26,702 nt of DNA from a virus. Below the pieces are notes generated by a model. It made no database searches. It had not been told where the DNA came from and saw only the letters and a list, made by a program, of their open reading frames with translations. The position numbers were made by a program, and so were the translations under genes. Position 1 is the first letter of the stretch, and every line of letters begins with the position of its first letter. Where the stretch lies: positions 1 to 26,702 of IMG/VR virus record IMGVR_UViG_3300048777_000035. One strand, 5' to 3'. Positions 1-26,702 of this stretch are shown here, piece after piece.

Positions 1-2
1 AA

Positions 3-95
3 CAGATTCGACGCCGGAAGAATATCGCAATGGGATTGACCGGCGAAGGCAAGCCGCGCAGCCCGTGCGGACGTGGACGGAAGATCGCCGCTTAA
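3..95 (+). CDS. 3' end of an upstream gene, frame ambiguous (partial)
   Basis: The window opens inside coding-like sequence. Frame 3 stays open to a TAA at 93-95 and gives a basic tail rich in Arg, Lys and Gly (IAMGLTGEGKPR is its core). Frame 2 also stays open, to a TAA at 107-109, and gives a different Arg-rich tail ending RRLNLLT. Only one can be real. I slightly favour frame 3 because its GLTGEGKPR core resembles basic C-terminal tails seen in small phage DNA-binding proteins, but that is a memory-based impression. No function can be assigned without the 5' part. Confidence 0.3.
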   Translation, partial: QIRRRKNIAMGLTGEGKPRSPCGRGRKIAA

Positions 96-291
96 ATCTG
101 TTGACGTAACGGGAAACCATGATAAAAATAGCTCCATTGTCACCCTGCTCTCAGAGCGGGCGGTCCCTGAAAAAGGCCGATTATCAGGTTTACGACAATG
201 TGTTTTCCGTCGCTCGTTGCGGGGTCGAAAGGCCCGGAAGGTTACCGATACCTTTATTTTTCAGCGCAACTTGCGGCGGTTTATTTTTCTT
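96..291 (+). other. Leader region before the replication initiator gene
   Basis: About 196 bases lie between the upstream gene end and the initiator start. Both an upstream extension of the initiator frame (from 73) and a short out-of-phase ORF (119-307) cross it, but their translations look non-coding. The stretch TTTATTTTTC occurs twice, near 251 and 281, the second copy just before the ATG at 292. I see no convincing sigma70 promoter or terminator. It may hold the promoter of the replication operon. Confidence 0.3.
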
Positions 292-1140
292 ATGGCTGAT
301 GAAATAGACTGTCCCAACTTCACTACAATACCCAATATTCTGTTGGATAATATCCACAAGTTTTCAAACTCTGAGTTTAAAGTGTTAATGTACGCATGCC
401 GGAAAACGTTTGGATTTCACGAAAAAGAATCTGTGGTAATGAGCATCAGTTATTTAGAAAACGGTGTTGGGTTGAGCAACGTATGTATCATAAAAGCTTG
501 CGCCTCCCTTGTGGATAGAGGCTTTTTACTGAAAGAAAAATCTGATAAATTCAATGGTGCGAGCGCATACAAGGTTAACGTAAAGGCAGCACAAAAACAA
601 CAATCTGATACCCCGTTAAATAATTTAATAGGCAAAGATTGCCTATTAAAAATATTAACACCTACCTGTGAAGAATCTTCACAGGTGCCTATTAAGAATC
701 TTCACACAAGTAAAGAAACTATATCTAAAGAAACTATCAAAGAAACTATAACCCCTATAGTCCCCATTCCAATCGTTGATCCAGTGCAAGAGGCTGGCGC
801 ACTATGGAGACACGCATTCACTACGATAACCGGGAACGAATACAGGAGAGACATAAAAGATTGCCATCGGAAGGCCGATGCGAAAGAGATTTCATTTTTA
901 ATAAAAGGGGGAATGACTCCAAAAGAAATTGGACAGCTTGCCGAAAGAGTGTTCCGAAATACAAAAGACTGGCATTCCAAACAAACCAGAACGATTAAAA
1001 AGTTTTGCAACTGGATTCAGGAACTGGAAGCCGAGAATCCACCGGACTACGATCCGAACTTTCCGGGCAAGACAAAAGAATGGGTTGAATTTCATCTTGC
1101 CGATCAAGCGGAAATGAAAAGATGCAACAGTGACTTTTAA
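292..1140 (+). CDS. Phage replication initiator, O-like N-terminal winged helix
   Basis: This 282-residue protein starts MADEIDCPNFTTIPN and continues with a segment (about residues 1-100) that matches the plan of phage replication protein O N-terminal domains: a helix-turn-helix that reads 'F..SEFKVLMYACRKTFGF' then 'SISYLENGVGLSN' and 'LVDRGFLLKE'. Proteins of this family bind origin repeats and recruit the helicase loader. The C-terminal part (about 165-270) is helical, with an 'FCNWIQELEAENPPDYDP' tail. The ATG at 292 was chosen because the 73 codons upstream in the same frame give an unnatural Arg/Ser-rich peptide. The downstream neighbour is a DnaC-like ATPase, the usual O/P-type pairing. 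No iteron cluster was recognised inside the gene by eye. Confidence 0.75.
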   Translation: MADEIDCPNFTTIPNILLDNIHKFSNSEFKVLMYACRKTFGFHEKESVVMSISYLENGVGLSNVCIIKACASLVDRGFLLKEKSDKFNGASAYKVNVKAAQKQQSDTPLNNLIGKDCLLKILTPTCEESSQVPIKNLHTSKETISKETIKETITPIVPIPIVDPVQEAGALWRHAFTTITGNEYRRDIKDCHRKADAKEISFLIKGGMTPKEIGQLAERVFRNTKDWHSKQTRTIKKFCNWIQELEAENPPDYDPNFPGKTKEWVEFHLADQAEMKRCNSDF

Positions 1141-1144
1141 AATT

Positions 1145-1198
1145 ATGAAAACAGGAATTGAATTAATCGCTGAAGAACGGAGAGACGGGAGTGAATAA
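1145..1198 (+). CDS. 17-residue mini-ORF resembling a truncated phage protein N-terminus
   Basis: ATG at 1145 opens a 17-codon frame reading MKTGIELIAEERRDGSE. Its stop overlaps the GTG start of the loader gene at 1191, so translation of the mini-ORF would deliver ribosomes to that start. The sequence MKTGIELIAEER closely resembles the beginning of a common small phage protein that normally continues with 'Q.Q...EGW' (family resemblance from memory). It may be a truncated remnant now serving as a coupling leader. It could also be chance. Confidence 0.4.
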   Translation: MKTGIELIAEERRDGSE

Positions 1199-1955
1199 CC
1201 CATTCACAATCGAGTGCCAAGTGTGCGGTCAAAACTTGGAACTGGAATATCCTCAAACAGGGGATGCTGGAATGGACAGACTGCTTTTGAAGGTTGCGAA
1301 GGGTTGCGTGCATGACCGTTGTTTCAATGAACGACGCCATGCCAACGATGAAGCCCAAGAGGTGGAACGAATCACGGCCAGGAGCCAAGCGTGGCCGTTA
1401 CTGTGCGAGCCGTACTACCAGAATTGTACTGAATGGATCAAGACAGGGGAGGCGATGGGCAAGCTGAACATGCCGAGCGTGAGGCAGGCATTGGAGTGGC
1501 AATACAATCCCAAAGGGTTGCTTTTACACGGGAAACAATCAGGCACAGGGAAGACAACATCGATGTGGTGCATCATGCATCGGGAATTTATCGCGGGGAG
1601 ATTCATTGTAAAAGTGAGTCACACCGAACTGGCAAAAAAGGCGATCAAGATTTCGTTCAAGAGCGAGCCGGGAATATTTCGTTGGGCGCATACGTTGAAA
1701 ACATCGGACATCCTTTTTATTGATGACCTTGGTAAAGCGCGGTTTAAGTCAGCGGACGGCGAAGGGCGAGCGAGCGAGGAATTTCTGTTTGATATTTTGG
1801 ATGCCAGAATCAACGCGAAATTGCCGACGATGTTTACGTGCAACATGACCGGGGAAGAACTGAAACGATCAATGTCATCGGATCGCGGGCCGGGATTTAC
1901 ACGGCGGATAAGAGATTTTTTCGTGAGTATAAAATTCGACATGTTAGGGAAATAA
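1191..1955 (+). CDS. DnaC-like helicase loader, AAA+ ATPase
   Basis: 254-residue ATPase. An N-terminal cysteine cluster (C9, C12, C39, C44) may bind zinc. It is followed by Walker A GKQSGTGKTT (about 114-123), Walker B DILFIDDLGK (173-182), sensor-I Asn in FTCNMT (about 218) and an arginine-finger region FTRRIRDFF (about 237-244). This is the DnaC/IstB-like order. DnaC-type proteins deliver the replicative helicase to the origin, which fits its place just after the O-like initiator. The GTG start at 1191 is preceded by GGAG at 1179-1182, a reasonable ribosome site, and overlaps the preceding mini-ORF. No replicative helicase is visible here, so either the host DnaB is used or the phage one lies outside the window. 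Confidence 0.85.
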   Translation: MNNPFTIECQVCGQNLELEYPQTGDAGMDRLLLKVAKGCVHDRCFNERRHANDEAQEVERITARSQAWPLLCEPYYQNCTEWIKTGEAMGKLNMPSVRQALEWQYNPKGLLLHGKQSGTGKTTSMWCIMHREFIAGRFIVKVSHTELAKKAIKISFKSEPGIFRWAHTLKTSDILFIDDLGKARFKSADGEGRASEEFLFDILDARINAKLPTMFTCNMTGEELKRSMSSDRGPGFTRRIRDFFVSIKFDMLGK

Positions 1956-2020
1956 CGATTGACGCAGCGAAAAACCATGAGAAGATAAAACCGTTCGAAC
2001 CAGTAAACACACAAACACCT

Positions 2021-2476
2021 ATGACAAAAAAGAAAACATCATCCAAAAAAGACAAACCGAGTGACGTTGTGGAAACGTCCGAACAGACCGAACCGACCAA
2101 CGTAATCGACCTTGGTGCAACCGATCCAAACGCGGATGCCGACGTGCCCACAAAACGCCCGGTGCAAACCGAGATACCCGGCACGGAAGGTTTCCGGTGC
2201 AAGGAAATCGAAGACGCCGCCGACGATTTCCAAGCCAAGCGCGACAAGCGCATGCAATGGACAACAAAAGAGGTTGCCTCAAAGGATGCGCTGGTGGTGT
2301 TGCTACACGCTCACGCCGGGGAGATTGGCCAAGACGGTAACGGCGCGATCAACTATCGCTACGGCGACATCCTGGTGACGCTCGCGCCCACGGAAGAAAA
2401 GCTCAAGGTTAAGGCTGCACCACTCGAACCTGAAACCGGCGTCAGCCCGAAAGACACGACGGAGGGAGACGATTAA
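2021..2476 (+). CDS. Unknown charged protein, 151 residues
   Basis: I do not recognise this protein. The start MTKKKTSSKKDKP is lysine-rich. It is followed by an acidic, Thr/Pro-rich linker (about residues 15-60), then a more folded-looking part, 'KEIEDAADDFQAKRDKRMQW' and 'ALVVLLHAHAGEIGQ', with a short beta-like 'YGDILVTL' near 120. The tail is again acidic. The frame is open upstream to 1838, but that portion lies over the ATPase gene, and the ATG at 2021 gives the first natural N-terminus. It ends 2 bases before the KH-domain gene and is probably in the same operon. Its layout (basic start, disordered linker, small domain) would suit a DNA- or RNA-associated accessory protein, which is only inference. 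Confidence 0.65.
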   Translation: MTKKKTSSKKDKPSDVVETSEQTEPTNVIDLGATDPNADADVPTKRPVQTEIPGTEGFRCKEIEDAADDFQAKRDKRMQWTTKEVASKDALVVLLHAHAGEIGQDGNGAINYRYGDILVTLAPTEEKLKVKAAPLEPETGVSPKDTTEGDD

Positions 2477-2478
2477 CC

Positions 2479-3069
2479 ATGCTCACCCCTGAAACAATAA
2501 CCGCTGCCGGAAAGTCGTTGCTCACAGAAACCATTCAGCGCATGAGCGTGCGGCCTGAGCGTGCCGAGATTGAATTCTTCGAATCGGCTGGCTCAATTCA
2601 TTTCCAAATCACGGCGCATCCGGAAGACTCACGCGTTATGGTTGGAAGCGGAGGCGTGCATATTGACGCCTTGACGAGTCTGGCGCGGTTATTGTTTTTC
2701 GGGGCATATCGAAGCGTGCAATGTATGACGGTGTTAAGCATGGAGAATGCCGAGCCAATTGAAACGAAAGATTTTGAGCCGGACGAAGAATGGCCGAAAG
2801 ATGAGCTGACAGAATTCGCGCTCAACATTACGAAAGCATGTTTTTCGCATGCACAATGCAGCGTCGAATGTAAGTTGCAAGACCCATGGTCACACCTGAT
2901 GGAAATCAATATCGACCGCGCTCACGAATATCCTTTGGGCCGGTTCGCGAAAGCCATGTCCCCAATCATGATGCACATCGGAATATTGAACGGTCAAAAA
3001 CTGTACATGCAAGTAAATCCAAAGACCAATGCCGACAATACCACCAGAACAGCTCGCGCCAGGGGTTGA
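2479..3069 (+). CDS. KH-domain-like nucleic-acid-binding protein
   Basis: 196 residues. The segment 'FQITAHPEDSRVMVGSGGVH' (about residues 42-61), followed by the helix IDALTSLARLLFF, has the KH arrangement: strand, helix, GxxG loop (GSGG, 56-59), helix. It is closest in layout to the small bacterial KhpA-type KH domain, where 'P.D.G.VIGK.G' precedes the helix. KH domains bind single-stranded RNA or DNA through the GxxG loop. The rest (about 90-196) is an unrecognised domain with an acidic patch (PDEEWPKDE) and 'HLMEINIDRAHEYPLGRFAK'. GGAGG at 2461-2465 sits 13 bases from the ATG. The 3' end overlaps the SWIM gene by 41 bases. A phage-encoded KH protein beside replication genes could act on single-stranded intermediates. 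Confidence 0.55.
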   Translation: MLTPETITAAGKSLLTETIQRMSVRPERAEIEFFESAGSIHFQITAHPEDSRVMVGSGGVHIDALTSLARLLFFGAYRSVQCMTVLSMENAEPIETKDFEPDEEWPKDELTEFALNITKACFSHAQCSVECKLQDPWSHLMEINIDRAHEYPLGRFAKAMSPIMMHIGILNGQKLYMQVNPKTNADNTTRTARARG

Positions 3070-3472
3070 AGAAACTTCTGACTTCCTGGTTTTTCTGGTA
3101 GCCAGTTCCAGACCGGAAATTGAACCGCACAGGGTGGACTTGCAGACCTATTGCGGTAATGGTTCTTGCACGTGCGAACATTTTAAATTCAAGCTGAGTA
3201 AATTTTTGATTCGCAGGGCCATGCCGGATGAAACATTGGAGTGCCGACATATTAAACGTGCAAAAAGATATTTGTATTACAAATTTGTCAATCGGTTAAT
3301 GGAAGATCGCGAAATGGAATCTCATGCAAATAAAATCGAAGCTCGTGAAAAAACTCGCCGGATGGTGCGTAGCCTTTCCAGAACAGCGCCAGAGGTTAAT
3401 CAACCAATCGAAGACACCGACGAAGAACGTCAATTCCTTGCAGACGGGAAAGACGCGGACTGTCCGTTTTAA
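3029..3472 (+). CDS. SWIM-type zinc-finger protein
   Basis: 147 residues with a CxC...CxH signature: C47 and C49 in 'GSCTCEHF', then C72 and H74 in 'LECRHIKRAKRYL'. This is the SWIM zinc-finger spacing, 22 residues between the pairs. SWIM domains bind DNA or partner proteins and occur in recombination and ATPase-associated proteins. The C-terminal half is charged and helical (about 80-147) without recognised motifs. The start overlaps the KH gene, and no later Met precedes the zinc motif in a sensible place. The stop (TAA 3470-3472) abuts the GTG start of the next gene, so the two are probably translated together. Confidence 0.55.
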   Translation: MPTIPPEQLAPGVEETSDFLVFLVASSRPEIEPHRVDLQTYCGNGSCTCEHFKFKLSKFLIRRAMPDETLECRHIKRAKRYLYYKFVNRLMEDREMESHANKIEAREKTRRMVRSLSRTAPEVNQPIEDTDEERQFLADGKDADCPF

Positions 3473-3473
3473 T

Positions 3474-3764
3474 GTGCCGATTCGAAGCGCGACACCAGAA
3501 CGTGCAAAACAAAAGGCCGAGTACAATCGCACTTGGCCGGAATGGATCAAAGGAAAGGCGTGTCGGAATTGTTGTGTACGTAACGCTCAAGAGGTTCACC
3601 ATTTTGCAGGCCGACGCGGGAGGTTGTTGCTTTATATTCCGCTATGGGTGCCGCTTTGCTCGTGTTGTCACCGATACATTACCGATCATCCAAAATACGC
3701 TCAATCCGAAGGACTGACTTGTCCTGATGGCCAATTGAACAATCAAAGTCTCGTACCGAAATAA
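3474..3764 (+). CDS. HNH-like zinc-binding protein, possible nuclease
   Basis: The recognisable part has CRNC (C30, C33 from the GTG start), then 'EVHHFAGRRGRLLLY', then 'PLCSCCHRYITDHPKYAQ'. Paired cysteines, an HH, a second CxxCH and a final H make an HNH/treble-clef layout as found in short phage HNH proteins. I chose the GTG at 3474 (96 residues). It abuts the previous stop, whereas the longer frame from ATG 3324 would overlap the SWIM gene by about 150 bases. The longer form cannot be excluded. HNH proteins cut DNA and are common in phage recombination and packaging modules. Here the neighbours are a SWIM protein and a PD-(D/E)XK nuclease. Confidence 0.55.
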   Translation: MPIRSATPERAKQKAEYNRTWPEWIKGKACRNCCVRNAQEVHHFAGRRGRLLLYIPLWVPLCSCCHRYITDHPKYAQSEGLTCPDGQLNNQSLVPK

Positions 3765-3770
3765 AAGCCT

Positions 3771-3956
3771 ATGCGAATGATAAAACACGTCCGTAAACCA
3801 TTCGTTGATCCCCTAAAAGGAATCAGCAAAGATCGCGTTCGATTGTCCAACGAGTCGAATGCAAAACGTGAAGCTAACCGCAAGTTTCCACGGGTTAAAA
3901 AATCCGCGTGGATGCAAGAATACGACCTTTCAACTGCGACTTATGAATCCGATTGA
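3771..3956 (+). CDS. Small basic unknown protein, 61 residues
   Basis: Starts MRMIKHVRKPFVDP and is strongly basic (many Lys and Arg), ending DLSTATYESD. It lies 6 bases after the HNH-like gene and overlaps the start of the nuclease gene by 14 bases. That position suggests a genuine coupled gene rather than a chance frame. No motif is recognisable. The basic charge would permit DNA binding. It may also be an unused frame, as the protein is short. Confidence 0.45.
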   Translation: MRMIKHVRKPFVDPLKGISKDRVRLSNESNAKREANRKFPRVKKSAWMQEYDLSTATYESD

Positions 3957-4413
3957 CCAGATTGCGGCCAAGCTTCCACTGTCCAAGGACACGCTGGCCA
4001 GGAATCCTCATTTGATTACCAGTGGAATTATCACTAGCGGACAAATAGCGAATGTGACGGCGGTTGAAGGAATACGCGTCAGACAATCAACGAAGCCCGT
4101 AATGAACAAATTGGAAACGGAATGGTTTCACATTTTGAACATCCAACACTTAATGTTTCCGAGACCACGACCGCAAGCCGTGACGTTCAAGCTTTGCAAC
4201 GGGATGCGCTACACTCCAGACGTATTCACGACCGCGTGGCCACAAGGAGACCAATATGGGATTCGCGCAACAGCGTGGGAAGTGAAGGGGCCAAAAGCTT
4301 TCGATGGATCATTGGATAAACTGAAAATGGCGGCGCATGAGTGGCCGGAGATTCTTTGGATTCTCGTGTGGAAAGAATCCGGTCGTTGGACACAGCAAAT
4401 AATTCTGCAATAA
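3943..4413 (+). CDS. PD-(D/E)XK resolvase-like nuclease (DUF1064-like)
   Basis: 156 residues from ATG 3943. Key residues follow the PD-(D/E)XK plan of the DUF1064 phage nuclease group: E58 in NKLETEW, D93 in 'YTPDVF', and E113/K115 in AWEVKGP, followed by 'DKLKMAAHEWPEILWILVW', the typical helix and strand after the active site. Members are thought to cut branched DNA or act as phage endonucleases, which would suit a replication and recombination module. The first 45 residues (ITSGIITSGQIANVTA) are less typical. The frame is open back to 3859, but the MNPIDQ start overlaps the previous stop in a coupled fashion and is preferred. It is the last gene before a 141-base gap, and may end the first operon. 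Confidence 0.65.
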   Translation: MNPIDQIAAKLPLSKDTLARNPHLITSGIITSGQIANVTAVEGIRVRQSTKPVMNKLETEWFHILNIQHLMFPRPRPQAVTFKLCNGMRYTPDVFTTAWPQGDQYGIRATAWEVKGPKAFDGSLDKLKMAAHEWPEILWILVWKESGRWTQQIILQ

Positions 4414-4554
4414 ATATCTTGCATGCGGAAGTAAACGCTGATAGTCTCTAGGCAGATCGAAATTAAACACACTTTGAAAGCAAAAATAAATAATCTACCG
4501 CAAACGCTCAAAGCGGACACCGCTCGATAATCGGGCAAGAGAGCAAAATAAATT
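4414..4554 (+). promoter_or_regulatory. Intergenic gap, possible promoter region
   Basis: This is one of the larger true gaps in the left half and separates the nuclease from the next co-directional cluster. It is AT-rich, with TTGAAA near 4472 followed by an A-rich tract, but no good -10 box at 16-18 bases. No strong hairpin terminator was seen. A promoter here is inferred from position only. Confidence 0.25.
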
Positions 4555-4914
4555 ATGAAAACAAAAATGATCCATTATCGGCAGGGTGACGTACTGATTG
4601 AGATGATTGCCACCATTCCAGCGACCGCCGAAAAAAAGACGCCTTCCAAGGCCATCATCTTGGCTCACGGAGAAGTCACCGGCCACCATCACACGCTTGA
4701 AATCGACAAGCCTGTCGAATGGTTCAAGCAAGGTGAAATATCCACGGCTAACGACAAGCCTCGCACATTAGCCGGTGAATTGTACGTGACGCTTCCTTGG
4801 GGTGGAGTCGTTACGCATCAGGAGCACGCGAAAATCCAACTTCCCAAAGGGACGTATCGGGTTACCCGCCAGCGGGAATATAGTCCAGAGGCGATCCGAA
4901 ACGTGGCAGATTGA
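4555..4914 (+). CDS. Conserved phage protein with HGEVTGHHH motif
   Basis: 119 residues. Recognisable landmarks are RQGDVLIE (about 9-16), ILAHGEVTGHHHTLEI (about 35-50), GELYVTLPWGG, THQEHAKIQLPKGTYRV (about 87-103) and RQREYSPEA near the end. I recall this combination from a widespread family of unnamed phage, plasmid and bacterial proteins, often next to proteins like the following gene. The His cluster plus H..EH looks like a metal site on a small beta-rich fold, so a cupin-like or hydrolase-like role is conceivable. No activity is established to my knowledge. The stop (TGA 4912-4914) lies 20 bases before the next ATG. Confidence 0.6.
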   Translation: MKTKMIHYRQGDVLIEMIATIPATAEKKTPSKAIILAHGEVTGHHHTLEIDKPVEWFKQGEISTANDKPRTLAGELYVTLPWGGVVTHQEHAKIQLPKGTYRVTRQREYSPEAIRNVAD

Positions 4915-4934
4915 AATCACAATCAACAACGACT

Positions 4935-6368
4935 ATGAAAAAATACGAACTGACAGAAAAGGATGAGGCGCAATTTCTAGCGTGGCGTGATAAATGGATC
5001 GCAAACGCGATGTCTACAAAGCCAATGGATGACAACGACCAAAAAGAGATGGTAATTGCGATCAATGGCATGTATAGGGCGGCTAAATTGTCGTTACCAA
5101 AGCATATTGTATTTGTTCCATCGCCATTCGTTATGACGTTCGCGGGAGGGTTATCATCCGCTATTTGGAATCTGAGTAAAAAACGCGACGCCACCCGCGC
5201 CGCCACCCGCGCCGCCACCCGCGCCGCCACCAGCGACGCCACCCTCGCCGCCACCAGCGCCGCCACCAGCGCCGCCACCAGCGCCGCCACCAGCGCCGCC
5301 ACCCGCGCCGCCACCCGCGCCGCCACCAGCGCCGCCACCCGCGCCGCCACCCGCGCCGCCACCCGCGCCGCCACCCGCGACGCCACCAGCGACGCCACCA
5401 GCGCCGCCACCCGCGACGCCACCAGCGACGCCACCCGCGACGCCACCAGCGACGCCACCCGCGCCGCCACCAGCGACGCCACCCTCGACGCCACCCACGC
5501 CGCCACCATCGACGCCACCAGCGCCGCCACCCACGACGCCACCCGCGACGCCACCCACGACGCCACCCACGACGCCACCCGCGACGCCACCCACACCGCC
5601 ACCCGCGACGCCACCCGCGACGACTTAAAATGGTTTGTATCGCTTCCGAAACAATCGTTTATAGAGATTTCTAAAGAGTTCTTAGGAAATGAATATCAAT
5701 TTGGAATTGCATGTGCGGAATCTATTTCGAATTGGAATATGTGGGACGGTGGAAATCAGTGGTCAGGATGGAATGCTTACCTATCGTTCTTTAAAGACGT
5801 TTGCAAGTTGGGATTGAATGAATACGAGAATTATATTCACTATGAAAAGGCATGTATTCACGGAGGCCCGAGGATTATGTCTCCTGATTTCTGCATAGTG
5901 TCCGATAGGCCGGAGGTGCTTTTAGTTGACGATCAAAACAGACCGCATTGCGACAATGGCCCGTTTTGTAAGTGGCGTGATGGATCATCATTATATGCGG
6001 TTCACGGGGTTCGTGTACCAGCCTATGTCATTGAATATCCGAATCATATCACGGTCGAACGTATCGAAGCTGAATCAAATGCCGAAGTGCGGCGTGTCAT
6101 GATCGAAAGATATGGTCTCGATCGATATTTATTGGATGCTCATGCACAGAAAGTTCATGAGGATGATTTCGGAGTGTTGTACCGCAAGGACGTAAAAGAT
6201 GACGAGCCCATTGTCATGGTAAAAGTTGTTAATTCGACGCCGGAAACCACCGGGGAATTTAAGGATTATTTTCTCCGTGTGCCTCCGAATATTACGCGAG
6301 CAAAAGAGGGGGTTGCTTGGACTTTCGGGAAGACGGAAGCGGAATATCAACCGGCCTTGGAATCATGA
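4935..6368 (+). CDS. Repeat-containing protein with DUF6745-like flanks
   Basis: 477 residues in three parts. Residues 1-83 (MKKYELTEKDEAQFLAWRDK, then 'PKHIVFVPSPFVMTF') and the C-terminal part from about 228 ('FCKWRDGSSLYAVHGVRVPA', NAEVRRVMIERYG, 'YFLRVPPNITRAKEGVAWTF') resemble DUF6745-type proteins found beside the HGEVTGHHH protein in many genomes (recalled, not searched). Between them lie 36 tandem tetrapeptides, xAAT or xDAT with x = R, S, H, L or I, predicted to form one long Ala-rich helix. The ATG at 4935 is preferred to a TTG at 4911 that overlaps the previous stop. The 3' end overlaps the next gene by ATGA. The function is unknown. The pair may be an accessory interaction or immunity-type module, which is speculative. 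Confidence 0.6.
   Translation: MKKYELTEKDEAQFLAWRDKWIANAMSTKPMDDNDQKEMVIAINGMYRAAKLSLPKHIVFVPSPFVMTFAGGLSSAIWNLSKKRDATRAATRAATRAATSDATLAATSAATSAATSAATSAATRAATRAATSAATRAATRAATRAATRDATSDATSAATRDATSDATRDATSDATRAATSDATLDATHAATIDATSAATHDATRDATHDATHDATRDATHTATRDATRDDLKWFVSLPKQSFIEISKEFLGNEYQFGIACAESISNWNMWDGGNQWSGWNAYLSFFKDVCKLGLNEYENYIHYEKACIHGGPRIMSPDFCIVSDRPEVLLVDDQNRPHCDNGPFCKWRDGSSLYAVHGVRVPAYVIEYPNHITVERIEAESNAEVRRVMIERYGLDRYLLDAHAQKVHEDDFGVLYRKDVKDDEPIVMVKVVNSTPETTGEFKDYFLRVPPNITRAKEGVAWTFGKTEAEYQPALES
5184..5615 (+). repeat. 36 tandem copies of a 12-bp coding repeat
   Basis: The unit is NNC GNC GCC ACC in the coding frame (one unit has ACC as its second codon). All 144 codons end in C, and the GCC ACC half is identical in all 36 units. 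Variation is confined to codon 1 (CGC, AGC, CAC, CTC, ATC) and codon 2 (GCC, GAC, once ACC). Ala at codon 2 dominates units 1-16 and Asp dominates units 17-36, while His at codon 1 appears only from unit 27 on. The complementary strand is G-rich (GGTGGC runs) and free of stops. Confidence 0.97.
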
Positions 6369-6541
6369 AAACATGGTCACTCATGCAATGTTTGGAAACG
6401 GCTGCTCAAGATGAGAAAATAGCAGCAGCGGAATATCTGGATGCGCCGACGCAACAACACGAGAGGGAATTAAATATCGCGGCCACAGCCAGACAACAAC
6501 TTGAAAAGCTGGCCAAGACGAAACGGAATCATGAAGACTGA
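6365..6541 (+). CDS. Small helical unknown protein, 58 residues
   Basis: Starts MKTWSLMQCLETAAQDEKIA at an ATGA overlap with the repeat protein and ends LEKLAKTKRNHED. The whole sequence is predicted helical, with alternating Ala, Gln, Glu and Lys, suggesting a coiled-coil or antiparallel hairpin. Its stop lies inside the start of the next gene (ATG 6531, 11-base overlap). The two tight overlaps support it as a real coupled gene. No family was recognised. Confidence 0.55.
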   Translation: MKTWSLMQCLETAAQDEKIAAAEYLDAPTQQHERELNIAATARQQLEKLAKTKRNHED

Positions 6542-6938
6542 AACACAGACGCCGGAGCAGATTGATGCGCAACTGGATGCGGCCACAATCAGTCAAATAT
6601 CGTTCAAGCCAGGACCAGTGACAAACATATCTGTTGCAATCGTCAAACACATTTTGTCCGATCGAATCGTTTGGATGGATGACATTGAATTGCCTCAGGT
6701 TGATGCTGCCGACAAAAACGCTATCGGATTATCAATCCGTCGATTAGCCAATATTGGAATAATCACACGCATGGAAGGTATGAACGATCACCGACGCAGT
6801 AAAGTGAAAGCCCGGCGTGGCGGCCAAGTTTGGAAATATCGGTTGGCAAATCAGAAGCTTGCCGAGACATTTCTGAAGCGTAACAACTGCCACGTTTACC
6901 GTATGCCTGGAGAACTGGATTTAACTCCGAAACCATGA
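6531..6938 (+). CDS. Possible winged-helix DNA-binding protein
   Basis: 135 residues from ATG 6531. The central part, 'ISVAIVKHILSDRIVWMDDI' then AIGLSIRRLANIGIITRMEG and 'KARRGGQVWKYRLA' (about residues 28-105), has the pattern of a winged helix-turn-helix: helix, turn, recognition helix with 'LSIRRLANIGII', then a basic beta wing. This is a pattern judgement, not a named family. An upstream Met at 6501 would add ten residues lying over the previous gene and is less likely. The 3' end overlaps the SNF2 helicase start by ATGA. It could be a regulator, or a DNA-binding partner of the helicase. Confidence 0.5.
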   Translation: MKTETQTPEQIDAQLDAATISQISFKPGPVTNISVAIVKHILSDRIVWMDDIELPQVDAADKNAIGLSIRRLANIGIITRMEGMNDHRRSKVKARRGGQVWKYRLANQKLAETFLKRNNCHVYRMPGELDLTPKP

Positions 6939-9900
6939 CTACTACCGAAATAGAATCTCTCGTTCGTTGGACAAAACCTAAAGAGGTAAACACCCGGAAC
7001 GGGCCGCGCATTCTTCGCACGTACAAGCCGCGTGAGAATGATGATCCAATTTGGGAAGTCTGGGGTGAGCGCAAGAACGATTTGAAACCACTCGGCTTGT
7101 CTATGTCCAAAGACCCGTACACCGACGACTGGCGGCTGTGCTGGTGGCAGAAGCTTGCGCCAGAGATTATCCAGGAACGCAATGAACGAATTGAACTGAG
7201 CCGATCACTTGATGCCGACATCGAAATACCTTGTCCTGATGGTTGCGAGTTTCGTCCGTTTCAAAAAGCAGGAGTGAATTATATCTTGCGGGCATTCAAG
7301 AATAACGGTGTTTTACTTGGTGATGAAATGGGAACCGGAAAGTCTATTCAGGCCATCGGGGTAATAAATTCGATACCAGAAATTAGCAGGGTGTTACTGA
7401 TTTGCCCAATGACTTTGAAAGCCAATTGGGAACGTGAATTACGAAAATGGCTGATTCGGAAAATGAGCATCGGTCACGCGAATGCTAATTTCTTTCCGAA
7501 GACTGACATCGTAATTATCCATTATAACGTGGTGCATAAATTTCCGATAGCATCTACAAATTATTGGGACTTGCTTATCGTCGATGAATGTCATCGCGCA
7601 AAATCAGCGAAAGCACGCCAGACAAAAGCGATTGTCGGGTACAAACCAACTCGCAAAGAATCAGCGAAAGGAATGTTGCCGAGCAGCGGAATTCCGGCGG
7701 TTAGGAAGTTGTTCTTGAGCGGGACACCATTTGAGAATAAACCGGCCGAGCTTTGGCCAATCGTTAGCTACATCGCTCCGACATTATTTAGCAGCAAATC
7801 AGCTTTCGAGAAAAGGTACTGTGGCGCATGCTCAAACGGCTATGGATGGCAAGCCGATGGTGCAACAAATTCCGAAGAATTGGGAAGGGTGTTGCGCGGG
7901 ACATGTCTTATCCGCCGATTGAAATGTGACGTGCTTAGTGAGCTACCACCAAAACAACGGATTGTTGTTGAGATGGAAACGGAAGGACTTGAGCACGTCA
8001 TTAACCAGGAGCAACGCGCTTGGAAACAGAATCAACCTGAGCTTGAGGATGCCGAGGTGACACTTGAACTTGCAAAGGCAAGCGAAGATCAAGACGCATT
8101 TAAAAACGCTGTGTCGGCGCTGCGCAACAAGACAGCGTTGATATTTACGGAGATCGCTAAGGTGCGCCACGCCACGGCGCTTGCAAAGACACCAGCAATG
8201 ATTGAGATGCTAAAAGAGGAACTGGAAGAAGTATCCAAGATTGTGGTATTCGCGCATCACACGGATTGTCTGAGAATGGCTCATGCTTCCTTTCCAAATG
8301 AAAGTGTTTTGGTGACGGGGGACACGCCACAACTCGACCGTGATAAATTTGTTCAACAGTTTCAGAACGATCCAAGTTGCAGATTATTCTTCGGATCAAT
8401 TCGCGCGACAGGCGAAGGCATAACTTTAACGGCAAGTTCTAACGTCATATTTTTTGAAAACGATTGGACGGCCAGCAAAATGGCTCAGTGCTCGGATCGA
8501 TGTTTTGTCAAAAATACTCTTGTTTGGTGTCTTAACTCTGTTTATCATGGCAGCATGGCATTAACCACTATCCAGAACATCAAGATTGGCGACGTAGTTT
8601 TGACGCACTCCGGTAATTACCGAAAGGTCACAGACGCATGGAGTCACGAGCATCGGGGATGCATGACAAAAATTCATTACGTCGGATGGAACGATTCAAT
8701 TGAATGCACTCACGATCATAGGCTTATGGTAAAGCGCGGCGACAAAACGGAATGGATTGAGGCGCACAGCATATTGCCAACTGATTCAATGGCATTCCCA
8801 AAAATAAAAGCATGGTGCAGGCTTGAAAGTGTCACGTTCAAAAAAGAATGGAGAATGTATGATTCGCAATTGGTTCCGCGTTCAAAACAAAAGTGCCACT
8901 GTGGGAATCCTGTAGAGGGTCGTGGGCTGTGTCGAGTACATTATCGGGCATTGATAGAGTCTGGAAATCGTCCACCGAAACCGCGTCAGACCAGCCCGCA
9001 CTACGTCAGGCTTCCGGATGAAATAAAAATTGATGATGACTGGCTTTACTTGTTCGGGTGGTATGCTGCTGAAGGCTTCAGCTCAATGAAGCCGGGTAAG
9101 GGATATTTTGTATCGTTCAGTGGTCACGAAAAAGAGGAAAACGTGTTAATCCGAATATCTAAAAAGCTGCTTGCATTGGGTATCAAATCCACCATCTATA
9201 GGAAGGAAGGGGGCAAAGGAATTGAGATGCGCGCCTATTCTGGAGAGCTTGCTAAATGGTTCCAAGGCTGGTTTGGGATTGGTTCAGAAAACTTCTCTCT
9301 TCCATCGGAGATTATGAATCTCCCGCCTGACCAAGCCGCTATTTTTCTGCGCGGATACACGGACGGGGATGGGTATCAACGCAACCGGCAAGTGGAATGG
9401 GTAAGCTGTAGCCAGACACTTTGCTACCAAGCGTGCTTGCTGGCTATTCGCGCTGGTTTCATACCAACTATGCGGCGAGGTAGCGAAACAAGCGGATATC
9501 ACTGGATTGGTGGTTATACCAAATTTGGAAATCCTGCCAGCACGCGGCTGAACGATCAGGACGATGATTTTATTTACCGGCCAGTCCGTTCCGTAGAAAC
9601 CTATTGTGACAAAGTGCGGGTATATGACATCACGGTCGAAGGCGATGAATCTTTTACCACAGGATTTGCAACGGCGCACAACTGTCATCGGATCGGCCAA
9701 AAGGACAACGTAACGGTAAAATACTACATCCTGCCGGGAACGATTGACGCGCACATGATCCAGACTTGGATTCGCAAGGAAGAAATATTGGAGAAATCGT
9801 TGGACAGCGAACGCGCCGAGATAGAAGCGGAAGTCACGTTATTGCCCAAGACAGAGAAGCTGGCCACGCGCACGGAATTAGAGCGGGACGCGGTGACAAT

Positions 9901-10138
9901 GACGCGGGAGATGCGTCAGTCTATTCACGCTGCTCTACGGTCATTGGCGATGAATTGCGACGGTGCCAAGATGATCGACTCTCAAGGATTCAATAAATTT
10001 GACGCGAGGATTGGACAATCGTTAGCTGCGATGGAAAGCTTGACGCCTAAATGCGCTGCGCTTGGGAAAAAACTGTGTATCAAATATCAGCGCCAGCTAA
10101 ACCCGGAAACTCTCAAACAATGCGGAATCAATGAATGA
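6935..10138 (+). CDS. SNF2-family helicase interrupted by an intein
   Basis: 1067 residues as encoded; 673 after removal of the intein (residues 523-916). Superfamily-2 motifs occur in order: Q-like 'CEFRPFQKAGVNYIL', motif I LGDEMGTGKS (G133-S137), Ia 'LLICPMTLKANWERELRKW', II DECH (217-220), III SGTPFEN (262-268), IV 'KIVVFAHHTDC', V 'RATGEGITLTASSNVIFFE', and VI split as QCSDR/CHRIGQ around the insertion. Such proteins are ATP-driven DNA translocases. In phages they assist replication, recombination or repair. The first 100 residues are family-specific and unrecognised. The C-terminal part (about 930-1067) is helical and charged. Both ends are ATGA-coupled to neighbours. Splicing is needed for an intact motif VI, so activity should depend on it. 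Confidence 0.92.
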   Translation: MTTTEIESLVRWTKPKEVNTRNGPRILRTYKPRENDDPIWEVWGERKNDLKPLGLSMSKDPYTDDWRLCWWQKLAPEIIQERNERIELSRSLDADIEIPCPDGCEFRPFQKAGVNYILRAFKNNGVLLGDEMGTGKSIQAIGVINSIPEISRVLLICPMTLKANWERELRKWLIRKMSIGHANANFFPKTDIVIIHYNVVHKFPIASTNYWDLLIVDECHRAKSAKARQTKAIVGYKPTRKESAKGMLPSSGIPAVRKLFLSGTPFENKPAELWPIVSYIAPTLFSSKSAFEKRYCGACSNGYGWQADGATNSEELGRVLRGTCLIRRLKCDVLSELPPKQRIVVEMETEGLEHVINQEQRAWKQNQPELEDAEVTLELAKASEDQDAFKNAVSALRNKTALIFTEIAKVRHATALAKTPAMIEMLKEELEEVSKIVVFAHHTDCLRMAHASFPNESVLVTGDTPQLDRDKFVQQFQNDPSCRLFFGSIRATGEGITLTASSNVIFFENDWTASKMAQCSDRCFVKNTLVWCLNSVYHGSMALTTIQNIKIGDVVLTHSGNYRKVTDAWSHEHRGCMTKIHYVGWNDSIECTHDHRLMVKRGDKTEWIEAHSILPTDSMAFPKIKAWCRLESVTFKKEWRMYDSQLVPRSKQKCHCGNPVEGRGLCRVHYRALIESGNRPPKPRQTSPHYVRLPDEIKIDDDWLYLFGWYAAEGFSSMKPGKGYFVSFSGHEKEENVLIRISKKLLALGIKSTIYRKEGGKGIEMRAYSGELAKWFQGWFGIGSENFSLPSEIMNLPPDQAAIFLRGYTDGDGYQRNRQVEWVSCSQTLCYQACLLAIRAGFIPTMRRGSETSGYHWIGGYTKFGNPASTRLNDQDDDFIYRPVRSVETYCDKVRVYDITVEGDESFTTGFATAHNCHRIGQKDNVTVKYYILPGTIDAHMIQTWIRKEEILEKSLDSERAEIEAEVTLLPKTEKLATRTELERDAVTMTREMRQSIHAALRSLAMNCDGAKMIDSQGFNKFDARIGQSLAAMESLTPKCAALGKKLCIKYQRQLNPETLKQCGINE
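8501..9682 (+). mobile_element. Intein with LAGLIDADG homing endonuclease
   Basis: A 394-residue in-frame insertion (protein residues 523-916) starting with Cys (CFVKNTLVW) and ending in His-Asn, followed by extein Cys917. Splicing block B is ECTHDHRLMV (T592 to H595), block F is VYDITVEGDESF, and block G is FATAHN. The two dodecapeptide endonuclease motifs are LFGWYAAEG (706-714) and FLRGYTDGDG (804-813), both with acidic catalytic residues, so homing may still be active. Between the splicing half and the endonuclease lies a short Cys/His motif (C654, C656, C666, H669). The target is motif VI (DR/CHRIGQ), a highly conserved site typical for inteins. Confidence 0.93.
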
Positions 10139-10334
10139 AAACTAAAATCACCTATATCCCACAATGGTACGGCAAGTACATGTGTTGGAAGGGTCGAATG
10201 AATGTTCAACCCTAAAAGTAGCTCGTAAAACAATCAAACGTTGGAAAAGCGTGGATCGTTGCAGCCAGATGAGAATCTTAAAAGTCACAACGACTACAGA
10301 AATTTATGAAGAATACAATACCAAATTACGATGA
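10135..10334 (+). pseudogene. Small gene apparently split by a frameshift
   Basis: An ATGA overlap with the helicase opens a frame (10135-10215) starting 'MKTKITYIPQWYGKYMCWKG' that stops after 26 codons. A second frame (10164-10334) then carries 'STLKVARKTIKRWKSVDR' and 'MRILKVTTTTEIYEEYN'. The two halves read like one small basic phage protein of about 65 residues, joined by a -1 shift near 10195-10212. That could be a natural mutation, a sequencing or assembly error, or programmed frameshifting. I see no strong slippery heptamer with a following structure. Alternatively the second half is an independent 56-residue gene from ATG 10164. Confidence 0.45.
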
Positions 10335-10578
10335 GCGGATAAAACCGTTAATCAAAGAGATCCAAAAAAACAAAGGGATGGAAGCCAAGATCGTGGCCGA
10401 GTTTGGGAAGCTTATGGGTGAACCGGTTCACCGGAACATTGTGCATGGGTGGTTACATCCGAACGCGAAGAAACGGAACGAGCCGAGCTACACGCGGGGG
10501 ATGCGGTTGTTTGAAGCTATTACGATCGCCATGGTATTAATTAACAAAGACGCCCAGCTGAAAGAGAGGGTGAAATGA
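10306..10578 (+). CDS. Small protein with HTH-like segment, 90 residues
   Basis: Basic N-terminus 'MKNTIPNYDERIKPLIKEIQ', then KIVAEFGKLMGEPVHRNIVH and GWLHPNAKKRNEPSY. The 'AEFGKLMGEPVHRNIVHGWLH' region (about residues 30-50) reads like a helix-turn-helix in which 'NIVHGWL' is the recognition helix, followed by 'GMRLFEAITIAMVLI'. I recall similar short phage proteins pairing an 'R..V..WL' helix with 'EP..G.GL.L.E'. It may be a small regulator. The start overlaps the tail of the broken gene, and the end overlaps the next start (ATG 10575). Confidence 0.55.
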   Translation: MKNTIPNYDERIKPLIKEIQKNKGMEAKIVAEFGKLMGEPVHRNIVHGWLHPNAKKRNEPSYTRGMRLFEAITIAMVLINKDAQLKERVK

Positions 10579-10784
10579 AATTTATCCTCTGGTTGGACGG
10601 AAAAGGATGGGCTATCTATGATCCAAACGACGGCCAGATTGAGCACACGCTAATCATAATGGAGGCAGTTGAAGCGACGATGGCGGACTGGTCGGATTTA
10701 CTAGGGCCAGAGTTGGTGAAATACAAACCCATACCAAGGCTGGCGGAAATTGGAATGATGTTGCACGAGAAAGGCGAGGTATGA
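10575..10784 (+). CDS. Unknown small acidic protein, 69 residues
   Basis: Begins MKFILWLDGKGWAIYDPNDG, with beta-like start and an aromatic pair, then helices 'EAVEATMADWSDLLGPEL' and 'RLAEIGMMLHEKGEV'. The ATG overlaps the previous TGA and is preceded by GAGAGG, a fair ribosome site 6 bases away. No family was recognised. Its neighbours are all small phage genes of unknown role. Confidence 0.6.
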   Translation: MKFILWLDGKGWAIYDPNDGQIEHTLIIMEAVEATMADWSDLLGPELVKYKPIPRLAEIGMMLHEKGEV

Positions 10785-10790
10785 AAAACT

Positions 10791-11090
10791 ATGAAATCAC
10801 AACAAGAAATTAAGAAGATCGCGGATAAGTGGGCGGCGCACTCTCGTGGAGTGTGCGCGATGGCCGGGGTTGAAATGACTGATTTAGCCAGAATTTCAGA
10901 ATCTATAAAAGGAGCCATCTCTGAATCAATTACGCCAACCACATGCGAATGGGATCGAGACTTTGATGATAACGTTTTCAAAACCGGATGCGGTCAGACT
11001 TGGATTTTTCCATACGGCGACCCAAAAGATAACGGCGCGAAATTCTGCCCATGTTGCGGTGGTCAAATAAATCACCATAAATCACCATAA
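10791..11090 (+). CDS. Small zinc-ribbon phage protein, paralogue A
   Basis: 99 residues. The N-terminal helix 'QQEIKKIADKWAAHSRG' is followed by 'ISESIKGAISESI', then a zinc-ribbon-like tail: C52 (TTCEWDRDF), CG at 66-67 (TGCGQTWIF), and CPCCGGQI near residue 86. Similar single zinc ribbons (C....CG..W......KFCP.CGG.I) are common in small phage proteins of unknown function. The final codons contain a short tandem repeat (AAATCACCAT twice, 11070s-11080s). The N-terminal helix is shared with the next gene, suggesting a duplication. Confidence 0.6.
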   Translation: MKSQQEIKKIADKWAAHSRGVCAMAGVEMTDLARISESIKGAISESITPTTCEWDRDFDDNVFKTGCGQTWIFPYGDPKDNGAKFCPCCGGQINHHKSP

Positions 11091-11094
11091 CACT

Positions 11095-11442
11095 ATGAGC
11101 AAAACAACCGAAAAAATTGAGGAGATCGCGGAGAAGTGGGCGGACAGATATATAAACACTGACAGAATGCAAATTACGGTGGCGATACATAGTGCCATTG
11201 CCGAGGCCACCGATCATCTGCAAGCCACAATCGAGTGCCATGAGCGGGGAGACGCCATGCTACTTGAACTGGTTGCTCCTTACAAAACCATTGCAGAGGG
11301 TATTAACGCGATTAAGTCCACCGCACCAACCTGGACTAAGGAACTGCCGAAGGAAGTGCACAAATGCACCCCAATCACAGAATACGCCACCCGCACAACG
11401 CCGGTAAAAATTAAATGCATCGAATGCGGGAGGGAATTATGA
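11095..11442 (+). CDS. Small protein with C-terminal Cys pair motif, paralogue B
   Basis: 115 residues. The N-terminus 'TEKIEEIAEKWADRYIN' and following 'AIHSAIAEATDHLQ' parallel the start of the preceding gene, so the two are probably paralogous in that part. The C-terminal end has KCTPITEY (C91) and IKCIECGREL (C109, C112), which may form a small zinc site. The middle is helical. The stop overlaps the helicase-methyltransferase start by ATGA. The function is unknown. Confidence 0.6.
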   Translation: MSKTTEKIEEIAEKWADRYINTDRMQITVAIHSAIAEATDHLQATIECHERGDAMLLELVAPYKTIAEGINAIKSTAPTWTKELPKEVHKCTPITEYATRTTPVKIKCIECGREL

Positions 11443-14168
11443 CCTACGACGAATTTATCCAGTCCAAAAAACCACTTGCTCAGCTTAACGGGTTCGTGCC
11501 AGCTACCCCGCCGCATCCGTGCCTTAAATCGCACCAGATCGACATTGCCATGTGGATGGCTCGCGGTGGGCGCCGGGCCTGCTTTGCCGCTTTCGGTCTT
11601 GGAAAGACACGAATTCACCTTCAGGTTGCAAAATGGATATGTGAACATGATCCTCGGAAGTACCTTATCATAGCCCCGCTTGGTGTACGCCAAGAATTTA
11701 CACGAATCCAGGGGCCGGCGATGGGTGTTGCCATGACTTATTGCCGAACCGATGCCGAGGTGGAAGCTTGCACAACGCAGATCATCATCACGAATTATGA
11801 GCGCGTGCGCGACGGCGGAATAAACGTCACGAAAGAAAAGTTCACCGGCATCGGGCTTGACGAGGCCAGCGTTTTACGCAGCTTCGGAAGTAAGACCTAT
11901 CAAAGTTTCCTGAAAATGTTCACGGCGATTGATTATCGTTTTGTGTTCACGGCAACGCCGTCACCGAACCGGCACAAGGAACTAATCCACTACGGAGGTT
12001 TTCTTGGAGTGATGGATACCGGCCAGGCGCTGACGCGATTCTTCCAACGGGACAGCCAGAAGGCTGGAAACCTGACTTTGATGCCGAGCATGGAAGGTGA
12101 GTTTTGGGACTGGCTGGCTTCATGGTCCTGCTTTCTGCAAAAGCCGTCAGACTTGGGATATTCCGATGACGGATACGACATGCCAGGGTTGCGCGTTCAT
12201 TGGGAGAGGGTACCTGTAGATCATAAAAAGGCATGGACGATGGTGGATAGCTGGGGGCAACATCAATTATTTTTGGACAAGTCGGCAGGATTGGCAGACT
12301 TAGCTGAGGTAAAGAGGTCAACCATCATTAGCCGAATCGCCAAAGCTAAGGAAATAATCGAAGCCAACCCAGGAGACAATTTCATTTTATGGCACGACAT
12401 AGAAGCCGAGCGCCGGGTGATTCAAAAAGTTATTCCGGGAGTGCAGGTAATTTATGGGACTCAAGATTTAGAGAAGCGCGAAGACATCATCGTAGACTTT
12501 TCAGACAACGGATTCCCTGTCCTTGGAACGAAGCCGCAACTCTCAGGCTCCGGGTGTAATCTCCAAAAGCATTGTCACCGCGCAATATTTTTAGGGAGTA
12601 GTTACAAGTTTAATGATTTCATTCAGGCCGTCCACCGGATTCTGCGTTTCCAACAGAAGTTCATAGTGGATATTTACATCATATTCACAGAGTCTGAAGA
12701 TGCGGTTGTATCATCACTCAAAACTAAGTGGCAACAGCACAACGAACTGGTTTCCAAAATGTCGGCGCTCCTTAAAGAATACAAACTTGACTTAAAAACT
12801 ATGCAAATCGTGAGAAAGACCGGATGCAAGCGCATCGAAGTAAAAAGCAAAACCTTCCGGGCGATCAATAATGATGCTATTGTTGAACTAATGAAGACTG
12901 TTGACTTTGGGCACAACATCACGCACAATTCCTGGCATGACAAAGGCTCAAATCATCTGGCACAACAATCACAATTTGATGAACAAGGCAATCCAATACC
13001 TGGAGAAAGCGGAAACTGGGAAGATAGCTGCGTCGATTTGATTGTGAGTTCAATTCCGTTCGGCACACAATATGAATATAGTCCGAACCACTCCGACTTG
13101 GGGAACAATATCGACAATCAGGCATTCTTTAGTCAATTGGATTATTTGATACCGAATCTACTGCGCGTTTTAAAGCCAGGCAGACTTGCTTGCATCCACG
13201 TCAAGGACCGCATCCGCTTCGGCGCCCAGCATGGGACGGGAGTGCCGACCGTGGACAGATTCAGCGACAAAACAGCCGACTGTTTTGAAAAACACGGATT
13301 TTTCTTTCTTGGACGGATCACGATTGACACGGACGTTGTGCGTGAGAACGCGCAAACATACCGGCTCGGCTGGTCAGAGAACGCGAAAGATTCGACTAAG
13401 ATGGGGGTCGGTATGCCCGAATACGTCCTACTATTCCGGAAGCCGCACAGCGACCTTTCCAATGCTTATGCAGACCTGCCGGTGACTAAGGACAAGAGCA
13501 TTTACAAGCGCGCACACTGGCAAGTAGATGCTTCGGGATTCTGGAAATCAGACGGAAACCGGCTGCCGGACCCGGACATAATCCAAGGAATGAACATGAG
13601 CGCCGTACGTCGGCTATGGCTTGATTATTGCCACAACCATCAATATTCATGGAAGGAACACGTTGAGATCGCCGCCGCGCTTGAGGATAATGGATATTTG
13701 CCATCAAGTTGGATGTTATTCTCTCCAATCTCAAATCACCCAGGTATCTGGGACGACATCACCAGGATGCGGACGTTGAATTCGAATCAGGAAAAGCAAA
13801 AAGAGGACAAGCATGTGTGCCCGCTGCAGCTCGATATTGTCAATCGTCTCATTACCAGGTATTCAAACCCAGGTGAAATAGTGTTTGATCCGTTCGCTGG
13901 AATATTTACAGTGCCGTATTGCGCGCAGCTACTCGGCCGCATCGGATGGGGAGTGGAACTGGCAACCGAATATTGGCGCTGCGGCGTCGGGTACTGCGAG
14001 CAGGCTGAACGTGAGCGGAACATGCCGACGTTATTCGACATGGCCCCAGCGATTGCGCCAGATCCGATATTGCCACCGGTTAAATTAACGAAAGTTGAGA
14101 AAAACAAAATTAAGTCATCAATCATCTCAAAAGTATCCAGCGACTTAAGCGAATTTAACGAAGAATGA
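11439..14168 (+). CDS. Fused helicase and DNA methyltransferase
   Basis: 909 residues from ATG 11439, preceded by GGGAGGG, a good ribosome site. The first half is a superfamily-2 helicase: AFGLGKT (Walker A-like, 51-57), LIIAPLGVRQEF (Ia), LDEAS (140-144, in place of DEAH), FTATPSPN (170-177), 'NFILWHDIEAERRVI', and 'FNDFIQAVHRILRFQQ' (motif VI). The second half (about 495-880) is an amino-methyltransferase in beta order: the catalytic motif IV region is 'DLIVSSIPFGTQYEYS' (S537-F541), and motif I comes late as FDPFAGIFT (about 816-824) before 'GRIGWGVEL'. Such enzymes methylate adenine N6 or cytosine N4, and the helicase half may translocate on DNA as in Type I or III systems. No restriction nuclease is attached, so protection or regulation of phage DNA is likelier than restriction. 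Confidence 0.8.
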   Translation: MTYDEFIQSKKPLAQLNGFVPATPPHPCLKSHQIDIAMWMARGGRRACFAAFGLGKTRIHLQVAKWICEHDPRKYLIIAPLGVRQEFTRIQGPAMGVAMTYCRTDAEVEACTTQIIITNYERVRDGGINVTKEKFTGIGLDEASVLRSFGSKTYQSFLKMFTAIDYRFVFTATPSPNRHKELIHYGGFLGVMDTGQALTRFFQRDSQKAGNLTLMPSMEGEFWDWLASWSCFLQKPSDLGYSDDGYDMPGLRVHWERVPVDHKKAWTMVDSWGQHQLFLDKSAGLADLAEVKRSTIISRIAKAKEIIEANPGDNFILWHDIEAERRVIQKVIPGVQVIYGTQDLEKREDIIVDFSDNGFPVLGTKPQLSGSGCNLQKHCHRAIFLGSSYKFNDFIQAVHRILRFQQKFIVDIYIIFTESEDAVVSSLKTKWQQHNELVSKMSALLKEYKLDLKTMQIVRKTGCKRIEVKSKTFRAINNDAIVELMKTVDFGHNITHNSWHDKGSNHLAQQSQFDEQGNPIPGESGNWEDSCVDLIVSSIPFGTQYEYSPNHSDLGNNIDNQAFFSQLDYLIPNLLRVLKPGRLACIHVKDRIRFGAQHGTGVPTVDRFSDKTADCFEKHGFFFLGRITIDTDVVRENAQTYRLGWSENAKDSTKMGVGMPEYVLLFRKPHSDLSNAYADLPVTKDKSIYKRAHWQVDASGFWKSDGNRLPDPDIIQGMNMSAVRRLWLDYCHNHQYSWKEHVEIAAALEDNGYLPSSWMLFSPISNHPGIWDDITRMRTLNSNQEKQKEDKHVCPLQLDIVNRLITRYSNPGEIVFDPFAGIFTVPYCAQLLGRIGWGVELATEYWRCGVGYCEQAERERNMPTLFDMAPAIAPDPILPPVKLTKVEKNKIKSSIISKVSSDLSEFNEE

Positions 14169-14266
14169 TCCCTATGACTCCATTAACACACAACCTCGTG
14201 ATAATCGCCTTTATTGTATGCTGTATACTTGTTGGCATGATTTGGTGTGACCGGGAGAAACATTAA
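14165..14266 (+). CDS. Small single-pass membrane protein, 33 residues
   Basis: Starts at an ATGA overlap with the methyltransferase fusion. The core NLVIIAFIVCCILVGMIW is one hydrophobic helix of about 18 residues, followed by a charged end CDREKH. An internal Met at 14174 could also be the start. The coupled start and clear transmembrane pattern support a real gene. Its role is unknown. A single helix this short could be a membrane anchor or an accessory inhibitor, but it is not a recognisable holin. Confidence 0.5.
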   Translation: MIPMTPLTHNLVIIAFIVCCILVGMIWCDREKH

Positions 14267-14327
14267 CCAGTGGGACAAAATGAGCATGGTTTGACAGATG
14301 TGTAAAAGCTGGTAGATTAAGCACGCG

Positions 14328-14429
14328 ATGAAGAAAAATGAGTTCTCTGTTCTGCCGATTGGTGAAGCGACACCAAGCCTCCGTTCTTCATCGCAGTTGA
14401 ACAGCCAACCGGCAGACCTGAGAGTTTAA
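14328..14429 (+). CDS. Small ORF in the repeated leader, 33 residues
   Basis: ATG 14328 opens 33 codons, beginning MKKNEFSVLPIGEATPSL and ending PADLRV, and stops 7 bases before the ParB-like start. From PIGEA on it is encoded by the 105-bp direct repeat, so the same 24-residue tail recurs at 15270-15344 fused to another start. It may be a leader peptide for the next gene. Codon evidence is too slight to prove translation. Confidence 0.3.
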   Translation: MKKNEFSVLPIGEATPSLRSSSQLNSQPADLRV

Positions 14430-14458
14430 AGGCAATATGACAAATACAATCGAAACAC
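14353..14458 (+). repeat. Direct repeat, copy 1 (leader and first codons of ParB-like gene)
   Basis: 106 bases that recur at 15268-15372 with a single-base deletion (TTTAAA here, TTTAA there). It covers the 84 bases upstream of the ParB-like start and its first seven codons (MTNTIET). Within it TGCCGATTGG and CCAACCGGCA form an imperfect inverted repeat. Just outside, GCGATGAAG (14325-14333) is the reverse complement of CTTCATCGC inside the repeat. Copy 1 is probably the original because its gene continues naturally. Confidence 0.95.
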
Positions 14459-15198
14459 TCACCACGAAAGAAACCAACCAGTTCACGAAGCTTGATGCGA
14501 TAATCGTCGCCGGTGCGAAGACATTCATGGAGGTTGGGGATGCTTTAATGAAAGTGCGTGATGCAAAACTCTACCGCGCTAAATTCGCAACGTTTGAGGA
14601 ATATACCGAGTCTCGCGGGGTGAGTATACGCCAAGCATACCGGTACATGGCGGCAGCGGAAACGGCCAAGGAATTAAAAAATGTGACAAACGTGTCACAC
14701 GACTCCGACCCTATAAACATTGAAGTAATTGAAGGTGCTTCCGAAAACGCACTAAATGAGCTGGCAAAAACGGATCCTGAAAAACGCGCAAAAGTGGCGG
14801 CTAAAGCAGCCAAAAATAACGGAGGAAAACTGACGGCCAAAGCCATCAAAGAAGCCGCCGCCGAACTCGATCACAAGGCAAAGCCAATCGTTGATGTCGA
14901 GCCTGTGAAAAAGGAACTTCCCGCGCCATCGGACAACTACGAAGGCCAGCCAGACATCCCGGACCATTACGAAGCGTCAGTGACTCCGCCAGCGCCAGCA
15001 GAGACCGAAAAGCCCATGACGCCGGGACTGTTTGAAACGACAATCCAACTCATGGAGGCGCGAATTCCAGCCGAGTTGAAAGACCGTTTGAAATACGTCT
15101 CTGTGCTTCAGCGTGCCACGGTGCGCCAGATGAAGTACGGCAAACCGGCTGAAGGGATTCTTTCAAACCTCGACGCCTACACCAGCAAGGCGGCATGA
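14437..15198 (+). CDS. ParB-like phage DNA-binding protein
   Basis: 253 residues. After MTNTIETLTTKETNQFTKL come a helical segment 'FMEVGDALMKVRDAKLYRAK' and 'FATFEEYTESRGVSIRQAYR' (about 50-69), then YMAAAETAKEL. This 'tFEeY...rgvs.r.AYR...aA' block is the helix-turn-helix typical of phage ParB/KorB-like proteins found near DNA methyltransferase genes. A second helical zone (about 100-150, 'LAKTDPEKRAKVAAKAAKNN') is followed by a Pro/Glu-rich linker and a C-terminal helical part. It may bind phage sites and regulate or guide modification. AAAGG lies 5 bases before the ATG. It is flanked by the direct repeat, so recombination could delete it. Confidence 0.6.
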   Translation: MTNTIETLTTKETNQFTKLDAIIVAGAKTFMEVGDALMKVRDAKLYRAKFATFEEYTESRGVSIRQAYRYMAAAETAKELKNVTNVSHDSDPINIEVIEGASENALNELAKTDPEKRAKVAAKAAKNNGGKLTAKAIKEAAAELDHKAKPIVDVEPVKKELPAPSDNYEGQPDIPDHYEASVTPPAPAETEKPMTPGLFETTIQLMEARIPAELKDRLKYVSVLQRATVRQMKYGKPAEGILSNLDAYTSKAA

Positions 15199-15344
15199 AT
15201 GAGTTGGCTTTATTCGCGGGCAATGGTGGCGGCATTCTTGGAGGAAAACTCCTTGGATGGAGAACAGTGCCGATTGGTGAAGCGACACCAAGCCTCCGTT
15301 CTTCATCGCAGTTGAACAGCCAACCGGCAGACCTGAGAGTTTAA
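15195..15344 (+). pseudogene. Truncated DNA methyltransferase start fused to repeat copy 2
   Basis: ATGA overlap with the ParB-like gene opens MNELALFAGNGGGILGGK and LLGWRTV, which matches the first 25 residues of a C5 cytosine methyltransferase (motif I, FAGxGGG). At 15268 it runs into the second copy of the direct repeat, so the next 24 residues (PIGEATPSL to PADLRV) are the repeated leader read in frame, then stop. The catalytic part is absent. It differs at DNA level from the complete methyltransferase at 15650, so it is the remnant of another gene rather than a simple duplication. Confidence 0.7.
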
Positions 15345-15372
15345 GGCAATATGACAAATACAATCGAAACAC
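15268..15372 (+). repeat. Direct repeat, copy 2 (recombined)
   Basis: 105 bases identical to 14353-14458 apart from one deleted A. Its left edge cuts the methyltransferase start after GWRTV. Its right edge, after the seven ParB-like codons MTNTIET, joins sequence leading into the endonuclease VII-like gene. Both edges are abrupt, which marks a recombination product. The duplicated start continues out of phase as a 59-codon frame (15351-15530) that shadows the nuclease gene. Confidence 0.95.
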
Positions 15373-15388
15373 CGCAGCGATCTTTCTC

Positions 15389-15640
15389 ATGGAAAAGGCA
15401 AATGGAAAATGTATGGCTTGCGGGACACCATTCTCCACTGGAAGATTTAGGAGAAACTGCGACCATTGCCACTCGACAAAAAAAGTGCGCGGATTTGTAT
15501 GCACCAGATGTAATTCCGTGCTTGGACTAATTAACGACGATGAAACAATCCTCGCCATGCTCCAAAAATACATCACCGAATCCAGAACCATTGAACTGCA
15601 CAATGGAGGAACTGCAAAAATACATATCGTTATTAAATGA
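15389..15640 (+). CDS. Endonuclease VII-like recombination nuclease
   Basis: 83 residues. The order CMACGTPF (C8, C11), NCDHCHSTKKVRGFVCTRCN (about 28-47) and SVLGLINDDETILAML is that of the phage T4 endonuclease VII family, which cuts branched DNA and mismatches using a zinc-bound HNH-like site with the DHCH motif. The domain usually has more sequence before the first CxxC. Here the frame is open upstream (AAIFLMEKANGKC) to about the edge of the repeat, so the N-terminus may have been lost by the recombination. The start ATG 15389 is the first available. It lies 9 bases before the C5 methyltransferase. Confidence 0.75.
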   Translation: MEKANGKCMACGTPFSTGRFRRNCDHCHSTKKVRGFVCTRCNSVLGLINDDETILAMLQKYITESRTIELHNGGTAKIHIVIK

Positions 15641-15649
15641 AGGATATTT

Positions 15650-16456
15650 ATGCAAAAACTTAGAACCTTGCATCTCTTCGCTGGAGCGGGAGGAGGGATA
15701 CTTGGCGACATCCTGCTTGGACACCAACCAATCTGCGCCGTTGAGATTGACCCCTATTGCCAGCAAGTCTTACACGCTCGGCAGAAAGACGGTTTGCTTC
15801 CATGGTTTCCCATTTTTGCGGATGTCAAAGAGTTCGATGGAAAACCTTGGAGAGGAAAAGTTGATGTCATATGCGGAGGATTTCCATGCCAGGATATTAG
15901 CATCGCCGCAAACTCAGGTGGAGGAGGTGTCGGAATTACAGGGGAGCGATCAGGGTTGTGGAGTGAAATGGGGAGAATCATTTGCGAAGTTGGACCAAGA
16001 TACGTTCTTGTGGAAAACTCACCAATGCTTACTAGCAGGGGGCTTGGAACCGTTCTGCGAGACCTGGCCCGAATGGGGTATGATGCAGAATGGGGAATGT
16101 TTTGCGCGACCGATACCGGCTTGGATCACCAGCGGAAAAGGATTTTCATATATGCCCACCATTACAAAGACTCAAATAATCGAGCCGTTGGAACCTCAAA
16201 CGAAAATCAACAGCAAAGGGCGAATAAGAAAAATCGCAAAGACTGGAACAGAAGGTTCGATAAGCTGGGCGCTTTGGGTGTTACTGCACGGGCTCAATCC
16301 TATGCCGAAGGCCGCCGAATATTTTATGGGGTGGCCAATGGAATGGACCGCATTGCAGCCATTGGGAATGGACAAGTTCCAGATGTGGTATCGCTCGCAT
16401 GGAAAACTTTAGCCAACTATGAGCATTCACACCATCGCCGCCGAGATCACCCGTAG
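15650..16456 (+). CDS. DNA cytosine-C5 methyltransferase
   Basis: 268 residues, complete. Motif I LFAGAGGG (9-16), motif IV GGFPCQDIS with catalytic C80, motif VI VLVENS (119-124; the usual ENV is ENS here), motif VIII-like GLDHQRKRIF (157-166), and motif X IGNGQVP (238-244). The segment between VIII and X (about 170-230), where target recognition sits, is short and basic. Length fits small phage enzymes. It transfers methyl from S-adenosylmethionine to C5 of cytosine, probably protecting phage DNA from host restriction. AAGGAT lies 6 bases before the ATG. The gene shares its DNA with a +1-frame ORF along most of its length, and its end overlaps the next gene by 38 bases. Confidence 0.9.
   Translation: MQKLRTLHLFAGAGGGILGDILLGHQPICAVEIDPYCQQVLHARQKDGLLPWFPIFADVKEFDGKPWRGKVDVICGGFPCQDISIAANSGGGGVGITGERSGLWSEMGRIICEVGPRYVLVENSPMLTSRGLGTVLRDLARMGYDAEWGMFCATDTGLDHQRKRIFIYAHHYKDSNNRAVGTSNENQQQRANKKNRKDWNRRFDKLGALGVTARAQSYAEGRRIFYGVANGMDRIAAIGNGQVPDVVSLAWKTLANYEHSHHRRRDHP
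15864..16412 (+). CDS. Long +1-frame ORF embedded in the C5 methyltransferase gene
   Basis: This frame has no stop from 15540 to 16412 (290 codons). The part from ATG 15864 (182 residues) looks protein-like: MSYAEDFHARILASPQ, CGVKWGESFAKLDQDTFLWK, CETWPEWGMMQNGECF and FMGWPMEWTALQPLGMDKFQ. It is rich in Trp. I recall database proteins with the same 'WKT...ETWP.WG.M.NGEC....MGWP.GWT.L.PL..DKF' pattern, some annotated as methyltransferase-associated, so it may be a real overlapping family. Equally the resemblance may arise because conserved methyltransferase DNA always translates this way. No recognised domain gives a function. Confidence 0.4.
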   Translation: MSYAEDFHARILASPQTQVEEVSELQGSDQGCGVKWGESFAKLDQDTFLWKTHQCLLAGGLEPFCETWPEWGMMQNGECFARPIPAWITSGKGFSYMPTITKTQIIEPLEPQTKINSKGRIRKIAKTGTEGSISWALWVLLHGLNPMPKAAEYFMGWPMEWTALQPLGMDKFQMWYRSHGKL

Positions 16457-16718
16457 ATTACCAGAACTGGCCAAGGATTCATCGGTGAATGCCGAGACGG
16501 TGATTTATAACCTGCTCAATCAGTCTGACAAGCCAGAACCGAGTGCAGATTACGCATGCTTGATGCACATGAGCTTATCCTGTCCGCAATGCACTCAGGA
16601 CATGCGGACGATGATCGACGCGCTACAGGCCATTTGTGCGCGGGGAAACAACGAAACCACCTCAATAGCATCGGCAGCATTGAAAGAGATTCGTAAGGCA
16701 TCCTTTGACAAGTCTTAA
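16419..16718 (+). CDS. Unknown small protein, 99 residues
   Basis: Starts MSIHTIAAEITRRLPELAKD, overlapping the methyltransferase end by 38 bases. Predicted mostly helical. A Cys pair in LSCPQCTQD (about 54-57), with further Cys at 46 and 73, could bind metal but is not a clear zinc ribbon. The tail is 'SAALKEIRKASFDKS'. The function is not recognised. Confidence 0.55.
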   Translation: MSIHTIAAEITRRLPELAKDSSVNAETVIYNLLNQSDKPEPSADYACLMHMSLSCPQCTQDMRTMIDALQAICARGNNETTSIASAALKEIRKASFDKS

Positions 16719-16744
16719 TAAAATTGCCATAATCGTACTACAGA

Positions 16745-17251
16745 ATGATAAACGATTGCTTCATCGAATCAGGATATGACAACGGCGAACAAGTGGCTGT
16801 TGAATCAGGACGCGAACGTTCGGAGATGTTGGAAAAGTTTAGGGCCGACTTCCATTGTTCAACAGAGTCAGCCTTGGAATACCTTGAATGGTTTGAAGAA
16901 AATTGGAGCAGCCCGGTTGCTGGGCGATCGACAGAACGGAGCGGGGACAAATCACTTTTGATAAAAGCTTCCCTCGTGGATATTGCACTGGTGTTGGTTT
17001 CCTTCAAACCGAAAGACGCCTATTTTGGAATCCGCAATTTGCTTTGGACGCTGGATGATCCTAGCATTGATGATGCGTTAAACCATGAGACTCCTGCCGA
17101 CTGGTGGCCGATGACAGGCAAGTCCAAATATATGAGCTACAAAAGGGCAGCGGAGATTGCCAAGCGGTTGGGGCAGCCAAAACGGAAAGACCAACGGAGC
17201 GAGAAAGCTTGCAAGAAAATGTCAGAGACCAGGATAAAACAACTCAAATGA
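16745..17251 (+). CDS. Unknown protein, 168 residues
   Basis: Starts MINDCFIESGYDNGEQ and includes a helical part 'ESALEYLEWFEENWSSPV', a hydrophobic stretch LVDIALVLVSF, then a basic C-terminal part 'KYMSYKRAAEIAKRLGQPKR' that reads like a helix-turn-helix or RNA/DNA-binding helix. It ends in an ATGA overlap with the next gene (ATG 17248). No family was recognised. The basic end and its position among DNA-modifying genes allow, but do not show, nucleic-acid binding. Confidence 0.55.
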   Translation: MINDCFIESGYDNGEQVAVESGRERSEMLEKFRADFHCSTESALEYLEWFEENWSSPVAGRSTERSGDKSLLIKASLVDIALVLVSFKPKDAYFGIRNLLWTLDDPSIDDALNHETPADWWPMTGKSKYMSYKRAAEIAKRLGQPKRKDQRSEKACKKMSETRIKQLK

Positions 17252-17901
17252 CCACAACAAACACAAACCTACCGACGGCAGATCAAGACATAGCTCACCA
17301 TCGGGAACTCGAATTGCGCGAGGCCGCGAGTTTGCGGAAAGAAGTCTGCCGAACCATTGGAAACTTCCGGGCGGAGGCCAAAGCATTCGGTCACAAAACA
17401 ATCAGCATCATTAATGAGGCTCGCGGGATTGGATTCTTGATTCTTAAATCGGTAGAGGCGTTGCCGGGGAAGAAGATGACAATCGACTTTTGGAAGCAAC
17501 AACAAAACCTATACCGCGATCAACACGGGCAACCGATATTGCTCGAGCAGTTGGAATGGTTCATGAAGGTGGCACGGGATAACCCAGAACCGGTGGAAGA
17601 CATTCAGCGGGCGCTTTCATATCGCAAAGATATTGTCACTCAAGGCAATTTCCAGTTGGAATCAGACACGCCCGGAATGCACATTGCCGAGCCGAAAAAC
17701 AATTTCAATTCACTGCAAAATCTCCTATTCAAAGCAACGAATGAATTGCGGCAAATAATCATCGGGCTTGAGGCCGATCAAGAACATTTTGGGCCGGTGA
17801 AAGGATGGAATGCCGAGCGGAAACAGATTGTGCTTTTGAAAGTGCAACCGTTGAAAGAGTCGATTGACAGCCTTTATTTGGAACTGAATGAGGGGATATG
17901 A
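17248..17901 (+). CDS. Unknown helical protein, 217 residues
   Basis: ATG 17248 overlaps the previous stop. The frame is open back to 17104, but that part lies over the neighbour. The protein is largely helical: 'AASLRKEVCRTIGNFRAEAK', then 'INEARGIGFLILKSVEALPG' (about 53-72), 'QLEWFMKVARDNPEPVEDIQ', and a C-terminal region 'FKATNELRQIIIGLEADQEH'. The EARGIG...ILK block loosely recalls DUF3102-type phage proteins, too weakly to name. It ends by ATGA overlap with the next gene. It is probably a cytoplasmic DNA-associated accessory protein. Confidence 0.6.
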   Translation: MTTTNTNLPTADQDIAHHRELELREAASLRKEVCRTIGNFRAEAKAFGHKTISIINEARGIGFLILKSVEALPGKKMTIDFWKQQQNLYRDQHGQPILLEQLEWFMKVARDNPEPVEDIQRALSYRKDIVTQGNFQLESDTPGMHIAEPKNNFNSLQNLLFKATNELRQIIIGLEADQEHFGPVKGWNAERKQIVLLKVQPLKESIDSLYLELNEGI

Positions 17902-18122
17902 TTTCATTTTCTCCAATCGAACGCTTCGGGCCAATCTCACATTACGAGCCGCAAGGTATCCGCATGTTTAGTTGCGGTGCAAACTGTGAGGTAATGTATT
18001 GCACCGATCCTACGAGCTGCTTTAAGGATTGGGTGCTCTATAAGCATCCAGACGGGCAATGGGTATCACTGCGTAAGGCGACGGACGTGGATAAGAATGT
18101 TTTTGGAATTCCATTGGCTTGA
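17898..18122 (+). CDS. Unknown small Cys-rich protein, 74 residues
   Basis: ATGA overlap with the preceding gene, and GAGGGGAT directly upstream gives a good ribosome site. The protein has four Cys in SCGANCEVMYCTDPTSC (about 25-41), which may form a small metal site, then DWVLYKHPDGQWVSLRK. It is probably a small beta-rich fold. It lies just before the packaging genes. No family was recognised. Confidence 0.6.
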   Translation: MISFSPIERFGPISHYEPQGIRMFSCGANCEVMYCTDPTSCFKDWVLYKHPDGQWVSLRKATDVDKNVFGIPLA

Positions 18123-18128
18123 GCATAA

Positions 18129-18971
18129 ATGCCACGAACAATCACACAGGCGAAAGGACGCAACAAATCGTCTCGCAAAGAACTGTCACCGGAAGAACAG
18201 CAGGCTAAAGACTTGCTTGCCCGTCACACAGTTCTTTACAAGAAATGGAAAAAAGGTTGCGCGACAAAGGGAGATATTCGTGAGCTAACCGAATGTGGAT
18301 TCTTAGGGAATGGTAATGGAAAAGGAATGGTGCCTGACGTTGATTTGTGCGAGTCTCTTGCATCACTCGCGACGCGGTTACACTTGCATTATCTGAATGC
18401 GGACAAAACGTCTAAACTGAAATCGGAGATCAACCAACAGACGATCAACGATTGGCGTCACGGTAAACGGCTTGGGATTGATAACACTCCGCCGCCAGCA
18501 TCGGTGCACGGCTACGTGGGCAATCGATGGTCGTTGCGGGATTGGATAGCTTGGTTCGATGCTCATCTCTGGAATGAATGGAAACGCGAAGCGCCAGGAG
18601 AATCAACGCATCCGGCAGCAATAGATTTGGAAACATTTCGCCGCCAGCGAGAATTTGAACGGCTTGAGCATGAGAAATGGGAGGAAGAAAAAGAGCGCGG
18701 GAAATTCATTTCCGTAGTTGAAGCGCAGAAAGTGGCTAACGGAATTGTGAACCAGCTTTGCAACTGGTTTAGGACGGAGGCGGAAACAAAACGGATACCG
18801 CGATGGCAGGAGCTTTGCCGAGAGATTTTAATCACGCCAGAACAGACTGCTAAGATACTTGAATTTGAGCGGCAGTTGGGAATATCAATGGTGGATACGA
18901 TTGATTATAAATGCGCGGAGTCGGCGAAAGTTGGAGAGAAAACAATGCAGGAACAAATAAAAAAACTATGA
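18129..18971 (+). CDS. Probable terminase small subunit
   Basis: 280 residues, placed two small genes before the GpA-type large terminase, where lambda has Nu1. The N-terminal third is basic. The segment 'SEINQQTINDWRHGKRLGID' (about 98-117) resembles a DNA-binding helix-turn-helix, followed by VGNRWSLRDWIAWFDAH. A charged coiled-coil zone (about 160-196, 'EFERLEHEKWEEEKERGKF') leads to 'VAQKVANGIV'-like helices and 'LCNWFRTEAETKRIPRWQEL'. Small terminases recognise the packaging site and stimulate the large subunit. The assignment rests on position and architecture, not on a clear family match. Confidence 0.5.
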   Translation: MPRTITQAKGRNKSSRKELSPEEQQAKDLLARHTVLYKKWKKGCATKGDIRELTECGFLGNGNGKGMVPDVDLCESLASLATRLHLHYLNADKTSKLKSEINQQTINDWRHGKRLGIDNTPPPASVHGYVGNRWSLRDWIAWFDAHLWNEWKREAPGESTHPAAIDLETFRRQREFERLEHEKWEEEKERGKFISVVEAQKVANGIVNQLCNWFRTEAETKRIPRWQELCREILITPEQTAKILEFERQLGISMVDTIDYKCAESAKVGEKTMQEQIKKL

Positions 18972-19243
18972 AACCAAAACACACACCATTAACGGAAGAA
19001 CAGATTCAACAAATGATGATTATATTAGTCCAAGGACTTTTATCGTCCGGTCATTATAGTCGTACTACGGAAAATGAAGCACCATATATAATAATCGCAG
19101 GAGAATCAAGCGAGTATTTATATAAAGTTGTTGAAGATGCTGTCTATTTGTTAGATGATATACGAATAGCATGTAAAACTGAGGCGGAAATGGATAAATC
19201 AAATTGTGATTATCTAAACCAACGACCAGAAAGTGAACTATGA
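18968..19243 (+). CDS. Unknown AT-rich small protein, 91 residues
   Basis: ATGA overlap with the small terminase candidate. Begins MKPKHTPLTEEQIQQMMIIL and contains helices around 'SSEYLYKVVEDAVYLLDDIR'. Its DNA is visibly more AT-rich than neighbouring genes, for example around 19080-19150, and the codon choice differs (many TTA, ATA, TAT). This suggests recent acquisition. It ends by ATGA overlap with a 20-codon mini-gene. Confidence 0.55.
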   Translation: MKPKHTPLTEEQIQQMMIILVQGLLSSGHYSRTTENEAPYIIIAGESSEYLYKVVEDAVYLLDDIRIACKTEAEMDKSNCDYLNQRPESEL

Positions 19244-19302
19244 ACCTAGAAAAAGCCATTGCAGACTTGGACTTTATTAATCAGAAGATCGCAGAGTTTT
19301 AA
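19240..19302 (+). CDS. 20-residue mini-cistron coupled to the large terminase
   Basis: ATG 19240 overlaps the previous stop, and its TAA overlaps the ATG of the large terminase (TAATG at 19300-19304). The peptide MNLEKAIADLDFINQKIAEF would form one amphipathic helix. The two exact junctions suggest it exists to pass ribosomes to the terminase, which lacks a ribosome site of its own. Its product may or may not be functional. Confidence 0.5.
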   Translation: MNLEKAIADLDFINQKIAEF

Positions 19303-21380
19303 TGGATTCAACGTCCATAGCATCATCCATCATCACTGCCGCGTTCGGTTGTCGAAAGCCAACCTTTCGCGGAAGTTCGGCAGACTTCGCGCGTACGATT
19401 GAACTTGGGAATGGTTACAAGGTTCCACCCGGTAATCTGTGCCGAAATTGCCGATCCATCGGATTACAATCCTGCCGACATTTCGAGATCGATTCGGCAC
19501 GGCAACTCTGTGGGCCATTCGCGGCTTTAGATGATCCGAACGTGCGGTTGATAATGATTCAAAAAGCGGTTCAGACTTTAGGGTCACTCGCTTGGGATTT
19601 GTGGATTGAATATTTGCTGGTTCACTCTGCTTATACGCGAATCATTGTCTTTCTGGAAAGTGATCCCAAGGCGCTTACTTATTGCGATTCTCGGCTGATG
19701 GATACGCTTAAGGCTAATCCGATGATCGCGCAATACCTGCCGACTGGCGTTGACCGTTTCGGTAATTCAAAGACCGACATCAAGCTTACGAATGGAAAAT
19801 ACATTCGCGTATGCGGACTGAACGAGAGCAACGCGGCGTCACTATCTTGGGAAGTCGTAATCATCGATGAGGCATGGATACACGGATCAGACGGGCTATT
19901 GCAAAAGGCCATGGATCGCGCCAAGCAAGTAGCCGACAAGAAAATAGTCATTGTCGGCCAAGCTGGCCAGGAAGAAGAAGACGTGGACGTAATTTGGAAA
20001 CGGGTTAAGAAAATACCAGTCACGTGGACGTGCCCATTTTGCGGAGGCAAACAAAAGTTTAGCGAACGCGGGCCGAGCTTTGAACGACCAAAAGAATTTG
20101 TAGCGCTTGATCCTGATAAGATTCTGCCCGGTTCGGAGGAATGGAATCATCTTAGACCAGTGGAACGGAAAGCTAAACCGTTGCCGGGAAGTTGGGCGGG
20201 ATTACAGATTAGAAAATCGTTCGATGAAATAAAGACGCCGGATGAAATCATGGCAGCTTGCGAAGATGCTTATTTGGAGTGCTACCATTGCGGCACACAG
20301 ATGACAGACAATCCAGCGCTGCGCAATAAGCTCATGGAAAGTTACGATCAAAGCTACCGTGACGGAGATTATACTTTGCCGGGGACGGAAGTAGGATTCT
20401 GGAATCCTGAAATAGTCAGCGTGACGGTGCCATTTCGTGAGACGATGAAGGAATATGTCATCGCCAAGAAATCTCAGAAAGAGCGCGGCAACTTGATGCC
20501 GTTACGGATATTCTATCAGAGCCGTTGGGGTATCGCGTGGAATCCTAAGCTGGCAAGCCAGATGCGGCATCGCAATCAAGAAGTGTATGACACCGAACTG
20601 GCAAAGCATGATGCATGGCGGCTATTGATGATCGTGGACAATCAGAAAGAGCTGATGCAACAATGGGTAGTCGTTTATGCCGTGCAAAAGAATGGCAGCA
20701 CGAGGCAACTGTGGCGCGGCGCATTGCTTGGCTTACATGAATGCCGGAAGAAACAATTGGAGTACGGGTTAGACAAGGTGGGTAATCCAATCTTGAAAGA
20801 TCAATTCGTGTTTTTGGACGGTCAATATAAGCCGGAGGAAATATGTCAGCATATCGTGGAAAATAAATATGGTCACTGGGGGAAATTCTTCGGTGACTCA
20901 GAATGGTTCTGTTGGAATATTTTGCAAGGGTCACGGTATGAAGCGTTCGTGCATGAGGATGAAAACGATAAGCGGCTGAAGTTCATTGTCGGCGATCCAA
21001 CGAAGCGAGGATTTAAGATGGATGGGAAATATGTTGAGATCGACGTGTTTCCGTTCGCGGCCACACCGTGCGGAGAACGATTTGAAATCAATCGAGATGG
21101 CAAAGGCGTTGATACGTTATTCCTGCCACGTCAAGACGGCGAGCCGGAGGATGAAAATGAGTTGAGCTTCAACTCACAGATTTACAGCAATAAGCTGGTG
21201 GAGAGCAAAAGCTTTGAGCCGAGGGCATCAAAGATGAAATACATCCCAGTTCCGGCGAGCGCACCAGATCATTATTTTCACATTGGGCGCATGACGGAAG
21301 CTGTGAAAGAAATCTGGAAGGTAGACGGTATTTTTGCAGGACAACTTTCGACTACTCCGGCAGAAGTTCCTAAAATTTGA
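19302..21380 (+). CDS. Terminase large subunit, GpA-type
   Basis: 692 residues, close to the lambda gpA length. The N-terminal ATPase has a deviant Walker A at 'MIQKAVQTLGSLAWDLW' (K88), a 'RIIVFLESDPKALTYCDSRL' segment and Walker B VVIIDEAW (185-192), in line with the GpA family (PF05876). Zinc-like pairs CPFCGGKQ and CYHCGTQM lie further in. The C-terminal nuclease part includes LLMIVDNQKE, 'FVFLDGQY' and 'GKFFGDSEW', giving the Asp residues expected of the RNase H-like nuclease. An N-terminal Cys cluster (CRNC, SCRHF, QLC) is unusual. It drives DNA into the procapsid and cuts concatemers. A hairpin sits across its stop codon. Confidence 0.88.
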   Translation: MDSTSIASSIITAAFGCRKPTFRGSSADFARTIELGNGYKVPPGNLCRNCRSIGLQSCRHFEIDSARQLCGPFAALDDPNVRLIMIQKAVQTLGSLAWDLWIEYLLVHSAYTRIIVFLESDPKALTYCDSRLMDTLKANPMIAQYLPTGVDRFGNSKTDIKLTNGKYIRVCGLNESNAASLSWEVVIIDEAWIHGSDGLLQKAMDRAKQVADKKIVIVGQAGQEEEDVDVIWKRVKKIPVTWTCPFCGGKQKFSERGPSFERPKEFVALDPDKILPGSEEWNHLRPVERKAKPLPGSWAGLQIRKSFDEIKTPDEIMAACEDAYLECYHCGTQMTDNPALRNKLMESYDQSYRDGDYTLPGTEVGFWNPEIVSVTVPFRETMKEYVIAKKSQKERGNLMPLRIFYQSRWGIAWNPKLASQMRHRNQEVYDTELAKHDAWRLLMIVDNQKELMQQWVVVYAVQKNGSTRQLWRGALLGLHECRKKQLEYGLDKVGNPILKDQFVFLDGQYKPEEICQHIVENKYGHWGKFFGDSEWFCWNILQGSRYEAFVHEDENDKRLKFIVGDPTKRGFKMDGKYVEIDVFPFAATPCGERFEINRDGKGVDTLFLPRQDGEPEDENELSFNSQIYSNKLVESKSFEPRASKMKYIPVPASAPDHYFHIGRMTEAVKEIWKVDGIFAGQLSTTPAEVPKI

Positions 21381-21390
21381 CTAATTTTAG
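21370..21390 (+). terminator. AT-rich stem-loop at the terL stop codon
   Basis: CTAAAATT (21370-21377) and AATTTTAG (21383-21390) are perfect reverse complements with a 5-base loop that contains the TGA stop. It is followed by TTTGTG, not a T-run, so it is a weak terminator at best. It could instead limit read-through of ribosomes into the TTG-started gene at 21398, or protect the mRNA end. Confidence 0.4.
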
Positions 21391-21397
21391 TTTGTGA

Positions 21398-21745
21398 TTG
21401 AATCTCCGTAATTTATTCACAACGGCGGGACAAAAAACCATAGAGAAATTCTATGGCGCTACTCTGTCATTTGGACAATCAATAAACGTCCCGTGTTGCG
21501 CTTCCGGTGTGTCGCCTGATTTCGTAGCTGGTGAAGGAGGATTAAAAACCGCAACGCACGTCGATTCAGTTACGTTCCTTGCCTCAAATCTCACGGGGAC
21601 GGATTCACCAAACAAAGGGACGCGTATCACTTTAACGCCGTCACCCGGTGGACCGTCATACAAGCTTCAATTCTGGTTAGGGGGATTATTGCCCGATGGA
21701 ATTACCTACGAATTTGAGGCTGTTGACGCCAGCTATAAGGGTTGA
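21398..21745 (+). CDS. Unknown head-module protein, 115 residues, TTG start
   Basis: An in-frame TGA immediately precedes the TTG at 21398, and no ATG occurs in the natural N-terminal part, so a TTG start is nearly forced (LNLRNLFTTAGQKTIEKFYG). The protein is beta-rich with Gly, Ser and Thr: GATLSFGQSINVPCC, 'THVDSVTFLASNLTG', RITLTPSPGGPSYKL, and GITYEFEAVDASYKG. It looks like a small virion or head-decoration type fold. It lies between terL and the gpW-like gene, where lambda has no counterpart. The role is unknown. Confidence 0.55.
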   Translation: MNLRNLFTTAGQKTIEKFYGATLSFGQSINVPCCASGVSPDFVAGEGGLKTATHVDSVTFLASNLTGTDSPNKGTRITLTPSPGGPSYKLQFWLGGLLPDGITYEFEAVDASYKG

Positions 21746-21760
21746 TTACGAGCTATTGTC

Positions 21761-22036
21761 ATGGCTACAGATTACTTTATCGGAATGTCACTTGCGGATA
21801 AGCTGGCATTGCTTCCACAGCTTGCCTCGATTGTGTTAACCGGCCAACCGACTGAAATACAACTTTCCCGTGGCGTCAAAACAACTTTCTCCGGCGCAAA
21901 TGCGAGCGAGAATTATGAACGGTTGATTAATTCGATCATGGACGACGAAAAATACGATTGCACCGATCCGGTAATGTCGAAAATAAAACGCTCACGCCGC
22001 GCCTTCATTACCCGCCCTAAGTTCAGCGATTATTAA
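21761..22036 (+). CDS. gpW-like head-tail joining protein
   Basis: 91 residues: ATDYFIGMSLADKLALLPQL, then 'ASIVLTGQPTEIQLSRGVKT', then NYERLINSIMDDEKYD. A helix, a short beta hairpin with SRG, and a second helix is the gpW plan, and it sits between terminase and portal exactly as W does in lambda (A-W-B). The C-terminal 25 residues are basic and extra. gpW stabilises packaged heads and forms part of the tail-attachment site. The assignment is from order and pattern. Confidence 0.6.
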   Translation: MATDYFIGMSLADKLALLPQLASIVLTGQPTEIQLSRGVKTTFSGANASENYERLINSIMDDEKYDCTDPVMSKIKRSRRAFITRPKFSDY

Positions 22037-22042
22037 CCAGCC

Positions 22043-23836
22043 ATGAGCGACAATAATAATTGCGGACTGGTAGATCAATATGGCCGTTCGATTCGAACTG
22101 GGTCAATCAATACTCTTTACCGCACTCCGTCTCAGAGCCGAGACAGCGTGCGTCCGCGACCGATACCACGCGCCAAGACTTACGAGGCTGTGTCGGCATG
22201 GCAGCGGCGTGAGATGGTAGATGTCTCTCGTGTCATTGCGGCTGGCGTACCAAACATCAATACGGCGTTGATTCAGGCCGGAGAATTTTCAATCGGGGAT
22301 TCGTGGCATATCAAATATCGCGGGACAAATAAAGCATGGGGAAAGAAACGCGATCATTGGTTTAACACTGATTACCGGATGCACGGCAACGGCCGTAGCG
22401 ATCAAAACGATTGGTGCTCTACGCTGCGTCAAATGAACTGGACGCGAAAGGTTGAGGCTGATTACGCAGTTTGGTTTGACGGGCTGCCACATAAAGACCC
22501 AATCTCAGGCAAAGAAGTTGATCCAACCGGACAATACCACACCGTCAAATATGATCGCATCTCGACGGGATTGATTGGCGGATGGCATTCAGTTGGAGTT
22601 GTATCTGTTGGTAACGGGCTTGATAAATGTTTGGAACTGCCGAAGACATGGAACTTTTACGCGACAGTGACGGCGTTTGGAAGTTGGCCAGGGCTTTACA
22701 TTATCAACGATTCGGCGAGCATCTTTGATGGTCAGAGAATCATAGACGGCATAATCGTTGATTCTAACATGCGGACTTTGGGGTATCGACTTGTCGGATT
22801 TGACAAGGACGGATTACCTTCCTACGCCGATGTCCCGAAAGCACAAATACATTTCAATTTCTCCGCTCGCAAGCAACTTGATTTGATTCGCGGCATACCT
22901 GAAATTGCGGAGGCGATCATGCCGTGCATGCACTTGGACGACATTCAAGAGCTAATGGAGATGGCCGTCAAACTGGCAAGCGCATTGGCAATTTCTCGTG
23001 AAAGTTCTGATGGAAATCCAAGTCGATCAGGCCGCGCGTCATACGACGAGGAAACAACGGATTCGCAAGGCAACCCAACGCACTGGCATCGTGCGGTTGA
23101 GAACATCTTCCCCGGCATAGTCGAACTTGCGGTGAACAACAAAGAATCACTGAAAGCTTTGGACTTTAATCGTCCGTCCTTGAACGAGGAAGCATTCGTT
23201 CAGCGGATTGAGATGAGCATACTTCATACGCTGTGGCCGCGCTCACTGATTTATTCCGATGATACGAGGCGGGCTGGAACGCGTGCAATCGCCGTTCAAG
23301 CGAATACCATTTGCGCTTACGATCAAAGCTGCACGGAACGCTCGGCAAGATGGATAGCAGACCGCGCTACTGAATTTGCGATGCGTGCCGGGTATATTCC
23401 GTATAACGATAATCTGTATGATCCATACGAATACGTCTTTACCGTCCCTGGTAAATTTACAGTCGATGAAGGGACAGACCTTAAGATGCGGTTGCAGGCT
23501 CTCGGTCGTTGCATCATTTCCCGTGGAATCATTTGCGAAATGGACGGCTACATGGCGGAAGAAATCGAGGAGCAACGCATTGATGAGGTGGATAGGCTTT
23601 TGACCGCAGCGGAAAAACTGGCAGAGAAACATCCTGATTTCCCCGTGCAACAAATCTGGCTCATGTTGGATGCTGGTGAAACGAATATCAGCTTCAGCGA
23701 ACAAGACCGCGATCAAGTGGTGGATTCAGAAACCGGTGAAGCATCGGTATCGGGTACAGTCCCAACAGGAAACGGGAAAGCGGCAGATCAACCAGCCCCA
23801 GTGAAGCCCGCGGCGCCAGCGCAACCCAAGAAATAA
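22043..23836 (+). CDS. Portal protein, lambda type
   Basis: 597 residues, within the usual portal range and directly after the gpW-like gene. N-terminal features fit lambda gpB-type portals: an early disordered start (about 1-45), 'ISRVIAAG'-like helices, then 'FSIGDSWHIKYRGTNKAWGK' and 'DQNDWCSTLRQMNWTRKVEA', followed by the central clip/stem region with 'AQIHFNFSARKQLDLIRGIP' (about 272-291) and a helical wing 'HLDDIQELMEMAVKLASALA'. The C-terminal tail (about 560-597) is Ala/Pro-rich and disordered. The portal is a dodecamer at one capsid vertex through which DNA enters. It is followed 2 bases later by a small gene. Confidence 0.85.
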   Translation: MSDNNNCGLVDQYGRSIRTGSINTLYRTPSQSRDSVRPRPIPRAKTYEAVSAWQRREMVDVSRVIAAGVPNINTALIQAGEFSIGDSWHIKYRGTNKAWGKKRDHWFNTDYRMHGNGRSDQNDWCSTLRQMNWTRKVEADYAVWFDGLPHKDPISGKEVDPTGQYHTVKYDRISTGLIGGWHSVGVVSVGNGLDKCLELPKTWNFYATVTAFGSWPGLYIINDSASIFDGQRIIDGIIVDSNMRTLGYRLVGFDKDGLPSYADVPKAQIHFNFSARKQLDLIRGIPEIAEAIMPCMHLDDIQELMEMAVKLASALAISRESSDGNPSRSGRASYDEETTDSQGNPTHWHRAVENIFPGIVELAVNNKESLKALDFNRPSLNEEAFVQRIEMSILHTLWPRSLIYSDDTRRAGTRAIAVQANTICAYDQSCTERSARWIADRATEFAMRAGYIPYNDNLYDPYEYVFTVPGKFTVDEGTDLKMRLQALGRCIISRGIICEMDGYMAEEIEEQRIDEVDRLLTAAEKLAEKHPDFPVQQIWLMLDAGETNISFSEQDRDQVVDSETGEASVSGTVPTGNGKAADQPAPVKPAAPAQPKK

Positions 23837-23838
23837 TT

Positions 23839-24039
23839 ATGAGCGAAATAAGAATCAACCAACGTTATCCCCGGCATGTTAGAATGGAAAAATCTCACCT
23901 TTATAAAAACTGTGTCGTTGTGCGTTGTCCGCTAACCGAAGGAACCATGATGACCGGTTCGGTCAAAAAGGTTGCCAAGTGGGCCAGACAGAACTCATAT
24001 AATTTGATGGATTTCCGCAAGCCGGTTGAAACCTTATGA
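23839..24039 (+). CDS. Unknown small basic protein, 66 residues
   Basis: Between portal and head protease. Begins MSEIRINQRYPRHVRMEKSH and has 'NCVVVRCPLTEGTMMTGSVK' and KKVAKWARQNSYNLMDFRK. It is basic, with a beta hairpin and a helix predicted. The stop overlaps the protease start by ATGA. It could be a small head or regulatory factor. No family was recognised. Confidence 0.6.
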   Translation: MSEIRINQRYPRHVRMEKSHLYKNCVVVRCPLTEGTMMTGSVKKVAKWARQNSYNLMDFRKPVETL

Positions 24040-24854
24040 AGCAATACCCAAACATTATATCAAAACTGTTTCGTGAGCCATTGGTGATTACTCCGGCGCG
24101 TCACTCTGCTTTATGCCAGTTGGTAGAAAAGAGAATGGGAGCAAACGTCATGGATGATGATGACATGGGAGGACCATCGGGCGATGACGACACCGAAGAA
24201 ATTCAAGTTGAAGGTTCAACGGCAATTATCCCCGTGCACGGTACTCTTGTTATGCACCCGGAAGACATTGCCAGGAGTGAGTGCGGTTGCGACATGGAAA
24301 CGCTTGGACAGAAGATTGATTTCATCGAAAACGACCGATCAATCCAGACAGTCATTTACGACTTTCGGACACCAGGCGGAAGCGTCACCGGTATCCCCGA
24401 AGTTGCGAGGAAGATTCGGAACTCGGACAAGAATACAATCGCGTTCACGCAAAGCGAATGTTGCTCCGGTGGATTGTGGTTAGCCGCACAATGCCAGAAT
24501 TTCTATTCGACGCAAAGTTCTCGTGTTGGATCATGCGGCGTGTATTGCATGGCAATCGACTTATCAAAACAGCTCAAAGAAGACGGCGTGAACATCGAAG
24601 CTATCTTCGCCGGGAAATACAAATTGATGGGCGCTTACTGGAAACCATTAACGGATAGTGAACGTGAAATCATGCAGGGTGGAGTCGATAAAATCTATGC
24701 GCAGTTTAAGGAAGCGATGGAAAGTTATCGAGTGGTGAATGACAGTCACTTCGGAAACGGACTAACCTTCGATGGTGATGATGCGGAGGAAATTGGTTTT
24801 ACCGATGGAGTAGCCGAAGACATTTCGGAAGCCATTGACATGGCTCAAGCTTAG
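24036..24854 (+). CDS. Head maturation protease, S49 (SppA/lambda gpC-like)
   Basis: 272 residues. The core has 'TAIIPVHGTLV' (about 62-72), 'VIYDFRTPGGSVTG' (oxyanion region, about 106-119), 'FTQSECCSGGLWLAAQC' with nucleophile S144, 'SSRVGSCGVYCM', and FAGKYKLMG with the candidate base K196. The spacing S144-K196 (52 residues) equals the S147-K199 spacing of Bacillus SppA, so the Ser-Lys dyad seems intact. An acidic stretch (VMDDDDMGGPSGDDDTEE, about 38-55) precedes the core. It probably trims scaffold and portal during prohead maturation, as gpC does. The gene order portal-protease-scaffold-capsid supports it. Confidence 0.85.
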   Translation: MKQYPNIISKLFREPLVITPARHSALCQLVEKRMGANVMDDDDMGGPSGDDDTEEIQVEGSTAIIPVHGTLVMHPEDIARSECGCDMETLGQKIDFIENDRSIQTVIYDFRTPGGSVTGIPEVARKIRNSDKNTIAFTQSECCSGGLWLAAQCQNFYSTQSSRVGSCGVYCMAIDLSKQLKEDGVNIEAIFAGKYKLMGAYWKPLTDSEREIMQGGVDKIYAQFKEAMESYRVVNDSHFGNGLTFDGDDAEEIGFTDGVAEDISEAIDMAQA

Positions 24855-24919
24855 TACAGAAATCATGCCAATTTGTTGACTTTTTAAAGTCATCAAAGCG
24901 GTTCAACGCAAATACCAAT
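24855..24919 (+). promoter_or_regulatory. Gap with palindrome before the scaffold gene
   Basis: A 65-base gap, large for this region, precedes the scaffold gene. It contains TGACTTT-TT-AAAGTCA (24877-24892), a perfect 7-bp inverted repeat with a 2-base centre, overlapping TTGACT. No convincing -10 box follows at proper spacing. It may be an operator or a processing site that allows separate high expression of scaffold and capsid. Confidence 0.35.
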
Positions 24920-25663
24920 ATGGCATTTAAAATTTTCAAAATCTCCAAGGCGAACGCAGAGTTTGACGCTGCCGAAGCCGCTCTCGCCCCGGCGCTCGCA
25001 AAAGCGGGTATTACTTCAATCTCTATCGACGGGAAGGTGACACAATTGACCGATGCTTCGCTCGCGCAAAAGATTTCTGCTTTGATCGCCGTTCAACCGG
25101 CGGTTGCCGACTCTCAGCAACTCTCTGATGTTCTGGTGAGCAACGAAGCGATTGCGACTGAATTGGAGAAAACGAAACTGGATTTGTCGCTGGCTCAAAC
25201 GAGCGTGTCTTCTCTCACCCGCGAAAACGGTTCGCTTAAAACCGAACTGGCCACATCCCAGGCATCTGTTCAAACGTTGACCGGCGAGAAAGCCGATTTG
25301 AATAACCGTTTGACCGCCGCCACGAGCCAGTTTTCCGCCAATGCCGCCACGATCCGCGCTCAAGATGGAGTAATCTCCAAGCTTTGTATCGATACTAACG
25401 TCTTGGAATTGACCGGCGAAGATGGCAAGCCTTTGGCGGCTGACGCCAAGGACGATGAGAAGCTCGCCGCTGCCGCGAAGGTGCCTTTCGGTGACAAAGT
25501 GAAAGCCTACAAGGGTGCTGTGAATGCCGCGATCAAGCGCACTGGTGCCAATCCTTTGGAGATCCCCGAACTTCCGTCCGATCAAGCCAAGAATGGCAAA
25601 CGTCCTCTCACTGGTGCCGCACGTATGGCAGCCGGTACACGAATCGCCGGTTACGCCCGTTAA
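24920..25663 (+). CDS. Probable scaffold or capsid assembly protein
   Basis: 247 residues, Ala-rich. Residues about 75-145 are a long coiled coil: 'NEAIATELEKTKLDLSLAQT' and repeating 'SLTRENGSLKTELATSQASV' and 'TGEKADLNNRLTAATSQFSA'. The N-terminus has a compact part (MAFKIFKISKANAEFD). The C-terminal end is basic (NGKRPLTGAARMAAGTRIAG), the kind of end by which scaffolds bind coat protein. It lies between protease and capsid, the lambda Nu3 position. The assignment is from position and coiled coil. No ribosome site is seen; the leader is A-rich. Confidence 0.65.
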   Translation: MAFKIFKISKANAEFDAAEAALAPALAKAGITSISIDGKVTQLTDASLAQKISALIAVQPAVADSQQLSDVLVSNEAIATELEKTKLDLSLAQTSVSSLTRENGSLKTELATSQASVQTLTGEKADLNNRLTAATSQFSANAATIRAQDGVISKLCIDTNVLELTGEDGKPLAADAKDDEKLAAAAKVPFGDKVKAYKGAVNAAIKRTGANPLEIPELPSDQAKNGKRPLTGAARMAAGTRIAGYAR

Positions 25664-25690
25664 TTCCAAAATATCCACACATAAAAATTT

Positions 25691-26702
25691 ATGGCAAATC
25701 AACTAATCTCGATGCTCGATTTGGTCAAACTCAGAGGCGTTGACCAGGAAGTGGGCCTTTTGGAAGACACCATTACCTACGCGCCGGAACTCTCGACGAT
25801 CATGGGTCGTCCGATTATCGGCACTCAGTACAAGACTGCGCATCGCGTGTTGCCGACTGTCAGCTTCCGCCAGCCGAATACCGGCACGGCGACGATCAAG
25901 GGCAGTTACAGCCAGGACTTGAAGGAATGCGCGTTGATTGATGCGCAGATGCAAGCTGATATGGCTGTTGTACAGGCACAAGGTCATGGCAACGGGCCTG
26001 AAGGAAGCGTGCAAGATATTTTAGTGGCCGAAGCTCAAGGTGTGATTCGCGCCACATATATCACTGTTGGCGCTCAGATGTATTATGGAACTGGGGCCGA
26101 CACTAACGGTTTTATCGGTATCAGTTCTGTTACCGGCGCGTCGAATGCCGCGAAGAACAATAACCCCGCTGTAATCAAAGCAGGCGGGACGACTGCCAAT
26201 GCGCAAACGTCGGTTTTCCTGATTTGGGAGAACATGCAAGGTGCGCATTTCATTTTCGGTAACAACTCAGGGTTTACGATGCTCCCCGAATGGCGCATCC
26301 AACAGGTTCTTGATGCCAACAGCAAGCCGTACACCGCTTTCGTGAACAACCTGCAAGGTTGGATTGGTTTCGCGATCAATCACCCTAACTCGGTTGCCCG
26401 TATCGCCAATATCAACCAGACTGACGCCTCCGGCGCGGCAAATTTGAGCGATAAGATCGTGGCACAGTTGCTTTCGTACATCCCGCTTCAGATGCGTCAG
26501 GAAGTTAATGCAATGGCCAACAATGGCGGGCCTACCAAATGGGGACCGAGTTTGAAGCTGTTGATGAATCCACAAACCGCATACAGCTTGCAGCAGAGCC
26601 GTTCGGCGGCTTTGAACAGCACTGGTGGAACGGCCATCACCGCCGCCAATGAACTGGTGTTCGCCTCGATGCCTACCGAATCGAACGGCATCCCGATTGT
26701 CA
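25691..26702 (+). CDS. Major capsid protein (partial, 3' end cut)
   Basis: ATG 25691 opens 337 codons with no stop before the window end. The start MANQLISMLDLVKLRGVDQE and 'GLLEDTITYAPELSTIMGRP' followed by 'IIGTQYKTAHRVLPTVSFRQ' resembles GP7-type phage major capsid proteins ('LI.......APEL......P..GT.YK......P.V.FR..N.G'). Later parts include 'QMYYGTGADTNGFIGISSVT', NSGFTMLPEWRIQQVLDAN and GWIGFAINHPNSVARI. It should fold as an HK97-type coat subunit. Neither promoter nor ribosome site is recognised; ATAAAAATTT precedes the ATG, an A-rich leader typical of strongly expressed genes in hosts that use little Shine-Dalgarno pairing. Confidence 0.85.
   Translation, partial: MANQLISMLDLVKLRGVDQEVGLLEDTITYAPELSTIMGRPIIGTQYKTAHRVLPTVSFRQPNTGTATIKGSYSQDLKECALIDAQMQADMAVVQAQGHGNGPEGSVQDILVAEAQGVIRATYITVGAQMYYGTGADTNGFIGISSVTGASNAAKNNNPAVIKAGGTTANAQTSVFLIWENMQGAHFIFGNNSGFTMLPEWRIQQVLDANSKPYTAFVNNLQGWIGFAINHPNSVARIANINQTDASGAANLSDKIVAQLLSYIPLQMRQEVNAMANNGGPTKWGPSLKLLMNPQTAYSLQQSRSAALNSTGGTAITAANELVFASMPTESNGIPIV

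Follow-up and report, generated by a model that had tools for sequence, protein, structure and literature searches.

Two overlapping reading frames of a phage C5-cytosine methyltransferase locus probably encode two subunits of one enzyme

The window, which is the whole stretch of DNA analyzed here (26,702 nucleotides), is a 26.7-kb virus contig in which tailed-phage terminase, portal, and S49 protease genes are present. An earlier note on this DNA described two long reading frames sharing the same DNA, and both are there: an open reading frame (ORF) of 290 aa at 15540-16412 is in the +1 frame relative to one of 268 aa at 15650-16456. We refer to the chain encoded by the latter as alpha and to that encoded by the former as beta. 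The +1 frame of alpha is open from 15531 to 16409, stops are abundant in the third frame, and the sequence contains the patterns quoted in the note for the +1 product (WKT, ETWPEWG, MQNGECF, MGWPMEW, and DKF). The features of the locus are as follows.

15531-16412, + strand: entire open +1 frame, including its stop (16410-16412); its first ATG is at 15540
15640-15644, + strand: AAGGA, probable alpha ribosome-binding site judged from the sequence, 5 nt before ATG 15650
15650-16456, + strand: alpha, C5-cytosine methyltransferase chain, 268 aa, motifs I-VIII and X
15677-16150, + strand: span of alpha motifs I-VIII (motif names by eye)
15677-15697, + strand: alpha motif I
15691-15696, + strand: AGGAGG, probable beta ribosome-binding site, written by the glycine-rich motif I of alpha
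15702-16412, + strand: beta, probable coding sequence from the candidate start TTG 15702, 236 aa
15702-16007, + strand: beta N-terminal arm, over alpha motifs I-VI; low-confidence in the model
15875-15892, + strand: alpha motif IV
16008-16079, + strand: beta conserved segment LWKTHQ...ETWPEWG
16013-16021, + strand: alpha motif VI
16127-16150, + strand: alpha motif VIII
16149-16295, + strand: single putative target-recognition module of beta, with a degenerate head, YMPT (by eye against the modules of relatives)
16151-16363, + strand: alpha bridge joining motif VIII to motif X, modelled for the most part with low confidence; relatives conserve the beta frame there
16296-16346, + strand: beta motif IX-like element NPMPKAAEYFMGWPMEW, so called from its position in fused single chains
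16347-16409, + strand: beta C-terminal tail (TALQPLGMDKFQMW...), written over alpha motif X
16364-16381, + strand: alpha motif X (GNGQVP)

Among the 135 relatives, 112 have an ATG in the beta frame no more than three codons from the alpha start, the usual context being NTGNATGAGTTGG, with the alpha ATG, GTG, or TTG 4 nt upstream (among the 45 of 140 matches listed); in 15 of the remaining 23, an ATG of the beta frame occurs at alpha codon 43-50. The window beta lacks the start common to most relatives. ATG 15540 sits within an upstream endonuclease VII-like gene (15389-15640) and probably is not the beta start; the best candidate from the sequence appears to be TTG 15702, which has AGGAGG 5 nt upstream and is common to one relative (L012). 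Adjacent starts driving two frames have been measured in Escherichia coli for AUGUG and GUGUG (according to an excerpt of PMC9841429), and initiation in two frames from neighboring starts may be analogous here.

The endonuclease VII-like gene (PF02945, 8.8e-14) is located ahead of the intact alpha. Immediately upstream of this nuclease gene, positions 15195-15350 hold a remnant of the 5′ end of a second methyltransferase gene with the shared start context (ATGAATGAGTTGGC), which has the appearance of a gene end displaced to the side of the nuclease gene. Elsewhere in the window, an SNF2-type helicase gene (6935-10138) carries an intein splicing domain and a LAGLIDADG domain, and a single ORF at 11415-14168 joins an SNF2-related domain to an N6/N4 DNA methylase domain.

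Alpha matches PF00145 in Pfam (1.2e-32), the match ending at profile position 182 of 324, and phrog_363 in PHROGs (1.5e-60). The earlier note had placed all of the catalytic motifs in one frame, and motifs I, IV (PCQ), VI (EN), VIII, and X are indeed found in the 268-aa frame; neither a target-recognition domain nor motif IX was recognized there by alignment with M.HhaI, by the PF00145 profile, or in the structure model. The sequence alignment with M.HhaI covers M.HhaI residues 12-170 only. The alpha model (pTM 0.77) is mostly of high confidence up to motif VIII, with lower values at 81-100; blocks 181-230, in the stretch between motifs VIII and X, score 40-49 (low confidence), and high confidence is regained at 241-260 around motif X. 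Its best matches among solved structures are M.HhaI entries (the first has Z 23.1, rmsd 3.5, and 218 aligned, and the five after it tie), and alpha is modelled as a C5 methyltransferase catalytic domain.

The openness and protein-likeness of the +1 frame could be a shadow of methyltransferase DNA, due merely to the conserved protein of alpha and its codon bias, which is one of two explanations offered in the earlier note, the other being an overprinted gene. At the window locus by itself the openness is modest, as a shadow would have it, with one +1 stop versus 4.8 expected over the whole gene under synonymous shuffling of alpha (P about 0.012), and the suggestion that such openness has a chance of one in a million overstates what a single locus can tell. 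The case for the +1 frame becomes decisive through stop depletion across the family, not through the window locus by itself. Relatives were fetched via beta and, separately, via alpha (at least 545 and at least 599, respectively, with 80 of each kept), with the alpha searches using a profile built from nested members; most of the loci are metagenomic contigs, and all of the evidence on alpha and beta is computational. Stops were counted only in alphas complete over the profile, giving 185 ORFs and, after reduction at 90% identity, 135. These contain 57 stops in the +1 frame over the tested stretch, compared to 724.9 expected from synonymous shuffling, and 108 of them have none at all, compared to 0.42 expected; the frequent +1 stops in close relatives that the note had named as evidence against an overprinted gene are thus not seen. 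The 52 alphas represented by alpha-fetched loci behave in the same way (40 without a +1 stop versus 0.21 expected; 32 stops versus 279.6 expected). The third frame of the 135 alphas is not depleted (2199 stops versus 1924.7 expected), and 351 other ORFs with homologues, taken from the same loci as controls, fit the null, having 3766 +1 stops versus 3835.5 expected, with none being stop-free. Over the whole aligned stretch, +1 stops fall within the first 40 or the last 20 codons, except at alpha codon 105 of L015, which alone among the 135 relatives has a mid-gene +1 stop.

The same question was asked in reverse, of the alpha frame given the beta protein between motifs VIII and IX, using only distinct loci with landmarks found by regular expression (36 of 80 viral loci and 38 of 80 bacterial-contig loci). 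The alpha frame is open in all 36 viral loci, where 0.75 is expected (no stops seen versus 137.7 expected), and in 37 of the 38 bacterial-contig loci, where 2.98 is expected (one stop, in L264, versus 99.7 expected). The alpha frame is therefore kept open given beta, which argues against a shadow.

Substitution positions were compared in 24 independent pairs with distinct alpha sequences, whose stretches from motif VIII to motif X aligned over at least 25 codons with no less than 70% identity. From the start to motif VIII, the rates at alpha codon positions 1, 2, and 3 are.089,.041, and.199; between motifs VIII and X they are.300,.141, and.147; and from motif X to the end they are.099,.067, and.236. 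The peak is at the alpha third position in 24/24 pairs in the first stretch and in 22/24 in the last, and between motifs VIII and X it falls instead on the third codon position of beta (23/24 pairs). Because the substitution peaks change frame, conservation is stronger in alpha at first, in beta next, and in alpha again at the end, the conserved frame thus switching twice along the gene; of all the evidence that the two frames are retained, these positions are the most direct. The earlier note had also proposed a comparison of synonymous variation, and change at alpha third positions is indeed reduced, but only modestly. In the start-to-VIII stretch, over four bins with 21 pairs for alpha and 73 for controls (the lowest bin holding a single alpha pair), the third/first position ratio is 1.9-2.5 for alpha versus 2.2-3.7 for controls of similar identity, the third/second position ratio is 3.2-6.3 versus 3.3-7.2, and in the most similar bin the absolute third-position rate is.164 versus.169.

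In pairwise comparison, the +1 products are more similar (mean z 2.9-3.9) than expected under a null in which the alpha protein is retained and no further +1 stop is introduced. The third frame also exceeds the same null keeping the alpha protein (mean z 1.4-2.2), so shared ancestry explains part of the +1 similarity signal, and this extra similarity is a second point in favor of a shadow; with a plain null, the values are 4.1-7.2 for the +1 product versus 1.6-4.5 for the third frame. Stop counts, substitution pattern, reverse test, +1 similarity, and controls nonetheless lead us to reject the shadow, which we regard as very improbable, as does the occurrence of beta homologues as separate genes and in fusions (see below). 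The +1 frame is very probably a real gene, and of the two explanations it is the overprinted gene that stop depletion, substitution pattern, reverse test, and calibrated controls support.

The window +1 product matches phrog_1008, labelled 'DNA methyltransferase' (7.4e-13, residues 84-212), two short PHROGs of unknown function match its C-terminus, and neither Pfam (E up to 1) nor NCBIfam gave a match to it. We considered a hidden HNH endonuclease in beta and rejected it, as there is no HNH match in Pfam (E up to 1) or PHROGs. Predicted alone, beta is modelled poorly (mean pLDDT 56.7, pTM 0.24), with no PDB match at Z of 2 or more among eight chains compared and no Foldseek match at E 0.001; two hits of a beta profile to PDB sequences (E 0.32 and 0.68) were taken as chance. 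Motif IX and a recognition role in beta thus rest on position, fusion, and evolution.

Betas carry between 1 and 10 modules headed PTP or similar, between WKT...ETWPEWG and MGWP, and similar modules sit at different positions in different betas. A loose regular expression finds 427 modules in 191 betas with a median of 38 aa, counts that are approximate because the expression also takes WKTP heads and because single linkage chains one group of 217; the window beta has one degenerate module by eye. The PTP modules most likely are target-recognition modules, and we refer to them as putative. In relatives of the fused and split kinds, the MGWP element follows the putative recognition modules and precedes motif X, and its position, fusion, and evolution suggest that it may correspond to motif IX. 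Pfam searches with the IX-X ends of four split relatives gave one match, below its cut-off, and the canonical spelling of motif IX was not found by regular expression in single-chain ORFs among the fetched loci.

Of the beta ORFs at viral and phage loci, 200/204 overlap alpha exactly in the +1 frame (some contigs being counted twice). On bacterial contigs, the titles of which include Acinetobacter, Pseudomonas, Burkholderia, and Patescibacteria, 73/83 beta ORFs do so and nine further ones show, besides other frames, a +1 overlap with a piece of alpha; the one in L274 does not. In L215, L233, and L264, beta is whole and alpha is in two pieces. DNA resembling the nested pair of Salmonella phage S9-5 is present in 4 of 5426 complete E. 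coli genomes (NZ_CP090448.1, NZ_CP101866.1, NZ_CM129871.1, and NZ_AP045802.1), where it is annotated as DNA cytosine methyltransferase.

Other relatives are split. In L013, L238, and L253, alpha ends early and motif X is carried by the beta ORF. In Arthrobacter phage DrYang, gp77 has motifs I-VIII and gp78 overlaps it by 71 nt in the +1 frame; beyond the overlap gp78 continues by itself, and there it bears modules with PTP heads, the element LNPAFVEWMMG, and also motif X. By tblastn, gp78 matches 571 phage records. In Gordonia phage Float294, gp62 and gp61 share 14 nt. PHROGs family phrog_116 is matched at 205-402 by the window alpha and at 409-489 by DrYang gp78, end to end. The beta ORF of L172 also carries motif X, but we rejected it as a split form, its long beta ORF being due to an insertion with an out-of-frame HNH gene: a third-frame ORF (3678-4028) between the IX-like element and motif X matches PHROGs of HNH endonucleases (best 1.1e-9; Pfam HNH, 0.0085, is below the cut-off), so that alpha, beta, and a nuclease occupy the three frames of one locus. 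In L097 (2994-3814), the frames are exchanged in the VIII-X stretch, by either a natural shift or a sequencing error.

In yet other phages there is one fused chain; beta in actinophages is found either as its own gene or joined in frame to alpha. Mycobacterium phage Philonius gp55 matches phrog_363 at residues 1-219 and phrog_1008 at 391-549, Gordonia phage Leonard gp5 matches the same families at residues 1-204 and 300-517, and over the first 185 codons of these two genes the +1 frame contains four stops. Because these single chains match the alpha and beta families, beta corresponds to the missing half of the methyltransferase; beta homologues, separate or fused, thus exist, whereas the earlier note had held that a lack of stand-alone ones would speak against the gene. 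Two long single methyltransferase ORFs, in Streptomyces phage Darolandstone (gp38; L286, 1486-3180) and Paenibacillus polymyxa plasmid pAP1 (L288, 1209-2699), have no PTP modules in frame but five and three PTP matches, respectively, in +1, and may be intermediate between the fused and the nested arrangement.

Rather than a foreign protein, the central portion of the +1 product most likely represents the part that the methyltransferase itself lacks, which the earlier note had overlooked, and the two frames would therefore be two subunits of one enzyme. We consider it highly likely that 15650-16456 encodes two separately translated subunits in two frames that form an active C5 methyltransferase heterodimer acting on phage DNA. 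The alpha frame would provide the catalytic domain (motifs I-VIII), a weakly structured bridge, and then motif X, and the beta core would provide a target-recognition module and the motif IX-like element, with the beta N-terminal arm and C-terminal tail written over alpha motifs. Alpha and beta would be translated separately from one mRNA and assemble into the heterodimer, and methylation of phage DNA would presumably protect it against host restriction.

The fused single chains are compatible with a programmed +1 frameshift after motif VIII that yields one fused chain instead of two starts, and in L013, L238, and L253, where the beta ORF has motif X, such a shift would give a complete enzyme. 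In the nested forms, however, motif X is in the alpha frame and a shifted chain would lack it, and a late shift needs neither an open +1 frame nor the beta-frame ATG near the alpha start that most relatives have; we therefore regard a frameshift as unlikely. It is less likely still that beta is truly overprinted but has another role, such as that of a regulator or an anti-restriction factor. Its N-terminal arm has no Pfam or NCBIfam family match, as such a role might suggest, but alpha has no recognizable recognition domain or motif IX, and the beta family is fused to the alpha family in single chains. We thus favor two separately translated subunits.

At the level of the family, chance falls far short of accounting for the openness of the two frames, conservation passes from alpha to beta and back to alpha, and single chains of other phages join the two protein families. 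With rather less assurance than for the heterodimer, we think it probable that this is a widespread, mostly unrecognized phage family with motifs I-VIII in frame 0, exchangeable modules and motif IX in +1, and motif X in frame 0 again, its halves being mutually overprinted and its specificity changing through swapped modules that are open in both frames.

We found no description of a nested C5 methyltransferase subunit in phages in the open-licence PMC literature. PHROGs lists phrog_363 (alpha) and phrog_1008 (beta) as separate families, both labelled 'DNA methyltransferase', and the labels are silent on their being two frames of one locus. Deposited records conflict over which frame is the gene: in 17 phage records, the annotated frame is alpha only in 12, beta only in four (SOVA965, phPA-G, McKinley gp4, and Vibrio phage 1.291.O), and both in one (DrYang); in phage BUCT711 it is alpha, by coordinates. 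Cloning alpha alone may yield an inactive enzyme or cause its specificity to be missed. The family offers hundreds of natural cases of two conserved frames sharing DNA, and since fused, split, and nested relatives suggest a route, it opens the question of how nested genes arise to testing. It would also be a natural two-part methyltransferase with exchangeable targets, provided that the modules serve as recognition domains.

The ShiLan domain, as an excerpt of PMC11855218 describes it, is a hidden HNH endonuclease read out of frame in a phage methylase, a mobile insertion of about 200 aa. In the window, too, a phage DNA methylase gene contains a further protein in another frame, but unlike the ShiLan domain of that excerpt, the window beta matches no HNH family and extends over almost all of the gene; it is the third-frame HNH-like ORF of L172 that resembles the ShiLan insertion.

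M.AquI, according to an excerpt of PMC3404938, has two chains split between motifs VIII and IX, with IX-X in the small chain. On that description, L013, L238, L253, and DrYang gp77/gp78 are M.AquI-like, their second ORF having the IX-like element and motif X, whereas in the window motif X is in alpha and beta is nested throughout. Like Philonius gp55 and Leonard gp5, the window covers the phrog_363 and phrog_1008 families, but those two proteins are encoded in one frame as one chain.

Lee et al. reportedly found in 1995 that the gene for the small chain of M.EcoHK31I lies within that for the large chain, in a different frame. M.EcoHK31I is part of a restriction-modification system (as stated in an excerpt of PMC6456624); in its large chain are motifs I-VIII and X and the predicted recognition domain, and its small chain has only motif IX (in the excerpt of PMC3404938). 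The window likewise has two chains, the large one with motifs I-VIII and X, and by analogy its enzyme probably works like M.EcoHK31I. Unlike the M.EcoHK31I of that excerpt, where the recognition domain is in the large chain, the window locus has a VIII-X stretch conserved in the frame of the small chain, and because the putative recognition region is conserved in that frame, the window enzyme would not be a plain member of the M.EcoHK31I type.
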